The notes below the pieces were generated by a model. It was not told the DNA's origin, made no database searches, and saw nothing but the letters and a program-made list of their open reading frames with translations. From assembly GCF_040784935.1 (NCBI RefSeq), contig NZ_CP160680.1, positions 1,231,501 through 1,295,500 of the forward strand: a DNA stretch of 64,000 bases, read 5' to 3'. Made by a program: the position numbers and the translations under genes. Shown piece after piece: positions 1-64,000 of this stretch; the first letter of the stretch is position 1, and each line of letters begins with the position of its first letter. Source of the DNA: Lewinella sp. LCG006. Lineage in GTDB: Bacteria > Bacteroidota > Bacteroidia > Chitinophagales > Saprospiraceae.

Positions 1-630
1 CAATTGCATACCGCCATTGAAAAAGTAGCGGACGCGCCCATCTTTATCGACGACACCCCCGGTATCAACAGTTTTGAGCTACGGGCCAAGTGTCGACGTT
101 TGAAGATGCAGTACGACATTCAACTCATCATCATTGACTACCTACAGCTGATGAGTGGTGGTGGCGACAACAAAGGCGGCAACCGTGAACAAGAGGTAAG
201 TGCTATCTCACGCGCCCTCAAGGGACTGGCCAAAGAATTGAATGTACCCGTCATTGCCCTCTCCCAGCTGAGCCGGGCAGTGGAGACCCGTGGCGGAGAT
301 AAACGCCCGATGCTCAGTGACTTACGCGAATCGGGATCGATAGAGCAGGATGCCGATATGGTGCTATTCATTTACCGTCCAGAGTACTACCAAATCCTGG
401 AAGACGAAGAAGGTCAATCGCTGAAAGGGGTCGCCGATTTGATCGTTGCCAAAAACCGGGCGGGTGCCCTTACGGATGTTCGCCTCCGTTTTACCGGAGA
501 GTTTGCCCGTTTCTCCAACATGGATGACCCCGACTTTGGGGATCTCCCGGGCGACACTTTCGAAAGTCCTTTCAACAACATCATTACCAAACCGTCGAAG
601 ATGAATGATGGGGAGGATATTCCTTTTTAG
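1..630 (+). CDS. dnaB: Replicative DNA helicase DnaB, C-terminal part (gene starts before the window)
   Basis: The reading frame is already open at base 1 and gives 209 visible residues ending in a TAG-type stop at 630. The visible part is the RecA-like motor domain of the replicative helicase that unwinds DNA at the fork. Seen: the Walker B strand IIIDYLQLM, the PVIALSQLSR strand that follows it, and the DLRESGSIEQDAD segment with FIYRPEYY, which in DnaB carries the arginine finger and DNA-contact residues. The Walker A motif and the N-terminal primase-binding domain must lie upstream, outside the window. The tail after FSNMDDPDF is acidic and low in complexity. The TTG at base 4 is not a start, only a leucine codon in the open frame. 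Confidence 0.95.
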   Translation, partial: QLHTAIEKVADAPIFIDDTPGINSFELRAKCRRLKMQYDIQLIIIDYLQLMSGGGDNKGGNREQEVSAISRALKGLAKELNVPVIALSQLSRAVETRGGDKRPMLSDLRESGSIEQDADMVLFIYRPEYYQILEDEEGQSLKGVADLIVAKNRAGALTDVRLRFTGEFARFSNMDDPDFGDLPGDTFESPFNNIITKPSKMNDGEDIPF

Positions 631-738
631 GAAATCGGAGGTCGGAAAGCGGAAGTCGGAAGTACCTATATACACGAGAACTATAAAGGAAGAATCCCTG
701 CCACCAGGTGATACTAATACTTCCGACTTCCCACTTCT
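628..738. repeat. Intergenic GGAAGTCGG-type repeat with inverted halves
   Basis: Between dnaB and the glycosidase lies a run of short related units (GGAAATCGG, AGGTCGGAAAG, GGAAGTCGGAAGT) followed about 60 nt later by the inverse complement ACTTCCGACTTCC. A similar run, TCGGAAATCGGAAGTCGG, recurs at 59134-59155, so this is a dispersed unit and not a feature of the dnaB gene. The two halves can pair through AGTCGGAAGT/ACTTCCGACT. The upstream extension of the glycosidase frame runs through this repeat, one reason to reject the longer start. Confidence 0.6.
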
Positions 739-787
739 AAACTCCAAATCAAAAAAGAGTTTCCTAACCAAAAACTACCCTCCATCT

Positions 788-3175
788 ATGCTACGCTACC
801 TAATTCCTTGTCTATTTTTTTCGATCACTTTTCTTGGTTGTAGTGCTGATAAACCGCTGGATGATTTTTCAACGATTGTAGGCGATAGTCCTTCTATAGA
901 GGGGAAAGCGGCTTATCTGAATTCGCCTTTTGTCACAGCGGGTGATCGCATTTACATGGTGGGGCATCAAAACGGTAGTTTCCCAGAGTTGGGCTGGCAC
1001 CTTACCGGCGAGATGGGCGGCATCTGGGATCATCCGATCAAACTGATGGATGGTTTTGAAATCGCTTTGACGACAGAAGGACAAACCGTGACACTTGACA
1101 GTGCTACCATCTTTATCAACTATCCCTTTGCCAATCAACATCTTTTTCACTTTCCTCAATTAGGTGTAAATGTGGAGCGCTGGCAGTTTGTACCCGATGG
1201 CAAGGAGGGACTGGTAGTGCAGATTGTCTTGAAAAACACCACCTCCGCAACCCGCGATGTGCAGCTGCAATTCTCAGGATACAGTGATCTTCGTCCCACC
1301 TGGTTAGGAGAACGCACACAGATGATTGACGGCCAAGACCAAATGACCTATCAGGAGGAAGAAGATAGCTGGAGGGCCAAAGACAGTCTCAACAACTGGT
1401 ATGTGCAGTTCGGTGCAGATCAGACGCCCACAAAAAGCAGCCTTGTATCCACACCTTATGGCGGAATGGGAGCAGGAGGTGCCTTGCATTACGACCTTAC
1501 GCTCTCGCCCAATGGCACTGCTTCCATCACTTTTACCATTGCCGGCAGCTACGTGTCAGAAACAGCATTATTAGCTACTTACAAAGTGCTGCAAGCGAAC
1601 TACCTCTCCTTTCTAAAGAATAAAAAAGAACGCTACGCAGCTTTAGCCGAAAAATCAAAGCTGAGTATCCCTGACCCTCAATTGCAGCAAACATTCGAAT
1701 GGCTCAAATACAATTCCGATTGGCTGATACGCAACATTCCAGAAACAGGAAAAGGTATCATGGCGGGTATTCCCGATTATCCCTGGTGGTTTGGCGTTGA
1801 TAGCGAATATGCCCTCAAAGGCTATATGGCCATTGGTCGTGAGGATGTGGTATTGCCAACCATTGCTTTACTCGATAGTCTTTCGGCAGTAACCAATGGT
1901 AATGGGCGGATTGTCCATGAAGTATCTACCAACGGTGCTGTCTTCAACCCTGGCAATATCAACGAGACCCCACAATTTGCTTCGCTGATCTGGGAGGTTT
2001 ATCGCTGGAATGGTGAGGAGAGCTTCCTGCGGAAGTATTTTCCGACCATTCAAAAAGGGCTACAGTGGCTGATGATCGAAAGAGACAGCAATCAAAACCT
2101 TTTCCCGGAAGGATTTGGCATGATGGAAATTCATGGATTGGACAGTGAGATGATCGACGTGGCGGCTTATTCACAGCGAGCGCTGGCAGATGCGGCCAAA
2201 ATTGCGAGGGTGCTGGGGGAAGATAAACCAGCTGCTCAATACCAGGAACAAGCCCAGCAGTTGGCCGCTAAAATCAATGAAGAATTTTGGTCAGAGGAAT
2301 TTGCCTCCTATGCCGATTTTATTGGTACCGATGAACAAGCTCTTCATCTTATCGAAGATGCCATCATCCGTGCCGACACCCTGGATAAACCCTGGGCAGT
2401 AGAAGAGTTGAAGCGGACCCGGGAAAGTATTTTGGCAAACCCCTCCCCTGGACTTAAGCCTTTTGTGCTTCATCACAATTGGGTCGTCAATACCCCTATG
2501 GAGATGAAGATCGCTGATCCGGAAAAGGCCATTTTAGCACTGGAAACGGCGCGCCGCTTTGTCAATCCTTTCGGGGTATTCGTCACTGGCATCGACCGCG
2601 ATGAATCGGCGGGGTCTGACGACGGCGCTTTTAAGGGTTCCAAAGCTTTTTCCTATACAGGGGCGGTGATGACACTCCCTACCGGTGTACAGGTCGTGGC
2701 AGAAAATAATTATGGTCGGCCTGACCAAGCTTTAGATTACCTCCAGCGAATGAGTCGCAGTTTCAGTTATGCCCTCCCTGGCAGTATGTACGAGGTGTCT
2801 CCTGATTACGGGATGATTACACAAGCCTGGAACATCTACAGCTTTGCGGTACCGATCGTCCAGCAATTTTTCGGCATCCAACCCGATGCGGCCAACAAGC
2901 AAGTAGTCATTCATCCGCAAATGCCTAGCAGCTGGGAATACGCCAAGTTGGAAAACGTAGAGATTGCTGATAACGAAGTCAGCATTTTTTACAAAAAAGG
3001 AGAAAAGGGCGTCGAACTAGAGATCACCCAAACCAATACCCGCTGGACCTTGCAAGTAGCCCTCCCTCCTACTGACGCACAAAACATCACCATTACCAAA
3101 GGAGAACTGATGGAAAATGCAGCTGGAAGATTTGTCGTGAGCAAAGGAGGAGCGGTAGCTTTTACCGTGAAGTAA
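788..3175 (+). CDS. Lipoprotein glycosidase of the six-hairpin (amylo-1,6-glucosidase-like) type
   Basis: A 795-residue protein beginning MLRYLIPCLFFSITFLGCS, a lipoprotein signal with the acylated cysteine at position 18. The ATG at 788 is preferred over in-frame upstream starts because it places the signal peptide at the N-terminus. An N-terminal beta-rich part (to about residue 280) is followed by an alpha-helical toroid with family landmarks: DYPWWFGVDSEYALKGY near 330, GRIVHEVSTNG, NETPQFASLIW, GLDSEMIDVAAYSQRAL and SAGSDDGAFKGSKAFSYTGAVMTLPTG. These resemble glycogen-debranching and other (alpha/alpha)6-barrel glycosidases that use Asp/Glu pairs. The lipobox suggests a periplasmic or surface location and a role in oligosaccharide breakdown. 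The exact substrate and GH family cannot be assigned by reading. Confidence 0.8.
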   Translation: MLRYLIPCLFFSITFLGCSADKPLDDFSTIVGDSPSIEGKAAYLNSPFVTAGDRIYMVGHQNGSFPELGWHLTGEMGGIWDHPIKLMDGFEIALTTEGQTVTLDSATIFINYPFANQHLFHFPQLGVNVERWQFVPDGKEGLVVQIVLKNTTSATRDVQLQFSGYSDLRPTWLGERTQMIDGQDQMTYQEEEDSWRAKDSLNNWYVQFGADQTPTKSSLVSTPYGGMGAGGALHYDLTLSPNGTASITFTIAGSYVSETALLATYKVLQANYLSFLKNKKERYAALAEKSKLSIPDPQLQQTFEWLKYNSDWLIRNIPETGKGIMAGIPDYPWWFGVDSEYALKGYMAIGREDVVLPTIALLDSLSAVTNGNGRIVHEVSTNGAVFNPGNINETPQFASLIWEVYRWNGEESFLRKYFPTIQKGLQWLMIERDSNQNLFPEGFGMMEIHGLDSEMIDVAAYSQRALADAAKIARVLGEDKPAAQYQEQAQQLAAKINEEFWSEEFASYADFIGTDEQALHLIEDAIIRADTLDKPWAVEELKRTRESILANPSPGLKPFVLHHNWVVNTPMEMKIADPEKAILALETARRFVNPFGVFVTGIDRDESAGSDDGAFKGSKAFSYTGAVMTLPTGVQVVAENNYGRPDQALDYLQRMSRSFSYALPGSMYEVSPDYGMITQAWNIYSFAVPIVQQFFGIQPDAANKQVVIHPQMPSSWEYAKLENVEIADNEVSIFYKKGEKGVELEITQTNTRWTLQVALPPTDAQNITITKGELMENAAGRFVVSKGGAVAFTVK

Positions 3176-3238
3176 ATTACTAATTCGTTGTAACCTTTCC
3201 CACTCAAACGTTACTATAGTAATAAAGACAAGAATAAC

Positions 3239-3790
3239 ATGGCAAATACAAGCGCAAAACCGGCCTTTCTACAGTGGTACGAGCCGCATCACCAGAAGTT
3301 GGTACGCTATTGTCGCAGCCGGGCCTTTGGCGTGATGGCAGCAGAAGATTTGGTACAGGAAGCTGTACTTGCTACCCTGGCCAACTGGGAAAACATCAAA
3401 GACCATGACAAACTCCTGGGGTACATGATTGGGGTAGTGAACAATCTGGTACGCAACCATCGGCGCCGGGCACCGTTCCGAGCCCAATGGGATGAACAAC
3501 AATTGCAAGCCCTGGAAAGCCGCTTAGGTGATGCAGCCACTGCCTTGGACATCAGCTACCTATTAAAAGCTATTGACCAACTTCCAGCAAAGCAAGCGGA
3601 AGCTTTGCAACTGTATGAGATCAGTGGTTTTAAAATAAAGGAAATCGCTGCGCTACAGCAAAGTAGTGAAGGAGCCGTAAAGACCAGCCTGAGCCGGGCC
3701 CGCCAGCAACTGCGTCAAACCCTTGCGGAAGATGGTCGTCGCCTCAGCGTCGGTGAACGCCTGAGTATTTACGCTTCCGTATTGTTATAA
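3239..3790 (+). CDS. ECF-type RNA polymerase sigma factor
   Basis: A 183-residue sigma-70 family protein of extracytoplasmic-function size. Region 2 is visible at about residues 10-75 (VRYCRSRAFG, AAEDLVQEAVLATLANW, GYMIGVVNNLVRNHRRR), and region 4 at about 105-165 (AIDQLPAKQAEALQLYEISGFKIKEIAALQQSSEGAVKTSLSRARQQLRQ), a helix-turn-helix for the -35-like element. There is no room for region 1 or 3. The gene is followed after a large palindrome by a very short frame that looks like the cytoplasmic start of an anti-sigma protein, so the pair may be a damaged sigma/anti-sigma operon. Confidence 0.93.
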   Translation: MANTSAKPAFLQWYEPHHQKLVRYCRSRAFGVMAAEDLVQEAVLATLANWENIKDHDKLLGYMIGVVNNLVRNHRRRAPFRAQWDEQQLQALESRLGDAATALDISYLLKAIDQLPAKQAEALQLYEISGFKIKEIAALQQSSEGAVKTSLSRARQQLRQTLAEDGRRLSVGERLSIYASVLL

Positions 3791-3797
3791 AAAGCTT

Positions 3798-3963
3798 CTA
3801 AGGGGTCGGTGAAGAATAACTTCCCCATTTGATGCGGCCCTCTTACCGCCATACTTCGTTGCTTCGTCGGTTGCGTAGCTGGGGCTACGCGCCCTCCTCG
3901 CGTCTCGTCTGGCGGAAAGATGGCTCGCCTGAAAAGGACAACTTATTCTTCGCCGACCCCTTA
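3798..3963. repeat. 166-nt imperfect palindromic element after the sigma factor
   Basis: The outer arms, 3798-3822 and 3939-3963, are inverse complements with about two mismatches over 25 positions (CTAAGGGGTCGG... against ...CCGACCCCTTAG). Further in, ACCGCCA near 3845 faces TGGCGGAAAG near 3909, and at the centre GCGTAGC/GCTACGC (3873-3890) forms a tight hairpin. Almost the whole element can fold on itself. It has no coding potential of its own and separates the sigma gene from the small downstream frame. It could be a non-autonomous mobile element (MITE-like) or a structured transcript end. Confidence 0.75.
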
Positions 3964-3981
3964 GGCAAAAATGCTCCAATC

Positions 3982-4134
3982 ATGAACCATCGACCTTCCG
4001 ACACTAAAATAGATCAACAGCTAGAACGATTCAGAAGCATTCTCGACCCTATTCCTTTTGAAGAGGTTATTTCCTGGGTTTATCAAGCCCCAGCGCCACG
4101 AGCTTTAAAGTGGTGGCAAAAGTGGTGGTGGTAA
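3982..4134 (+). CDS. 50-residue protein, possible truncated anti-sigma factor
   Basis: A short frame with ATG at 3982 encodes a 50-residue protein starting MNHRPSDTKIDQQLERFRS, with a charged helical stretch, then FEEVISWVYQ, and ending in the tryptophan-rich LKWWQKWWW. The layout (soluble N-terminal helix, proline linker, W/K cluster, then nothing) resembles the cytoplasmic head of a membrane-anchored anti-sigma factor that stops just where a membrane helix would begin. No hydrophobic continuation is seen in other frames after the stop. It lies 19 nt beyond the palindromic element. It could also be a genuine small protein; the link with the sigma factor is inference from position. Confidence 0.4.
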   Translation: MNHRPSDTKIDQQLERFRSILDPIPFEEVISWVYQAPAPRALKWWQKWWW

Positions 4135-4271
4135 GCGTTGATGTTTGAGATTCCCATGTAGGTACATCTCGTCGCTATTTCTTCTTATCAATAAACATTT
4201 CATTTCATCAAGCACAGCAGACAAGCGTCCACTGAAGGGGAGGCGTGTGCCTGCTATTTAAAACCAGCATT

Positions 4272-4946
4272 ATGAATTACGGAAAAGAATTTCAACATTT
4301 CGCAGTCGGCCATCTCGGGATGAGCAGTATGCACCTGGAGGACTACCTCAACAAGACCAACCCATCATTGAACGCGACCATTTCCCCGACGGTAATTGAG
4401 GAACGCTCGCTGAACATGGTGCAGATGGACGTTTTCAGTCGCCTGATGATGGACCGGATAATTTTTTTGGGCGTACCCGTAAGTGACTACGTAGCCAATG
4501 TTATTCAGGCCCAGTTGTTGTTTCTACAAAGCACCGATCCCAAACGGGACATTCAAATGTATATCAATAGTCCTGGTGGTTCCGTCACCGCAGGCTTGGG
4601 AATTTATGATACGATGCAATACGTAGGACCGGACATTGCTACCATCTGCACCAGTATTTCGGCGAGTATGTCGGCAGTTCTCCTGGCAGCGGGTGCCCAC
4701 GGAAAGAGATCAGGCTTGCCCCACAGCCGAGTGATGATCCATCAACCCAGCGGTGGTATGCAAGGCCAGGTATCCGACATGGAGATCAGCTACCATCTGA
4801 TCAAAGGAATGCAAAAAGAACTCTACCGTATCCTCAGTGAGCATACGGGGCAGAGCTATGAGCAGATAGCCTCAGATAGTGATCGCGACCGCTGGATGTC
4901 AGCAGCGGATGCAGTAGCCTACGGAATATTAGATGAAGTCTTGTAA
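4272..4946 (+). CDS. clpP: ATP-dependent Clp protease proteolytic subunit ClpP
   Basis: A 224-residue serine peptidase that forms the barrel degrading proteins fed by ClpX/ClpA-type unfoldases. The start MNYGKEFQHFAV matches the usual Bacteroidota ClpP N-terminus and is preferred over a GTG 27 nt upstream. The catalytic triad is complete: Ser132 (SASMSAVLL), His157 (RVMIHQPSGG) and Asp206 (SDRDRW). The substrate-groove strand INSPGGSVTAGLGIYDTM is intact. Oddly, the usual GQAASMGA or GMAASMGA around the nucleophile reads SISASMSA. Neither tig nor clpX is adjacent, so it may be a second paralogue rather than the housekeeping copy. Confidence 0.95.
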   Translation: MNYGKEFQHFAVGHLGMSSMHLEDYLNKTNPSLNATISPTVIEERSLNMVQMDVFSRLMMDRIIFLGVPVSDYVANVIQAQLLFLQSTDPKRDIQMYINSPGGSVTAGLGIYDTMQYVGPDIATICTSISASMSAVLLAAGAHGKRSGLPHSRVMIHQPSGGMQGQVSDMEISYHLIKGMQKELYRILSEHTGQSYEQIASDSDRDRWMSAADAVAYGILDEVL

Positions 4947-4956
4947 GTAGGGACGT

Positions 4957-5172
4957 TTAGTCCTCGTCTTCGTCGTAGTAATCCTCGTCTTCCTCATTAA
5001 GGCCGAAAAGATCAATCTCTTCGTCGTCCTCGTCTTCTAAATAGACTTGTTTGGGTTTGTATTTCTGTTTACCGACAGGTTGGAGTTTGGTGCGTCGGCG
5101 TTGATCATTAGAATTAGTCCCAGAAGCGTTGTTTTCTGGTCGACTCTGACGTTGCTTATCTAACTGTTTCAT
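4957..5172 (-). CDS. Small acidic-tailed protein of unknown function
   Basis: A 71-residue frame, tail-to-tail with clpP with a 10-nt gap. It starts MKQLDKQRQSRPENN (ATG at 5172; a TTG three codons earlier is less likely). The first half is basic and polar (QRRRTKLQPVGKQKYKPKQ), the second extremely acidic (EDEDDEEIDLFGLNEEDED). It has no signal peptide, membrane segment or known domain. The charge-segregated layout suggests a nucleic-acid- or ribosome-associated accessory protein, but that is only a guess. A pause of about 160 nt without genes follows before the next gene's end. Confidence 0.6.
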   Translation of the reverse strand: MKQLDKQRQSRPENNASGTNSNDQRRRTKLQPVGKQKYKPKQVYLEDEDDEEIDLFGLNEEDEDYYDEDED

Positions 5173-5333
5173 TATGAGCAATGATTACAAAAGCTTTTTA
5201 TCAAGACAATTCTACAAGAAAAAATGATACGGCGAAAGGGGTAAGGCAAAAAAAATGGAAAAAAGTGGTAAATAAGCAAAGGTGAATCAATAACCGTCGG
5301 ATTTCCTGGAAGAGATTTTGGAAATCTATCTTG

Positions 5334-6236
5334 CTAAGCCACTTCGTGTCCTCTGGCAGCTTCCAATAATTCGAACCAATCCAGATCGGTCAACGAAATT
5401 TCAAGGGCTTGAGCTGCCGCTGTCATCCGCGATGGGCGCGCCGTACCCAGTACAGGCAAGATCTCCGCTGGGTGGTGTAACAACCAGGCGAGCAAGATGA
5501 CATCTGCTCCAGGGTTGCGGTATTTATGACCGATTTCGTCCAACTGATCAGCGACCCGGGAGGCGGTTTCATCATCACGATTGAAAAAGCCTCCCAGCGG
5601 CGACCAGGCCATGGGGTGCATCCCCAATTGGAGGCACTGATCGAAGGTACCATCAAAGAAGGGGGCCGTATGCAGAAGACTCGCTTCCACTTGATTGGTA
5701 ACCAGCGGGGTTACTTGCCGTAAATAGTCTAATTGAGAGGGCGTAAAATTAGAGACCCCAAAGTGCTGCACCTTTCCTGCTGCTTTTAAATGAGCTATGG
5801 CCTCGGCCACTTCATCGGCCTGCATCAGTGGGCTCGGTCGGTGGATGAGCAGGAGGTCCAGGTAATCTGTACGTAAATTGCGTAAGCTTCGCTCCGCTGA
5901 AGCAATGATATATTCCTTACGGTGATCATAGGCCTTCACCACGTTTTCGGGACGCTCCTTACAAACCAGTCGGATACCGCACTTAGTGACCAACTGCATT
6001 TCATGCCTTCTTCGGGGCTGGAGTGCCAAGGCATTGCCAAATGCTTCCTCGGTCGTATAATGCCCATAAATATCAGCATGATCGAAAGTAGTAATTCCCA
6101 AAGAAAGACAATGATCAATCATCGCTGACATTTCTTTGATGTCAAGATCGTGTCCCCAAACTCCCCAAGTCATTACGCCCGCTACCAAACGGGAAAAAAC
6201 AGGGCCAGGAGAAGACAATCGAATCGGAGCTAACAT
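5334..6236 (-). CDS. Aldo/keto reductase (YdhF-like oxidoreductase)
   Basis: A 300-residue NADPH-dependent oxidoreductase of the TIM-barrel aldo/keto reductase family. The catalytic tetrad is visible: Asp52 and Tyr57 in FDHADIYG, Lys85 in QLVTKCG, and His132 in LLLIHRP. GVSNFTPSQLDYL and AWSPLGGFF are also family motifs, and the C-terminal PVLGTARPSRM is the cofactor-binding loop. ATG at 6236 is chosen over a TTG three codons upstream. The best match by eye is the YdhF group, whose physiological substrate is not firmly known. It is transcribed divergently from the CHRD protein gene across a 180-nt gap. Confidence 0.93.
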   Translation of the reverse strand: MLAPIRLSSPGPVFSRLVAGVMTWGVWGHDLDIKEMSAMIDHCLSLGITTFDHADIYGHYTTEEAFGNALALQPRRRHEMQLVTKCGIRLVCKERPENVVKAYDHRKEYIIASAERSLRNLRTDYLDLLLIHRPSPLMQADEVAEAIAHLKAAGKVQHFGVSNFTPSQLDYLRQVTPLVTNQVEASLLHTAPFFDGTFDQCLQLGMHPMAWSPLGGFFNRDDETASRVADQLDEIGHKYRNPGADVILLAWLLHHPAEILPVLGTARPSRMTAAAQALEISLTDLDWFELLEAARGHEVA

Positions 6237-6417
6237 AGTGGTCAATTTTGTGCTCTAAGATAAACGGTCTTTCCCTGAGAAACGAACATCTGGCACCAGA
6301 TTATCATTTCAAGGATAAAACATCCACCCACCCTAGTGCTCTCGTAAGTCTTTTTTATAAAGACTTAATCATGCTGACATCAACCGTTTATTTTATTTTA
6401 CACAACTCCACTAACCA

Positions 6418-9400
6418 ATGAAAAATTTATTACTTTTTTGCTTAGCATTACTGTTAAGCGGAGCAGCAATTGCTCAAGAAATTTTTGAAGCCACCCTGAG
6501 TGGGCGACAAGAAGTTTACGCCGTAGCCACATCCGGAACGGGTAACATCACCGCCGAACTTACCGGCAACATCCTCGTCGTCAGTGGTATTTTCTCAAAA
6601 ATGAGTAGCCCCTTCGATGCCACCGTAGCTGGTGGTGCGCACTTACACATTGCTCCCGCGGGTAGGAATGGAGGAATTGCTTTCAACCTGACTCCAATTT
6701 TAGACCCCGACCTTCTGGGGGGCGTTTTTGTCGCTGCGACCAATACCTTTGTGCTTTCCAACGAGCAGGTCAACCAACTCCGAGCTGGAGACTTCTACGT
6801 CAACATTCATACGCTCGCCAATGGCGGAGGCGAACTCCGTGGACAGTTATTCCCACAAAGTGACGCCTATTATTGGGCCAACCTCTTTGGCAACAACGAG
6901 GTTCCTGCGATTATGACGGAGGCTTACGGAGCTTTGGCTTTTACTGTGACGGGCGACCAACTCGTTGCTACGGGTACTTTCAGTAACCTAAGTAGCGCCT
7001 TGGCCACGCAAATTGCTGGCGGAGTGCACCTCCATATTGCTTCTGCGGGTAGCAATGGAGATGTTGCGATTATCCTCAACCCTACCGTCGAGGCCGACGG
7101 CTTGAGTGGCACCTTTCTGGCTACGAACAATACTTTCACGTTAACGAGTGAGCAACAAACAGCCTTAGAGAGCGGCAACATGTACGTAAACATCCACTCT
7201 GCTAATTTTCAAGGTGGGGAATTGCGCGGGCAAGTTCTAGCCCCCGGGCGTACCGTCTTCCGCGCACATTTGGCAGCAGCCAACGAAATTCCATTGACAA
7301 CCTCCCTGGCTTCAGGTCAGCTTTTACTGACCATGACCGACAATGAGTTGATCGTTACGGGTAGATTTGGTGGTTTGGAAGGCGATATCGCTACGGACAT
7401 TGTTGGAGGCATCCACTTGCACAGTGCCGTAGCTGGTACCAACGGAGGTGTAGAAATACCGCTAACCATTGATATTGATGCCGACAATCGTGGGGCAACC
7501 GTAGAAGCAATTAGCAACACCTACCCACTCACTCCGGACATAGAGGAAGCACTTCTCAACCGTGGTTTCTACGTAAACATCCACACCCTGGCCAACCCTG
7601 CTGGTGAGATCAGGGGGCAGGTACTTCCAGAATGCCAATACGTACTCACCGCACCTTTGACGGGGACTCAGGAAATTCCTGACGTTAGTACATCCGCTTA
7701 CGGGATGATTAAGCTGGAAGTTTCTGGCGACCGGGCTATCGCTTCCGGTAGCTTCCGTAACCTGTCCAGTGCGCTGAATGTCGCCATTGCTGGTGGTGCG
7801 CATATTCATGCTGGTTTACCCGGACAAACCGGCGATGTTGTTTTCCTCTTAGCCCCAGTGACCGATCTTGATCTTTTGAACGGTGTTTTCCGCCCGGCAG
7901 CAAACACCTTTACGGTAGACGCCGACCAACGGGCCATGCTTCGTGCACGCGGGATGTACGTCAACGTCCATTCACTGCTCAACGCAGGAGGTGAATTACG
8001 GGGTAACCTGATGGGCGAATCTGCCAATTACTTTTTTGCTCCCCTTTCCGGGGTAAGTGAAGCAGTGCCCGTCAACACTGCAGCAAGGGGTATGATCGCG
8101 ATGGAAGCTAATGCTGGAGCCAGTGTAGCGGTAGGATCTTTTGCCAACCTAAGCAGTCCACTGGCGACCGCTGTTGCGGGAGGAGCCCACTTGCATACGG
8201 GCTTTGCCGGACAAGGTGGTCCAATCTTACAAGTATTGAATGTGGATGAACCAGGTACTTCTGGCGTGTTTTCAGCAGTCAACAATCGCTTTCAGCTGAG
8301 CAGCGGTGCTTTGGATACCTTGCGCGAAAGAATGGTCTACGTCAACATCCACTCTACCGAAAATACGGGAGGTGAAATCCGTGGCCAGGTACTGCCTTCC
8401 GCACAATCTTTTTTCCACACCACCCTGGATGGCATCAACGAAACCATGCCCCTAGCGGTGTCTGGATTAGGAGGTTTAAAGCTGGAACTTAGAGATACGA
8501 CCTTGATTGTTACAGGTAGCTTCGCCAACTTGGCTGGTGAATTTGACGCCAATATTGCTGGTGGTGCCCATTTGCACTTGGCGGGAGTAGGCAACAACGG
8601 TGACATTGCTTTTCCGCTGAATGCTACTTTGGCCTCCGACAATCTCAGTGGCTTCTTTACCGCCGCTGACAATACACTTGAGCTTACTACTGAGCAAGTA
8701 GCCAGCCTGCGGGCCGACAACTACTACGCCAACATTCACACTGCGGCCCAAGCCAGCGGTGAGCTGCGTGGACAAATTCTCCCGGAAGTCAACTTTTTCC
8801 CCCAAGCAGGAGATCTCCTTTTGCCTACCGAGGGCGAATTAATTGACATTGTCGGAGAGATCACTACGGCATTTACCGTGACCTGGCTACCGGGTACGGA
8901 CGTAGACAATGATAGTTTAGGCTACGTTTGGCAATTGGCCACAGACCTGGCGTTTGAAAATGTCATCTTCTCTACGGCTACGGCCGATGAAACTTTCTTC
9001 GCGACCACATTTGGTACCGTTGATTTACTTTTGGGTGCCAATGGCGTAGAAGTAGGCAGTAATGTTACTTTGTATCACCGGGTAGTAGTTACGGATGGTA
9101 GCAACGCTGATGCAAGCCAGCCCCGTTCCGTCAACTTGAATCGTGGCTTGGTCACGGGTATTGATCAGGTGTTAGCACAGTCGGTGCAAATGAATGTATT
9201 CCCTACCCAAACCACCAATGATCCGATCACGGTAGAAATTACCAGTGATGAAAATCGCGATGCAACGCTGCACCTTACCAATGCATTAGGCCAAAGCCTA
9301 CAAAGCATCCCTACAGGATTGATCAATGGTGAGACACGTTTTACCATTGATTTGAACAGGCTTCCTGCTGGACGCTACTTCCTGGTGTTGAGCAGTGAAG

Positions 9401-9438
9401 GGCAAACCTTACCCGTCAAATCGGTATTTAAGTTATAA
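6418..9438 (+). CDS. Secreted protein with six CHRD repeats and a T9SS sorting domain
   Basis: A 1006-residue secreted protein. A signal peptide ends near AIAQ (19-20). Six tandem CHRD (chordin-type) domains of about 130 residues follow, ending at about 144, 277, 404, 534, 660 and 790. Each shows the same elements: a start like ATLSGRQEV or APLTGTQEIP, GGAHLHIAxAGxNG, a YVNIHTxxNxGGELRGQ strand, and a turn leading to the next unit. Then come an Ig/fibronectin-like domain (about 800-905) and a C-terminal type A sorting domain (NVFPTQTTNDPITVEI ... LPAGRYFLVLSS ... VKSVFKL) used for export by the type IX system. CHRD domains occur in extracellular proteins and their ligand in bacteria is unknown. 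A perfect palindrome terminates the gene. Confidence 0.9.
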   Translation: MKNLLLFCLALLLSGAAIAQEIFEATLSGRQEVYAVATSGTGNITAELTGNILVVSGIFSKMSSPFDATVAGGAHLHIAPAGRNGGIAFNLTPILDPDLLGGVFVAATNTFVLSNEQVNQLRAGDFYVNIHTLANGGGELRGQLFPQSDAYYWANLFGNNEVPAIMTEAYGALAFTVTGDQLVATGTFSNLSSALATQIAGGVHLHIASAGSNGDVAIILNPTVEADGLSGTFLATNNTFTLTSEQQTALESGNMYVNIHSANFQGGELRGQVLAPGRTVFRAHLAAANEIPLTTSLASGQLLLTMTDNELIVTGRFGGLEGDIATDIVGGIHLHSAVAGTNGGVEIPLTIDIDADNRGATVEAISNTYPLTPDIEEALLNRGFYVNIHTLANPAGEIRGQVLPECQYVLTAPLTGTQEIPDVSTSAYGMIKLEVSGDRAIASGSFRNLSSALNVAIAGGAHIHAGLPGQTGDVVFLLAPVTDLDLLNGVFRPAANTFTVDADQRAMLRARGMYVNVHSLLNAGGELRGNLMGESANYFFAPLSGVSEAVPVNTAARGMIAMEANAGASVAVGSFANLSSPLATAVAGGAHLHTGFAGQGGPILQVLNVDEPGTSGVFSAVNNRFQLSSGALDTLRERMVYVNIHSTENTGGEIRGQVLPSAQSFFHTTLDGINETMPLAVSGLGGLKLELRDTTLIVTGSFANLAGEFDANIAGGAHLHLAGVGNNGDIAFPLNATLASDNLSGFFTAADNTLELTTEQVASLRADNYYANIHTAAQASGELRGQILPEVNFFPQAGDLLLPTEGELIDIVGEITTAFTVTWLPGTDVDNDSLGYVWQLATDLAFENVIFSTATADETFFATTFGTVDLLLGANGVEVGSNVTLYHRVVVTDGSNADASQPRSVNLNRGLVTGIDQVLAQSVQMNVFPTQTTNDPITVEITSDENRDATLHLTNALGQSLQSIPTGLINGETRFTIDLNRLPAGRYFLVLSSEGQTLPVKSVFKL

Positions 9439-9478
9439 TAGCAACGAAAGTAAGCTACTCCGGTAGTTGCTTTTCCTC

Positions 9479-9512
9479 AGAGGGTAGATGAATACGTATT
9501 CATCTACCCTCT
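9479..9512. terminator. Perfect 34-bp palindrome between convergent genes (bidirectional terminator)
   Basis: AGAGGGTAGATGAATAC at 9479-9495 is followed directly by its exact inverse complement at 9496-9512, then TTTTA. The palindrome has no spacer, so the RNA hairpin must open a few central A-T pairs to form a loop. It ends one base before the stop codon of the LOG gene and 40 nt after the stop of the CHRD gene, so it can end transcription from both sides. Confidence 0.85.
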
Positions 9513-9513
9513 T

Positions 9514-10095
9514 TTAGGTTTGCGAGCTGGTCATCCACTTCTTTTCCTGCGGCGGTTGGTAGTCCTCCATTTGTTGGAGCAACCCTGCGATCGTTTCATC
9601 CACCAGTACCATATCATGATTACTTTTCCGAAGCAGGCCATTGCTGACCATACTTTTCAATAGCCGGATCAGTTCGTCGTAATAACCATCCACGTTCAGA
9701 ATACCGATAGGTTTCTGGTGGAGCCCCAATTGGGCCCAGGTCAGCATTTCAAAGAGTTCTTCCAGAGTACCAAAACCGCCCGGCAGCGCAATCGCACCCG
9801 AGCACAATTCATTCATCCGCTGCTTGCGCGCGTGCATACTTTCCACAACGATCAATTCAGAAAGCCCCGTGTGGGCAATTTCTTTACGCCCCAAAAAACC
9901 GGGGATCACGCCAATCACCTCCCCTCCTTCAGCCAGAGCACCATCGGCCACTGCACCCATCAACCCTACCTGGGCACCTCCGTAAATAACCGTAATCCCA
10001 CGTTGGGCGAGTGTTTTACCCAGCAAGGTAGCTTGCGCAGCATAAATAGGCTTGCTCCCACTGCTGGAGCCACAAAAAACGGTGATGGATTGCAT
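9514..10095 (-). CDS. LOG family protein (putative nucleoside 5'-monophosphate phosphoribohydrolase)
   Basis: A 193-residue Rossmann-fold protein of the LOG/YvdD family, which cleaves the N-glycosidic bond of nucleoside 5'-monophosphates such as AMP or cytokinin nucleotides. Signature motifs are present: CGSSSG near the N-terminus, YGGAQVGLMG (38-47), MHARKQRM (88-95) and PGGFGTLEE (105-113), the last containing the catalytic glutamates. The length is standard for the family. The start is the ATG at 10095, 48 nt before the REP-like array. It was formerly annotated as lysine decarboxylase-like because of the PGGxGT motif; that name is misleading. Confidence 0.95.
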   Translation of the reverse strand: MQSITVFCGSSSGSKPIYAAQATLLGKTLAQRGITVIYGGAQVGLMGAVADGALAEGGEVIGVIPGFLGRKEIAHTGLSELIVVESMHARKQRMNELCSGAIALPGGFGTLEELFEMLTWAQLGLHQKPIGILNVDGYYDELIRLLKSMVSNGLLRKSNHDMVLVDETIAGLLQQMEDYQPPQEKKWMTSSQT

Positions 10096-10140
10096 AAGAC
10101 AAATAGCATAGATGAAAGATGAAACGCTAAGATAGTACGG

Positions 10141-10470
10141 ATGGGAGATTTAGCAGGATTTTTGTCCAAAGGTCGAGTCATGAAAGGACGGAGTAGGTCG
10201 ATGGGGAGGATCAGCGGAATGTCTTCCGCTAGTAGCATCTGGCGTCCTTTCAGGACTTTTAGCGAAGGGCCGAGTCCTGAAAGGACGACATATGCCGAGG
10301 TAGGATGCCAATCCTACCTCATGTATAGATTAGCCCGAGTCTTGAAAAGACGACAGATGCCCGGGTGGGATGTGGATACTCCCCTATGGGAAGAGGATTG
10401 TTGGGGGAGGACAGACGGAATGTCTTCCGCCGATAACGGATGCCCGGGTGGGATGTGAATCCTACCCCAT
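10141..10470. repeat. Left REP-like palindrome array
   Basis: This holds cores at 10177-10189 (variant GTCATGAAAGGAC), 10244-10256 (reverse, GTCCTTTCAGGAC), 10274-10286 (GTCCTGAAAGGAC) and 10339-10351 (GTCTTGAAAAGAC, where the C-G pair has become T-A on both sides). Accessory hairpins lie at 10214-10229 (GCGGAA/TTCCGC), 10297-10320 (GAGGTAGGAT/ATCCTACCTC, perfect), 10416-10429 and 10446-10467. The paired change at 10339 indicates that the stem, not the letters, is conserved. No coding function is seen. Confidence 0.85.
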
Positions 10471-10482
10471 AATGGACTTCAA

Positions 10483-10935
10483 TTAGTCCCAAACATAACG
10501 CTCATCAAAGGAAACTTCATGTTGTTTGAGTAAAGAATAATATTCTGTCTTGAAGTCTTTCTTAGTGTGATGGGCCTTTTGGTTTTGGATATACCTAATG
10601 ACAATACCCACTTGTTTTGGGTTGACGGAGAAGGCTCCATATCCGTTTTGCCAGTAGAATTCATCGAGTGAAGGGTGCTTGCTTTTTATCCACTTAGAAG
10701 AGTTTGCTTTTAGCTTTTGTAGCAGTTCTGCTAATGGAATATTCTTGGAGAGCATCGTTAGAATATGAACGTGGTCTGTATAGCCACCGACAGCCAAAAC
10801 AGGGCAATCTAATGACTTACAGATTCCGCCAAGATAAGCGTGCAGCTCATTTTCAAAATACGGCTGTATTAGAGGCTGCCTGTACTTAGTGCTGAATACA
10901 ATATGAATATAGTTTTTAACGAGAGATTGACCCAT
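10483..10935 (-). CDS. IS200/IS605-family Y1 (RAYT-like) transposase
   Basis: A 150-residue single-domain HUH endonuclease of the Y1 transposase family, which cuts and joins single-stranded DNA at hairpins. The metal-binding HUH pair is His55/His57 (GYTDHVHILTML) and the nucleophile is Tyr115 (VIRYIQNQKAHH). The N-terminus (SLVKNYIHIVFSTKYRQ) and the segment LLQKLKANSSKWIK are typical. The gene is intact, with a 47-nt gap from its start to an AT-rich segment with no accessory TnpB or IscB gene. Its setting between many copies of one hairpin favours a REP-associated (domesticated or REP-mobilising) enzyme over a free IS200 copy, though an IS200 insertion cannot be excluded. Confidence 0.92.
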   Translation of the reverse strand: MGQSLVKNYIHIVFSTKYRQPLIQPYFENELHAYLGGICKSLDCPVLAVGGYTDHVHILTMLSKNIPLAELLQKLKANSSKWIKSKHPSLDEFYWQNGYGAFSVNPKQVGIVIRYIQNQKAHHTKKDFKTEYYSLLKQHEVSFDERYVWD

Positions 10936-11229
10936 AAAACAAGGTTTTTAGAATAATTTTGATAACTACGAATAGATTAAATAGCAACTTAGGACAGTAC
11001 GAGGGCTGTCGTTTGCAGGTATAGTCATTGAAGGCTATCGCTAAGAATTAGCGTTGTTGATGGAAGTGGAACTCCTACTTTTATGGTAAGTTGCCGAGAA
11101 TGACACCTAAGTAGGGATATTGAGTTTGCTAAGATATGTATTTTTAACAAATTAATTATACACACTTTTGAAAAACACGCTCCTGTTTTTCTATTTATGC
11201 GAGGAGATGGACGGGGAGGTCGACGTCTA

Positions 11230-11610
11230 TCGTTCCTTCGGGGGCTAATATATGTCGTCCTTTCAGGACCTTTAACCAAGGGCCGAGTCCTGAAGGGACG
11301 ACAGATACCGGGGTGGGATGCTAGTCCTACCCCATGATATACACTAGCCCACAAGTCCTGAAAGGACGGCAGATGCTCGGGTGGGAGGTGGATACTACCC
11401 TTTGGGAAGAGGATTGTTTGGGAGGGAGGACCGACGGAATATCTTCCGCCGATAACGGATGCCGTCCTTTCAGGACTTTTAGCGAAGGGCCAAGTCCTGA
11501 AAGGACGACAGATACTGGGGTAGGATGCTAGTCCTACCCCATGATATACATTAGCTCGAGTCCTATAAGGACCACAGATACTCGGGTCGGATGTAAATTC
11601 TACACTATGA
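11230..11610. repeat. Right REP-like palindrome array
   Basis: Cores lie at 11257-11269 (reverse), 11287-11299 (GTCCTGAAGGGAC, one G-T wobble), 11355-11367, 11464-11476 (reverse), 11494-11506 and 11560-11572 (loop ATA in place of GAA, stem unchanged). Accessory hairpins: 11310-11333 (GGGGTGGGA/TCCTACCCC), 11435-11448 (CGGAA/TTCCG) and about 11516-11540. The array runs to within 30 nt of the TonB receptor's stop codon. A 200-codon minus-strand frame through it is a translation of the repeats and not a gene. The stretch 10936-11229 between transposase and array is AT-rich with no gene seen. Confidence 0.85.
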
Positions 11611-11639
11611 AGAATGATATTTCTCAACGATGCATCACC

Positions 11640-13919
11640 CTAAAAATACAACACCACTTTCCCGCGCAAGCTAAATGGAGCGCCCGGCGTAAAGTGAATC
11701 TCTTCCACTGCTTCTGTTTCACTGAAAAGGCGGGTTTCTGTAGCGAACTGCGCTTCGTTCCACTCATCGTTGAGTAAATTTTCTGCGCTCAGGCCAACGA
11801 AGTAATTGCGGCCCTGGTAACCCAGGTTGGCATCGAGCAAGAAATACCCCGAAGCCGTGAGGTTATTTGCTTCATCGGCTGGGCGGTCACCAAGCAGGCG
11901 GTAACGCAGAGAAGCTTGCCAACCTTCGGCAGGGCTATAGCTAAGTCCGCCGGTGCTGGTCCAGATGGGCGCCAAAGGAATACGATCAGCTGCTTCGGTT
12001 GTTTTGCTGCGGGCATGGGTGTAGGTAACATTGGCATCAGCAAAAAAAGCTTGGCCTATCTGCCAACGTGCCATGCCTTCCAAACCACGGCGGATGGTTG
12101 CTCCACTCGGTTCCACCACTCCTTCATCCCCCACGTAAACAAACTCTTGTTCCAGATCAAGCTGCCAGGCATTGATTTGCCAGACCAAGCTGCGGCCTGT
12201 TCTAAACAATGCTCCCAGGTCATAACTCACACCAGCAGGCAGGCTGCTCTTAACTTCCTGTTCCAAAATCAAACGGGTGTCATTGGAATGAAAACCTCGG
12301 GCGGCACGAGCATAAAGCTGCCAGCCATTGCTTACCTGGTAGAATAAACTCAATTTAGGACTGAGGATACCGTCGGTCGTTGATAGTTGTTCGTAAGCAG
12401 GCTTCAACTGGTCGAGATACTGAAAGCGGAAACGATCATAACGCAAGCCGGCCTGTAGACGAAGTGCTGGTAACAATTGTAAGTTGGCTTCCCCATAAAC
12501 GGCGGCGTTCAACTCGGTCACATCACCCAATTGCACTTTTTCCAGGGTCGTCGTACGATTACGTGTGTAAGACAACTCATTATCATTGCTACGGTCAAAA
12601 CGCAGCTGCCAGCCCAATTGCGCATTCAAGGGCAAGCCCAAAAACTCGGTTTGTTTGAGCAGTCGGCTACGGTAACCAAACAAATGGCGATCTTCTTTTT
12701 GGCGAATTTGATCACCGTTGACGGGATCTCTTTCAAAGAAGGTAAAATTGGAATAAAGCTCAAAATCGTATTTGCTGTAGAAAAACTGGGTTTCCAATTG
12801 CGTACTCGGATTGAGGATATACTGGTGCTGGATATTGGCATTGATGCGGCTGGTTTGGCCTCCTTCTGTATCGTCAATGGCTCCAAACCTGCTGATCAAT
12901 CCCTGATCAACAGCCCGCTGAGGGATTTGACCACTGGCATCCCAGCGGCTGCTAAAGGCCGAGAAAGTAGCCGTAAGTTTTTGTCGGCCATCGAATGGAT
13001 TATAGTACTTAGCAAGGGTATTGATTCGATAAAAATTCTGAGGTGACTCAAAGTATCCATCCGTAAAAATACCTTCCGAAGCGATATAGGCGCTTGCACT
13101 GTTCTCCCCTCCCAATGGCAAAAGATTGAGTCCGCTCACTAAGCGATAAGTATCAAAACTCCCCGCTTCAGCTTTTGCGAAATTTCTAGCCAGTCGGTTG
13201 GTCGTAGTCATCTCTACAGCACCAGCCGTAGCAAAATTCCCGTCACGGGCAGCATAAGGCCCTTTGCGTAAATCAATGGATTGAATAATCTCAGGGATGA
13301 CGAAATGCAAGTCGGCATAACCTTGTCCGTGGGCATGACTGACCATGTTCACCGGCATCCCGTCTACTTGGATAGCTAAATCAGTGCCGTGGTCGATGTC
13401 AAAACCACGCAGAAAAATCTGCTCAGCTTTACCGCCACCAGCGTGTTGAGCAATAAAGAGTCCGGGCATCATGCGTAAAAGTTCCTGCCCATTGTTGACT
13501 GGCCGCGTCTTGAGGTCGACTTGAGAAATGGTGGCAAAAGGATCAATGGCTTTTGCGCTGATCACCACATCTGGCAAGTTGACATTTTCGGGTTGTAAGT
13601 TGATGCGAAGTGGCTGCGTGCTGTCGTCGGAAACCGTGATATTTTCCAACGTTACGGAGGCATAAGCCAGGTAGCTTACCCTTACCGAATACTGGCCCGC
13701 TGGTAAGCCCATGAAACTAAACACCCCCAACTCATTGGTGTAGGCAGTTTTGTCTTGATCTAGTAATTCTACGGTTGCACCTCCAAGCTCCAACTGGGTT
13801 GTAGCGTCACGAACAATGCCACTGATGGACCCCTTGTGGAGGTTGTTCCCTAAAAGGGAAAAGCTGACAAATGCAAAAAATACTAAGAAAGAGTACGGAA
13901 GGTAGATTGTTTTTTTCAT
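11640..13919 (-). CDS. TonB-dependent outer-membrane receptor with carboxypeptidase-like N-terminal domain
   Basis: A 759-residue receptor. The ATG at 13919 gives a signal peptide (MKKTIYLPYSFLVFFAFVSF); a longer frame start is rejected because it lacks one. The N-terminal beta-sandwich (about 33-110: GIVRDATTQLELGGATVEL ... NELGVFSFMGLPAG) is the regulatory-like domain common in Bacteroidota receptors. A plug follows (about 115-235: LRMMPGLFIAQHAGGG, IFLRGFDIDHGTDLAIQVDG), then a beta-barrel ending SLRGKVVLYF, with an aromatic last residue. A histidine-rich plug segment (MVSHAHGQGYADLHF) hints at metal or metal-chelate binding, but no substrate can be named. There is no SusD partner next to it. 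Confidence 0.93.
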   Translation of the reverse strand: MKKTIYLPYSFLVFFAFVSFSLLGNNLHKGSISGIVRDATTQLELGGATVELLDQDKTAYTNELGVFSFMGLPAGQYSVRVSYLAYASVTLENITVSDDSTQPLRINLQPENVNLPDVVISAKAIDPFATISQVDLKTRPVNNGQELLRMMPGLFIAQHAGGGKAEQIFLRGFDIDHGTDLAIQVDGMPVNMVSHAHGQGYADLHFVIPEIIQSIDLRKGPYAARDGNFATAGAVEMTTTNRLARNFAKAEAGSFDTYRLVSGLNLLPLGGENSASAYIASEGIFTDGYFESPQNFYRINTLAKYYNPFDGRQKLTATFSAFSSRWDASGQIPQRAVDQGLISRFGAIDDTEGGQTSRINANIQHQYILNPSTQLETQFFYSKYDFELYSNFTFFERDPVNGDQIRQKEDRHLFGYRSRLLKQTEFLGLPLNAQLGWQLRFDRSNDNELSYTRNRTTTLEKVQLGDVTELNAAVYGEANLQLLPALRLQAGLRYDRFRFQYLDQLKPAYEQLSTTDGILSPKLSLFYQVSNGWQLYARAARGFHSNDTRLILEQEVKSSLPAGVSYDLGALFRTGRSLVWQINAWQLDLEQEFVYVGDEGVVEPSGATIRRGLEGMARWQIGQAFFADANVTYTHARSKTTEAADRIPLAPIWTSTGGLSYSPAEGWQASLRYRLLGDRPADEANNLTASGYFLLDANLGYQGRNYFVGLSAENLLNDEWNEAQFATETRLFSETEAVEEIHFTPGAPFSLRGKVVLYF

Positions 13920-14083
13920 CAGGTAAAAAATATTTTGGTGTACGTTTTTTAATATATACGCAGCTCTGATGTCCATTGGATGCCCAATCACGCTGAATAT
14001 CGCATTTTGATCCGTGTTTTATCCTATCCGCCTTGGGGGAAATTTTATTTTGGTGCGTTTGCCCTGATCGCCGCACCACAAAA

Positions 14084-14113
14084 TTGGCGGTGAAAGAAAA
14101 TTCCTTATTTTTG
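14084..14113 (+). promoter_or_regulatory. Bacteroidota-type promoter of ftsK
   Basis: TTG at 14084-14086, a 19-nt spacer, then TATTTTTG at 14106-14113 match the -33/-7 consensus of Bacteroidota (TTTG/TAnnTTTG). This gives an untranslated leader of roughly 85 nt before the ATG at 14207. Confidence 0.65.
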
Positions 14114-14206
14114 CTTTTTACTTAGCAAATTGACGGAACTGCTCAAAGCATGCTTTTGCCCTGAGTTGTTCCGCCACATACACCTGGAAGCCGCAGAGGC
14201 ACACCT

Positions 14207-16678
14207 ATGGCGAAGAAGAAGAAAAAAGGTCAGTTAGCATTGAGGTTGGGGCTGAACGACGAACGAATACCAAAGTTGTTTGGCCTGCTTTGTTTGTTTA
14301 TCGCGGCTTATTTATTTGTAGCGTTTTTCTCTTATCTATTCACTTGGCATATTGATCAGAACCTGGTCAAGACAAGGACGGGCTGGGACATTCTCAACAG
14401 TAATGCCGAAATGGCCAACTGGCTGGGGCGCTTAGGTGCCATTACCTCCAATTTTTTCTTTTATTGGTGCTTTGGACTTCCTTCTTTCCTCCTTGTCTAC
14501 CTGTTGTTCAAAATAGGAAACAACCGCATTTTCAGACAGCCTTTCACTACTATAATGCCTACCATCAACTACACGATTGTAGCCATGTTGGTATCGGCGG
14601 TTTTTCTGGAATTCATCACCGGTGCTGCCAATTTCCCGTGGGGAGGAGCCGTGGGCGAAGGTATTGCCGATTGGTTGCAAAATTTTGTCGGCACCATAGG
14701 CTTGTGGTTACTCATCATCGCGGTGGTGATTGGTATGGTCACCTGGCGCACCAATCCCAACTTCAATGAGCTGACCCTTGATAAAATGCTGGAAGAGGTG
14801 GTTGATTACTTTAGCGACCTGACCAGCGGTGCCAGCTTGCGCCGTAAAAAGCGCGATGCTGCAGCAGCAGCACTAGCCAATAAGAACAAGCGCGCACTGG
14901 AAGCCGAAAATGATTTTGAAGACGACTACGGCGATGATCCCGAAGAAGGTGACCTTCCTGCCCTGCCAACCACCTTGCGCCCAGGTGGTAGCCAACTCGC
15001 TTTCGAACTCGCAGAAAAACGCAGAGCCGAAAAACCCTCGACACTCAGCGCCGGGGATTCAGAACTGGAAATTGAAGAAGCCACACCCGGCGCCGGCGGC
15101 GGTACACCTAGCAATCCTACCGGGCAGGCCTTACCTTTCCAGGAAGAAAACGACGATCATTCGGAACCCTACGACCCTACGCTCGACCTATCGACTTACG
15201 AATATCCTAGCGTGCAACTTTTGGAAGATTATTCCCACCAAAAGGTAGAGATTGATCGCGCAGAACTGGAAGCTAATAAGGATCAGATCATTGAAACGCT
15301 GCTTCATTACAAAATCGAAATCACTAAAATCAGGGCAACCATTGGCCCGACGGTGACTTTGTACGAGATTGTCCCTGCTCCCGGTGTACGTATTTCCAAG
15401 ATCAAAAACCTGGAAGACGATATTGCGCTTTCATTATCCGCTCTCGGTATCCGTATCATTGCGCCTATTCCCGGCAAGGGAACCATAGGTATTGAGGTGC
15501 CGAACAAGAATACACAGGTCGTGTCCATGCGGGAAGTGCTCAAGCACGAGAAATTCAAAACGGCCAAGATGGACTTGCCCATCGCGCTGGGTAAAACCAT
15601 CAACAACGAAGTGTTTGTAGCCGACCTGGCCAAAATGCCCCACTTGCTCGTGGCGGGTGCTACCGGACAGGGTAAATCGGTAGGGATCAACGCCATCATC
15701 ATGTCGATTTTGTACAAGAAGCACCCTTCGCAGGTGAAGCTGGTACTGATTGACCCTAAGAAAGTAGAACTCTTTCCCTACAGTAAACTGGAGCATCATT
15801 TCCTCGGTTTCCTCCCCGGACAGGATGAACCCATTACAACCGAAACCAATAAAGTTATTCACACCCTGAACTCGCTCTGTATTGAGATGGACCAGCGGTA
15901 TGATTTGCTGAAGAAGGCCTCTGCGCGTAACATCAAGGAATACAACGAGAAATTTGTCGCCCGCCGCTTAAATCCGGAGAAAGGACACCGCTTCCTACCG
16001 TTCATCGTGCTGGTAATTGACGAATTTGCTGACCTCATCATGACGGCTGGCAAGGAAGTAGAACTGCCCATCGGTCGACTGGCACAGTTGGCGCGCGCGA
16101 TTGGTATTCACCTGGTGATTGCTACCCAGCGCCCATCGGTCAACATCATCACCGGTGTAATCAAAGCCAACTTCCCCGCGCGGATTGCCTACAAAGTAAC
16201 GGCGAAAGTGGACTCTCGAACCATTCTTGATGGTGGTGGTGCGGATCAGCTTATCGGCCGTGGAGACATGCTACTGAGCGTTGGTGGAGAAATGGTACGT
16301 ATCCAAGGTGCCTTCATTGATACCCCAGAAGTGGAGCGCGTCATTGATTTTATTGGCAATCAGCAGGGATACCCAGAGCCTTACCTGCTGCCAGAATTTC
16401 ATGGTGATGAAGACATGCAGGGATCAGCCATCCTTTCCTACCGCGACCTTGACGAAATGTTTGAAGATGCTGCGCGCCTGATTGTCACCCAACAGCACGG
16501 TTCTACCTCTATGATCCAACGCCGCCTGAAGCTGGGTTACAACCGAGCTGGCCGAATTATGGATCAGCTGGAAGCTACCGGGATTGTGGGGCCATCAGAA
16601 GGTTCCAAGGCAAGAGAAGTGCTTGTTTACGACGAAATTGAACTGGAACGCTATTTGACGGATTTGCGGAATAAGTAA
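14207..16678 (+). CDS. ftsK: DNA translocase FtsK
   Basis: An 823-residue chromosome-segregation motor at the division septum. A basic start (MAKKKKKG) precedes four to five membrane segments within residues 20-185. A low-complexity acidic linker (about 190-330) leads to the motor: an alpha domain (LLHYKIEITKIRATIGPTVT), Walker A GATGQGKS (about 484-491), IDPKKVELFPY, Walker B FIVLVIDEFADLIM, and TQRPSVNIITGVIKANFPARIA. The C-terminal winged helix (QQHGSTSMIQRRLKLGYNRAGRI) is the gamma domain that reads polar DNA motifs and contacts XerD in better-studied FtsK. The linker is short, as usual for Bacteroidota. It is convergent with the next gene, 2 nt between stops. Confidence 0.97.
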   Translation: MAKKKKKGQLALRLGLNDERIPKLFGLLCLFIAAYLFVAFFSYLFTWHIDQNLVKTRTGWDILNSNAEMANWLGRLGAITSNFFFYWCFGLPSFLLVYLLFKIGNNRIFRQPFTTIMPTINYTIVAMLVSAVFLEFITGAANFPWGGAVGEGIADWLQNFVGTIGLWLLIIAVVIGMVTWRTNPNFNELTLDKMLEEVVDYFSDLTSGASLRRKKRDAAAAALANKNKRALEAENDFEDDYGDDPEEGDLPALPTTLRPGGSQLAFELAEKRRAEKPSTLSAGDSELEIEEATPGAGGGTPSNPTGQALPFQEENDDHSEPYDPTLDLSTYEYPSVQLLEDYSHQKVEIDRAELEANKDQIIETLLHYKIEITKIRATIGPTVTLYEIVPAPGVRISKIKNLEDDIALSLSALGIRIIAPIPGKGTIGIEVPNKNTQVVSMREVLKHEKFKTAKMDLPIALGKTINNEVFVADLAKMPHLLVAGATGQGKSVGINAIIMSILYKKHPSQVKLVLIDPKKVELFPYSKLEHHFLGFLPGQDEPITTETNKVIHTLNSLCIEMDQRYDLLKKASARNIKEYNEKFVARRLNPEKGHRFLPFIVLVIDEFADLIMTAGKEVELPIGRLAQLARAIGIHLVIATQRPSVNIITGVIKANFPARIAYKVTAKVDSRTILDGGGADQLIGRGDMLLSVGGEMVRIQGAFIDTPEVERVIDFIGNQQGYPEPYLLPEFHGDEDMQGSAILSYRDLDEMFEDAARLIVTQQHGSTSMIQRRLKLGYNRAGRIMDQLEATGIVGPSEGSKAREVLVYDEIELERYLTDLRNK

Positions 16679-16680
16679 GA

Positions 16681-19026
16681 CTAATCCAACAACAAAACAT
16701 CCCCCGCATAATCCAGCGTCACACCGTCGATGAATTCTATTTCGGCAGACCAGACGAAGACATCACTCCCCAGGACTTCGCCCTTAAAGCGGCCATCCCA
16801 TGCCTGGGTGGAGGAATTGGGTGCTAGCTCGCTTACTTCGTAAACCAAGTCTCCCCAGCGGTTGAAAACGCGAAACTTCATGATGCGTACGACCTCCGGG
16901 CCACCAAAAACAATCAATTGGTCATTGACGCCATCATTGTTTGGACTGAAGACATTCGGCACAAAGACGTCGCGTTTATCCAGCACCCGAATGGTGATCG
17001 AATCGGTTGTCGTGCAATCATCTATGGAGGTTACCGACAAGGTGTAAGTAATGGGCTGAATCGCCGTTAAAGTAGGGTTTGGACAATCTACACAGGATAG
17101 TCCATCCGCAGGCGACCAAAAGAAATTATCCAGCGGCACGCTCGAAATGGGGCGCAATGTAAACACTTCCGCCAACTCAATACTGGTATCTGCTCCTAGT
17201 TCAATGATTGGAATCACCCTGGCTTGCAAAATGTCGCTGACTGCTTCCGTACATCCATTGGCATCTTCGACTACCAGGGTATAGCTCCCAGCGCTGAGGC
17301 CGGGGTATTGTTGTTGCTGGCTAAAAACACCGCCATTCAGCGCAAACAGATAAGGAGGTGTGCCTCCTGAGATATCGCCGACATTGACCTCCCCAGTGTC
17401 ATAGCCACCACAATCAGGATCAATAAACGCGGCAGTCATTGCTAGTGGTGCAGGTGCTATGAGGGTGAGCGAACTAGAGAGAGAGCAGCCTACGGCATCG
17501 GTTATTTGCACCGTATAAGTTCCGGCAGCTAAATCAGTTATCCCTGATGTCTGCTCACCACTGCCCCAATGATAACTATACGGACTGACACCACCCATCG
17601 GTAATGCAGTGATCGTTCCATCATCGCCATTGGCACAACTGAGGTTATAGCCCCCAAAGTCGCTGGGCTGTAAAGTTGCCGTGAGCAATGCGGGTTGGGT
17701 GACCTCCTGGATCAGTACCAGGTCGTTGCCAAAATCATCCTCAATCGTGATGAGGTAAGTTCCTGCCACCAGGTTGGAAATATTAAAAGGTGTATTAAGC
17801 GCATCCAAGGTGCCCGTCACTGCCATGGATGAACTCCCTAATTGTATAGCACTGAAACTAAAAGGCGGCGTCCCATTCATCACCGAAAAGGTAAGCTGTC
17901 CCGTTGCTTCTCCCCGGCAGACGACCGGTACCTGCCCAATAGTTCCTTCAATTTCGCAGACAATCAGCCCCAAATCCAGAATGACCGTGCTATCACAACC
18001 CAGGTAATTTTCAAGTACCGTCGTATGGGTATCCGTCGTAAAATAAGGAATACCGCCAATGAAGAGACTGTCGCCTTCGCAGATATTAGCCGTGAGGAGG
18101 GTTTCTGCTGATTCCACAACCGTAAGGTCTACGATAATTATGCTATCGCAACCCTCTGCGGTAGGAAAGTTAAACTCGTAAAAACCTTCCTCGCAGAGCG
18201 ACAGTGAATCGTGTACCACGAAACATTCTCCGGAGCAGATAGCTTCCTGAAAGACGGTCGGTGCAGTAGCCTCTACCAAGATGCTTCTACAAACCGGTGG
18301 TGCTTCGTCACATGCGTTGGTAATCTGAAGACACAATTCAAAAACGCCAGTACCTGGCCAGCTGACCGATGCGCTGTCTAGCGTACTGATCAGCGCACCA
18401 TTTAGTCGCCATTCGTATTCGGTGCCTCCCATCAATCCCGGAGTGGTGTAGGTTGTGATTAATTCCGGGCACGAAATGTTTGGGCCTTCGATGATGGGTG
18501 CATCATTGAGCGGTGCAGCTTCGGTGCTGCCTTCCACTACCTCCAGCGTCCAATCACAATTGTCGCCAAAGGCACCATCCATCACCAGATAGTAATACTG
18601 CCCAATTACCAAAGGTTCCGTATTGCTGATCAATCGTGGAATACCAGGTGAGACTATCGTTGTGGTTCCCCCTTCACAATTCGACACCCGCCGAAAATTG
18701 GTACAATTGATGCCTTCATACATCCCTATCTCCAAACCAGCATTCATCTGGCAGTTGGAGGTGGTGATCTCGATCGTAAGGTCTTCTGTACCTGCGATAA
18801 AAGCGATCCACTGCGCATTATGGACCACAATCGTACAGAAATCAGCGGGCGCCATACCGGGCACATTACTTTCGTGCCGCCCCGTAAAACCATCAATATC
18901 ACAGATGACACAAGCCTCCATGCAGGTCGGTGTCATTGCTGGTGGATTCTCCGTACAAGGCATGGGTTGCAGGAAAACAATCAACGGGCAAAAAAGAATC
19001 AGGGTAAGGAGCTTATACTTTTTCAT
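16681..19026 (-). CDS. Secreted protein with SprB-like repeats and a gliding-motility (CHU_C) C-terminal domain
   Basis: A 781-residue surface protein. Signal peptide MKKYKLLTLILFCPLIVFL. A cysteine-rich N-terminal part (PMPCTENPPAMTPTCMEACVICD...), a PKD/Ig-like domain near 180-245 (GTEYEWRLNGALIS), cysteine-containing repeats (AICSGECFVVHDSL, NICEGDSLFIGG), then three SprB-type repeats (GTPPFSF, GVSPYSYHWG, GTPPYLFAL). The C-terminus from DVFVPNVFSPNNDGVND through MKFRVFNRWGDLVYE to VTLDYAGDVLLLD is the gliding-associated type B sorting domain recognised by the type IX system. Its likely role is adhesion or motility on surfaces. The gene shares a 157-nt divergent promoter region with the DUF5686 gene. 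Confidence 0.92.
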   Translation of the reverse strand: MKKYKLLTLILFCPLIVFLQPMPCTENPPAMTPTCMEACVICDIDGFTGRHESNVPGMAPADFCTIVVHNAQWIAFIAGTEDLTIEITTSNCQMNAGLEIGMYEGINCTNFRRVSNCEGGTTTIVSPGIPRLISNTEPLVIGQYYYLVMDGAFGDNCDWTLEVVEGSTEAAPLNDAPIIEGPNISCPELITTYTTPGLMGGTEYEWRLNGALISTLDSASVSWPGTGVFELCLQITNACDEAPPVCRSILVEATAPTVFQEAICSGECFVVHDSLSLCEEGFYEFNFPTAEGCDSIIIVDLTVVESAETLLTANICEGDSLFIGGIPYFTTDTHTTVLENYLGCDSTVILDLGLIVCEIEGTIGQVPVVCRGEATGQLTFSVMNGTPPFSFSAIQLGSSSMAVTGTLDALNTPFNISNLVAGTYLITIEDDFGNDLVLIQEVTQPALLTATLQPSDFGGYNLSCANGDDGTITALPMGGVSPYSYHWGSGEQTSGITDLAAGTYTVQITDAVGCSLSSSLTLIAPAPLAMTAAFIDPDCGGYDTGEVNVGDISGGTPPYLFALNGGVFSQQQQYPGLSAGSYTLVVEDANGCTEAVSDILQARVIPIIELGADTSIELAEVFTLRPISSVPLDNFFWSPADGLSCVDCPNPTLTAIQPITYTLSVTSIDDCTTTDSITIRVLDKRDVFVPNVFSPNNDGVNDQLIVFGGPEVVRIMKFRVFNRWGDLVYEVSELAPNSSTQAWDGRFKGEVLGSDVFVWSAEIEFIDGVTLDYAGDVLLLD

Positions 19027-19183
19027 CGATCATGTGGGGTTAGTAAACAAAGCGCATTTTACCAAGTTAAGTAAATCCAAGTAAACAATGTAAAGCCTAA
19101 GACTAGGTTTGTATCATTGTAATAATCAAATGGCGACGGATACAAATCTAAGCTTTGATTCCCTATTTTAGTCTTATCTATCC

Positions 19184-21649
19184 ATGAAGAACGTCTGCTT
19201 ACTTGCTTTTTTATTGTTACTGACCGTGGTTCACCCTGGGGAGGAATTAGCTGCCCAATCCATTACTTATCAAGGTATTGTCCTTGATGCAGACAATGGC
19301 GAACCCCTGGTTTTCGTAAGCATCCAACGAATCGGAACCACCGAGGGTTGCTACACGGATGTAGATGGCAAATTCAAAATCCAGGCAGAAGCTGGCGACA
19401 CTTTACGGCTGCGCTACGTGGGCTATACGGAGCAAACCTTCGTACTAAGTAGTACACAAAAACTTAGGCTTACCATGGCCACCGCAGGGCTTGTCTTGGA
19501 AGAAGTAATCGTTCGTCCTGAAGAAAATCCCGCCTGGCGCATCATTAGGGCAGCATTGGCAGCTCGAGACCAGCACGATCCTGCTAAAAAGAAGGGGTTT
19601 AGCTATGATGCTTACCACAAGACGGTACTGGGGATTGACACCATCTCTGTACCACCAAGCAAAGCTCATGAACCTAAAAAAAATGCAAAACGCGAAGCTG
19701 CTTTCCAGCGAAACGCTGCCCTCCAACAACGACGCCAGGACCTCTTTGCCAACGAAATGCAGCTGTGGGTAACTGAAACGCGAAGCCAACATGCCTTCCG
19801 GGCTCCACATCAAAAAAAGGAAATCATCATAGCCACCCAATCTTCTATGCCCAATGATTTTACGGGAGGCTTGAATCCTATCAACTTTCAGCCCTTCGGG
19901 TTTTACAAAGAAGTGATCAGGATGGAAATGACGGACCAAAACTACGTCAACCCCCTAAGTAAAGGAACCTTTCAGCATTACGATTTCCTCTTAGCTGATA
20001 CCATTGTGCACGCTTCGGACACGACCTATGTTATTGAGTTTCAGCCTTTGCCCAACAAGTACTTCACCGCACTCAAAGGCGTCCTTTATATTCACACCGA
20101 TGGATACGCGATCGAACGGGTAATCGCAACACCAGCTGATCCGCAGCAGAGCATCCAGTTTACCATACAACAAGAAAGTCATCGTGTCGGAGGTAGCTGG
20201 TTTCCAACCGTGTTACATGCTGATATTTTTTTTCAAATTAACCAGGGAGAACTCTTCCTCAAATATGGTTTTCGCAATCAGAGTGTACTCACCAACATCT
20301 CACTAGATCCTCCGCCGGCCAGTATTTTCAATCATTACTTAAAAGAAGTAAATCCGCTCACGGATGGGCTGGATGATAGCCTCCGATTATTGCCCCTGCA
20401 TCCCAGAGAGGCCAATACTTACGCTTATTGGGATTCGCTTCCGGAACTAAAACCCGCCTATCGGATACTGAGTGCTTACAACGGCTTTATAAAGGTTATC
20501 AGTAGTGGTTTGTGGGGTACTCAAAAATTAGACTTGGTCGTACCAGATTTACTCAATAGTAATGTTCGCGAAGGTGTTCGACTTGGCGTAGGATTAAAGC
20601 CCAGCCCCGAGCTATGGCAAACTGGTTCAATCTATGCCTACGGAGGCTACGGTATTAAGGATCAACAGTGGAAATATGGTGGCGCATTCGAATTAAAAAT
20701 CTATCCGCAACGCGATTTAAAACTGCGTTTCAGCTACCGCAAGGACCTGGTCGCACCAGGAAATATCGACTACCTTTCGAGTGTGAATAACCCCTGGTCC
20801 AATTGGACCGCACGCAACCTCATCCTGGAACGTCTTGATAACCAGGAGCAATTGCGGGCAGATTTAATCTTCCGCCCGCACGGTAGCTGGCAACTCAATT
20901 TTTATGCCCAAAAAGAAGTGCGCAGCCTCAACTACAATTATGCTTTTGGAGCCGATCCCTCCGAGGCGTTTTCAAAATACCAGACGGAAGAATACGGTAC
21001 TCGCCTCCGCTGGGCACTCCGTGAGCGCCTGGTAAAGATGGACCAACTGGAAGCAATCCTTTACCCGGTTTTTCCTATTCTCGACCTGACCATCGCGCAT
21101 CTCAGGGTGGACAACCGCTCTGCCCAACGAGTCACTGCCCGCTTGCAGCACGAACAACACTGGAAATTCTTGGGGATCACAGAGATAACCCTCGAAACGG
21201 GCTACCTGAGCCAAGCTCTCCCCTACCCTTATTTGTTCCAGGCGCCGGGCAACAGCCAGAATGGTGTAACCGGCAATGGCCTGTTCAATACGGCCGGTGT
21301 AACGGAATTTGCCCAGGAAAAATTTGCTTATCTTTTTTTCACACACCGTTTCGGTACCGTATTGGGGCGCTTAAAGACCCCCTATTTTCGTCCGGAATTA
21401 CGCCTCATGCAGCAACTCGGCTGGGGTAAATTATCAACACCATTCCAACATCAGGGACTTGATTTTAAAGACATGCGGCACGGCTACTGGGAATCAGGCG
21501 CCGGACTCGACAACATCCTCCGGATTCCTTACTTCAAGGCCTTCTACATCGGCCTGGGAGCAAGTATATGGTACCGTTGGGGTGCTTACCACCTGCCTGT
21601 GCTCAAAGACAATGTGAGGGTGCAGTTTACTTTGAATATTTCGGCTTAG
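19184..21649 (+). CDS. DUF5686 family outer-membrane protein with carboxypeptidase-like domain
   Basis: An 821-residue envelope protein. Signal peptide MKNVCLLAFLLLLTVV with a cleavage site near LAAQS. Residues 27-105 are a carboxypeptidase-like regulatory domain (YQGIVLDADNGEPLVFVSIQ, TDVDGKFKIQ). The following region (EVIVRPEENPAWRIIRAALAARDQHDP, then FSYDAYHKTVLG) is characteristic of DUF5686 proteins, with a C-terminal predicted beta-barrel of alternating aromatic and polar residues ending KDNVRVQFTLNISA. The function of the family is unknown. A lysine- and arginine-rich insertion around 165-185 is less conserved by eye. Confidence 0.85.
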   Translation: MKNVCLLAFLLLLTVVHPGEELAAQSITYQGIVLDADNGEPLVFVSIQRIGTTEGCYTDVDGKFKIQAEAGDTLRLRYVGYTEQTFVLSSTQKLRLTMATAGLVLEEVIVRPEENPAWRIIRAALAARDQHDPAKKKGFSYDAYHKTVLGIDTISVPPSKAHEPKKNAKREAAFQRNAALQQRRQDLFANEMQLWVTETRSQHAFRAPHQKKEIIIATQSSMPNDFTGGLNPINFQPFGFYKEVIRMEMTDQNYVNPLSKGTFQHYDFLLADTIVHASDTTYVIEFQPLPNKYFTALKGVLYIHTDGYAIERVIATPADPQQSIQFTIQQESHRVGGSWFPTVLHADIFFQINQGELFLKYGFRNQSVLTNISLDPPPASIFNHYLKEVNPLTDGLDDSLRLLPLHPREANTYAYWDSLPELKPAYRILSAYNGFIKVISSGLWGTQKLDLVVPDLLNSNVREGVRLGVGLKPSPELWQTGSIYAYGGYGIKDQQWKYGGAFELKIYPQRDLKLRFSYRKDLVAPGNIDYLSSVNNPWSNWTARNLILERLDNQEQLRADLIFRPHGSWQLNFYAQKEVRSLNYNYAFGADPSEAFSKYQTEEYGTRLRWALRERLVKMDQLEAILYPVFPILDLTIAHLRVDNRSAQRVTARLQHEQHWKFLGITEITLETGYLSQALPYPYLFQAPGNSQNGVTGNGLFNTAGVTEFAQEKFAYLFFTHRFGTVLGRLKTPYFRPELRLMQQLGWGKLSTPFQHQGLDFKDMRHGYWESGAGLDNILRIPYFKAFYIGLGASIWYRWGAYHLPVLKDNVRVQFTLNISA

Positions 21650-21657
21650 GGGTGTTC

Positions 21658-21709
21658 GTTCCGATGCTTCGGAACTCACGGGGGTGCTCTTCCCGACCAT
21701 TTGGTCGGG
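21658..21709. terminator. Tandem perfect hairpins after the DUF5686 gene
   Basis: GTTCCGA-TGCT-TCGGAAC (21658-21675) and CCCGACC-ATTT-GGTCGGG (21692-21709) are two perfect 7-bp stems with 4-nt loops, starting 8 nt after the stop codon. There is no long T-run, so they may act as RNA 3' stabilisers or REP-like sites as well as terminators. The rest of the gap to 21884 shows nothing else I can name. Confidence 0.65.
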
Positions 21710-21884
21710 CTTCGCGGGGGAGCTCGTTTCACTCGCGGTGTGGGACTCTTCCAACTCCTTCCCTTTTTGGCATTGGTTTTACATACGTCACAGGGTATGC
21801 CAAGCTAACGTTGAACTAGCAGTTAGGGACATACAATTTTGAGGAGTCTGCCAAGCTGCAAAATCTAGTTTAAAACATTGACAC

Positions 21885-22436
21885 CTAAAAATCGTCGCTC
21901 AATTCGCTAGTGAGGTTAAGCTGATCAGAGGCTGTTGGATCAACATAGATGTTGTCCCAATAAAGGGTATTGTCACTCATCAAGTAAAAGATGCGATAGT
22001 AGCCAGGAGTGAAGCCCTCTAAATTCAGGGCAAAGCCTTGCTGATTGACAGTATTGGTCTGCACAACATTCAACGCAGCTACCTCGTCGGGTGAATAAGT
22101 AGCATTGTCGAGCAACAAGTTGTAATTAATATCAGCATAAGAGGTATCAACGGAGGCCGCAAAAATCCAGTATTGCTTTACATTCAGTCCAGCCGCACCA
22201 AAGTAGATGACATTTGCCTGTCCGAGCGCAGGGTTCGGATAAAAATCGACTTCTCCGGAGAAAACATTAGGATTGCCATAACTCCCGAGCGGAGCAGCAT
22301 TGACATCACGGACGTTGATACCGGTTACGATTTCCAGTTGCAATTCTTCATCGTAAGGATCGGGCGTCACCGCTTCATCGTCTTGGCAAGTGGAGAATAA
22401 AAGCACCAGTAAAAGGAGGGGGAAAAGATTTTTCAT
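21885..22436 (-). CDS. Small secreted lipoprotein of unknown function
   Basis: A 183-residue protein with a clear lipobox (MKNLFPLLLLVLLFSTC, Cys17). The mature part begins with an acidic spacer (QDDEAVTPDPYDEE) and contains FYPNPALGQANVIYFGAAGLNVKQYWIF, which resembles the YPNP opening of T9SS sorting domains although it lies mid-protein, and a C-terminal half predicted to be beta (YYRIFYLMSDNTLYWDNIYV). No known family is recognised. It stands alone between convergent neighbours, with the M50 protease upstream on the same strand after a gap of 135 nt from that gene's stop. Confidence 0.8.
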   Translation of the reverse strand: MKNLFPLLLLVLLFSTCQDDEAVTPDPYDEELQLEIVTGINVRDVNAAPLGSYGNPNVFSGEVDFYPNPALGQANVIYFGAAGLNVKQYWIFAASVDTSYADINYNLLLDNATYSPDEVAALNVVQTNTVNQQGFALNLEGFTPGYYRIFYLMSDNTLYWDNIYVDPTASDQLNLTSELSDDF

Positions 22437-22571
22437 AGGGATGTTTTTTTTGTAGTTCTCGGATAACGAATAAGACCGCTAAAACGTGTGTGCAAAGTCT
22501 GTTTATCCCTATACCCCCTCTACTTCCAGGGCACGAAGTAGCCAGCTACGGGCTTTCACCGAAAGTCCATG

Positions 22572-23702
22572 TCACTTCTTCCGTTGAATCACGCGCTCCA
22601 CTGCCGTGCGATCCAGCAAACCCAAGATGCGGCCGTAGTGATCGAGCACGGGAAAAGCGAAGAGCTGGTGTTCGTCTAGTTTTTCGGCAGCGCGCAGGAG
22701 GCTCTCCTCCGGATGCAGTCCCTCCCATCGAGCTTGCCCCACCAGCGTAGTGATGGCATTGTCTGCGTACTCATCCAGGTCTTTGGCCAACAGCGATTGC
22801 TTACTGGTGATGCCGTGAGGTTGTTGCCACTGGTCCAACAAAAGAATGGGCTGATCCGGCCACTGCGCAATTAGCGCGCGGGTAGCCGCCAAGCTTAACC
22901 GTGGCGACAGATAAAGTCGTTGAAAATCTGCTCGCAAATAGTCCCGCACAATGGCCTTGGAAAGGCGCTCCCGGCGGCGTTGCACCTGAATTTCGGCTGC
23001 CGCCATACTGAAGATTAATACGGCCCCTACCGCAAACACGACATCGCCTAAGTAGATGCCAGCAGCCAACAGCACTGCTCCGCCCCACATGCCAATGCGG
23101 CCAGCCATCACCGTAGCCCGTGTGCGGGAAAATCGCTTACTGAGCACCGCCCTCAGTACTCTGCCTCCGTCCAGCGGAAAAGCAGGAATTAGATTGAATG
23201 CTCCCAACAAAAGATTGAGGGCAAAAAACACGACGACCAGGTACTCCCAAATGCTGGCGTCAAAAATGACAAAGTTGCCATTGGGCTGCAAAAACAACTG
23301 TAGAATAAGCAGGTAATCTTCGTTGCCACTGTACCAAATAATCGGTACCATCAGCCCGGCCAAAAAGAAGTTGACAGCGGGTCCGGCCAGAGCAATGCTT
23401 ATTTCTTCGCGGGGTACTTCGGGCATTTTCTCCAAAAAAGCACCGCCACCAATGGGGTAAAGTACAATCTTTTCGGTTTCAATGCCCCAGCGCCGAGCTA
23501 CCAGCGCATGCCCCAGTTCGTGCAACAACACTGCCAAAAACACCATACTGATCCACACCAAAAGCCACTGAAAGTTGTCCCAATTGAAGCCGTAGCCCGG
23601 CACCCAACTGTCGTAAGCCAACCACAGCCCTACCAGCAAAAAACTCCAATGAAATTGAAGTGGCACCCCCGCAATACGACCTACTTGTAGACTGGTTTTC
23701 AT
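22572..23702 (-). CDS. M50 site-2 intramembrane metalloprotease with C-terminal CBS-like region
   Basis: A 376-residue membrane protease. The zinc site is HELGH (His61, Glu62, His65) in a membrane helix, and the third ligand lies in NLIPAFPLDGGR near residue 176. Six or so hydrophobic segments span residues 15-240. The C-terminal 110 residues (SKAIVRDYLRADF to ELDEHQLFAFPVLDHYGRILGLLDR) form a pair of CBS-like motifs, as in the Rip/SpoIVFB-like group where nucleotide binding may gate activity. Substrates are unknown; in this family they are often membrane anti-sigma factors or signal-peptide remnants. No obvious partner is adjacent. Confidence 0.93.
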   Translation of the reverse strand: MKTSLQVGRIAGVPLQFHWSFLLVGLWLAYDSWVPGYGFNWDNFQWLLVWISMVFLAVLLHELGHALVARRWGIETEKIVLYPIGGGAFLEKMPEVPREEISIALAGPAVNFFLAGLMVPIIWYSGNEDYLLILQLFLQPNGNFVIFDASIWEYLVVVFFALNLLLGAFNLIPAFPLDGGRVLRAVLSKRFSRTRATVMAGRIGMWGGAVLLAAGIYLGDVVFAVGAVLIFSMAAAEIQVQRRRERLSKAIVRDYLRADFQRLYLSPRLSLAATRALIAQWPDQPILLLDQWQQPHGITSKQSLLAKDLDEYADNAITTLVGQARWEGLHPEESLLRAAEKLDEHQLFAFPVLDHYGRILGLLDRTAVERVIQRKK

Positions 23703-24010
23703 GTCCTTGTTCTTGCGCCAAAAATAAATGGAGCATTCGTTTTTGCACTGTTCTAACAGATGCCCTTAAAAAGCATAATGGTGCCCAGTACAGAAAAACG
23801 TTTAAAGATAGAATTAAGTTCTCAATTCCCGGGCAACCTGCCTGCACGGGAAGCATCCGCCCGAGCAAGCAGACTAGGCTACTCTCTACGCACCTTCAGA
23901 ATCATGCAATCAGGAACCTGATTTTTCCAAAAATGTACCCTTCGACATCCGCTATTTCCAGCTATTTTTAGCACCAGCTACTTGAAGCCCTTACCGTCAA
24001 AAGTTAAAAC
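23703..24010. other. 308-nt divergent intergenic region
   Basis: This separates the M50 gene from the large secreted protein gene. On the minus strand a TATTTTTG box (23719-23726 on the plus strand as CAAAAATA) sits 17 nt before the M50 start codon and could be its -7 element, but no convincing -33 partner is seen. Nothing recognisable serves the plus-strand gene. No repeat or RNA gene is seen. Confidence 0.4.
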
Positions 24011-27000
24011 ATGAAACGCGCGCTACTCTTTTTCAGGTTATCCCGCAGATGGCACAACAATGGGCTGCTCTTCGCACTATTGGGATTGACATCGGTACTC
24101 CATGCCCACATCAACCCCAACCAGCACAATCGTCCTGGGCCTGAACCTTCGGAGCAGGTATCGTTCCGGGAAAATTGCGATAATGCTGTTGCCCAAATCG
24201 ATCAACAGATCAACAACGTACGTGCCCGGCTAACTACTGGTGGCGACGTATGGTGGAACGGTAGTGAGGGGCATTACATTGTCCCGAAACCACCTCTGGG
24301 TGTACCTGAGGTGTCGGCTATTTTCGCTGCGGGAGTATGGCTTGGTGGCCGTGACCCGGGAGGTAACTTGAAAATAGCAGCCCAGACTTACGGTCGCAGC
24401 CTTGGCAACTTTGACTATTACCCTGGCCCGCTTTATCCAGGTGCAGATAACTATCCTAGTGGTCCGTTGGCAGACCCTCGCCGTGGCAGAACTGGCCGTG
24501 ACACCTGTGCACAGTGGGATAAGTTCTTCACTGTAAGTGGTGTGAATGTAGACACTCATGTCAAGGCATGGCGGCAAGCGCGAGCACAAGGAGCAACTAC
24601 ACTGGATCCAGCAAACATTCCAGACGATATACTGGGTTGGCCTGCTCGCGGCAACCGTTTTTTTGCGGGTATCCACCAGTTCCGTTTACCGGAAACCACG
24701 CAGGGGCTTGCCGGTTTCTGGGATCAGGATTTTGATGGGTTCTACGAACCGGATGAAGGAGACTACCCCATCGTTGAAATGCGTAACTGCCTGGCATCCG
24801 AACCACTATCTAGCCCGGATGAAATCATCTTCTGGATATACAACGATGCTGGTAACGACCACCGCGAGACTGGTTCTCCGAATAAAATGCAGATGGAAAT
24901 CCAGGTGCAGGCCTTCGCCTACCAGACCAACGATGACCTCAACAATATGACTTTTCAACGGTATAAGTTGATCAACCGGGCGATTGAACAGCTTGATAGC
25001 ACCTATTTCGGGATGTGGGTCGATCCTGACCTCGGCTGCTACACCGACGACTACGTAGGTTGTGATGTAGACCGCAGCTTAGCCTACATCTACAATGCCG
25101 ATCAGTTGGACGGCACCAACGGTTGTGTCTGTGACCAGGGGGTTAATACCTACTGCGACGAAATCCCCATTATAGGCATTGACTACTTCCGTGGCCCATT
25201 GAATGAGTTGGGCGAGGAATTGGGAATGTCGTCTTTTACGTACTACAATAATACCGGTTTTATTCCCGGCCCCACAAATGACCCTAATACGCCGCAAGAA
25301 TATTACAACTACCTATCAGGTCGCTGGCGGGATGGTACTCCACTTACCTTTGGTGGAGATGGCTATCAAGAGGATGGCCCCATTACGCGTTACGCTTTTG
25401 TAGACCCACCCAACGATCCTGATGGCTGGTCGATGTGTGCGGAAGGTCTGCCCATAGGTGATCGTCGTACCATCCAGGCTTCGGGGCCATTTACCCTTTT
25501 TCCGGGTGCGGTCAATGAGTTGATCGTGGGCGTAGTTTGGGTGCCAGACCAGCAGTATCCTTGCCCCAGATTAGACCGCCTCTGGAAAGCAGATGACCTG
25601 GCACAGGACTTGATCGACAACTGTATCCACCTACCCATAGGCCCTGACGCGCCAAACGTAGATTGGGTCGAGCTTGACCGTGAAATTATTGCCTTATTCT
25701 CCAATGATCCATTTTCTTCCAACAACGCATTTGAAGGATACCAGGAGCAGGGTTTGAGTATCCCTAGTGGCCAAGATAGTCTGTATCGTTTTGAGGGGTA
25801 TAAGTTGTTCCAGTTCGCAGGTCCAGAGGTGTCTTTGGCGGATCAGGATGATCCTGAAAAAGTGCGCCTGGTATATCAGGTAGATAAGCGCAACGGTATT
25901 GCCAAAATCTTCAACTGGGAGGCGTTGAGCCCAAGGGATAATGAGACACCCACTGACGAGCCCTTCTTTGTTCCTGTACTAAAAGTTGATGGTGCCAACG
26001 AAGGCATCCGTCACACCTTCCACATCACGGAAGACCAGTTTGCAGAAGGTGATCGTCGTTTGGTGAATCACCGAAAATACTACTTTGCTGCTGTAGCCTA
26101 CGCACACAACAACTACCTGGAGTTTGACCAGAACCGTCAGAGTGAAGACCCTGGTCAGGACACCCCTTATCGAGAAAGTGACCGTAATATCGGTGATGGT
26201 GAGAACGGTCACTACACGGTGATTCCACGCATGATCCTTGATCGCAAGCTACAATCCCAATATGGAGAAGGCCCTGTTATCACTCGAATTGATGGAGTAG
26301 GTACGGGCGCTAACTTCCTCGATATCTCAGCTGACACGCGCGAAGAAATCGAAGCATTGATCCGTGATGACAATGCCGCTGCCTTCAGCGGTGAGGTTAC
26401 TTACCAAGCTGGCTTTGGCCCGATCAATGTACAAATATTCAACCCACTTGAGGTGGTGGATGGGGAGTACGAATTGACTTTCGTTGACAACAACCTGGCT
26501 AACGCAACGCTGGACACACCAACAACCTGGGTACTACGCAGCCTGACCAACGCTGGTGCCCCCGTGATCACTTCTGAGACTTCCATCGCAGACTTGAATG
26601 AGCAAATCATTCGTGAGTTTGGGTTTTCGGTAACGGTGGCACAAGTTCCAGATGCGGGGACATTACCTTTTGTGGTGGCGTCGAATGGTGCCCGTGGCTA
26701 CGAGGAGGAATACCGGAACCCTGATGCATTGCCCTGGTTCTTTGGTATCCGCGACAATCTCCCCATCCAAACGGGTAACCCGGTCTTTGATGCAGCGGTC
26801 TATGACTTCATGGCTACCACCAATTCCACGGACATTGATTTTGAATTGGATCCCAATCAGTCCTTTTCAAAGCTCGGGAATGGTTTCATGATACCTTACT
26901 ACCTTACTAACTGGCGCGATCATGAAGGTGGTCTGCCCTATTTGACGCCAGCTTGGGTAAATTCAGGGAACAGCAATAACATCGTCCGTAACCAGACCTC

Positions 27001-28159
27001 CTTGAGAACCTTAAACAACGTGGATATTGTCTTCACGAACGACAAGTCGCTATGGAGCCGTTGTGTAATTGTAGAAACGATGAACCCTGCTTACGAGGAT
27101 GCCGGGTACTTTGCCGTTGGGGAGCGTAAAATGTTCGACTTGCGTGCCGATCCGTCCGTAAGCAAGGAGGCTGGTGCAGATGGTTTACCCGTACCAGATG
27201 CCAACCCACCCACTGGAGAGGAAGAAGGTATGGGCTGGTTTCCTGGTTATGCAGTAGATGTAGAGACCGGCCAGCGCTTGAATATTTTCTTCGGGGAAAA
27301 CTCTGTGTACGACTGTGATAATCTGTCAGAATTAGGGCTTGATCCAGCCTGTAACTCACTTACCGAAGTGACCAATTCGGGTGGTGATATGTTGTTTAAC
27401 CCGCACAGTGAATTCTTTCTTCCATCTGCAACTGCTACCGGAGGTGTAACACCGTTCAACTACGTATCTGGTGGCCAGCACTTCCTCTATGTGACCAACC
27501 AGTCCTATGATCGCTGCGCTGAGCTTCGTGTGCGCCTTGGTGATGATAATCCACTACGCAAGGTGGCTGTGCTTCGTGATCTGACCTGGTGTGGCATGAT
27601 CGTATTGCCTCCAGGGCGCCAGCTATTGAGCTATGCTAATGGTTTGATTCCTGAAGATGTGATTGTGAAACTGCGGGTCGACAACGCTTACCAGGTACAA
27701 GAAGGGACAGGGGAGTTGAATGGTTATCCAACTTACCGCTTTACGTTTGAAGGCAAACAGCCTGCAGCTTTGGATAAAATCGGTCTTGCTGATGCCCTGC
27801 AAGCTATCCAGGTTATCCCCAACCCTTACTATGGGTTTTCTGAATATGAAAATACTTCGTTTGAGAACAGGGTAAAAATTTCAAACCTTCCTGCCAAGTG
27901 TACCGTGACCATCTTCTCGCTGGATGGTAAGTTTGTCCGAAAGTACGAGCGAGACGAGGTCGGTGATGTACCCCGGGGTACCAACCGCGCAATTGATCGT
28001 AATCAAATCACGCCTGACTTGGAGTGGGATTTAAAAAACTTCCGCCAGATTTCTATTGCTAGTGGCGTTTACCTCATCCACGTAACAGCTCCTGGATTGG
28101 GAGAACGCACACTGAAGTGGTTTGGCGTCAATCGTCAGTTTGATCCTTCAGGGTTGTAG
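24011..28159 (+). CDS. Large secreted protein, putative T9SS cargo, function unknown
   Basis: A 1382-residue protein with an N-terminal signal segment (basic RLSRRWHNN, then GLLFALLGLTSVLHA). The mature part opens HINPNQHNRPGPEP and QINNVRARLTTGGDVWWNG. Its body is rich in Asp, Gly, Pro and aromatic residues, with calcium-like acidic turns (DQDFDGFYEPDEGDYP) and paired cysteines (NGCVCDQGVNTYCDE). The C-terminus (AIQVIPNPYYGFSEYE, VKISNLPAKCTVTIFSLDG, SGVYLIHVTAPG) is a T9SS-type sorting domain of a variant form, with an IPNPYYG opening and an extra tail (TLKWFGVNRQFDPSGL). I know this only as a recurrent uncharacterised family in Saprospiria-like genomes. No enzymatic motif is visible. Confidence 0.8.
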   Translation: MKRALLFFRLSRRWHNNGLLFALLGLTSVLHAHINPNQHNRPGPEPSEQVSFRENCDNAVAQIDQQINNVRARLTTGGDVWWNGSEGHYIVPKPPLGVPEVSAIFAAGVWLGGRDPGGNLKIAAQTYGRSLGNFDYYPGPLYPGADNYPSGPLADPRRGRTGRDTCAQWDKFFTVSGVNVDTHVKAWRQARAQGATTLDPANIPDDILGWPARGNRFFAGIHQFRLPETTQGLAGFWDQDFDGFYEPDEGDYPIVEMRNCLASEPLSSPDEIIFWIYNDAGNDHRETGSPNKMQMEIQVQAFAYQTNDDLNNMTFQRYKLINRAIEQLDSTYFGMWVDPDLGCYTDDYVGCDVDRSLAYIYNADQLDGTNGCVCDQGVNTYCDEIPIIGIDYFRGPLNELGEELGMSSFTYYNNTGFIPGPTNDPNTPQEYYNYLSGRWRDGTPLTFGGDGYQEDGPITRYAFVDPPNDPDGWSMCAEGLPIGDRRTIQASGPFTLFPGAVNELIVGVVWVPDQQYPCPRLDRLWKADDLAQDLIDNCIHLPIGPDAPNVDWVELDREIIALFSNDPFSSNNAFEGYQEQGLSIPSGQDSLYRFEGYKLFQFAGPEVSLADQDDPEKVRLVYQVDKRNGIAKIFNWEALSPRDNETPTDEPFFVPVLKVDGANEGIRHTFHITEDQFAEGDRRLVNHRKYYFAAVAYAHNNYLEFDQNRQSEDPGQDTPYRESDRNIGDGENGHYTVIPRMILDRKLQSQYGEGPVITRIDGVGTGANFLDISADTREEIEALIRDDNAAAFSGEVTYQAGFGPINVQIFNPLEVVDGEYELTFVDNNLANATLDTPTTWVLRSLTNAGAPVITSETSIADLNEQIIREFGFSVTVAQVPDAGTLPFVVASNGARGYEEEYRNPDALPWFFGIRDNLPIQTGNPVFDAAVYDFMATTNSTDIDFELDPNQSFSKLGNGFMIPYYLTNWRDHEGGLPYLTPAWVNSGNSNNIVRNQTSLRTLNNVDIVFTNDKSLWSRCVIVETMNPAYEDAGYFAVGERKMFDLRADPSVSKEAGADGLPVPDANPPTGEEEGMGWFPGYAVDVETGQRLNIFFGENSVYDCDNLSELGLDPACNSLTEVTNSGGDMLFNPHSEFFLPSATATGGVTPFNYVSGGQHFLYVTNQSYDRCAELRVRLGDDNPLRKVAVLRDLTWCGMIVLPPGRQLLSYANGLIPEDVIVKLRVDNAYQVQEGTGELNGYPTYRFTFEGKQPAALDKIGLADALQAIQVIPNPYYGFSEYENTSFENRVKISNLPAKCTVTIFSLDGKFVRKYERDEVGDVPRGTNRAIDRNQITPDLEWDLKNFRQISIASGVYLIHVTAPGLGERTLKWFGVNRQFDPSGL

Positions 28160-28295
28160 TGCTGGTTGAGGTATCATCTGGTTAGATCATATGCACAAAA
28201 CGGAATTTTGCGTATATGCTGATCAGGAACGGGTCGCTCTTTGGCAGAAAATCTTAAATCAATCAACACTGCTATGAAGGCGAACACCGTTCCCT

Positions 28296-28362
28296 ACCCA
28301 ATCGTATGATCGTATTCGTACGATCAGCATGACTACCAATCGTATGATCGTATTCGTACGAT
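28296..28362. repeat. Direct repeat of a 27-nt palindrome-containing unit
   Basis: The unit AATCGTATGATCGTATTCG followed by TACGAT occurs at 28300-28324 and again at 28338-28362, 38 nt apart start to start. Each copy has inverted ends (ATCGTA/TACGAT) and so can form a hairpin. The surrounding 329-nt gap between the large secreted protein and the acyl-CoA dehydrogenase shows no gene; the sequence from 28370 to 28470 is GC-rich with GTAGG/CCTAC-type self-complementarity. The unit may be a terminator pair or a protein-binding site. Confidence 0.7.
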
Positions 28363-28488
28363 TAACCCTACCAGTGCGCAGGCCGTAGGCCGGAAGGACA
28401 AGGGATGGCCGGAGCCATAGCGACAAACAACCCGATGCCGGTAGGAGCCGCCGCAGCAACGCCCCTACCAGCATGGCCCATAATGCTT

Positions 28489-29673
28489 TTAATGCTCAGC
28501 AGTGGCACCCTCCGCTACTGGTAAATAAATATCGCCTTGGAGGACCCCCCGGCTGATGACAATCTGTTGCACCTCAGAGGTGCCTTCATAGATCTGGGTG
28601 ATTTTCGCATCGCGCATCAGGCGTTCAACGTGGTATTCTTTGACGAAACCGTAGCCACCGTGAATTTGTACGGCTTCTACCGTGTGCTTCATCGCTACTT
28701 CTGAGGCGTAGAGCTTGGCCATGGCGCTCGCCTGCGTGTAGTCCATGCCATTGTCTTTCAGCCAGGCGGCACGGTAGACCATCAGCTTGGCGGCTTCGAT
28801 GTCCGTCGCCATCTGGGCAAGTTTGAAGGCAATGGCCTGGTGCTGACTGATGGGTTTGCCGAAAGCTTCGCGCTCTTTGGAGTAGGCCAGGGCTAATTCG
28901 TAAGCACCGCCAGCGATGCCCAGAGCTTGTGCAGCGATACCAATACGGCCACCAGCGAGTACCTTCATCGCAAATTTGAAGCCAAAACCATCTTCGCCGA
29001 TGCGATTCTCTTTAGGTACTTTGACATCGGTGTACATGATGGTATGGGTATCGGAAGAACGGATGCCCAATTTATCTTCTTTGGCACCAATGACCACCCC
29101 ATCCCAGCTGGTCTCGACGATAAAGGCGTTGATACCACGGTGCTTTTTCTCGGGATGGGTTTGGGCGATGACCAGGTGTACGCTGGAGGAACCGCCGTTG
29201 GTGATCCAGTTTTTGGTGCCGTTCAGGAGGTAATGATCGCCCATATCTACGGCGGTAGTACGCTGCATGGTAGCATCACTACCAGCTTCGGGCTCGCTTA
29301 GGCAGAAGGAGCCGATCCACTCACCGGTCGTCAGTTTGGGAAGGTATTTCCGCTTTTGCTCTTCGGTACCAAAAGTCTGAATTCCCCAACATACGAGGGA
29401 GTTGTTTACGGACATGATCACAGAACAAGAATTATCGACTTTGGATATTTCTTCCATCGCTAGAACGTAACTCAGCGTATCCATCCCACTGCCCCCGTAT
29501 TCGGGGTCGGACATGATGCCAAGGAAGCCCAGCTCGCCCATGGCACGCACCTGTTCCTTGGGGAATTCCATTTTACTATCGCGTTCTATGACGCCGGGCT
29601 TGAGTTCTTTTTGGGCAAATTCACGTGCGGCTTCCTTTACCGCCAACTGTTCTTCTGTCAATGAAAAATTCAT
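28489..29673 (-). CDS. Acyl-CoA dehydrogenase (short/medium-chain type)
   Basis: A 394-residue FAD enzyme catalysing the first oxidation step of acyl-CoA beta-oxidation. Family landmarks in order: NFSLTEEQLAVKEAAREFA, YGGSGMDTLSYVLAMEEISK, CLSEPEAGSDA, NGTKNWITNGG (FAD/substrate contacts), LAGGRIGIAAQALGIA, YSKEREAFGKPISQHQ, VQIHGGYGFVKEYHVERLMRDAKITQIYEGTSE, with the catalytic-base glutamate in IYEGTSE. The length is standard. It lies 10 nt after the regulator 29684-31204 on the same strand, so the two are co-transcribed. The regulator's family suggests control by short-chain acyl-CoA. Confidence 0.96.
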   Translation of the reverse strand: MNFSLTEEQLAVKEAAREFAQKELKPGVIERDSKMEFPKEQVRAMGELGFLGIMSDPEYGGSGMDTLSYVLAMEEISKVDNSCSVIMSVNNSLVCWGIQTFGTEEQKRKYLPKLTTGEWIGSFCLSEPEAGSDATMQRTTAVDMGDHYLLNGTKNWITNGGSSSVHLVIAQTHPEKKHRGINAFIVETSWDGVVIGAKEDKLGIRSSDTHTIMYTDVKVPKENRIGEDGFGFKFAMKVLAGGRIGIAAQALGIAGGAYELALAYSKEREAFGKPISQHQAIAFKLAQMATDIEAAKLMVYRAAWLKDNGMDYTQASAMAKLYASEVAMKHTVEAVQIHGGYGFVKEYHVERLMRDAKITQIYEGTSEVQQIVISRGVLQGDIYLPVAEGATAEH

Positions 29674-29683
29674 AATCGTTGCT

Positions 29684-31204
29684 TTATTCTTGGTTTAATT
29701 TGGTCAAACGGGCATCAATGGCTTTCAGGCGATTTTTTTTCTCTACGATAAGTGGGCTGATGGCACGTTCCGAACAATCGGAAACGGCACATCGTTCACA
29801 GGTTCGGTTAACTTCCCGCGTTTGAATGGTTGGATCATTGAGCCATTTTATCTGTTCTTTAACGTCATCGTTGATCAACAATCCCAGGGTTACGCTGACG
29901 TTGTGCCTGCCAGAATTTTTGGTACTGACCCGACGGTTATTTTCCGATACCCCCGGGCGTGCCAACGTGATGCAAAGGTACTCGTCTTCGGTACCCATAA
30001 ATCGGGAACGCTGGGCACGTACGATGGTACTTACGTATTTGCCCTCTTGTTGCATGGCACCCAGGTCATGTAGTAAAGACAAACTCACCCAACGTCGGCA
30101 ATAATGTTCGAGGATAGCATTGCCGTGAGGGTGGTGGCGTTTGCTCAAGTGCAGCTCCCGATCGATTTCAAAGTGGTCTTCCTCGGGGTCGTGTAAGAAC
30201 CGTAGAAAAAACAACTTGGGCATATTGAAATAACGCGGAATCACATTGGTCAGGCGATGAAAGAACATCTCCGGACTGGCCTCGTAGGCTTCCATAATTT
30301 GCAGAAATGCTTTGGCATCCCAGCGCTCCAATGCAAAAAACGATTTCATGTCTTTGACAAAAGGCTGCAAAGGCAGGTGGAGTGCTACCGAAAAATAGGT
30401 AGCGAAAGCGTGATTAAGCACCTCTTCAAAAATATGAGGGCGCAGGATGCTGGACGTATACGAACGCTCTTTCAGTTTCAACACCTGGAAACCGATCTCT
30501 TTACCGTATTGGAAAGCCAGGGCCATCGGTGCTAAGGCACTATTGAGTAAGAGTTTACGATTCTTGGGTAAAAAAACGGAACGTACGCCCTGCATTTCGG
30601 GATATTCATCCAAGCCATCCATAACCAGCTCGTAATCAAAATCGTTCTCTAAAATATCAGCTAGTCGAGCCGGAGCTAGTGGCCGTTTGGCATCCAACTG
30701 GTGTTCTTTGATGAATTGCTCAACAGCCTCTTCGATATTTTCGAAGTAGTTGTTGTTAAGTTCGAGGTAGGCGCGGAGGGCCGCAAAAAAGAAATTCTCT
30801 TCGCGCAAGGCGTAAGAGCGGGAAAGCTCCAACAAGGTAGAAATGAAGGCTCCTACCCTCAGGGGAGCGTTGGCAATGATTTCGGCGACCTTGCCCAATT
30901 CTATCCCAAAGAGATCGAGGGGCAGCTCGTTGAGGAAGTTGGATTGCAGTAACTCCGTGACGGGTGCTAGTCTTGCTCCCATCTCTGAGCTGCGCAATTG
31001 TTGCTCATCGGCCTCTAAGGCGAGCGCCAGGGCCGTGATCTTGTCGTCTTTTGGGAATTTTTTTCCTTTCTCTATTTCATTGAGATAAGAAACGGACATC
31101 CCTGTGGCTTTAGCCAACTCGGCGAAACTCAAGCCTTTATCTTGTCTTAATTGCTTGACTTTCAGCCCGAAAATTATTCGCTGGTGAGGGATTTTTCCAT
31201 TCAT
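29684..31204 (-). CDS. XRE-family short-chain fatty acyl regulator (ScfR; RamB/PrpR-like)
   Basis: A 506-residue transcription factor. An N-terminal helix-turn-helix (about 9-65: GLKVKQLRQDKGLSFAELAK, VSYLNEIEKGKKFP), a central region related to IrrE-like domains but without HExxH (EEVLNHAFATYF), and a C-terminal domain with cysteines Cys469, Cys472 and Cys477 (CERCAVSDC). This architecture and the CxxCxxxxC spacing match the ScfR group, whose mycobacterial members RamB and PrpR sense acyl-CoA and, for PrpR, bind an iron-sulfur cluster. ATG at 31204 is used; a TTG three codons earlier is possible. It leads the operon with the acyl-CoA dehydrogenase. Confidence 0.9.
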   Translation of the reverse strand: MNGKIPHQRIIFGLKVKQLRQDKGLSFAELAKATGMSVSYLNEIEKGKKFPKDDKITALALALEADEQQLRSSEMGARLAPVTELLQSNFLNELPLDLFGIELGKVAEIIANAPLRVGAFISTLLELSRSYALREENFFFAALRAYLELNNNYFENIEEAVEQFIKEHQLDAKRPLAPARLADILENDFDYELVMDGLDEYPEMQGVRSVFLPKNRKLLLNSALAPMALAFQYGKEIGFQVLKLKERSYTSSILRPHIFEEVLNHAFATYFSVALHLPLQPFVKDMKSFFALERWDAKAFLQIMEAYEASPEMFFHRLTNVIPRYFNMPKLFFLRFLHDPEEDHFEIDRELHLSKRHHPHGNAILEHYCRRWVSLSLLHDLGAMQQEGKYVSTIVRAQRSRFMGTEDEYLCITLARPGVSENNRRVSTKNSGRHNVSVTLGLLINDDVKEQIKWLNDPTIQTREVNRTCERCAVSDCSERAISPLIVEKKNRLKAIDARLTKLNQE

Positions 31205-31227
31205 AGTACACAAAATTACACCCTTTT

Positions 31228-31243
31228 TAGCGAATATTCGCTA
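31228..31243. promoter_or_regulatory. Perfect 16-bp palindrome, probable ScfR operator
   Basis: TAGCGAATATTCGCTA is its own inverse complement and lies 24 nt before the regulator's start codon, in the gap shared with the divergent MutS-like gene. A half-site (ATTCGCT) occurs at 31176-31182, within the first codons of the regulator. Position and symmetry fit autoregulation by a dimeric XRE protein. The assignment to this regulator is inferred. Confidence 0.7.
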
Positions 31244-31333
31244 GTTAAGAAGAGATTATTTTGCTTCCCTAACCATGAATTATCCTTTTCTTTGTGCTGT
31301 TTCCCAAAATTGTACTTGCAACAAATTTCTCAC

Positions 31334-33127
31334 ATGCTTCCTCTCTATCCAAAAAGAGCTGACGAGTTTTCTGCCAAAGCCATTCAACTACAAGCCCGTT
31401 ACGACCAACTGGGCTGGGTACGCTTATTAGCTTTCCTGGGGTTGATCGCTGTGATCATCGTGGCTTGGCGCGAAACCCCGTGGTGGTCGGGCTTACTGAT
31501 TACGGGGTTGGGGATTTTTGGCTTTGCGCAGTTGGTACGCTGGCACGGCCGCATCCAGATCGAGGCCCAGCACCAACAGCAATTGGCACTGCTCAATGCT
31601 GCTGAAGCTCAGGCACAAGACAATGACTTCCGTGCTTTTGCTCCCGGAACTGCCTTTATCGACCCGCAGCATCCCTACAGTTATGATATGGATTTATTTG
31701 GGCCTTACTCCCTCTTTCAGATGATCAACAGGGGGAGTACTTCCATTGGGCAGGCACGCCTCGCCAGCTGGCTACAAGAACCTGCTACTAACGCCATTAT
31801 TGATGAACGACAAGCGGCCGCCCGCGACCTGGCCCAGCAGTTGGAATGGCAACATCACCTGCGGGCTTACGGAGCAGCACTAGAAGAAGAGGAAGGGCAG
31901 ATTGATCGCTTGTACGACTGGCTACAGGAACCTTTTGTGGTAGAAGGTAATGCATTGCGCAAAGCAGCCCTTTGGGTCGCCCCCCTCTTGTTTATAATTT
32001 CCATGGCCTTGTGGCTAACCGTCTGGCCCTGGTACCAGGCATTGCTACTGCTGCTACCCGCTGGTTGGTGGTTGCGCAACAGCCTGGAAGAAGTACAAAA
32101 AATGCACGCCCTCACCGGACGTGCTGCTGACACCTTGCGGCGGTACGGTCAGTTGATTGCCCACATTGAAAAGGCACCGTTTACCGCACCTCGACTAAAG
32201 GCTTTAAAAGCCGCTTTTACGGAAGGCGACGTTTCTGCTTCAAGGGCCATCCATCAACTCGCCTATCGCGTGAGTCAGCTCGACGTTCGCTACAACGCTT
32301 TTGTCTTCCTGCTGGAATTTTCCGTCGTCTGGGATTTACAACAAGCCTACCGCATGGACAAGTGGAAGTTGCGCCACAGTGATCGCCTGCCCCAATGGTT
32401 TGATGCGTTGGCCGAACTGGAAGCACTCGTAAGCTTCGGCAACCTGACCATGAACCAACCCCAGTGGGTGTTCCCGACCCTACAAGAAGAACGACAATTG
32501 CACGCCGAAGCACTTGGTCATCCGCTGCTCCCCAATGATCAACGGGTCAGCAACGACATCAGTATGCCCACTGCAGGCCACATGCACCTGCTGACGGGTT
32601 CTAACATGGCCGGCAAAAGCACCTGGCTGCGGACGGTGGGTATCAATTTTGTATTGGCTCTGGCTGGTGCGCCCGTGTGCGCCAAGGAACTTCGCCTACC
32701 GCAGCTACAGGTATACACCAGTATGCGTACCCAGGATGCGCTGCACGAAAGTACCTCCAGCTTCTACGCAGAACTCAAGCGTTTAAAATTCATCATTGAA
32801 GCCGTGGAAGACCCTAGCAAAACGGCAGGTCGCCCGGTCTTCTTTCTCCTTGATGAGATTCTCAAAGGCACCAACTCGCGGGACCGACACACCGGCTCCA
32901 AAGCACTCATCCGACAACTCATTGCCAGTAAAGGCGCCGGCATCATTGCCACCCACGACCTGGAACTCGGTGCTCTGGAAGCCGAAGCCAACGGACAAAT
33001 CGAAAACTGGGCCATTGAAGTTGACATCAAAGACGGACAACTCTTTTTTGATTATAAACTCAAGCGCGGCGTCAGCCAAAGTTTCAACGCAACTTTGTTG
33101 ATGCAGCAGATGGGGATTAAGGTGTAG
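31334..33127 (+). CDS. Membrane-anchored MutS-family ATPase
   Basis: A 597-residue protein with the MutS ATPase domain but no mismatch-binding domain. Two hydrophobic pairs (about 31-70, LLAFLGLIAVIIVAW and GLLITGLGIFGFA; about 215-255, APLLFIISMALWLTVW and ALLLLLPAGWWL) suggest membrane anchoring. A core-like helical domain (SYDMDLFGPYSLFQMINR) precedes the ATPase: Walker A GSNMAGKST (about 422-430), STSSFYAELKRL, Walker B FFLLDEILKGTNSRDR (about 503-518) and ATHDLELG. This is the MutS-like membrane family common in Bacteroidota, of unknown role. ATG at 31334 is chosen because it starts the conserved LYPKRADEF segment. Confidence 0.9.
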   Translation: MLPLYPKRADEFSAKAIQLQARYDQLGWVRLLAFLGLIAVIIVAWRETPWWSGLLITGLGIFGFAQLVRWHGRIQIEAQHQQQLALLNAAEAQAQDNDFRAFAPGTAFIDPQHPYSYDMDLFGPYSLFQMINRGSTSIGQARLASWLQEPATNAIIDERQAAARDLAQQLEWQHHLRAYGAALEEEEGQIDRLYDWLQEPFVVEGNALRKAALWVAPLLFIISMALWLTVWPWYQALLLLLPAGWWLRNSLEEVQKMHALTGRAADTLRRYGQLIAHIEKAPFTAPRLKALKAAFTEGDVSASRAIHQLAYRVSQLDVRYNAFVFLLEFSVVWDLQQAYRMDKWKLRHSDRLPQWFDALAELEALVSFGNLTMNQPQWVFPTLQEERQLHAEALGHPLLPNDQRVSNDISMPTAGHMHLLTGSNMAGKSTWLRTVGINFVLALAGAPVCAKELRLPQLQVYTSMRTQDALHESTSSFYAELKRLKFIIEAVEDPSKTAGRPVFFLLDEILKGTNSRDRHTGSKALIRQLIASKGAGIIATHDLELGALEAEANGQIENWAIEVDIKDGQLFFDYKLKRGVSQSFNATLLMQQMGIKV

Positions 33128-33128
33128 G

Positions 33129-33184
33129 GTGAGACTTGCCATATTGGGCTTCCTAAAAGCAAGGGGTGTAAAGGCAAATCTCAC
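33129..33184 (+). terminator. Hairpin after the MutS-like gene
   Basis: GTGAGACTTGCC (33129-33140) pairs with GGCAAATCTCAC (33173-33184) with a single C-A mismatch, starting 1 nt after the stop codon. The loop is about 32 nt. A second perfect hairpin, GAAGGCA-TGGAAG-TGCCTTC, follows at 33261-33280. Neither has a strong T-run, so 3'-end stabilisation is also possible. Confidence 0.5.
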
Positions 33185-33356
33185 GGTACAGGGTACTTGG
33201 TAAAAGGTATAGGGACTTTGAAACACTAAGTTAAACCCGTCCCTCTAACCTCTACTCAAAGAAGGCATGGAAGTGCCTTCGCATCCTTCTACCACATTGG
33301 TCAGGGCCTCCCATTAGCTAGACTCAAACTATGGCATCATTTTTTCGCCCACTCTA

Positions 33357-33387
33357 TTGCATATTCCAAAACAAACTTTTATCTTTG
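33357..33387 (+). promoter_or_regulatory. Bacteroidota-type promoter of the tRNA-Met gene
   Basis: TTG at 33357-33359, a 20-nt spacer, and TATCTTTG at 33380-33387 match the TTTG/TAnnTTTG consensus. The tRNA begins 49 nt further on, which leaves a short 5' leader for RNase P to remove. Confidence 0.7.
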
Positions 33388-33436
33388 CGGTCGCTTAAGC
33401 AAGAACTCTTTAATAAGAGGCAAGCAAAAGCAATAT

Positions 33437-33510
33437 GGCGTGGTAGCTCAGCTGGTTAGAGCGCGTGATTCATAATCCCGAGGTCGGCGGTTCAAGCCCG
33501 CCTCACGCTA
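33437..33510 (+). tRNA. tRNA-Met (anticodon CAT)
   Basis: A full cloverleaf: acceptor GGCGTGG/TCACGCT (G-T wobbles at both ends), D-arm GCTC/GAGC, anticodon loop TTCATAA, T-arm GGCGG-TTCAAGC-CCGCC, discriminator A, no encoded CCA. The anticodon stem CGTGA/TCCCG contains one T-C mismatch. The body resembles elongator tRNA-Met of Bacteroidota; a tRNA-Ile2 (lysidine-modified CAT) is less likely because the acceptor and D-arm fit Met. A terminator follows directly. Confidence 0.9.
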
Positions 33511-33513
33511 CGA

Positions 33514-33549
33514 AAAAAGAGCTCGAATGGTAACATTCGGGCTCTTTTT
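33514..33549 (+). terminator. Rho-independent terminator of tRNA-Met
   Basis: AAAAAGAGC and CGAATG (33514-33529) pair with CATTCG and GCTCTTTTT (33534-33549), with one T-G wobble, loop GTAA, and a run of five T. It starts 4 nt after the tRNA. Confidence 0.9.
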
Positions 33550-33558
33550 GTTTTCAGA

Positions 33559-33601
33559 CTGCTCCGTAAGATCGGGTATAAAACCCGATCTTACGGAGCA
33601 G
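33559..33601. terminator. 19-bp perfect stem after the TlpA-like gene
   Basis: CTGCTCCGTAAGATCGGGT (33559-33577) and its exact inverse complement (33583-33601) with loop ATAAA. It lies 9 nt past the minus-strand gene's stop codon and 10 nt after the tRNA terminator, so it insulates the two converging units. Confidence 0.8.
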
Positions 33602-33609
33602 CATCCTCT

Positions 33610-34962
33610 CTAGTCTGCACCAAAAATCTCGGCCAACTTTGCTTCCAGCTGCGCGCCGCGCAGTCCGCGAGCGATGATCTTCCCTTCGGCATCCAAGAGG
33701 ATGGTATGGGGGATAGAGCTTACACTGTACATTTGGGCCACTTCGTTTTTCCAGCCTTTGAGGTCGCTGACTTGTAGCCACTGGAGGCCATCCTGCTCGA
33801 TGGCTTTGAGCCAGCGGTCTTTGGTATTATCGAGGCTGACGCCCAGGATTTCGAAGCCTTGTGCTTTATAGGTATCGTAGACGCGCTTGACGTTGGGGTT
33901 CTCTTTCCGGCAAGGGCCACACCAGCTCGCCCAGAAATCGACCAACACGACTTTGCCGCGCAGGTCGCTCAGGCTGATCGACTCTCCATTGGGGGTGGCT
34001 TGTGTGAAATCTGGTGCTTCGCCACCAATCATGAAACTCTTTTGGCTTTCAATCTGCTTGGCCAAATCAGCCGCCGCCTTGGGGTCTTGTTCGCTGAAAT
34101 GGTCGATAAACTGCTGGGCGTAGGTGCCAAAAGCAGGATGATTCTTTTGCTTCAGGATGGCGATAATCCCGCCAAGGGCTAATTTCTCCGCCATACTTCC
34201 TTCGGGGATGGTGGCAAAAGTTGGGTCTACCGCAGCAGTAAAAGCTTCTTTTTCGGTATAGACCTGAGAAAGCGTATTGGTATAATTTTTGAACCCTTCG
34301 TACACCCAAGGCAACTCGTGGTAGGCCTCATCCTGCCAGTCGACAAACTGGAAAAATTCGCGGGCGAAGTAGGCAATCTCGTTGTCGTAATTCTCTTCAC
34401 CGTGGTTGAAGTAACTCAGGTAGGTATTGAGTGCAGCGACCCTACCGAGGAAAGGGTTAGCCGTTTTCAATGAATCCAACAAGCGAATCCGACGCTGATC
34501 GACCTCGGCCATCATCTCAATCGACTGTGGCTTGAGAGATTCTTTGCGAAAACTCATCCGGTACATTTGTACCGCTTGTTGGTTGTCTTGATTGATGCTA
34601 TTAAACTCTTCTTTCAGGGCGTTGTACTGGTCATTGATAACCGAGTTGTTGACCACCGAAGGAGTAGCTCCATTACAGCTGATGTTCAACACTACACCCT
34701 CTTCACCGCCCAGCACAATCGGCTGCAAATTTGCCGGATCAGGGCCGAAATAATAAAACCGGTGTCCATCCGCCGGAATTTCAAACTCGTAAACATTGTT
34801 GTTCCCACTGGCCGCGACGACAGGCTTGAAAGCGGTGCCATCAAAAGTGTACAAGGCCAAATCCTTGGTACAGGCTTGGGTTTCCGCTTTTACGATAAGT
34901 GTTTGCTGTGCCTGAAGCAAAAAGCAGGCCAGCAAGAGGGAGCATAAAATGGTGTAACGCAT
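33610..34962 (-). CDS. TlpA-like periplasmic thiol-disulfide oxidoreductase
   Basis: A 450-residue secreted protein. ATG at 34962 gives the signal peptide MRYTILCSLLLACFLLQAQ. Residues 20-110 look like the DUF4369-type beta domain often fused to these proteins; a helical middle follows. The C-terminal thioredoxin fold (about 315-450: GGEAPDFTQATPNGESISLSDLRGKVVLVDFWASWCGPC) has the redox pair Cys346/Cys349 in WCGPC, LGVSLDNTKDRW, and the cis-proline loop SVSSIPHTILLD. It probably reduces or isomerises disulfides in the periplasm. The upstream alternative start (14 codons earlier) would bury the signal peptide. Confidence 0.93.
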   Translation of the reverse strand: MRYTILCSLLLACFLLQAQQTLIVKAETQACTKDLALYTFDGTAFKPVVAASGNNNVYEFEIPADGHRFYYFGPDPANLQPIVLGGEEGVVLNISCNGATPSVVNNSVINDQYNALKEEFNSINQDNQQAVQMYRMSFRKESLKPQSIEMMAEVDQRRIRLLDSLKTANPFLGRVAALNTYLSYFNHGEENYDNEIAYFAREFFQFVDWQDEAYHELPWVYEGFKNYTNTLSQVYTEKEAFTAAVDPTFATIPEGSMAEKLALGGIIAILKQKNHPAFGTYAQQFIDHFSEQDPKAAADLAKQIESQKSFMIGGEAPDFTQATPNGESISLSDLRGKVVLVDFWASWCGPCRKENPNVKRVYDTYKAQGFEILGVSLDNTKDRWLKAIEQDGLQWLQVSDLKGWKNEVAQMYSVSSIPHTILLDAEGKIIARGLRGAQLEAKLAEIFGAD

Positions 34963-35212
34963 CGGGTAATAATTGAGATTCTTTATCATTTTTTCAAAAA
35001 ACAAAATTAGGGCTTATTCAGCGGAATGACAACCCAGTAGATTAAAGCCACCGAATACTTCGATAAAAAGGGGCATCTGGTCGAAACAACGGCTCCAAGG
35101 CCAACCTCTTATCGTTAGAAATCGTTAATTTGCTATAGATTATTACCCCAGCGGGCAGGAATCATCAAAAAGATGCCTCTTATTCAACAGTATAAACAAT
35201 AATAACAACAAC

Positions 35213-35698
35213 ATGACTACCCAACGCTCCTATCAATTTGGTGGCAACAACAAAAGCCCTTTTCAGGGTATCGTTGGCATCGTGGTAGGTATCCTTTTTT
35301 TGTTTGCTCTTTTCTTCTTTGTCCAGATTCTCTTCAAGATCCTCTGGTTCCTTTTACCGGTGATCGTGATCGCCACGGCAGTCATTGATTATAAGGTGAT
35401 CCTCAACTATTTTGGTTGGATAGGAAAACTTTTCAAAAACAATGCGCTGGCCGGATTGGCAATGAGTGCGCTTACCATTATTGGTGCGCCAGTCGTGGCA
35501 CTTTTCCTATTAGGGAAGGCTTTGCTCCGCAAAAAAATAAAGGACGTACAAACGGAGGCAGAACTCCGCCAAAACGGCGAATTCGTTGAATACGAAGAAC
35601 TGGACAGCGAAACGATGGATTTGCCGCCGTTGGAGTCGCCCTTGCGTGCCGATCCACCACCCAAGAAAGATACGGGCTACGACGACATGTTCCGTTAG
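35213..35698 (+). CDS. Small membrane protein of unknown function
   Basis: A 161-residue protein. After a polar start (MTTQRSYQFGGNNKSPFQG) come two adjacent membrane segments (about 20-60, VGIVVGILFLFALFFFV and ILWFLLPVIVIATAVI) and a third (about 80-105, ALAGLAMSALTIIGAPVVAL). The cytoplasmic-looking C-terminal tail is basic, then acidic and proline-rich (YEELDSETMDLPPLESP) and ends KKDTGYDDMFR. No family is recognised. It stands alone; the 208-nt region before it is AT-rich and may hold its promoter. Confidence 0.75.
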   Translation: MTTQRSYQFGGNNKSPFQGIVGIVVGILFLFALFFFVQILFKILWFLLPVIVIATAVIDYKVILNYFGWIGKLFKNNALAGLAMSALTIIGAPVVALFLLGKALLRKKIKDVQTEAELRQNGEFVEYEELDSETMDLPPLESPLRADPPPKKDTGYDDMFR

Positions 35699-35731
35699 TC
35701 GCTGCGCTCCTGTACAGGGATATTTAGTAGA

Positions 35732-35811
35732 GGGTAGAGGATAGGGTCGCCTTTAAGGGATTCCCGTCTCTCTACCCAATGTTCAGGTATGCCTGAACAA
35801 TCCCTCTACCC
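35732..35811 (+). terminator. Nested inverted repeats after the membrane protein gene
   Basis: GGGTAGAGG (35732-35740) pairs with CCTCTACCC (35803-35811), enclosing a perfect GTTCAGG-TATG-CCTGAAC hairpin (35781-35798). It lies about 35 nt downstream of the stop codon. The remainder of the gap, to 35911, shows nothing else. Confidence 0.55.
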
Positions 35812-35911
35812 CCCTCGGGAACTTTTCCCTCCGCTTGCTGGTTATCCTCCTCAAATAAGCAAATGACATGTATTCAGCACAGCACATTTTCAAGATTTTC
35901 GGTAAAGGGTT

Positions 35912-35986
35912 AGCGCCTTAACGGAAGTCTTATGTCCTGGCTATACAGTGCAAAAGCGCCTTCCGTTGATTCGGGAGGCGCTTTTG
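35912..35986 (+). terminator. Terminator-like hairpin with a competing upstream segment, before the tRNA array
   Basis: CAAAAGCGCCTTCCG (35951-35965) and CGGGAGGCGCTTTTG (35972-35986) form a 15-bp stem with loop TTGATT followed by TCTTTT. Just upstream, AGCGCCTTAACGGAAG (35912-35927) repeats part of the left arm (AGCGCC) and contains AACGGAAG, the inverse complement of CTTCCGTT at 35960-35967. Two mutually exclusive foldings are therefore possible. The hairpin ends 15 nt before the first tRNA. Confidence 0.6.
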
Positions 35987-36001
35987 TCTTTTGTGGTTCA
36001 T

Positions 36002-36075
36002 GCTTGTGTAGCGTAATGGGTTAACGCATCCGTCTGATACGCGGAAGATTGGTGATTCGAGTCCATCCACAAGCA
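36002..36075 (+). tRNA. tRNA-Ile-like gene (anticodon GAT), first of three
   Basis: Acceptor GCTTGTG/CACAAGC is perfect; TA at positions 8-9; D-arm GCGT/ACGC with GGG in the loop; anticodon arm TCCGT-CTGATAC-GCGGA; T-loop TTCGAGT with stem GGTGA/CCATC, which has one G-T and an A-C mismatch next to the loop. Discriminator A, no CCA. The acceptor is unlike the usual tRNA-Ile(GAT) of rRNA operons, so charging identity is uncertain. Confidence 0.75.
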
Positions 36076-36083
36076 CCTCATAT

Positions 36084-36155
36084 CCCTTCAAAGCATTGCT
36101 GGCGATGCACCGGATTTTTGCTCCGGGTAACCAGGTTCGATTCCTGGTGGGGGGA
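36084..36155 (+). tRNA. tRNA-Lys-like gene (anticodon TTT), second of three
   Basis: Acceptor CCCTTCA/TGGGGGG (two G-T wobbles), D-arm GCAT/ATGC with loop TGCTGGCG, anticodon arm CCGGA-TTTTTGC-TCCGG, variable GTAA, perfect T-arm CCAGG-TTCGATT-CCTGG, discriminator A. G at position 37 after a TTT anticodon is unusual for tRNA-Lys. It begins 8 nt after the first tRNA. Confidence 0.72.
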
Positions 36156-36172
36156 CTTTTTAAACTCAAAAA

Positions 36173-36245
36173 GGGAACTTAGCAAAGATGGTCTATGCGC
36201 CGGATTGAAGCTCCGGATATGGTGGATCGTTACCACCAGTTCCCG
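36173..36245 (+). tRNA. tRNA-Phe-like gene (anticodon GAA), third of three
   Basis: Acceptor GGGAACT/AGTTCCC is perfect, TA at 8-9, D-arm GCAA/ATGC with one mismatch, anticodon arm CCGGA-TTGAAGC-TCCGG, T-stem GGTGG/CCACC perfect but with an odd loop, ATCGTTA, in place of TTCGANT. It shares the anticodon-arm frame CCGGATT-NNN-GCTCCGG with the second gene. A terminator follows 3 nt later. It could be functional or decaying. Confidence 0.7.
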
Positions 36246-36247
36246 CA

Positions 36248-36278
36248 TTTTGGAGGGAGGTCGGTGCTACCTCCAAAA
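36248..36278. terminator. Terminator between the tRNA array and the SusC-like gene
   Basis: TTTTGGAGG (36248-36256) pairs with CCTCCAAAA (36270-36278), loop 13 nt. It sits 2 nt after the last tRNA and 2 nt before the stop codon of the converging SusC-like gene, so it serves both directions. Confidence 0.75.
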
Positions 36279-36279
36279 G

Positions 36280-39069
36280 TCAAAACACCACCCCCACCCC
36301 TAACACCACCGTTCTGCTAGGCAAATAATGATTGCGGCGATCAACACCTGGTGCCAGGCGATTGGCATCTATGGGGGCATTTTGCTGACTACCAAAGGCT
36401 GTGGGGCCCAAATCTTCTAAAGAGGGCTCCGGATCAGCTCCGGTGTAGTTGGTAATGGTGATCAGGTTTTGACCCGTAAGGGAAATCTGGAGGGATTTAT
36501 TACCACCATTCTTACCTAATGAGAAGCTACGGGCGATACGCAGATTGTCCAGCTTCAGAAAATCAGCTTTTTCTACGTACAGCGAAGAATACCGGGGGAC
36601 ACGGAGCTCATCAATCGCTAATTCCGTATCCACAAAATTGTAAAACCGCGTTCCGAAAACCTGCCGGGGTTCGTAATAAATCCTTTGCATGTTCACCAAG
36701 CTGTGACCAAATGCTCCCCGCAAAAATAGTTGTACCTGCCATTGTCCGGTGCGCAACTGATGGCTCCAGCCCAATTCAAAATCAGGCAAACCATTTCCTA
36801 GGTACCGAAAATCTCCTTCTGATGAAAATGCCGACCCCGCATCTGTAACCAATTGCCCATCCTGGTTGACGTCTTCCAAAACCTGGTTTCCTCCTGCGAC
36901 GACGCCCGTGAAGACCGGCCCCACAATGGCACCTAGCTCCGCCCCCGTCCGTACAGTTACGGCCGGATTGAAAAATGGACCGCCACCCTCCGTCGCAAAA
37001 TAAGGGCCATACTTCTCATCAGCGTATCGCGTGTTAAAGGTTGAAAAAATCACTCCCGTTGAATAATCGAATCTAGTCGTTTGCGCCAACTGCAGGCTGA
37101 GCCCTAGCTCCATACCTCTGGAGCTCAATGCATTGAGATTGCCGTAACGCTGACTAGATCCCACAAATTGCAGTGTGATCCAATCCTTCACCTCCCGGAT
37201 GTACCCATCAGCAAAAACCGTCACTCCTCCTTTCTGAAAATCGAAGCCGATGTTCATTTCCTTTTTTTCTTCCCACTTAAGGGAAGGATTACTCGTCCAG
37301 CGGATATTTTCGACAATAGAGTTATTTGTTTGCTGAATCAAAACGACCCTCTCCTGGGATAAGCCTCCGCGATCTGGCAGTCCGCCGGTCACGCCGTAGC
37401 CCACTCTTAGTCGGAATTGATCGATCTTCTCCATGTTCCACAACTCCTTGAAATTGATGGCCGCTCCGATCCCCGGGAAGAGGCCCCAGCGATTGTTTTC
37501 TCCCAATTTACTGGCACCTTCGTAACGCAAGGAAGCATTCAGCACCAGCTTATCCGCAAAATCGAAGTTCATGCGCCCAAAAAAGGCCGACACCTTATTC
37601 GACCAGGCATTATTGATGGTATCCGTACGCGTAGCTACATCCACCCATTTTTCGTAGCTTCCAATCCGCTTGGTGCCAATTAAGTCCGGGTTGGCAAAAC
37701 CATACAAGCCCAGGAATTGATCCTCGTGATTACCATCCTGATAAGCGGCACCCAACATTAAATCCATGGTCGACTTACGGTAGGATTTCTGGAAAGTGCC
37801 AAACAATTCGTACAGAGAAAAAGCATCTTCTTGGTCGTTAAGATCCGCTCGGCCTTTGTTTTCGTCCCTCGGGCCATAGGCATTACCCCGAAAGTAAGAC
37901 TGAGGAGAATAATAAGCCCTTTCGTTGGAGAATACCTGCTGGTAAGCATACCGGAAGTTGAGCGACAAGCCAGTACCGATTTTATACTTCAACAAGGCAG
38001 CGGTGTTGAAGGCCTGTAATCTACCATCTCTTTCGTTCTGCTCAACCAATGCTTTTGGGTTGAAAGCATCGAAAAGGCCTACGCTCTCAAAGTAGCCGCC
38101 AAATTGTTCCGTATCTAACGGAAACGGACTGTTCTGGGCCAAGATAGGATTGGTGGGATTGAAAGTCACCGCATACCGAAAAGCTTCATTGAAGCCAAGT
38201 TGGCTGTTTTGGTCGGTAAAGGAAGCAGTTACCTGTACCTCAAGCATATCCTCTATGAGCTCACTAGCAATATTCATCCTGGTATTGATGCGACTGAACC
38301 CGGATTTATTCAATACACCTTCAACTTGCCGGTAATTTCCGGCCAGCTGGTAGTGGGTGTTTCCACGCTGCCCCGCTACTGCCAAGCGATGGGTGTTAGC
38401 GATACCATCGCGTTGAATCTCCTCCAACCAATTGGTCGTAGCGCCAAAGTCGGCACCTTGCTGTTGACGAAACGCGGCGGCATCAAGGACTGCTACTCCT
38501 GGATAGGCCGTCGAAATGGCCGCCTGTCCTTGATAAGAAAAGATCGTTGTGTCTTTTGAAAAATCACTCCCCACCGTAGAAATGAGCACGACACCATTAG
38601 ACGCCCGGATGCCGTACATGGCTTGGGAAGCCCCATCTTTAAGGATGCTCATGGAAGTAATATCGTTAGGATCGACGTTCTGAATAGAGGCTCCTACCAC
38701 GCCGTCAATGACATAAAGGGGCTGTTGCTGAGCATAGGAAGACAAGCCCCTGATACGGATAAGGCTCATCACGTTGGGGTCGCCGCCCCGGTTGTATACC
38801 TGTACCCCAGGCACTCTACCTTGAAGGAGCAGTAAGGGGTCGGAAATCAAACCCTGGTTAAAATCTTTTTGAGCAATCGTGACAACTGCTCCGGTTTTGT
38901 TTTGCGCCTGGTAGCCCCCATCGTTAAGCGGCATGTCGACACCTGCGATTTCTTGAGGTATTACGCCCCCCACTAAAGTATCTTGCTGCGCGAACAACGA
39001 TGCTACACTGAGTAAGAAGAAGCTGCCGAAAAGAATACTTTGTAAATGGAGGGCCTTTGGTAAAATCAT
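36280..39069 (-). CDS. SusC/RagA-like TonB-dependent outer-membrane receptor
   Basis: A 929-residue receptor. Signal peptide MILPKALHLQSILFGSFFLLSV with cleavage near LFAQQ. It lacks the carboxypeptidase-like N-terminal domain usual in SusC and goes after a short linker straight to the plug (about 60-165: VVTIAQKDFNQGLISDPLLLLQGRVPGVQV, IRIRGLSSYAQQQPLYVIDGVV, SILKDGASQAMYGIRASNGVVLI), typical of the SusC subfamily. A beta-barrel runs to PSRTVVLGVGVVF. No SusD gene is next to it, so the surface partner, if any, lies elsewhere. The start codon is 8 nt from a (CA)11 tract, suggesting variable expression. Confidence 0.92.
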   Translation of the reverse strand: MILPKALHLQSILFGSFFLLSVASLFAQQDTLVGGVIPQEIAGVDMPLNDGGYQAQNKTGAVVTIAQKDFNQGLISDPLLLLQGRVPGVQVYNRGGDPNVMSLIRIRGLSSYAQQQPLYVIDGVVGASIQNVDPNDITSMSILKDGASQAMYGIRASNGVVLISTVGSDFSKDTTIFSYQGQAAISTAYPGVAVLDAAAFRQQQGADFGATTNWLEEIQRDGIANTHRLAVAGQRGNTHYQLAGNYRQVEGVLNKSGFSRINTRMNIASELIEDMLEVQVTASFTDQNSQLGFNEAFRYAVTFNPTNPILAQNSPFPLDTEQFGGYFESVGLFDAFNPKALVEQNERDGRLQAFNTAALLKYKIGTGLSLNFRYAYQQVFSNERAYYSPQSYFRGNAYGPRDENKGRADLNDQEDAFSLYELFGTFQKSYRKSTMDLMLGAAYQDGNHEDQFLGLYGFANPDLIGTKRIGSYEKWVDVATRTDTINNAWSNKVSAFFGRMNFDFADKLVLNASLRYEGASKLGENNRWGLFPGIGAAINFKELWNMEKIDQFRLRVGYGVTGGLPDRGGLSQERVVLIQQTNNSIVENIRWTSNPSLKWEEKKEMNIGFDFQKGGVTVFADGYIREVKDWITLQFVGSSQRYGNLNALSSRGMELGLSLQLAQTTRFDYSTGVIFSTFNTRYADEKYGPYFATEGGGPFFNPAVTVRTGAELGAIVGPVFTGVVAGGNQVLEDVNQDGQLVTDAGSAFSSEGDFRYLGNGLPDFELGWSHQLRTGQWQVQLFLRGAFGHSLVNMQRIYYEPRQVFGTRFYNFVDTELAIDELRVPRYSSLYVEKADFLKLDNLRIARSFSLGKNGGNKSLQISLTGQNLITITNYTGADPEPSLEDLGPTAFGSQQNAPIDANRLAPGVDRRNHYLPSRTVVLGVGVVF

Positions 39070-39076
39070 ACTTGTT

Positions 39077-39098
39077 TGTGTGTGTGTGTGTGTGTGTG
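39077..39098. repeat. (TG)11 / (CA)11 microsatellite in the SusC leader
   Basis: Eleven uninterrupted TG units on the plus strand, read as (CA)11 on the SusC coding strand, ending 8 nt before its ATG. This is long enough for slipped-strand length change. It occupies the ribosome-binding region, so unit number would change spacing and leader structure but not the reading frame. Confidence 0.95.
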
Positions 39099-39191
39099 TT
39101 AAGGTGATAAAAGTTACACCCTTTTACTTTATTGGCTCTTCCTATTTTTGGGGAAACATCAATACTCATTGGGTTCTGATCATTTTTCTAA

Positions 39192-39247
39192 CGGTTGCCA
39201 ACCCGCCGCACTGGAGCGAAGCGGAAGTATGGACGGGTTGGCAACCG
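39192..39247. repeat. 14-bp perfect inverted repeat
   Basis: CGGTTGCCAACCCG (39192-39205) and its exact inverse complement (39234-39247), loop 28 nt with its own CCGC/GCGG pairing. It lies between the SusC start and the 3' end of the HTH gene and probably terminates the HTH/GNAT operon. Confidence 0.75.
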
Positions 39248-39275
39248 ATGGGCGCGTTTATTTATATTTTCTTCC

Positions 39276-39815
39276 TTACGCTCTATAAGCAACTGCTCTT
39301 TGTACTTTTGTCGCTATTTTCTTCCTAGTTGATTTATCTTGAGCAATTTCATACTCTTGCTTCTTAATCATTAATTTCCACCAAACTAATGCAGGAACAA
39401 GCGTACCTGAATGTTCTTCTAAGCTATAAATAAATTCCATGTTAGGGGATTCTCGATTATTTATAACTCTGCTAAGCTTTGTATAATGGACGTTTAGTTC
39501 TTCTGATAATTTCTTTTTGGTTCGCTTTAAGATTCTAGTATACTCTTCTAATTGAGTACCGAAATCCATAGATTTTTCATAATCCCTGTTTTCAATATAG
39601 TCTTCAAGTTGATAGCGGAATCTCAAAAGGTCGGAGTAAGTTCTTTGATCTTCTGTTGTTTCAGAAAGCAGTTTCATTCTAAATGCTCTCAACTCTTCAT
39701 TTACCTTTTCTTTTTCTTCAGCGGTCAAATCAGCAGGAATCAGCATAGCGTCAGCTATTTCCTCATCAGTATACTGTTTGCGCAGCTTTTCATATACTTT
39801 TTCGTAATTACTCAT
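39276..39815 (-). CDS. Helix-turn-helix protein, candidate antitoxin
   Basis: A 179-residue protein. The N-terminal two thirds are charged and helical (YEKVYEKLRKQYTDEEIADA, LTAEEKEKVNEELRAFRMKLL); an XRE-like helix-turn-helix follows (about 100-140: KLSEELNVHYTKLSRVINN, then ESPNMEFIYSLEEHSG), with a basic tail (KKQEYEIAQDKSTRKK). Its start codon overlaps the end of the upstream GNAT gene by 8 nt, so translation is coupled. A DNA-binding protein encoded second in a two-gene AT-rich operon fits a HigA-like antitoxin. I cannot confirm neutralising activity from sequence. Confidence 0.75.
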   Translation of the reverse strand: MSNYEKVYEKLRKQYTDEEIADAMLIPADLTAEEKEKVNEELRAFRMKLLSETTEDQRTYSDLLRFRYQLEDYIENRDYEKSMDFGTQLEEYTRILKRTKKKLSEELNVHYTKLSRVINNRESPNMEFIYSLEEHSGTLVPALVWWKLMIKKQEYEIAQDKSTRKKIATKVQRAVAYRA

Positions 39816-40278
39816 CTTTTAAATATTTTGTAATGATAGACTGGGCAACCTCTAGAAAAACAACCATACTCCTACCTGTCATAAGAAACCCAAACTTCTC
39901 CTGATAATAATTGACCAGTCGGGTTTTGGGCACAAGGGATACAAAACCATCATATCCTTTTTTAAAAGACATTTCACAAGCAAATCCAATCAAACAGCCA
40001 GGAATACCATCGATTTCTTTTTCCTTACCTCGATAAGGGATCGCCGATTCTATCAAATTTATATGAATTCTTAGTTCTTCACTTACATCCGTTAATGAAA
40101 TTAAGCCGAGTAATTCAGTGCTACCTGATCTTACTATAGCGTATACTTCATTTGCTTCTTCTAGTGACCAATCGAACTCGAATTTTTTACCCCCTTTTAA
40201 TTTCTTGATCTTAGCTTTAGTGAGCTTCTTTATCTTTCCATTGATTTTGTTTCCGGTTTTAGTATCTACCAGATTCAT
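39808..40278 (-). CDS. GNAT-fold acetyltransferase, candidate toxin
   Basis: A 156-residue protein. A lysine-rich start (KTGNKINGKIKKLTKAKIKKLKGGKKFEF) precedes a GNAT fold: strand VYAIVRSGSTELLGLISLTD, IHINLIESAI, the cofactor-side helix PGCLIGFACEMSFKKGYDG, then VSLVPKTRLVNYYQEKFGFLMTG, where YYQEKFGF is the usual motif B. The acetyl-CoA loop is degenerate compared with canonical Q/RxxGxG/A. It is first in an operon with the HTH gene. Several GNAT toxins acetylate aminoacyl-tRNA, but those use RHH antitoxins; here the partner is XRE-like. It could instead be an ordinary N-acetyltransferase. Confidence 0.75.
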   Translation of the reverse strand: MNLVDTKTGNKINGKIKKLTKAKIKKLKGGKKFEFDWSLEEANEVYAIVRSGSTELLGLISLTDVSEELRIHINLIESAIPYRGKEKEIDGIPGCLIGFACEMSFKKGYDGFVSLVPKTRLVNYYQEKFGFLMTGRSMVVFLEVAQSIITKYLKDE

Positions 40279-40297
40279 ATGCCCCTTCGTTTACTTA

Positions 40298-40328
40298 CAA
40301 AAATACTAATTTTTATTTACAAAATCAA
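40298..40328 (-). promoter_or_regulatory. Bacteroidota-type promoter of the GNAT/HTH operon
   Basis: Read on the minus strand: TTG (40326-40328), 20-nt spacer, TATTTTTG (40298-40305). The predicted start point leaves a leader of only about 15 nt before the ATG at 40278. The surrounding 150 nt are strongly AT-rich. Confidence 0.7.
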
Positions 40329-40424
40329 TAAATATTTTTGCAAAAAAAACACACGCTATGTTTTTATTTATAAAAACCAGTCTTTTTCTAGTTCATCTTC
40401 TTTCATAAAACAAAAATAGCCCCC

Positions 40425-41138
40425 CTAATCACTCGCCATCGCAATCGTCGCCATACTCAATCTCGTAGCTGGCAAGGCCAACAGTTGTGTAGCACAAGCT
40501 TCCAACGTAGCGCCGGTCGTTAGTACATCATCGACCAGCAAGATATGTTTTCCCTGAACGAGTTCCGGCTTTTTTACCCGAAAGGCGGTCTGTGCATTTT
40601 CTAGTCGTTCCTGACGTGATTTGCGGGTCTGTGATTCGGCGTATTCCGGGCGTTCGAGGGCGTAAGGATAGTGAGGAATTTCCATGCTCTCGGCCAAGCC
40701 ACCTCCAAAAGCAGCGGCTTGATTGTAGCCCCGCTGGTGTTGCTTACGCGGATGGAGGGGTACAGGTATGATGGCTTCTATGTCTTGAAAATGGCTTTGC
40801 TCTCGCAATTGCTGCCCGAACAGTAGGCCCAGTTGATGCCCGATCTCTGGTTTGTGATCGTATTTGAGTTGGTGGATCAGGCGTTGTACCCGGCCGGATT
40901 TTGAAAAATAGTATTGAGCGGCACCGGTTTCCAGCGGTACTCTGCCCCAAAAGACTTCGGTGAAAGCGTTTTCCTTTTGCTCGTGTTGCTTGGTTTTGGG
41001 TAACTGAAATTCACAGCTCAAACAGAGCAACTCGTTATTAGGGGGTAAATTATTCCCACAGGCCAGGCAGAGCTTGGGATAAAGCAGGTTGAAAAAATCA
41101 TGCAGCCAACGAAAATGGCGAGTAGCAGTAGTAGTCAA
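40425..41138 (-). CDS. comF: ComF family phosphoribosyltransferase-like protein
   Basis: A 237-residue protein of the ComF family, linked to DNA uptake in competent bacteria and related to phosphoribosyltransferases. An N-terminal zinc ribbon has Cys24, Cys27, Cys39 and Cys42 (CLACGNN ... LLCLSC). The core shows YFSKSGRVQRLIHQLKYDHKPE, IIPVPLHPRKQHQRGYNQA and the PRPP-binding loop ILLVDDVLTTGATLEAC. No ATG precedes the zinc ribbon: the frame is closed upstream by TAA, so the start must be TTG at 41138 (or a non-Met alternative), which is unusual. It stands alone, head-to-head with the NADAR gene. Confidence 0.93.
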   Translation of the reverse strand: MTTTATRHFRWLHDFFNLLYPKLCLACGNNLPPNNELLCLSCEFQLPKTKQHEQKENAFTEVFWGRVPLETGAAQYYFSKSGRVQRLIHQLKYDHKPEIGHQLGLLFGQQLREQSHFQDIEAIIPVPLHPRKQHQRGYNQAAAFGGGLAESMEIPHYPYALERPEYAESQTRKSRQERLENAQTAFRVKKPELVQGKHILLVDDVLTTGATLEACATQLLALPATRLSMATIAMASD

Positions 41139-41358
41139 AGCCGATTGGTTTTAAAAACGAATCTCCATAGAGCGCTGCGCTTGGCACGCAAAAACTTTAC
41201 TAAACTACTAAATTTGTCCGATAATAAAAATTTCATCCACCGCCGCATAGCCCACGAATTACAAACAGGATATAACGCGTACAGGAGGAACCATTTCCCT
41301 TTATTATCTCTTAGTGTTTTGATAAAAATAAAGCCTTTAAACCCTAAAACAAACCCCG

Positions 41359-41787
41359 ATGATTAAGGAATTCAAAGAGGAGTACCGATGGTTGAGCAAC
41401 TTCTACCTGGTTGATATCCGGTACGAAGGTAAACGCTTCGCTTCGGTAGAATACGCCTACCAAAGTGCCAAAAGTAATGACCGCGAATGGAAAAAACTGT
41501 GTAAAGAAGGTAAGCTTAAGCAAAGCAAAATCAAGCGCCAAAGTAAAAACATCGAGCGGGTCGCCAATTGGGACAGCATCAAAATTGACGTGATGAGGAC
41601 CTGTCTCCATGCTAAGTTTACGCAGGAACCTTTACGGACGCTGCTCCTCGAAACAGGTGATCAATATCTACAGGAAGGCAATACCTGGGGCGACACCTTC
41701 TGGGGGGTAGACCTGGAAACTGGTGAAGGCGAAAACCAGCTGGGCAAGCTTCTGATGGAAATCAGAGCAGAACTGAAGCACATTTAG
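41359..41787 (+). CDS. NADAR domain protein (YbiA-like N-glycosidase)
   Basis: A 142-residue single-domain protein. Conserved NADAR features: FKEEYRWLSNFY (5-16), VEYAYQSAK (30-38) with the Glu/Gln/Lys of the active site, KFTQEPLRTLLLETGD, and the terminal GNTWGDTFWGVD. Family members hydrolyse N-glycosidic bonds in riboflavin-pathway intermediates or remove ADP-ribose from nucleic acids; they occur in NAD-related conflict systems. Nothing adjacent indicates which role applies here. Only 35 nt separate its stop from the next gene, so it may be co-transcribed with the BNR protein. Confidence 0.92.
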   Translation: MIKEFKEEYRWLSNFYLVDIRYEGKRFASVEYAYQSAKSNDREWKKLCKEGKLKQSKIKRQSKNIERVANWDSIKIDVMRTCLHAKFTQEPLRTLLLETGDQYLQEGNTWGDTFWGVDLETGEGENQLGKLLMEIRAELKHI

Positions 41788-41822
41788 ATTTTCAGGCAAA
41801 ACCTTATCTTTCGAAAAAAAGC

Positions 41823-44360
41823 ATGTACCACTTACGCCCACTCTTTGCCTGCCTCGTGCTCGGATGTCTGATCATTAGTTGCAAGCAATCAACAGCATCT
41901 TCCTCTCCTGCAGAACCCGAACAAATCCCGGCAGATTGGCTGTTCCGTCAGCGGGCTTTTCCTTTCGGGGAATTGGATGGTGTGGCCTATAAAAATGCGC
42001 TGAAACACCGCACACTTCTCGCCGAAGCACAACAAGCCAACGCTGCCAACAAAGACTTGACGACGGCCCTCTGGCAATTTGCTGGGCCCATTAATGTTGG
42101 TGGCCGAATCACCGATGTGGAAATGACACTCGGCACACCGGGTACTATTTTCGTGGGTGCTGCCGCTGGTGGCGTCTTCCGTTCCAGTGATATGGGAGCG
42201 AGTTGGGAAGCCGTTTTCGACGACATGCCCAGCCTCGCGATTGGAGATATTGCCCTGGCCCCCAGCAATGAAGACATCGTCTATGTAGGCACCGGCGAAG
42301 CCAATGCTGGCGGCGGATCTATTGCCTACGATGGCTTGGGCGTTTTTCGCTCCGAAGATGGCGGCTCCTCCTGGGAAGCGCGTGGACTGGAAAATGTAGG
42401 TAGCATCGGGCGCGTATTGGTTGACCCACTCGACGCCGATCGGCTTTACGTCGCTGCTATGGGTACGCTGTTTGCCAATAACGACCAAAGAGGGGTATAC
42501 CGTAGCCTTGATGGAGGCAATAGCTGGGAGCAAGTGTTATTCCTCTCCGACAGTACTGGTGCCGTAGATTTGGCTTTACACCCTTCGGATCCCAACACCC
42601 TCTACGCTGCCATGTGGGAAAGGATTCGTCGGCCAGACCGGCGGCAATATACTGGCATCACTTCTGGCATCTATAAAAGTACCGACGGCGGCACTACCTG
42701 GCAGGTACTCGGCAACGGTTTGCCTACACTTGCCTCCGAAAAAGGGCGAATCAGCTTGGCTATCGCGCCCTCCGATCCCAACCGCATTTATGCTGGCTAT
42801 GTCAATAGCAATGGCTATCTCGCCAATATGATGATCTCGGAGAATGCCGGGGCCAGTTGGTCCAACCTGCCCATTACGGACCTGGGGATTGCTCCCTTCG
42901 ATTGGTGGTTTAACCGGGTGGTGGTACACCCTACCAATGCGGACAAACTCTATTATGTAGGGTTTAATATCAACGAATACCTTCCGGAAGAACAACGCTG
43001 GACCTTGGCCTTCGCAGGCGTACACGTAGATCAACACAGTCTTTGGATTGCTCCCAATGACCCCGACTTCATGCTCCTGGGCAATGATGGTGGCCTCTAC
43101 TACAGTGAAGATGCTGGCCAGACCTACAGCAAATGGGAGAACCTGCCCATCACCCAATTTTACACCTGTGAGATAGACAACCAGCAACCTGAACGCCTCT
43201 ACGGTGGCACCCAAGACAATGGTACCAATCGTACACTTACCGGAGCTGATGACGACTGGGCTCAAATTTATGGTGGCGATGGCTTCCGCGTATTGGTTGA
43301 CCCTACCGACAACAATTACGTTTACGCTACCTTTCAATACGGCAACATTGCCCGCTCGACTGATGGTGGCAACAGTTTCATAGCTGCGACCAACGATCTC
43401 AGTGGCAGCCGTCGCAACTGGTATACACCTTATGTATTAGACCCTACGGATCCGTCCAGGCTTTTCCTAGGTGCAGAACGTGTCTACCGTTCTGACGACC
43501 GAGCACAGAGCTGGACGCCCATCAGCCCTGACCTTAGCAATGGAAGCACAGGTACCAACGGCCTCGTTTTTGGCACCATCACCTCACTCAGCGTTTCTGC
43601 GCTTGACAACCAGGTCATCTGGGTAGGCACCGATGATGGCAATGTGTGGGTCAGCACCAATGGCGGTACCACCTGGACTTCATTATCGGCCGATCTGCCC
43701 GAACGTTGGGTCACTAGCATCACTGCTGATCCTAATGATCCAGCCTCGGCTTACCTCACCTTCTCTGGCTACCGCTTTGGCACCAACATGAGCCACGTTT
43801 ACTTCACCGACGATTACGGAGCAACCTGGCAAGACCTCAACGGTGATCTGCCCGATATCCCGGTCAACGACCTGGTGATCCATCCCGATAACGGAACCCT
43901 GTTTTTAGCCACCGATATAGGCGTCTTCTTTTCGGAAAACAATGGTACCAACTGGCAATTACTGGGGCTGGAAATCCCACCTGTCATCATTACGGACCTC
44001 ACCTTGCATTTGCCAACGGAAACCCTGGTGGCAGCTACTTTTGGGCGTTCGCTCTGGAAAATCCCGATAGGTACCGACGTAAATACAAGGCAAGCAACGG
44101 CACTTTCCCTGGATTGGAGCGTTTACCCCAATCCCACCCGCAACCAAGCACAAATAAAGGTAAGCATAGCACACGAAGGGCCTTACCAGTTGTTGGTTTT
44201 CAACTCCTTAGGGCAGCAGGTAAGCCAAATTTTCAATGGCCGACTTTCCACTGGTGAACATCAACTAGCTTTGGATGCAACGGGTTGGCCGAAAGGCAAT
44301 TACTTTTTGCAATGGCATAGTAGCAACCAGGTGAGTAGCAGGAGATTGGTAGTAGAATAG
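41823..44360 (+). CDS. BNR/sortilin-like beta-propeller protein with T9SS sorting domain
   Basis: An 845-residue secreted protein built of Asp-box (BNR) repeats: SSDMGASWE, SEDGGSSWE, SLDGGNSWE, STDGGTTWQ, SENAGASWS, SEDAGQTYS, STDGGNSF, STNGGTTWT, TDDYGATWQ and SENNGTNWQ mark at least ten blades, as in sortilin/VPS10 and exo-sialidase-like propellers. The C-terminus (LSLDWSVYPNPTRNQAQIKVS ... PKGNYFLQWHS ... SRRLVVE) is a type A T9SS domain. The N-terminus reads CLVLGCLIISCKQS, which is a lipobox, an unexpected combination with T9SS export. No catalytic site is evident; protein or glycan binding is likely. Confidence 0.9.
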   Translation: MYHLRPLFACLVLGCLIISCKQSTASSSPAEPEQIPADWLFRQRAFPFGELDGVAYKNALKHRTLLAEAQQANAANKDLTTALWQFAGPINVGGRITDVEMTLGTPGTIFVGAAAGGVFRSSDMGASWEAVFDDMPSLAIGDIALAPSNEDIVYVGTGEANAGGGSIAYDGLGVFRSEDGGSSWEARGLENVGSIGRVLVDPLDADRLYVAAMGTLFANNDQRGVYRSLDGGNSWEQVLFLSDSTGAVDLALHPSDPNTLYAAMWERIRRPDRRQYTGITSGIYKSTDGGTTWQVLGNGLPTLASEKGRISLAIAPSDPNRIYAGYVNSNGYLANMMISENAGASWSNLPITDLGIAPFDWWFNRVVVHPTNADKLYYVGFNINEYLPEEQRWTLAFAGVHVDQHSLWIAPNDPDFMLLGNDGGLYYSEDAGQTYSKWENLPITQFYTCEIDNQQPERLYGGTQDNGTNRTLTGADDDWAQIYGGDGFRVLVDPTDNNYVYATFQYGNIARSTDGGNSFIAATNDLSGSRRNWYTPYVLDPTDPSRLFLGAERVYRSDDRAQSWTPISPDLSNGSTGTNGLVFGTITSLSVSALDNQVIWVGTDDGNVWVSTNGGTTWTSLSADLPERWVTSITADPNDPASAYLTFSGYRFGTNMSHVYFTDDYGATWQDLNGDLPDIPVNDLVIHPDNGTLFLATDIGVFFSENNGTNWQLLGLEIPPVIITDLTLHLPTETLVAATFGRSLWKIPIGTDVNTRQATALSLDWSVYPNPTRNQAQIKVSIAHEGPYQLLVFNSLGQQVSQIFNGRLSTGEHQLALDATGWPKGNYFLQWHSSNQVSSRRLVVE

Positions 44361-44368
44361 GTATTGAT

Positions 44369-44432
44369 AGCCTTGTTCTGCTGGAACAAGTTTTGCGGTA
44401 AGCGCCAAAACAGCCTCCAGCAGAACAAGGCT
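44369..44432. terminator. Long inverted repeat between convergent genes
   Basis: AGCCTTGTTCTGCTGGA (44369-44385) and its exact inverse complement (44416-44432) enclose a second pairing, GTTTTG/CAAAAC. It lies 9 nt after the BNR gene and 13 nt before the end of the ABC/M1 gene, so it can stop both transcripts. Confidence 0.85.
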
Positions 44433-44444
44433 AAAAGATCAAAC

Positions 44445-47400
44445 CTAAAATTTCCACTGATTATCTCCTTTTACGGCTTCCAGCCTACTGCCGAAGGGAT
44501 CAACGATGACGAAGGAGGGGCGCTGATCGGTGATCACGGTGCACACTTGGGTACCAGTCTCTAGGCAAAACCTTGTCAGCAATAGTGGTTTTTCACCCTG
44601 CCTTAAATGTTGTGGCGCTTGCTTAAAAAGCCCCAATACGATAGGCTCCTCCAGGCCTATTGCCCGCAATTCGCCATTAGGCATTAGCTCATGACGTTGC
44701 GCCTTGATGGTAGCCGTTACTTCGTAGCGTCCATCCTGTCGTTCTTTAATGGTGGCTTTTTCAATTTCCAAATCATAAGTGATCCTTCGTTTCAACCAAT
44801 CATTGATCAAGACGGTATCGGAGGGAGAAGTATGGGTATAGAGTGCTTCCAAAAAATCCAGACTGGTAAAGCTAGGATTGACCTCACAACTGTGCTGCTC
44901 CAGCAATGTACGCAGCATCAGATTCATCCGCTGTTCCCCCAGTAGCTCCCGCAAGGCCAGCATAGCAATGAATCCCTTGCCGTAAGCGAGGTAGCTTTCG
45001 TTTTGACAAAGGAACAAAGGAGACTCCCTTTTATCAGCCAGCGATCGTTCCTGAAAATATTGTTGCTGAGCGGTTTTACTCAGCTGCCAAACCGCCCCGA
45101 GGCCTTCCGATTTTTCCATTACAATGGCTTCGGTGTATTTAGCCAATCCTTCCAACAAAAACGCCGATCCAGCGACATTTTTAGGACATAAGCTTCCGCC
45201 CCACCATTGATGAGCCACCTCGTGGATGGTCCGTTTAGCAACCAGATTAAAAGCATCAGAAGCACGGGTGTCTATCATAAAAAGGCGATTTTCGACCATG
45301 CTGATGGTGCCCGCCATGGCTTGCCCACCGAAAGGCCAATGTCCTGGTATTTCCGCAATCCGCAGGTGATCAAGAGGGTAAGCTCCAAAATTATGCTGGC
45401 AGTAATCTAATGCCAATTTGGTCTGATCTTTAATCAGCGAGAGGTTCTTGCCGTGTGCAGGATGATAGTAAAACTCCAGCTTGAGTCCCTTGTATTGGCT
45501 TTGATCAATTTCATAATGCGCCGAGAAATAATTCAACATGGGCAACGTCGGTAGCTTGCTCTGATAATGATAATAATTGCGCCCCCCCTTAGACCAATGA
45601 TTCACCAAGTTGCCGGGAGCAATAGCGGTTTGTTGACCAGAAGTAGACAAAAAGCAATTAAAGTGAATTTTTCCTACCGTCGCATTAGGCAAATGCAAGG
45701 AAGCTTCCTCCTGGACGATCTCCTCACGCAGCGGCAGGCCACGTCGAATCCTCTCTTTTTCATCTCGAATTTCCAGACTCGGCCGATAATTAAGAACCGG
45801 ATCAAATTCATTACGCATCAGGTAGCTTCCATTGGCTACCAATCCTTTGGCAATGGCAAACCCTTTTTTCTGGTAATAAAGCTCGTAAGTATAGCGCAAT
45901 GTATCGCCCGGACACAAGGGTGCAGCGAGCTTATACAGGCGGGTATGGAAAAAAGTATCCCGATCTACCAGAGTTCCTCCATCAATGACAAAAGATTCCA
46001 ATGGGACTCTTTCAGACACGAAAATGGCTGTTACGGCGGTGTCACTTTTATTTTCAACAAGGTAACTGGCCCAAACCCGGTAAGCACCCTTTGCTGTATA
46101 CAAATCAACCTTTGTATCAATAGCCTTAGGAAACAGCCGGTGAGGTTGGTCCCATTTTTTAAACTTACGTTCGTAAGCTTCCTGAAAATCCAACTGGGTC
46201 TTTGGCGATAGATAATCCCCTTCTATATTGACTTGATGGTAGATACAGCCACCTGAAACAATCCAAAGACCCAACAAAACGAGGAACACTAAAGTGAAGC
46301 CTTGAGGCCAACTTGTTCTCCGACCATTGGTACGTGACAGCCAAGCCTGCCAGGCTATTCCCCCTAGCAACAACCCCAGCAAAAGCCAGTGCACTGCCAG
46401 GTAATGAAACCCCTTGCTGTAGTCGCCATAACCATTCATATCGGTGTAAACAACCTCAGGAAAACCTCCTGGTTGTAGAAGAGGATGGTGAAGCCCCAGT
46501 CGAGCGGCTACCGTTGGCTGAAACACTATAATCAGCAAAAAGGTCAGCAACATACCCAGGTACTTTTTGGGGCTAACAACCTGGATAAACAAAGCCAGTA
46601 AACTGTAGAAAAGCAGAGGGAGCCCTTCGTAATAAAACAAACTGAGATACAAACCCGGCTCAAAAGTGTAATACCCACTGGCTACTTGAAACCCCAGGCC
46701 CAGCAAGATGCTGGTAATCATTAGACTCAAAGGAAGAAGGATCAAGCAAAGCCACTTTGAGAGCAATAAGCTTTGCTTCTTTACCAGCCCTGTATTAATG
46801 AGTTCCTCCACATTTAAAGCTCGCTCTCGCCACACCAATTCGCCGCTATAAAACACCAGCAGCAAACTACTCAACCAAGGCAGTGGATCTCGAATGAGCC
46901 ACAACAATAGTCCTGTAGAAGGATAAAGCTGTTCGCCGTAACTGCCTCCGCTGTAGACCCTGCTGTATATTTCGGTAAATACAATCACGACCCAGATTCC
47001 CAAGATGGCCAAATAAGGGAGACTCCCAAATACGTATTGGAGCTCAATCCGCAGCATTGATCTTAAAGCTGGCCACCACTGTTCAGGCACTAGCTCCACC
47101 TCTCGGGACACCTCGCGAGCCTTCGCTGGCATGGGTGCTGTCTCCTCCAGCAATGGCTTCCTTTGCGGTAGAAATGTTGGCCGTTTCATTTTGCCCACAA
47201 CCACGAAACACAAGGAAAAGCCCAGCCACAATAAGCGATTGTACAACAAATAGCCCTCCGGGTGCAGCAAATCATGATTCTTTTGGTAAATCGTCCAGGA
47301 TTGGGTTTGCTCAAAAAAAGCGGAGATTCCAAAAGGGTCGGCCAAGGCTGCCACCATCAACTGCCCTTCCCCTGGTGGTGTTGCGTTGGCCATCAATGGC

Positions 47401-47981
47401 GCATTCAGAAAAAGGGCACATATCCAGTACAGTGCATAGATACCCACCGCCGTGGCGTAGGTTGCCAGCGCATTCCGGCTCCAATGAGCCACAACAAAAA
47501 TTACGCTCCCACAAATGATATTATTGGGGATAATAAACCAAAACCAGGCAGCAACATAATAGGATAAAGCCCCTTCGCCCCACTGATTTCCGGCTCGCTG
47601 CAAGGGCAAAACTTCCCCTAATAAACCTCCTAGTAAAAAGGGACTGATGGCCAATACGCCAAAGATGATGACCCCCAAATAACGGCTCCAAAAGAGAGGG
47701 CCTGCCCCTATGGGACTACTATCGACCAGGCTGACAAAGTCATACTTCTGGTCGCGTAAAACCCCACTCACCGTGAAGAACATCAAGGGGAATACGACCG
47801 CTAATGAAAACAGCGCTGTATGAAAGGCTATTTGAAACGGGCCATTCACCATGATTTGTGGCGATGCATAGCCTTGTACCGTGAGCAATACCCCTAAGCC
47901 CAAGAACAACAGTGCAAAAAGCAATAAAGTACGTTGCCGTGACTGATAATAGGCTTCAAAAGATAGTAGTTGTAAAAACAT
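44445..47981 (-). CDS. ABC transporter permease fused to an M1-family metallopeptidase
   Basis: A 1178-residue fusion. Residues 1-600 hold two sets of membrane segments (MFLQLLSFEAYYQSRQRTLLLFALLFLG and the ABC-2 type permease features LRDQKYDFVSLVDSSP, SRNALATYATAVG; second set from about 300 with FSGELVWRERALNVEELI-type motif). The C-terminal half is an extracytoplasmic M1 peptidase: zinc site HEVAH (about 916-920) in RTIHEVAHQWWGG, with the glutamate of LLEGLAKY 19 residues on, and GQAMAGTISMVENR as the GxMEN-like strand. The ATPase gene lies upstream, 252 nt away. This is a known Bacteroidota exporter-peptidase architecture; the substrate is unknown. Confidence 0.92.
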   Translation of the reverse strand: MFLQLLSFEAYYQSRQRTLLLFALLFLGLGVLLTVQGYASPQIMVNGPFQIAFHTALFSLAVVFPLMFFTVSGVLRDQKYDFVSLVDSSPIGAGPLFWSRYLGVIIFGVLAISPFLLGGLLGEVLPLQRAGNQWGEGALSYYVAAWFWFIIPNNIICGSVIFVVAHWSRNALATYATAVGIYALYWICALFLNAPLMANATPPGEGQLMVAALADPFGISAFFEQTQSWTIYQKNHDLLHPEGYLLYNRLLWLGFSLCFVVVGKMKRPTFLPQRKPLLEETAPMPAKAREVSREVELVPEQWWPALRSMLRIELQYVFGSLPYLAILGIWVVIVFTEIYSRVYSGGSYGEQLYPSTGLLLWLIRDPLPWLSSLLLVFYSGELVWRERALNVEELINTGLVKKQSLLLSKWLCLILLPLSLMITSILLGLGFQVASGYYTFEPGLYLSLFYYEGLPLLFYSLLALFIQVVSPKKYLGMLLTFLLIIVFQPTVAARLGLHHPLLQPGGFPEVVYTDMNGYGDYSKGFHYLAVHWLLLGLLLGGIAWQAWLSRTNGRRTSWPQGFTLVFLVLLGLWIVSGGCIYHQVNIEGDYLSPKTQLDFQEAYERKFKKWDQPHRLFPKAIDTKVDLYTAKGAYRVWASYLVENKSDTAVTAIFVSERVPLESFVIDGGTLVDRDTFFHTRLYKLAAPLCPGDTLRYTYELYYQKKGFAIAKGLVANGSYLMRNEFDPVLNYRPSLEIRDEKERIRRGLPLREEIVQEEASLHLPNATVGKIHFNCFLSTSGQQTAIAPGNLVNHWSKGGRNYYHYQSKLPTLPMLNYFSAHYEIDQSQYKGLKLEFYYHPAHGKNLSLIKDQTKLALDYCQHNFGAYPLDHLRIAEIPGHWPFGGQAMAGTISMVENRLFMIDTRASDAFNLVAKRTIHEVAHQWWGGSLCPKNVAGSAFLLEGLAKYTEAIVMEKSEGLGAVWQLSKTAQQQYFQERSLADKRESPLFLCQNESYLAYGKGFIAMLALRELLGEQRMNLMLRTLLEQHSCEVNPSFTSLDFLEALYTHTSPSDTVLINDWLKRRITYDLEIEKATIKERQDGRYEVTATIKAQRHELMPNGELRAIGLEEPIVLGLFKQAPQHLRQGEKPLLLTRFCLETGTQVCTVITDQRPSFVIVDPFGSRLEAVKGDNQWKF

Positions 47982-48068
47982 AAAGCACGATTTTTTGGAA
48001 GCGGTAAAGAGGAATTGTCGTATTGCTTAAAATAGCGTTGCTCTGCACCCATTTTTAGGAACAGCACG

Positions 48069-48223
48069 AAAATAAAAAGCGATTTTGTTTTCCAAATAGT
48101 TGAATAAGCGCTTCATTTCAAGCCCGTCTGGCCAGCCGGACAGGCGTTTTAACTATTTGGGAAACCTGCCTGCCATCGAGGATGCCGAGCAGGCAGGCTT
48201 GAGAAAAATCGCAGTTTATTTTC
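48069..48223. repeat. 155-nt nested inverted-repeat element with a branched fold
   Basis: Outer arms AAAATAAA-AA-GCGATTTT (48069-48086) and AAAATCGC-AG-TTTATTTT (48206-48223) pair over 16 of 18 positions. Inside are two separate hairpins: CCAAATAGTT (48092-48101) with AACTATTTGG (48152-48161), itself enclosing a GCCCGTCTGG/CCGGACAGGC stem, and CCTGCCTGC (48166-48174) with GCAGGCAGG (48190-48198). The whole can form a three-way junction. It fills most of the gap between the ATPase gene's end and the permease gene's start. Confidence 0.75.
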
Positions 48224-48233
48224 TGCGCAATAC

Positions 48234-49109
48234 TTAATGATTGAGTGCAGTGAAATAAACGCTTTCCAAATCCGGCTGCAAAGGCAAGAATCCTTCTCCT
48301 GGCGGACTATCGGCAAGGACTTGCACTATCTTTTTCCCGGATAAGAGGCGGGTACTGATCACCTTATATTGCTGCTGGTAAGCGGCCAAGTGATTTTTAT
48401 CAATGGTTTTTTGCCAAATTCTACCCGCTAATGCAGCGCACAATTCTTCTGGATTACCTTGTGCCACAATACTTCCCTGATTCATAATGGCCATTTGTGG
48501 ACACAATTGGCGTACATCTTCTACCAAATGAGTAGAAAGGAGGACGATAATATTTTCGCCAATCTCACTGAGCAAATTGAGGAAACGGTACCGCTCCTGA
48601 GGATCAAGTCCGGCGGTAGGTTCGTCAACAATAACCAGTTGAGGCTTACCAAGTAGTGCCTGTGCAATGCCAAACCGCTGCCGCATACCACCTGAAAAGG
48701 TATGAACTGCCCGCTTGCGTTGTGCATAAAGATTGGTCTGCTCGAGGAGTGCAGCCACTTGTTCCCTACGTTGGTGTTTATCGACAAGTCCTTTCAAAAG
48801 GGCTAAATGATCCAGCAAACGCTCTGCCGATATCTTGGGATACACCCCAAAGGACTGGGGCAGGTAACCCAAGACCTTACGGATGGCAGCGGGATCATGC
48901 AATACATCCATTCCGTTGAAATGAATACTGCCCTGGTCGGGCAATTGCAAGGTTGCCAGGGTACGCATCAGCGTAGATTTACCGGCCCCGTTAGGACCTA
49001 ATAATCCAAACATTCCATTGCTCAATTGGAGGTCGATGCTACGAAGTGCTTCCACGCCATTGGGGTAAGTTTTAGTGAGACCATTGATGGTCAGAAGATG
49101 ATTATTCAT
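48234..49109 (-). CDS. ABC transporter ATP-binding protein
   Basis: A 291-residue ATPase that powers an exporter. ATG at 49109 (NNHLLTINGLTKTYPNG follows) is preferred to an upstream frame extension. Motifs: Walker A GPNGAGKST (about 41-49), Q-loop LPQSFG, signature TFSGGMRQR, Walker B LVIVDEPTAGLDP, H-loop STHLVED. A C-terminal extension of about 80 residues (KVISTRLLSGKKIVQVLADS) is typical of ABC-2 exporters. The permease/M1 fusion downstream on the same strand is the probable partner. Upstream lie three LytTR-type direct repeats, which places this gene under the adjacent regulator. Confidence 0.94.
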   Translation of the reverse strand: MNNHLLTINGLTKTYPNGVEALRSIDLQLSNGMFGLLGPNGAGKSTLMRTLATLQLPDQGSIHFNGMDVLHDPAAIRKVLGYLPQSFGVYPKISAERLLDHLALLKGLVDKHQRREQVAALLEQTNLYAQRKRAVHTFSGGMRQRFGIAQALLGKPQLVIVDEPTAGLDPQERYRFLNLLSEIGENIIVLLSTHLVEDVRQLCPQMAIMNQGSIVAQGNPEELCAALAGRIWQKTIDKNHLAAYQQQYKVISTRLLSGKKIVQVLADSPPGEGFLPLQPDLESVYFTALNH

Positions 49110-49213
49110 AACTGTTATTTGCACCAAAACTCCTACCACTACAGCCTGTTTCCAAAGATCAATGTCAAAACAGCCCTTTTTGACCATCAACACTATGGCT
49201 GACAGTACCAACC

Positions 49214-49264
49214 GTGTTGGTGAGCATTAGCGTTGAGTTGGTGTCCATTTTGGAGGTGTTGGTG
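49214..49264. promoter_or_regulatory. Three 9-bp direct repeats at 21-bp spacing, probable LytTR operator
   Basis: GTGTTGGTG at 49214-49222, GAGTTGGTG at 49235-49243 and GTGTTGGTG at 49256-49264 start exactly 21 bp apart, i.e. 9-bp repeats with 12-bp gaps on one face of the helix, the layout bound by LytTR regulators. TAATTTTG at 49267-49274 right after the last repeat fits a -7 element, while no TTG lies at the -33 distance: typical of an activator-dependent promoter for the histidine-kinase gene. The region also lies upstream of the divergent ATPase gene. Confidence 0.8.
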
Positions 49265-49307
49265 CATAATTTTGGTAGATACTTACGATGGAGCTTATTT
49301 TTGAAGC

Positions 49308-50420
49308 ATGAATAACTTACTCCAACGTTATCGCCCGCTTTGGTTGGGCGCACTGATCACCCTCTTCTTGGTCATTAGCTTACGGGCGATTGGCTTCCTG
49401 CTTATCGACCCTAGCGAAATGGGCCCCAATCTGGTCATCTTCACTTTTTGGTGGCTGTTGCTGGCTTTTTTGCTGTACCGTTTTGATCGGGTTGCCCACA
49501 AGATGAAGCTACTTGGGCACCTGGGTATCATGGCATTTTTGCTAATCGCCGCCATTGTGGTGGGCAGTTCCTCCGCTTTCGACGATAACCCGCTGACCAT
49601 CACACTGCTGATTGCTGCGGCACTCTACCTATTCCGCTGGCTCGTGCCCAATTTTTTCCGTCTTTATCAATGGTTCATCATCGGTAGCTACCTGGTTTTG
49701 CTAACTATTTTTGCGGTCGCTCGATTTAAGCCTGCTTATTTTGAAGCCCATTCCGATGTTTTGTACGCCGCTTTTTTTTGGCCCGTGCCCTTGCTGCTGG
49801 CACTATGGGTTTACCAACAATGGAAGTGGCTAAAATCTATCCGCGCGGAAAAGGCGGAGGCCGAACTCGCACTACTCAAATCCCAGATCAATCCTCATTT
49901 TTTCTTCAATACCCTCAACAACCTCTACTCCCTCACGGTAGAGCAGTCGCCAAAAGCACCAGAGATGATCGTGAAGCTATCGGAGATGATGCGCTATACC
50001 ATCTACGAAGGAAAAAAGGAGTGGGTGCCGGTGTTGGAAGAAGTACATTACTTGCAAAATTACCTCGAGCTACAAGAGATCAGGCACCACCACCAGGTGA
50101 ACATCAGTTTCTACCAAGAGCTTGAGCCAGGAGTGCAAGTATCGCCCTTATTGTTTATTGTCTTGTTGGAAAACGCCTTCAAACACGGGGCCGAGCATTT
50201 GCTGAAAGATGCTTATATTCAACTTCAGCTTGTCGCAAAAGAAAGCCAAATCACTTTTTCTGTCGAGAATAATTTCGATCCCGAAGTACTAACAAGCAGT
50301 ACCGACGGGATTGGCCTGGAAAACCTTCGTCGACGGCTGAACCTCGTCTACCCCGGCAACTACACGCTCAAAACAATAAAGACTGACAACACTTACCAAG
50401 CCATATTAACCATCGGATAA
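49308..50420 (+). CDS. LytS/YehU-type sensor histidine kinase
   Basis: A 370-residue membrane kinase. Residues 10-165 contain about five membrane segments (LWLGALITLFLVISLRA, LVIFTFWWLLLAFLLYRF, LGIMAFLLIAAIVVGS, LVLLTIFAVARF, PLLLALWVYQQW) and no separate sensor domain. The kinase core follows: phosphoacceptor His197 in INPHFFFNTLNNL, LSEMMRYTIYEG, LQNYLELQEIR, the N-box LLENAFKHGAEH and the short GIGLENLRRRL. The response regulator starts 10 nt after its stop codon. The 5-TM layout may sense lipids, membrane state or substrates of the ABC transporter encoded opposite. Confidence 0.95.
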   Translation: MNNLLQRYRPLWLGALITLFLVISLRAIGFLLIDPSEMGPNLVIFTFWWLLLAFLLYRFDRVAHKMKLLGHLGIMAFLLIAAIVVGSSSAFDDNPLTITLLIAAALYLFRWLVPNFFRLYQWFIIGSYLVLLTIFAVARFKPAYFEAHSDVLYAAFFWPVPLLLALWVYQQWKWLKSIRAEKAEAELALLKSQINPHFFFNTLNNLYSLTVEQSPKAPEMIVKLSEMMRYTIYEGKKEWVPVLEEVHYLQNYLELQEIRHHHQVNISFYQELEPGVQVSPLLFIVLLENAFKHGAEHLLKDAYIQLQLVAKESQITFSVENNFDPEVLTSSTDGIGLENLRRRLNLVYPGNYTLKTIKTDNTYQAILTIG

Positions 50421-50430
50421 ACTCACCCCT

Positions 50431-51132
50431 ATGATCAAATACCTCATTGTCGACGATGAACCCCTGGCCCACCAACTTATCCGTAAATTTGCCCAGGAGC
50501 TTCCGCATTTGCAGTTGGTACAGCAGTGCTACAACGCACTCGAAGCCATGGCTTATCTTCGTCAACATCCGGTCGATCTAATCTTTCTTGACTTACACAT
50601 GCCTCGCCTCTCTGGGTTCGATTTTCTGCGTACGCTGGGCCAGCCACCCAAGGTGATTGTCACCACGGCCCACAAAGAATTTGCCCTTGAAGGCTATGAA
50701 CTCAATGTGGCCGACTACCTCCTCAAGCCCTTCAGCTTCGAAAGATTCCTAAAGGCCATCAACAATGCTTTTCCGGTGCAAGGCCCTCCCCCACCCACCA
50801 CTATGGTAGCTGAACCCTCCACGACGGTACAGCGCCTTTTCGTCAAAGGTGACAAGGTCTATCATCATCTCCACCTGCCCGATATCCTGCTGCTTGAGGC
50901 TTACGGCAGCTATACCAAGGTACATCTGCTCACAGGGATGCTGCTCACCCATACTCCGCTTTCTTTTTATCTCCAACAGCTCCCGTCCGCTACATTTCTG
51001 CGCGTCCACAAATCCTTTATCGTTGCCACGCCCAAGATCGATCGCATTGCTGGCAACCGTATTTACATTGGCAGCCATGAGGTGCCTATCGGGCAGACTT
51101 TCAAGCAGCAGGTGATGGCCTTGTTGCCTTAG
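50431..51132 (+). CDS. LytTR family response regulator
   Basis: A 233-residue transcription factor. Receiver domain 1-120 with acidic pair Asp8/Asp9, phosphoacceptor Asp54 (IFLDLHMPRLSG), VTTAHKEFALEGYE and the lysine in YLLKPFSFERF. A proline-rich linker (PVQGPPPPTTM) leads to the LytTR DNA-binding domain (about 140-233: LFVKGDKVYHHL, ILLLEAYGSYTKVHLLTG, FLRVHKSFIVATPKIDRI, VPIGQTFKQQVMALL). It is translated with the kinase. The phased repeats at 49214-49264 are its likely binding site, so it may control its own operon and the exporter. Confidence 0.96.
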   Translation: MIKYLIVDDEPLAHQLIRKFAQELPHLQLVQQCYNALEAMAYLRQHPVDLIFLDLHMPRLSGFDFLRTLGQPPKVIVTTAHKEFALEGYELNVADYLLKPFSFERFLKAINNAFPVQGPPPPTTMVAEPSTTVQRLFVKGDKVYHHLHLPDILLLEAYGSYTKVHLLTGMLLTHTPLSFYLQQLPSATFLRVHKSFIVATPKIDRIAGNRIYIGSHEVPIGQTFKQQVMALLP

Positions 51133-51865
51133 AAAAAGGCTATTCGGGGATCATGCTAGGCTGTGCTGGCCACTGCTTGCTCCGTTCTTAGGGGTGAGCG
51201 CAGGGCTTCCCACCTCCGTCACTTTGTGACACCTCCGCCCGAGCGGAGGATAGTGATTTTGCTTGAGCGGAAGTGGCCACAGGACGAAGGAGGCACATCG
51301 CTAGCGGATGCGCTAGGGATGGTAACCAGGCCCGTTGAGGGCAGCCCCTTAGGGCCGATCCCGCCAGGCGGGAGAGTGGTGGACAGCCCGACCCGAAGCT
51401 TTGCGAAGGGGAGCGCCCAAAAAAACCAACGGGGACTCAGTTGGACGTTCGGCAAAAGGCCGTAGAGGGATACGGATCGCTTCGCGGTCCTATGGTAGAT
51501 AATGATGCCTATTCGTATAAATACATTCATACATTCACGTATTCACAAGCCACTCCCTGCGTCTACCGCGTGGTGCACGCCCCACCTAGTGGATCATAAA
51601 TGCATAACAAACAATGTATTAGACGCTTTTTCGGATACAGATTCTCCACCCCCGGCCTTCGGCCATTTGTACGACTTCTCACCCCCGGCCTTCGGCCACC
51701 CCCGCCAGCGGGGGACATTGTTCAGGGTTGTTGTCCTGTTTTCGGCAGGGGGTGTTGTTTCTTCTAGCATCACCCAAATGTGTTCCGCTGGAGCGACCGA
51801 TCCACGGGATCAAGGTCTACCAGCGGCACATCAGGCAGGCTGTGCAGAACTTAGTGCCCAAAGCA
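51133..51865. other. 733-nt GC-rich intergenic region with short palindromes and direct repeats
   Basis: No credible gene. Visible: hairpins GTCAC-TTT-GTGAC (51218-51230) and CCTCCGC-CCGA-GCGGAGG (51232-51249); a direct repeat of CACCCCCGGCCTTCGGCCA at 51647-51665 and 51680-51698; and CCCCCGC/GCGGGGG near 51700-51713. The stretch 51330-51475 is GC-rich with no clear organisation. Frames crossing it lack codon structure or known domains. It may be a cluster of dispersed repeats or decayed coding DNA. Confidence 0.6.
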
Positions 51866-52714
51866 CTAGTTCAAAACCGAGGCCAGAGCGGTCAGATCTG
51901 TTTCGTAGAGCTGGTAAAATTCTTCTACGTAGGGGCGGCGGTTATAGTCATTTTTGGCAAAAGCTTGTCGGGCTTGGGCTAGATAGCGGCGAGCTTGGGC
52001 AGTGTGACCTTCTTGTGCGTGGGTTTTGGCGAGCCAGTAAAGGAGGTCGGCATTGTAATCTTCGAGCGTGAGGCCGGTTTCGAAGGATTGGATAGCGGTG
52101 GCAGGGTCGCCCATCTTAAGGTAGGCAATGCCGCGGAAGAGAAAAGTCTCGGGAGCGATGTATTTGAAACCGGTGACACCCGTCTCGTACTTGATATGCT
52201 GATCGAAATAGCTGATGGCAGAAGGGTACTGCCCCAACTGCAAGTAACAGATGCCCCGCATAAAGTCGACGCTGACAGATTGGGGGTAATCGACCACCCC
52301 GGGAGTGATGGTGTCGAGGCGGTTGAAGTCGGTGAGGGCACGCTCGTAGTCGTGATAGAAATAGAGGTAAAGATAGCCGCGCCAGCCGGTCCAGCCGAGA
52401 GGATCGAGGTCGGCAGCTTTGCCATAGTAATGGGGAAAGGCCGAGGCGATACCGCGCTTGAGGTAGGGTACGCCGATCTCGCGGTAGACCAATGCATTAT
52501 TGGGGTCTAGCGTGCGCGCTTCTTCGAGGATCAGTTGGCAGGCTGGAGAACCTTGATAGTAGTTGCTAATACCATCAACGAGGGTTCTAGCCAGTGCTGT
52601 TTTTTCTTCAGGTGAGAAGGATTTACGGTACCAATGATGCCTTTGCTGGCCGCAAGAGGTGAATAAAACCAACAACAGAAGCGGCAACAGGAGGAGATGT
52701 TTTCTTTGAACCAT
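51866..52714 (-). CDS. TPR-repeat lipoprotein
   Basis: A 282-residue lipoprotein: ATG at 52714 gives MVQRKHLLLLPLLLLVLFTSC with the acylated Cys21; upstream frame extension is rejected as noise. The mature protein consists of tetratricopeptide-like helix pairs (ACQLILEEARTLDPNNALVYREIGVPYLKRG; FMRGICYLQLGQYPSAISYF; FLFRGIAYLKMGDPATAIQSFE; LLYWLAKTHAQEGHTAQARRYLAQA). Such proteins act as scaffolds in the envelope. The neighbouring lipoprotein gene 52828-53952 lies 113 nt upstream on the same strand, and the two may be co-expressed. Function unknown. Confidence 0.85.
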   Translation of the reverse strand: MVQRKHLLLLPLLLLVLFTSCGQQRHHWYRKSFSPEEKTALARTLVDGISNYYQGSPACQLILEEARTLDPNNALVYREIGVPYLKRGIASAFPHYYGKAADLDPLGWTGWRGYLYLYFYHDYERALTDFNRLDTITPGVVDYPQSVSVDFMRGICYLQLGQYPSAISYFDQHIKYETGVTGFKYIAPETFLFRGIAYLKMGDPATAIQSFETGLTLEDYNADLLYWLAKTHAQEGHTAQARRYLAQARQAFAKNDYNRRPYVEEFYQLYETDLTALASVLN

Positions 52715-52827
52715 ATTAGAGATTTGTCTGGGCAAATTCGTGAATTTGCCCAGATTTGTGATTTCGCAAAAGCAAAACAGCATTTTGTATATGCAGTGAC
52801 GTAGGCGAAGCCAACGCCGAACAGGGA

Positions 52828-53952
52828 TTAAGGTAAAATTTCCAGGAGCACACCATCGCGAAATTTTAGGGTGAGATAGGCGTAGGTGTCGACGGGTTCG
52901 TTGCCGAGTACACCGGCTTCCCAATCGGTGAGCCCTTGCAGGATATTGAAACAGTGCTGAACCAGAGGCTGTGGAAATTCTATTCTTCTGAAGTCGAGGT
53001 CGGCCTCTTCGGTAATGAATCGTCCGGCTTGGCCTTCACAGTTGATCACGAAACGATAAGTGAGGTAGCCAGAGACGCCGATGCTAAGTGTGGTATCAAG
53101 TTGCTCTTGGAAGACGGCCTCCAGGCCACGTTTTCCGAGGCGGTAGCCCGCATCGGGATAGCTGTTGTAATAGTCGTGGATTCGTTCTTCGGGGTGGCAT
53201 ATATTAAAGGCCGTACCATTGTCCATAGTATTAGCAGGGTTGATGTAGCCTACGCGCTTGGGAGCGGCGGCACGCCGTTTCAGGAAGGTTTTATGGGGCA
53301 TTTGCTCCACCAGTTCCATCCTTACTATTCCCTCTTTCTCAACGTGCATTTCCCGGGCATAGAGCCCCATGCCTTTGAGGTAGGTATCGCGGATTTGGGC
53401 TTGAAATCTGCGGTCTTCACGCTCGGGGTAGTGATAGTGTTGTTCGCGTTCTTTGTAAAATATTTTAGCGGGTTGGTTGTCGAGTAAACTGTCGATACGA
53501 TGCGTTTGTCGCAAGAGAAACTTTTCTTCCGTTTCTTGGTTGAAAGTGGTTTGGGTTTCCAAGCGAGCGGTGTCCCCCTGCCAGTTGAGCAGTACGGGAG
53601 AAATTATGGTGGCAGGAAACGTATCGCCTTGCCAATATTGTTCCTGTTGCTCAACAATTTGTTGATGATCTTGAAAAAAAGTCAGCCTGCGATCGAGCGG
53701 TTGAAAGCCCGCATCGTAGGTGGTAATTTCCAGACGATCATCCGCTGCCAGACGATAGAGATGGTAGCGGATGTCGGTAGATTTGTTGTACCCATCAGCG
53801 CTATTATAATGGAGATAATATTTGTTGACTACCCCCTTGCGGAGCAACTCGGTAGGCGGAAGATAGTCGGCAGCAGTCCCAAGCGGAGAGATCGTTGGTC
53901 GGCAAGCGGCAAGCAAGCAGGCGAAGCCTATACAGAAGAACAGGTGTTTCAT
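52828..53952 (-). CDS. Lipoprotein of unknown function
   Basis: A 374-residue lipoprotein starting MKHLFFCIGFACLLAAC (Cys17; ATG at 53952, chosen because it begins the signal peptide). The mature protein is mostly charged and probably beta-rich (YYLHYNSADGYNKSTDIRYHLY, RLEITTYDAGFQPLDRRLTFF) with a C-terminal domain (LSIGVSGYLTYRFVINCEGQAGRF, FRRIEFPQPLVQHCFNIL) reminiscent of TonB-C-like or MORN-associated envelope domains, which I cannot assign. It stands upstream of the TPR lipoprotein. No catalytic motif. Confidence 0.75.
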   Translation of the reverse strand: MKHLFFCIGFACLLAACRPTISPLGTAADYLPPTELLRKGVVNKYYLHYNSADGYNKSTDIRYHLYRLAADDRLEITTYDAGFQPLDRRLTFFQDHQQIVEQQEQYWQGDTFPATIISPVLLNWQGDTARLETQTTFNQETEEKFLLRQTHRIDSLLDNQPAKIFYKEREQHYHYPEREDRRFQAQIRDTYLKGMGLYAREMHVEKEGIVRMELVEQMPHKTFLKRRAAAPKRVGYINPANTMDNGTAFNICHPEERIHDYYNSYPDAGYRLGKRGLEAVFQEQLDTTLSIGVSGYLTYRFVINCEGQAGRFITEEADLDFRRIEFPQPLVQHCFNILQGLTDWEAGVLGNEPVDTYAYLTLKFRDGVLLEILP

Positions 53953-54049
53953 TGGCAAAGGATGATTTCGAGGCCGCCTAAAATAATCGTTTTTTAACGG
54001 CGCAAAGTACTTAAGGGTTTTGCTTAACATTCTATTTGCACAATTAAAA

Positions 54050-54076
54050 CCGGCTACCCCATTACAGGGTAGCCGG
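54050..54076 (-). terminator. Terminator of the subtilisin-like gene
   Basis: CCGGCTACCC (54050-54059) pairs with GGGTAGCCGG (54067-54076), loop CATTACA, and on the minus strand TTTT follows. It lies about 185 nt past the S8 gene's stop codon; the stretch between holds nothing else that I can name. Confidence 0.75.
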
Positions 54077-54260
54077 ACCGCTTACTTATGAAAAACTGAG
54101 TAATTCTTTTTGTCTATTTTGGGGAAAGAGCCGATTTTCTTCGTTTTGGGGTACCTCTTGCTTCTCTCTCCGCCTCCCTGGTGCATACGCCTTCAAAGCG
54201 GAGAACAAGTACGGCAGGAGATTTATCCCAGTACCAAGTACCTCGTACCCAATACCTTTT

Positions 54261-55844
54261 TTACTGCTTTACCACCATTGTCTGCGCTACCGCTTCACCA
54301 GATTGTACACGCAACAGGTAGGTGCCGCGGGCAAGCCTACGAGGCGTTGGCCACTCCAACTCCGTCATCTCCTGCTGGTTGGAGATCACCTCCTGATGTA
54401 CCAGCTGTCCCACCATATTGTACATGCTGATGGTCACTTCATCTACCTCCGGCAGCTGGATGGTGACCAGGGCGGTGGTGGTGAAGGGGTTGGGAGTGGG
54501 GGTTAGGGTGAGGGGGGTGGGGGTGGGGGTAGATGAATGATTTAATTTTCTATTTCCCGGATTTTCCACCTCACCAGGATTGAAATCACTAATATCTAAT
54601 ACCCTCCCATTTTGTACTGTTCCCATTAATGCAGGTGTCTCTTGAGCAAGACTCAATAATGTATTTTTTAAAACGTCTGCTCCTGGATGTACTCCGAAGT
54701 TGTTATAATAATAGAAAATCTGAGCGAGTGCAGCAGTGACTAGTGGAGCAGCAAAGGAAGTGCCATTAGAGAGAAAGTAATTTACCCCGTCGGTAGTAAG
54801 GACATTCTCGGATTCAGCTGCAATTTCAAAAATATATTGATCTTGATTTGTATTATCCCAAGGTAGCGCAAAACAGTTTTGCGTACCAGCCACTGAAATC
54901 TCATTAGCATAGGGCATGGTTCCTGGAAAAACATTACCTGAAATCAATCCTTGATTACCCACACTACTAACAAGCATAATATTATTTGCACCGGTTGAAT
55001 TATTAAGAAGTCTACCCCAAGTTGCTGACAAAATATAAGCTATTTCGTCAATGTCAACATTGCTTGGAAAAACAATATTCGCACTGAAATTCAAAATAAT
55101 CATATCCCCTGAACTCCATAGACCAGAATTAATATTATCCATTATGTAATTTATTATCTCAATAAGAGTTGCAACTGTAGCTGTCCCATCACTGTTAAAA
55201 ACTGGAGCACTAGTATACTCAACATTCTCCAACTCAGTTTGTGAAAGTATATTATCAATTACTGAATAAACTTTTTGTCCATGAGTTCCCCCCAGATTTT
55301 CTGGTCCAGATGCTAATTGAATAATCCCTATACCAGGCCCAAAGACAAGCTGATCAATAATAATAATTCTAACAGCTCCGGAGGGATCAACTCTTTCAGG
55401 TACGGGGCTAAACAATCTAGAATTCGCCTCCTCATCACAATAAGGCAAAGGATCAAAAGTACCATCCTCATTGAAGGCTCCATCTTGCTCTAGTTGGAGG
55501 AGGAGGTTGAGGTTGCCGTTGTTGATGCTGGCAGAAGTGTTAGTGTTTTGTCCCTCTTCACCTTCTTGGATATTGATGTAATACAACAGCGCTTCCACAT
55601 CATTAATAATAGTCGTTTCTCCACTTTCAGTAACGGTGATAGGAAATTGAATTCCTTCCCAAAGTTCAATTCCATCACCGATGTTGGTGGTAGTGGTAAT
55701 GCCAAAAAGATCGCGCACCGCCTGCTGCTGGGTATGGGTCGTTCCTCCCACATACTCTACGATAAACTCATCCGCGACAAAGTTTTGGGCGAACAAGGCT
55801 ACCGTGAAAAATAATGCTAAAAAAGTACTTACAACTGTTTTCAT
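54261..55844 (-). CDS. Subtilisin-like (S8) serine peptidase with T9SS sorting domain
   Basis: A 527-residue secreted peptidase of divergent S8 type. Signal peptide MKTVVSTFLALFFTVALFAQ; an N-terminal prodomain-like segment to about 150; catalytic Asp164 (RIIIIDQLVFG), His188 (GGTHGQKVYS), oxyanion Asn297 (SSVGNQG) and Ser363 (NGTSFAAPLVTAAL). A threonine/proline linker (STPTPTPLTLTPTPNPF) leads to a type A sorting domain (VTISMYNMVGQLVHQEV, RGTYLLRVQSGE). The Asp motif lacks the usual DTG. The gene is divergent from the CHAT-protein gene, and its AT-rich middle contrasts with GC-rich ends. The two peptidases probably work together. Confidence 0.9.
   Translation of the reverse strand: MKTVVSTFLALFFTVALFAQNFVADEFIVEYVGGTTHTQQQAVRDLFGITTTTNIGDGIELWEGIQFPITVTESGETTIINDVEALLYYINIQEGEEGQNTNTSASINNGNLNLLLQLEQDGAFNEDGTFDPLPYCDEEANSRLFSPVPERVDPSGAVRIIIIDQLVFGPGIGIIQLASGPENLGGTHGQKVYSVIDNILSQTELENVEYTSAPVFNSDGTATVATLIEIINYIMDNINSGLWSSGDMIILNFSANIVFPSNVDIDEIAYILSATWGRLLNNSTGANNIMLVSSVGNQGLISGNVFPGTMPYANEISVAGTQNCFALPWDNTNQDQYIFEIAAESENVLTTDGVNYFLSNGTSFAAPLVTAALAQIFYYYNNFGVHPGADVLKNTLLSLAQETPALMGTVQNGRVLDISDFNPGEVENPGNRKLNHSSTPTPTPLTLTPTPNPFTTTALVTIQLPEVDEVTISMYNMVGQLVHQEVISNQQEMTELEWPTPRRLARGTYLLRVQSGEAVAQTMVVKQ
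54486..54529 (+). other. G-rich tract with G-quadruplex potential inside the S8 linker
   Basis: On the plus strand, at least seven runs of three or more G occur within 44 nt (GGGG-TT-GGG-A-GT-GGGGG ... GGGGGG-T-GGGGG-T-GGGGG). It encodes the Thr/Pro linker on the minus strand, so the G-rich strand is the template for that gene. A quadruplex here could slow the polymerase or promote recombination. Confidence 0.7.
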
Positions 55845-55994
55845 CTTTGTTCTTATCTTGTTGATTGAATAATCTGTCCTCTATATAAGCTCAAAAAGGG
55901 CAAAACGTGACATTTTTTTTCTTGTTTTTTTCTTTCTGAGGCAACAAGCACAAAAAAAACAAAGAAACAAACCACCCAAACATCTCGTAATCAA

Positions 55995-58925
55995 ATGTTT
56001 AAAAATATAAATCTCACTTATAGGATATTTGCATTAAAAAATAATCTTTTCCTACTCTTCGTCTGCTCATTGATCTCATTTAAGCAATTACGAGGGCAGT
56101 CTGCCGACTCTTTAGTCCATGATTTGGCCGATAATGCCGAGAAGATTAACAATATTGGTAGCTTTCCCTTTTTAGAGAAGGCATTTTCGCTGTGTAAAGA
56201 ATATGGCTGCGCTGATTCTACAATTGCACGGTTATATCAGCGAAAAAGTATTGCTACTTTCTATGGTTATGACAATTATGATCTATCCCTAAGTTATACT
56301 GACACTGCAATTTACTTTTATGAACGGGCATATGGCAAAAGTCATATCGTTACCGTAAACTCTCATTATAACAAGGGTGTCATTCAATCTATTATTGGCA
56401 GATCTACTCAAGCAAAAAACACGATAGAAGATGCAATCAATTTCCTTAGCACAATCAAAAATTTAGAAAAAAAAGACTCTATCTGGATTAGCTGGAACTA
56501 TGAATTAATGAGAATTAACAGAAAAATAGGAGACCTTACAACATCTGAAATTTTATGTAATTCAATACTAGGAAATGAATTTTTATTCCCATTAATAGAG
56601 GATTATACTAAATCCAGTTTAGGATTAATATATATGGATCAGGCCAAGTATACTGATGCTAAATCTCTGTACTTAAGCTATATTAACACTCCAAACCACT
56701 CACCAAATCAAGCCATTAATGGCAATTTAGCGTTAGCATATTTAGCATTAGGTGAAACTCAATTAGCAGAACCTCTCTTATTAAAAAAACATAGTTTTCA
56801 TTTAACAAATATCCTATCACTTAACTCAAACAACAACAAAGCCTTCCTCTCCAACTCCCACGCCAACCTCCTCCAACTCTACCTCCAAAAGAAAGCATAC
56901 GACCAGGCTGAATATCACTACTCGGAGGCATTGCGCCTGCTACTGGAAGTAGACAGCACCGGCCGCCTGCCGCGCTTCGCGGAAATCTACTTCAAAAAAG
57001 GGAAGTTGGAGCATGCGCTGGGGAAATACGATAGCAGTCTGGCCTTTTTGGAGAAGGCCATGCAGGTGGTGGCTCCGGAGTTGAAAACCACTGGGGCCGA
57101 TGAGAACATCAGTATTGTTGGGCCGTTTAAGCGGGTGATTGAGATCATTGGTTTTCGCGCGCGCGTGCTCGCCAGCAGAGGAGACCCCAAAGGCGCGCTC
57201 CAGGATGTGGCCCTGCTCAATCGACTGGTGACGCAGAGCCGGCGGAGCTATCAGTCGTCGCTTTCGAAATTTTACCTCATCCAGCAGGTGATGCCGGTTT
57301 ATGAGTTGGGCATCCAGCTCAATCGACAATTGTATGCCCGAACTGGCAAGCAGCAGTACCTTGAACAAGCCTACGCCCTCAATGCCCGCAACAAGGCCAT
57401 CCTCTTGCTCGAAAGCTTGCAAAGTGATCGCGCCATGACTTTCGCCAAACTACCGCTATCGGTGCAGGAAAGGGAAAAAGAACTCCGCGATGCGCTCTCC
57501 GAACAGGAGGGCTTCCTCTATGATGCTTACCAAAACGATAAGCCTATTGATAGCTTGCAAAGTGTGGTCTTTGAAAAGGAACAGGCCTACTTTCAGTTTA
57601 TCCAGCAACTCGAAAAAGACTATCCGGCCTACTACCAGCTCAAATACAGCGCAGATCAACCTCCTCTGGTGGCCGATGTACAAAAACAACTGCACAAGGA
57701 CCAGGCCATGCTCGAATATTTTGTGGGTCAAGACAGCATTTACACCTTCCTCATGGATGGCAAAAACTTCAAGGTCTTCGCCAAAGCTACGCCCGCTGGG
57801 CTCACTGATTCGGTGGAGCTGTTCCGGGAACTGCTCACCAATGGCATCGAAAAGGATTGTGAGCAGACCTACCTCCGGCTGGGGCGCTATTTCTACCATC
57901 TGCTATTGGCAAAACCACTGGCGCAACTCGGTGACCAGAAAAACAGGTTGGTGATCATCCCCGATGGGCTGCTCAACTATTTATCCTTCGAAGCACTGCT
58001 CTACAAAGACATCCCTCAGATGAACGGCGCCGACGGCTTCCTGATCGAAAAATATGCGTTTAGCTATGCCTATTCCAGCAAGCTGCTTATTGAGCAGGCG
58101 TATTACCCACGCTCCGCCAGCAAAAGTTTTGTAGGCTTTGGGATGGAATACGATGACCATACGCTTGACTACCTGCGGCAAATGGATTACGGTAAATTTG
58201 AAGAAATTGATACCACATTCACCCTCCCTTGCGGCTTTACTGTGGATACCACCCGCCGCTATTTGGGCAAACTGGCTTACTCCGACGATGAGGTCCGCGA
58301 TATCGTAGCCATCACCGAAGGCGATAGCTGGCTCAACGAACAGGTTACCAAAGAAAGGTTTCTCCAGGAAGCCAGCGACTACAACCTACTGCACCTCTCC
58401 ATGCACGGCAGTTACGACCTGGAGTTCCCGATGAATTCGGCGCTGATCTTTACCCGCAGCGATTCTTCGGATGTGTTCTTGCGCGCTTCCGAAATCTATG
58501 GCCTGTCACTCACCGGAGAGATGGCGGTGCTCAGTGCCTGCAATACCGGCTACGGCAAGTTACAACCCGGCGAAGGAGCCATGACCCTGGCCCGGGCATT
58601 CCACTATGCGGGCATCCCCTCGGTCGTCGCCAGTTTGTGGAGCATCCCCGACAACTCCTCCTCCCGATTGATGAAGCTCTTTTACGAGCAGCTGAGTCAT
58701 GGTTATCCCAAGGATGTGGCCTTACAAAAAGCCAAGTTGATCTACCTTAAAGACGACCAAATCAGTAGTCCGACCAGTCGGCAACCCGTACACTGGGCCC
58801 CCAGTATTGTCATCGGCAGTGTCGATCCGGTAAAGGTGCGCTCGGCTTCGCCCTGGTGGCCTTTGGCGGGGATACTGGTGGTTGGATTGGGCTTCTTGAT
58901 TGTGTTTGTGAGGCGGGATAAATAG
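55995..58925 (+). CDS. TPR-CHAT domain protein (caspase-like peptidase), membrane-anchored
   Basis: A 976-residue protein. An N-terminal hydrophobic segment (NNLFLLFVCSLISF) acts as signal or anchor; tetratricopeptide-like helices fill about 60-480; the C-terminal CHAT domain (about 640-930) carries the caspase-type dyad His804 (LLHLSMHGSYD) and Cys849 (AVLSACNTGYGKL). A final membrane helix (WWPLAGILVVGLGFLIVFV, then RRDK) places the peptidase outside the cytoplasm, tethered at the C-terminus. Codons 1 to about 280 are AT-rich, the rest GC-rich, with an abrupt change near 56835. It is divergent from the S8 peptidase gene. TPR-CHAT proteins also act in bacterial immunity, but the exported form here suggests envelope signalling. 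Confidence 0.9.
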   Translation: MFKNINLTYRIFALKNNLFLLFVCSLISFKQLRGQSADSLVHDLADNAEKINNIGSFPFLEKAFSLCKEYGCADSTIARLYQRKSIATFYGYDNYDLSLSYTDTAIYFYERAYGKSHIVTVNSHYNKGVIQSIIGRSTQAKNTIEDAINFLSTIKNLEKKDSIWISWNYELMRINRKIGDLTTSEILCNSILGNEFLFPLIEDYTKSSLGLIYMDQAKYTDAKSLYLSYINTPNHSPNQAINGNLALAYLALGETQLAEPLLLKKHSFHLTNILSLNSNNNKAFLSNSHANLLQLYLQKKAYDQAEYHYSEALRLLLEVDSTGRLPRFAEIYFKKGKLEHALGKYDSSLAFLEKAMQVVAPELKTTGADENISIVGPFKRVIEIIGFRARVLASRGDPKGALQDVALLNRLVTQSRRSYQSSLSKFYLIQQVMPVYELGIQLNRQLYARTGKQQYLEQAYALNARNKAILLLESLQSDRAMTFAKLPLSVQEREKELRDALSEQEGFLYDAYQNDKPIDSLQSVVFEKEQAYFQFIQQLEKDYPAYYQLKYSADQPPLVADVQKQLHKDQAMLEYFVGQDSIYTFLMDGKNFKVFAKATPAGLTDSVELFRELLTNGIEKDCEQTYLRLGRYFYHLLLAKPLAQLGDQKNRLVIIPDGLLNYLSFEALLYKDIPQMNGADGFLIEKYAFSYAYSSKLLIEQAYYPRSASKSFVGFGMEYDDHTLDYLRQMDYGKFEEIDTTFTLPCGFTVDTTRRYLGKLAYSDDEVRDIVAITEGDSWLNEQVTKERFLQEASDYNLLHLSMHGSYDLEFPMNSALIFTRSDSSDVFLRASEIYGLSLTGEMAVLSACNTGYGKLQPGEGAMTLARAFHYAGIPSVVASLWSIPDNSSSRLMKLFYEQLSHGYPKDVALQKAKLIYLKDDQISSPTSRQPVHWAPSIVIGSVDPVKVRSASPWWPLAGILVVGLGFLIVFVRRDK

Positions 58926-59233
58926 CCACTAAGGCACGAAAAACACGGAATTACACAGAAGTTTTTTTGCCGCGGAGAAAGGGAGACACGGAGGTTTTTT
59001 GCCACTAAAGCACTATAACCTGCCTACCAGCAAGCTGGCCTTGCGGTCAAGGGGCACGGAAATCGCAACCCGCAAAAAAAACCTCATATGCCCTTAGCTG
59101 CCTTATATGGTTCAAAACACGCAACCCGCAAAAGTCGGAAATCGGAAGTCGGAAGTATTTAAACTTCTCACCTCGCACTCCGCACTAAAACAAAGCCCCT
59201 TCTATTTTCCGAGGAAGTACTTACCTTTACCTT
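58926..59233. repeat. 308-nt gap with dispersed-repeat sequences
   Basis: No gene. It contains CACTAAGGCACGAAAAACAC (58925-58944), GCCGCGGAGAAAGGGAGACA and GCCACTAAAGCAC, near-repeats of one purine-rich theme; CGCAACCCGCAAAA twice (about 59066 and 59119); and at 59134-59155 the TCGGAAATCGGAAGTCGG unit also present at 628-665. TTACCTTTACC just before the next gene resembles a weak -7 element. Confidence 0.6.
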
Positions 59234-61054
59234 ATGAAGAAACTTATCCTTAGTGCCCTTATTTTGCTCAGCATTGGCCTATCGGCACACACCCAGCAAG
59301 CGATTCAATATTCCTTAAACCTTGAGAACATCCAGCACCATGAGTTGGGTGTGGAGGTACACTTCCCTTCCTTGCCGCCGCAGCCACTGGTGGTACGTAT
59401 GCCGACGGCTTCCCCCGGGCGATATGCGACCCACAATTTTGCAAAAAATGTCTATGGGGTTGAAGCTTTTTCATTGGACGGCAAGGCCCTTTCTGTCAGT
59501 AGAACAGGACTGAACGAGTGGACGGTAGCAGGCCACAAGGGGGCGGCAGTTTTCAAATACACCCTGTACGCCAACCGCGCCGATGGGACCTATGCCAAGG
59601 TCGACAACCGTAAGTTGCACCTCAATATGCCCGCAACTTTTGCTTATGGAGTGGGCCTCTCTGACCGGCCAATAGAATTAACGATCCCGGCAGACCAACA
59701 ACCGGATTGGACGGTGGGTACGCAATTGCAGCGGGTAGGTGATCGCCGTTTTCGGGCGCCAGACTATTACTACTTCTACGATAGTCCCACTTTTGTGGGA
59801 GACATTCGTTTCCGGCGCTGGACAGTAGCTAGCGGCAGCAGGACAGATACTATCGAAATGGCTTTTCTGACGCCTGACCCCGATAGTTTATTAGATGCTT
59901 ACGCCGAATGGACCCAACAAGTCGTCTTGGAGCAGCAGGCCATTTATGGAGAGTTGCCTGCTTTTGATTTTGGCCGTTACACCTTTCTTTGTGCTTACAA
60001 CCCTTACGTCAATGGTGATGGCATGGAACACCGCAACAGTACCGTTTGCAGTGCTTCCGTCCCGTTGGAAGGCTATAATGATCGCCTGATTGGAACTATT
60101 TCTCACGAATTTTTTCACTGCTGGAACGTTGAGCGGATACGGCCAGCTTCTTTGGAACCTTTCAATTTTGACGAGGCCAACCTCTCTGGCGAACTCTGGT
60201 TTGCCGAAGGTTTCACCAGTTATTTCGATGACTTGAGTTTGCAACGGGCTGGCATTTTGAGCGCTGAAGATTACGTCAAGGGACTTACTGGAACGCTCAA
60301 CTATGTCTTGCTGAGACCGGGTACGCGTTACCGCGGACCGATAGGAATGAGCCAGTGTGCACCTTTTGTAGATGCTGCTTCTTCGATAGACAAAGATAAT
60401 TTTGACAATACCTTTATCAGCTACTATTCCTACGGAGCCGTATTGGGCCTGGCCCTCGACCTGGAGCTTCGCCGCGATCACAACACCAGCCTGAGTAGCT
60501 TCATGCGGCTGGTCTGGGAACGTTATGGAAAACCAGAAATTCCTTACCATATTCCTGACTTGGAACACCTTTTAGGGGAACTAACTGGTGATAAAGATTT
60601 TGCTAAAAATTGGTTTGCAACGCATATTTACAACAGCGGCCTTCCTGATGTAAAAGGACTTTTAGAGGACTTTGGTGTCAAAATGGAGCTCAATGAGACC
60701 GATAGTGTCGGCTTTTATGGCTTACGGCTGCGCGATACGGAAAAGGGACTACAAGTAGGCGGAACCGTATTTGCCAATAGCCCTCTTTATGGAGCAGGGC
60801 TAGAAGAAGGCGACTACATCATAGCACTCAATGACCTTCCGGTAGAAAACAAAAAAGCATGGGATGAAGCTGTCGCAGGAATAAAAATCGGCCAACCTTG
60901 TCGGATTCAGTTTGTACAAAACGGGATAGAGACCTTAGGGGCTTTCACAGCTACTTATGACCCTAGTTTCAGCGTCAGCTTATTGCCGGAGAATGAATTA
61001 AAGAGCAAGGTGAAAAAACGCCAGGATGCTTGGTTGGCGTCGGGGAGAGAGTAG
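59234..61054 (+). CDS. M61 family metallopeptidase with C-terminal PDZ domain
   Basis: A 606-residue secreted aminopeptidase of the glycyl aminopeptidase family. Signal peptide MKKLILSALILLSIGLSAH; N-terminal beta domain (YSLNLENIQHHELGVEVHFP, MPTASPGRYATHNFAKNV); catalytic gluzincin domain with NGDGMEHRNST, the zinc site HEFFH (His291, Glu292, His295) and Glu325 in WFAEGFTSYFDDL; and a C-terminal PDZ domain (about 500-580: KGLQVGGTVFANSPLYGAGLEEGDYIIALND). It probably trims peptides in the periplasm. Both zinc ligands and the catalytic glutamate are present, so it should be active. Confidence 0.95.
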   Translation: MKKLILSALILLSIGLSAHTQQAIQYSLNLENIQHHELGVEVHFPSLPPQPLVVRMPTASPGRYATHNFAKNVYGVEAFSLDGKALSVSRTGLNEWTVAGHKGAAVFKYTLYANRADGTYAKVDNRKLHLNMPATFAYGVGLSDRPIELTIPADQQPDWTVGTQLQRVGDRRFRAPDYYYFYDSPTFVGDIRFRRWTVASGSRTDTIEMAFLTPDPDSLLDAYAEWTQQVVLEQQAIYGELPAFDFGRYTFLCAYNPYVNGDGMEHRNSTVCSASVPLEGYNDRLIGTISHEFFHCWNVERIRPASLEPFNFDEANLSGELWFAEGFTSYFDDLSLQRAGILSAEDYVKGLTGTLNYVLLRPGTRYRGPIGMSQCAPFVDAASSIDKDNFDNTFISYYSYGAVLGLALDLELRRDHNTSLSSFMRLVWERYGKPEIPYHIPDLEHLLGELTGDKDFAKNWFATHIYNSGLPDVKGLLEDFGVKMELNETDSVGFYGLRLRDTEKGLQVGGTVFANSPLYGAGLEEGDYIIALNDLPVENKKAWDEAVAGIKIGQPCRIQFVQNGIETLGAFTATYDPSFSVSLLPENELKSKVKKRQDAWLASGRE

Positions 61055-61228
61055 GTTTAAGGGTGTAAGGGTGTAAAAGTGTAAGGGTGTAAAAGTTGGG
61101 TGACCAAATACTTCCAACGCCGACTTTGAAATGGTTGGATAGCTGACCATCAAACAATCAACCATCCAACAACCATCAACCTTATTCCCCTTCATCGGGT
61201 TCTTATCCTTAAACAACTACAGCGACCA

Positions 61229-61864
61229 ATGAAGCATCTTGTTTGGGAAGACCTCTCCAACCGCTATTCTTACGCGGAATTCAGACAACTGACCAATGAA
61301 TTACTAGCCAAAGGGCTAACCACGGGTAGCGACCATAGCCCAGCCATGATTCATTATACGGAACTGAACGTTACTCGGATGAATAGGCTGGACAAGCGTT
61401 CGCGCCTGACTGAAGAGACGCTTGCAGCATTACACAAGATAAAACGACCGCTAGTCTGGCTGACCATTACCGAGGCCTGGTGTGGTGATGCGGCACAGAT
61501 TATTCCCGTATTGGAACAAATGGCTAACGAGCAGCCCCTTATCGACCACTATCTCATTCTCCGCGATGAACATCTGGAGATTATGGATGCCTTTTTGACG
61601 AACGGAGCCAGAGCTATTCCTGTCACCATTGTCATTGACAAAGAAAGCAATGAAGTGCTTGGTCACTGGGGCCCGCGCCCTGAAGTTTTACAACACCAGG
61701 TAATGGAAGCAAAGGCCGCTACCTTAGCTACCGTCAACCCCGATGAACGGGCACTTATTGCAGAGCAGGCTAAGATCGATACGCAAAAATGGTACGCCCG
61801 AGACAAGACCCTCTCTACCCAGCGTGAGGTACTAGAATTGATCGGAACGCTCTTAGAATATTAA
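61229..61864 (+). CDS. Thioredoxin-fold protein with a monothiol site
   Basis: A 211-residue cytoplasmic protein (no signal peptide) of the thioredoxin family. The expected CxxC is reduced to one cysteine: WLTITEAWCGDAAQIIP, Cys85 with Asp87 and Ala88 in place of the resolving cysteine. The cis-proline loop GARAIPVTIVID is intact. A helical C-terminal extension (VMEAKAATLATVNPDE...TLLEY) completes the protein. With a single Cys it may form mixed disulfides or act as a chaperone/sensor rather than a classical reductase. Similar WCGDA proteins are common in Bacteroidota. Convergent with the transporter gene. Confidence 0.88.
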   Translation: MKHLVWEDLSNRYSYAEFRQLTNELLAKGLTTGSDHSPAMIHYTELNVTRMNRLDKRSRLTEETLAALHKIKRPLVWLTITEAWCGDAAQIIPVLEQMANEQPLIDHYLILRDEHLEIMDAFLTNGARAIPVTIVIDKESNEVLGHWGPRPEVLQHQVMEAKAATLATVNPDERALIAEQAKIDTQKWYARDKTLSTQREVLELIGTLLEY

Positions 61865-62017
61865 GGAATAATTAACTAAAATAACAATTCTGTCTATTGT
61901 TAATGTTCTTTTTAAATGTCCGCTTTGTGATGCCAAGAAGGCAGTACTCAAACGAAAATTTCAGTAAGCTTTTGCGGTCGTATGATAAGATTACAATAAG
62001 GTAATATGTGCGACTTG

Positions 62018-62049
62018 ACGCTCCATTCGGAACAAACCGGGTGGAGCGT
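62018..62049. terminator. Terminator between convergent genes
   Basis: ACGCTCCATTCGG (62018-62030) pairs with CCGGGTGGAGCGT (62037-62049) with two T-G wobbles, loop AACAAA, followed by TTTATATTTTT. It serves the plus-strand thioredoxin-like gene and possibly the converging transporter gene. Confidence 0.85.
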
Positions 62050-62069
62050 TTTATATTTTTGGACAGTGT

Positions 62070-62921
62070 TTATTTCATAATTCTCCTTACCCGCTTCACC
62101 CGTTTCAATACCAAGATTCGAAGAACAAGCGCGGCAACAATGATCACCCCACCCACAATAGCCATGGCGCTGGGACGCTCACCAAAACCAATTGCTACCC
62201 ATACAGGGTTGAACAGAGGCTCTAACATGGTCAACAAACTAGCTTCTGTAGCGGTGGTTCGTTTCAAACCATAAGTGAACAATAAATACCCGAGCCCCAT
62301 CTGGATCAAGCCAAGATAGGCCAGCATCAGGTGTTCTGATCCCGTAAATGTTCCGGCAGCCAGAAAGCTGGGGAGGCCCACCAAGACCACCAAAAAATTC
62401 CCCCAGAAAACTGCCGATACATGGTACTCGTGCGGATTCGCCCGCTGCCCGAGCATAAAACCGGCATAAGCAACACCCGACAGTGCAGCAATCAGGAGCC
62501 CCCAGCCTCCAGAGACATCCAACCCGTCCATAAAAAAGAGGCTCATCCCCAAAAAGCACAAGACCGTCGTAATGATATTGATGGGTTGATATTTCTGCTT
62601 GAAAAGCAAAGGCTCTAATAGCAAAACATAAGCCACGCCTGTGTACTGCAGAAAAATGGCATTCGCCGCCGTCGTCAACTTGGTCGCCGAAACAAAACAA
62701 ATGAGCAGGGCTGCATAAAAAAGGCTGTTCCACAGGGTAAGCCAATTGAAAGTAAAGACCTTCAGCCGGTAAACCGCAAAAAAGACCAGCATTGTATACA
62801 TGGCCCGGACGCAGAGAATGGTAAAGGCTTCTTGCGGCAACCACTTAATAAATAGTCCTGCACTGCTCCACACCAGTGCCGCCAACAAAACGGTGATTAA
62901 ACCTTTGTTTCTTTCGTTCAT
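62070..62921 (-). CDS. EamA/DMT family transporter
   Basis: A 283-residue integral membrane protein with ten predicted helices in two homologous halves (first half from GLITVLLAALVWSSAGLFIKWLP, second from GWGLLIAALSGVAYAGFMLGQRA). Motifs such as AIFLQYTGVAYVLLLEPLLF and TTATEASLLTMLEPLFNPVW are typical of the drug/metabolite transporter superfamily. ATG at 62921 is used. It begins 10 nt after the stop codon of the carboxypeptidase gene, so both are probably in one transcript. The substrate cannot be told; amino-acid or metabolite export is common for the family. Confidence 0.93.
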   Translation of the reverse strand: MNERNKGLITVLLAALVWSSAGLFIKWLPQEAFTILCVRAMYTMLVFFAVYRLKVFTFNWLTLWNSLFYAALLICFVSATKLTTAANAIFLQYTGVAYVLLLEPLLFKQKYQPINIITTVLCFLGMSLFFMDGLDVSGGWGLLIAALSGVAYAGFMLGQRANPHEYHVSAVFWGNFLVVLVGLPSFLAAGTFTGSEHLMLAYLGLIQMGLGYLLFTYGLKRTTATEASLLTMLEPLFNPVWVAIGFGERPSAMAIVGGVIIVAALVLRILVLKRVKRVRRIMK

Positions 62922-62931
62922 TTTACTGAAA

Positions 62932-64000
62932 TTATTCCGCCAGGCGAGCCATGATATCCAACAACTTCCGGCGGGCGTCGCCTCCACTTCCTTCGTAATT
63001 ATTCAGGAGCACACTAAAAGCCAGCACCTTCCCAGCGCGATTGGTAACATAACCAGAATAGGCTCTTACTTGCTCCAAAGAGCCACTTTTAGCGCGCAAT
63101 TTACCCTCCGCAGCGGTTCCTTTCAGGCTGTTCTTCAAACTCCCTGAACGGCCAGCTAAAGGAAGGCTCTCCCAAAATACCGACTGTATATCCTGGTCGC
63201 GATACATCGTACTAAGCAAAGCGCAAAAGAACGCTGGTGGCAGTACATTCCGCGGCGACATCCCCGAACCATCGTAAATTTGTACACCTCCAAGATCAAG
63301 CCCGCGACCTTCCCAATATTCATGGATAGCTGCGATACCGGCCGCTGCACTCCCCTCCCCTTTGACCTTGCTGCCGATGGCTCGCAATAGGGCTTCTGCG
63401 TATAGATTTACGCTCTCCATATTCGTCCGGTCAACGATTTTCCTTAATGGAAGACTTTGGTGCGTGTACAAAATCTTGGGATTACCCAAGGCTGATGCAG
63501 AAGTACCTAAACTACGCATCGTTGCTGGTGGGCGTAAGCAAAGAATCCCTACTCCTTCTAAAGCATCACGCAACTGCTGAGCGGCAAATAAGGGCGGATC
63601 AGGAATAGCACCCTTGATTGTAAACAAGCCACTCCCCACCGGAATGGTGCCACGCAGATGTCGTGTGTAAGTGTAAGGAGCGCCATAGATATAAGCATTG
63701 TCGCCCGATCCGCGTTCCGCACTCGTTATTTCATTGATAAATTGCAGTCCTGGCACCTTGGGTTGGGTAGTTACAACAGGAGGCACTGCATCTAATTGAC
63801 CCACTTGCTGAAAACGGAGGTAGTACAAATTATCGTGCAAATTCAGTCCAAATGCACCACATCCATAGTAGTTCCCCATGTCCAACCATTGCCAATGACT
63901 ACCATTCACTGCGGAGCTAAAAGCTCGTTCATCTGTGATGACACGGCCAGTAACTTGGCGGATACCTGCCTGTTGTACCGCCATTCGAAAACGCTCCAGG
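62932..64000 (-). CDS. dacB: D-alanyl-D-alanine carboxypeptidase/endopeptidase, PBP4/DacB-like (N-terminus beyond the window)
   Basis: A minus-strand frame open to the window edge; 355 or so residues are visible. It belongs to peptidase family S13, which trims peptidoglycan peptides in the periplasm. Seen: FQQVGQLDAVPP, SIPVGSG-like strand, the SxN motif in NMESVNLYAEALL, YDGSGMSPRNVLPP, and KSGSLEQVRAYSGYV as the KTG-equivalent triad (here KSG). The catalytic SxxK lies upstream, outside the window. The ATG at 63984 is internal (frame continues L-E-R-F-R before it). Operon with the EamA transporter, 10-nt gap. Confidence 0.92.
   Translation of the reverse strand, partial: LERFRMAVQQAGIRQVTGRVITDERAFSSAVNGSHWQWLDMGNYYGCGAFGLNLHDNLYYLRFQQVGQLDAVPPVVTTQPKVPGLQFINEITSAERGSGDNAYIYGAPYTYTRHLRGTIPVGSGLFTIKGAIPDPPLFAAQQLRDALEGVGILCLRPPATMRSLGTSASALGNPKILYTHQSLPLRKIVDRTNMESVNLYAEALLRAIGSKVKGEGSAAAGIAAIHEYWEGRGLDLGGVQIYDGSGMSPRNVLPPAFFCALLSTMYRDQDIQSVFWESLPLAGRSGSLKNSLKGTAAEGKLRAKSGSLEQVRAYSGYVTNRAGKVLAFSVLLNNYEGSGGDARRKLLDIMARLAE

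Follow-up and report, generated by a model that had tools for sequence, protein, structure and literature searches.

What kind of system do the palindromes around a Y1 transposase gene in Lewinella sp. LCG006 form with that gene? The first-pass annotation of the 64-kb stretch of DNA analysed here (the window) had proposed a Bacteroidota version of a REP/RAYT system, with three companion hairpins, as worth describing. We regard it as quite likely that the island represents a REP/RAYT-like system in which a TnpA-Y1 subclass 1.2 protein takes the place of a RAYT. What is found in the window is one local instance of a more widespread system.

Exact copies of GTCCTNNNAGGAC occur seven times in the 64-kb window, every one of them at 10244-11572, against an expectation of 0.10. 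None of 100 shuffles of the window attained this number. Together with three variants they make up ten GTCCT-NNN-AGGAC hairpins flanking one intact HUH/Y1 gene, which agrees with the earlier count. The frame of this gene is open throughout. A compensatory stem change at 10339-10351 and a copy of hairpin A with the loop ATA at 11560-11572 had been described, and both are present. Three pairs of hairpin A lie back to back (10244/10274, 11257/11287 and 11464/11494) with 17 nt between the members of each, and the interleaved order A(-) A(+) - B - A(+) - B' - C is found on both sides of tnpA, again as claimed. The features are listed below, with this genome designated G000 and three genomes of the same genus G001, G002 and G003.

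10140..11640 (ends approximate), no strand: whole island, missing between the same two genes in G002 and G001 (tblastn, gap sequences)
10177-10189, plus strand: variant hairpin A GTCATGAAAGGAC, the outermost, degenerate A with a single mismatched pair (direct sequence reading)
10213..10256, minus strand: inverted unit, A 10244-10256 on minus, then hairpin C 10213-10230 (sequence reading, fold)
10273..10320, plus strand: bipartite unit, A 10274-10286, B 10297-10320 (GAGGTAGGATGCCAATCCTACCTC); RF01687 28.8 bits, 10273-10318 minus
10338..10385, plus strand: bipartite unit, A 10339-10351 (double change), degenerate B' 10362-10385 (unit alignment, covariation)
10339-10351, plus strand: variant hairpin A GTCTTGAAAAGAC, GTCTT-GAA-AAGAC, double change of C-G to T-A
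10416..10469, plus strand: lone hairpin C 10416-10429 and lone B 10446-10469, adjoining the tnpA stop codon
10483..10935, minus strand: tnpA, Y1/HUH transposase of 150 aa (Pfam, alignment, AlphaFold2 model)
11235..11269, minus strand: inverted unit, A 11257-11269 on minus, second hairpin shortened; RF01687 28.4 bits, 11235-11270 plus
11286..11333, plus strand: bipartite unit, A 11287-11299, B 11310-11333; RF01687 25.9 bits, 11286-11331 minus
11287-11299, plus strand: variant hairpin A GTCCTGAAGGGAC, one G-T pair
11354..11401, plus strand: bipartite unit, A 11355-11367, degenerate B' 11378-11401 (pattern count, unit alignment)
11432..11476, minus strand: inverted unit, A 11464-11476 on minus, hairpin C 11435-11448; RF01687 23.3 bits, 11432-11477 plus
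11493..11541, plus strand: bipartite unit, A 11494-11506, B 11516-11541; RF01687 29.4 bits, E 2.8e-4
11559..11606, plus strand: bipartite unit, A 11560-11572 (ATA loop), degenerate B (pattern count, unit alignment)

The next gene but one from the island, a 1006-aa open frame at 6418-9438, carries internal repeats with recurring GG-H-H and NIH motifs.

The true repeat unit is bipartite. Hairpin A (GTCCT-GAA-AGGAC, a 5-bp stem with a 3-nt loop) is followed by a short linker and by hairpin B, and A and B are one unit. The supposed companion hairpins are instead the second half of this unit, which matches Rfam RF01687. Minus-strand copies such as 10244-10256 carry hairpin C in place of B. An alignment of 14 units, six from the island and eight from outside, with linkers of 10-11 nt, contains five pairs that changed on both sides, a level of covariation attained by 0 of 500 shuffles. 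In this alignment 91% of the cells are paired, and fewer once the partners are slid. The proposal that the hairpins are under selection is thus upheld. Single-stranded DNA folds of three window stretches were much stabler than those of shuffles (z -5.5 to -9.4), with z -8.78 for 10204-10325 and -14 kcal/mol (z -5.45) for the unit at 11493..11541.

The protein was then assigned to a family. Pfam Y1_Tnp matches the 150-aa sequence with E 5.2e-27, and H55, H57, W95, Q96, Y115, Q119, H122 and H123 are invariant in a 29-row alignment (A1). An AlphaFold2 model (pLDDT 88.7) has its best PDB match in ISDra2 TnpA (2xma, E 8.6e-9), with 2vhg at E 1.5e-8 and the RAYT structure 4er8 at rank 30 (E 1.2e-4). 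The NCBIfam IS200 model scores 70.6 bits against a cut-off of 55. Identity as a RAYT was rejected, as NCBIfam REP_Tyr_transpos gives 19.8 bits against a cut-off of 80 and the tyrosine motif is YIQNQ, not Y---NP. The class 2 motif Y...NP was found in 0 of 177 proteins examined. Apart from the fold, the traits of subclass 1.1 (IS200/IS605) are lacking: the motif reads YIQNQ..HH rather than Y[IV]ENQ and the genome holds no near-identical copies; it carries four such tnpA genes, and the other three are 36% identical to the one in the window. All features of subclass 1.2 (Y---Q--HH, WQ, DH[IV]H, about 148 aa) are found in the window TnpA, which by motifs and length fits this subclass. To our knowledge, binding, cutting or joining of single-stranded DNA has been shown for no subclass 1.2 protein.

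Of the REP/RAYT proposal, therefore, the REP- or BIME-like arrangement stood and the RAYT did not. As in REP/RAYT systems (REPtrons; TnpA-Y1 class 2), a Y1 gene is flanked by its own hairpin family with inverted pairs, copies are scattered and the gene copy number is low. In contrast to them, the window protein has the class 1 motif (Y---Q--HH instead of Y---NP), the unit has two hairpins and a foot other than GTAG, the units are only modestly dispersed in this genome, and copies in two other genomes are purely local. The low copy number and the occurrence in Bacteroidetes are further traits that it has in common with subclass 1.2 in the cited passages of Quentin et al. 2018 (PMC6006769). These passages already place Bacteroidetes REP or REP-like systems in subclasses 2.4 and 2.6, so a REP system is not in itself new for Bacteroidota; subclass 1.2 is described there with no REP and "generally" without the typical terminal IS200 secondary structure. 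CGTC-tagged REPs are likewise short palindromes with Bacteroidetes among their phyla, and Di Nocera et al. 2013 (PMC3733652, passages cited) give them stems of 8-9 bp, loops of 4-5 nt and no transposase. Membership of that family was rejected on these dimensions, hairpin A having a 5-bp stem and a 3-nt loop.

Next, the hairpins were followed outside the island. An excess of the motif throughout the genome had been expected. The bare GTCCTNNNAGGAC, with 17 places as compared with 15 for the backwards control, is no evidence alone. BLAST of a 197-nt island stretch against its own genome gave 17 segments, with eight places outside the island. All eight carry hairpin A, linker and hairpin B in the same orientation, B being intact or partly decayed. 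Six lie outside all open frames of 110 aa or more; of the other two, one reaches into the end of such a frame and one lies partly over a frame antisense to another. Since these copies share loop and flank with those of the island, a point that the first-pass annotation had proposed to check, the motif is not merely a local tandem duplication. An excess emerges only once loop and flank are counted in: the flank-extended AGTCCTGAAAGGACG has 11 copies in this genome, with 0 for the control. Near 326,650 and 5,660,840 of its contig C1, scattered units are followed by a repeated stretch starting GTGCGCAAGGCGTAGCCTGG, apparently a second repeat family.

Hairpin families follow the tnpA lineage in the two cases tested. 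Of 40 genomes searched, this one among them, two have the 15-nt A hairpin AGTCCTGAAAGGACG: G000 with 11 copies and G006 with 17, spread over 13 contigs. Some tnpA is present in 21 of the 40, and that of G006 is the closest to the window's (67%). The second case comes from the other tnpA genes of this genome. Its four genes are flanked by three hairpin families, GTCCT-GAA at the window gene, GACCTC-NNNN-GAGGTC at L017 and L018, and GTCGGGT at L019. GYCGGGTWTNAWACCCGRC was found in only 2 of 20 genomes, G000 (11 copies) and G002 (18 copies; control 0), which are the carriers of the similar tnpA pair L019/L035 (82% DNA identity over 574 nt). The other two genomes of the genus have 0 copies. Such co-diverged enzyme-hairpin pairs would form a natural set, and because paralogues in the same genome have different hairpins, the rules of recognition are testable by swaps.

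A very improbable account, in our estimate, is that the hairpins are passive palindromes, terminators or replication-slippage arrays, that are preferred sites of tnpA insertion and are unused by the enzyme. Local arrays of near-constant period agree with it. TTGCTCCGNTGGAGCAA occurs in one of eight genomes (G025, L031), with all 14 copies in an array at its tnpA, mostly at a 54-nt period, and AAGGCTGAAAGCCTT has six copies in Bacteroides xylanisolvens (L102), all six at its tnpA, and one each in 2 of 9 other genomes. Dispersal is thus not universal, and the local-only copies in these two systems count against the reading that we prefer. Same-genus tnpA genes also lie at two different palindrome-bearing intergenic sites. 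L019 and L035 are one gene apart (L228, G000:C1:4857000-4864500; L229, G002:C46:30000-38500), and the gene-less counterpart site holds a solo palindrome in G002 and, by eye, a degenerate palindrome in G000. This placement suggests short-range movement between hairpin sites. Against passive palindromes speak the tracking of tnpA lineage by hairpin sequence in both tested cases and a unit shape that is conserved across phyla.

Signs of mobility were observed at several loci. In G002 and G001 a LOG-family gene and a TonB-dependent receptor adjoin and the 1.5-kb island is absent (tblastn, gap sequences), which may reflect insertion here or loss there, as both fit. The third genome of the genus, G003, is uninformative because its LOG gene lies away from the receptor. 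G006 carries MITE-like elements of about 180 nt, which are capped by the exact A hairpin, as A(+) at one end and A(-) at the other, and have further hairpins inside. Six copies, the query included, are at least 84% identical to the query. Flanks were compared for five of the six and for one weaker copy; most have 20-40 nt of outer sequence in common and then diverge. Half-elements flank the G006 tnpA on both sides (C37:2732-2819 and 3287-3374), so that the MITE-like element resembles the gene cassette minus the gene. The paralogous cassettes L017 and L018 lie at two distant sites, each with two hairpins, tnpA and two hairpins; over about 710 nt they share 83% identity, and on both sides the outermost hairpin marks the limit of the similarity. 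In viral contigs, 38 pattern matches were obtained and no relative by tblastn.

These observations bear on the explanation of the locus as an ordinary insertion sequence of the IS200/IS605 type, whose left and right ends were duplicated locally and whose decayed ends are the scattered units. We consider this unlikely. IS608 and ISDra2 (subclass 1.1) resemble the island in TnpA fold, catalytic residues and hairpins near the gene; their transposases are the closest folds, the NCBIfam IS200 model is above its cut-off, G002 and G001 are without the island, and the L017/L018 cassettes match from outer hairpin to outer hairpin. However, the window tnpA is without a second genomic copy, the nearest genes being the three at 36% identity. 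Moreover, the hairpins are multiple, inverted and bipartite instead of one per end, and the A-B order with its near-constant spacing is kept in the scattered copies.

For the REP/RAYT-like system that we prefer, a mechanism can be proposed by analogy with the HUH family. TnpA would act as an HUH/tyrosine nuclease, and its substrate would be the bipartite single-stranded unit, in which GAA-triloop hairpin A is joined to a second hairpin (B or C) by a linker of 10-11 nt in this genome, 12 nt being the commonest length in relatives. On an exposed strand, such as the lagging-strand template, the unit would fold and be bound by TnpA, which would cut beside a hairpin through a 5'-phosphotyrosine and then join or move units by strand transfer. 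Inverted pairs, clusters round the gene, MITE-like derivatives lacking tnpA and scattered copies would be the outcome.

The association was evaluated in a family-wide set of tnpA loci. The discovery set comprised 111 loci, 31 from this genome and its relatives and the best 80 of the matches listed. L047, a 165-nt partial match, had been excluded from 32 loci, and some further matches in relatives were without a locus. Four of the 111 proteins, with an internal stop or too short, are absent from the tree, which holds 107. The motif Y...Q..HH is present in 104 of these 107 and in 29/30 and 40/40 held-out proteins; the three without it (L039, L088, L098) were retained in every count. A repeated hairpin was found on both sides of the gene within 600 nt in 79 of the 111 loci (31 plus the best 80 listed), and in 65 of the 91 having at least 500 nt on both sides. 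Among the controls, 1 of the 130 distal regions taken from these loci gave such a result, as did 0 of 193 overlapping window regions. The remaining 32 of 111 loci failed the two-sided test, which counts against the reading of TnpA and unit as a pair. Held-out loci gave 18/30 and 23/40, together 41/70. These two-sided counts correct the published statement of a subclass 1.2 without hairpins (PMC6006769, passages cited). The initial stem-6 test had given 53/111, and a 5-bp triloop test was added after looking; the stem-6 test missed the window locus, as its A stem is 5 bp.

Triloop hairpins reach 4.48 per kb within 200 nt of tnpA against 0.4-0.7 per kb beyond 600 nt. Compared with intergenic DNA only, the excess is about threefold (3.45 versus 1.10 per kb), and 76 of 111 loci have at least one such hairpin, with about 48% expected from intergenic DNA. 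The intergenic-only comparison weakens the simple argument from hairpin density. Bipartite units numbered 119 in 146 kb near tnpA versus 6 in 294 kb of distal DNA. The detector for them was built after looking at loci and was run unchanged on the 40 later held-out loci. Sixty of the 111 loci contain the unit, with one of seven purine-rich triloops (GAA, AAA, AAC etc.) and then a second hairpin, and in 37 of the 60 the linker is exactly 12 nt. Of the 119 units, 82 have hairpin A as the outer of the two, whichever side of the gene they lie on, units of the same locus not being independent. The foot of the second hairpin in the 60 loci, reminiscent of GTAG in REPs, leans towards N(C/T)AG, with A at -2 in 46 and G at -1 in 37.

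The tree divides the loci into a window clade and another clade, with 11 of the 107 discovery proteins in neither. Within the window clade, the bipartite unit is found at 55/82 discovery and 9/10 held-out loci (7/8 among the later 40). The other clade has repeated hairpins (9/14, 16/28 and 17/32), seldom in the bipartite form, which was found at 0/14 discovery and at 3/28 and 8/32 held-out loci. The first 30 held-out loci, from the order of the B. xylanisolvens genome, gave the unit in 5/30, two of them doubtful by arms and linkers, and 28 of the 30 fall in the other clade. The later 40 were chosen by us from listed places without a locus, and their clade is that of the nearest tree neighbour. 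Because the 30 were known before the split and the 40 were fetched afterwards, the clade split is post hoc for the former and prospective for the latter. Several units with odd linkers in both clades (for example L252 and L255 in the window clade, L238 and L258 in the other) are possibly due to chance. Verrucomicrobia, Planctomycetota and others appear in the titles of further records that supplied loci, and many of these records are MAGs. If the interpretation is true, a group classed as lacking REP would gain a further REP/RAYT-like system, with bipartite repeats and a range that takes in Bacteroidota, Verrucomicrobiota, Planctomycetota and other phyla. In the order of B. xylanisolvens, 117 of 198 genomes gave one or more matches to the tnpA alignment (E <=0.001); the family is thus common there.

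A further line of evidence came from Rfam. Thirteen loci were compared with all Rfam models (E <=0.1), and RF01687 (Acido-Lenti-1 RNA) was obtained in six of them, four tnpA loci and two gene-less copies; other matches were one tRNA and one weak miRNA. The RF01687 consensus, two hairpins with a 12-nt linker and a UUC loop (GAA when reverse-complemented), is the reverse complement of the A-B unit. The model was published and built independently of the present analysis. Among the 80 named loci it gave 36 matches above the gathering threshold at 17 loci, all of them 8 to 835 nt from the gene, and only 30% of the bases in these 80 loci lie within 900 nt of the gene. As copies at the same locus are not independent, the figure to weigh is 17/17 loci. 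The window units score 23.3-29.4 bits, below the gathering score of 37, and a copy at 6,776,115 of the same genome scores 49.3 bits.

At E 0.001, RF01687 is present in at least 13 of the 40 relatives (own genome included), at least eight of which exceed the cut-off, and the 14 control genomes gave 0; as at most 115 candidates were scored per genome, these genome counts may be low and are lower bounds. All five genomes whose tnpA reaches 50% identity to that of the window over 100 aa or more have RF01687, versus at least 8 of 35 others (p 0.002). Presence of any tnpA did not predict it significantly (at least 9/21 versus at least 4/19 genomes without, p 0.13).

Because it is the same unit as A-B, the RF01687 "RNA" is most likely a DNA element. 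We judge that the orphan Acido-Lenti-1 "RNA" is probably, in the first place, the two-hairpin single-stranded DNA substrate of a separate Y1 transposase lineage, subclass 1.2. If so, RF01687 gains a function after standing as an orphan family since 2010. RF01687 is filed as an sRNA in Rfam, with Acidobacteria and Lentisphaerae as its taxa, and Table 1 of Weinberg 2010 scores it "y", probably RNA (PMC2864571, passages cited). Both entries favour a functional RNA, for example one that regulates tnpA, with the association with DNA being secondary. We hold this to be decidedly unlikely, as units lie on both strands round the gene (the 82 of 119 with A outermost), in MITE-like copies and scattered at different sites. 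In contrast to the filing as an sRNA, the units here accompany a transposase gene and DNA that looks mobile. A 2026 paper states, in the passages cited, that little is known of RF01687 and reads a regulatory role into it (PMC13298647). If the DNA interpretation is true, such readings, and annotations that list RF01687 as sRNA genes, would merit a second look. In the literature covered, mainly passages of open-access journal papers, we found no work that ties RF01687 or subclass 1.2 to hairpin repeats.

Against the preferred reading, RF01687 also occurs in genomes where the window protein detected no tnpA, G008 (at least 5 copies), G016 (at least 21), G018 (at least 53) and G023 (at least 10). 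The A1 profile detected no tnpA in 24 stretches, 21 of them from G018 (L204, L208-L227), a search that class 2 proteins could escape. Possibly these copies are left over from a gene since lost, or another enzyme moves them. Far from the taxa sampled here, Vibrio anguillarum is also listed with RF01687 copies in the passages cited from PMC10059132.
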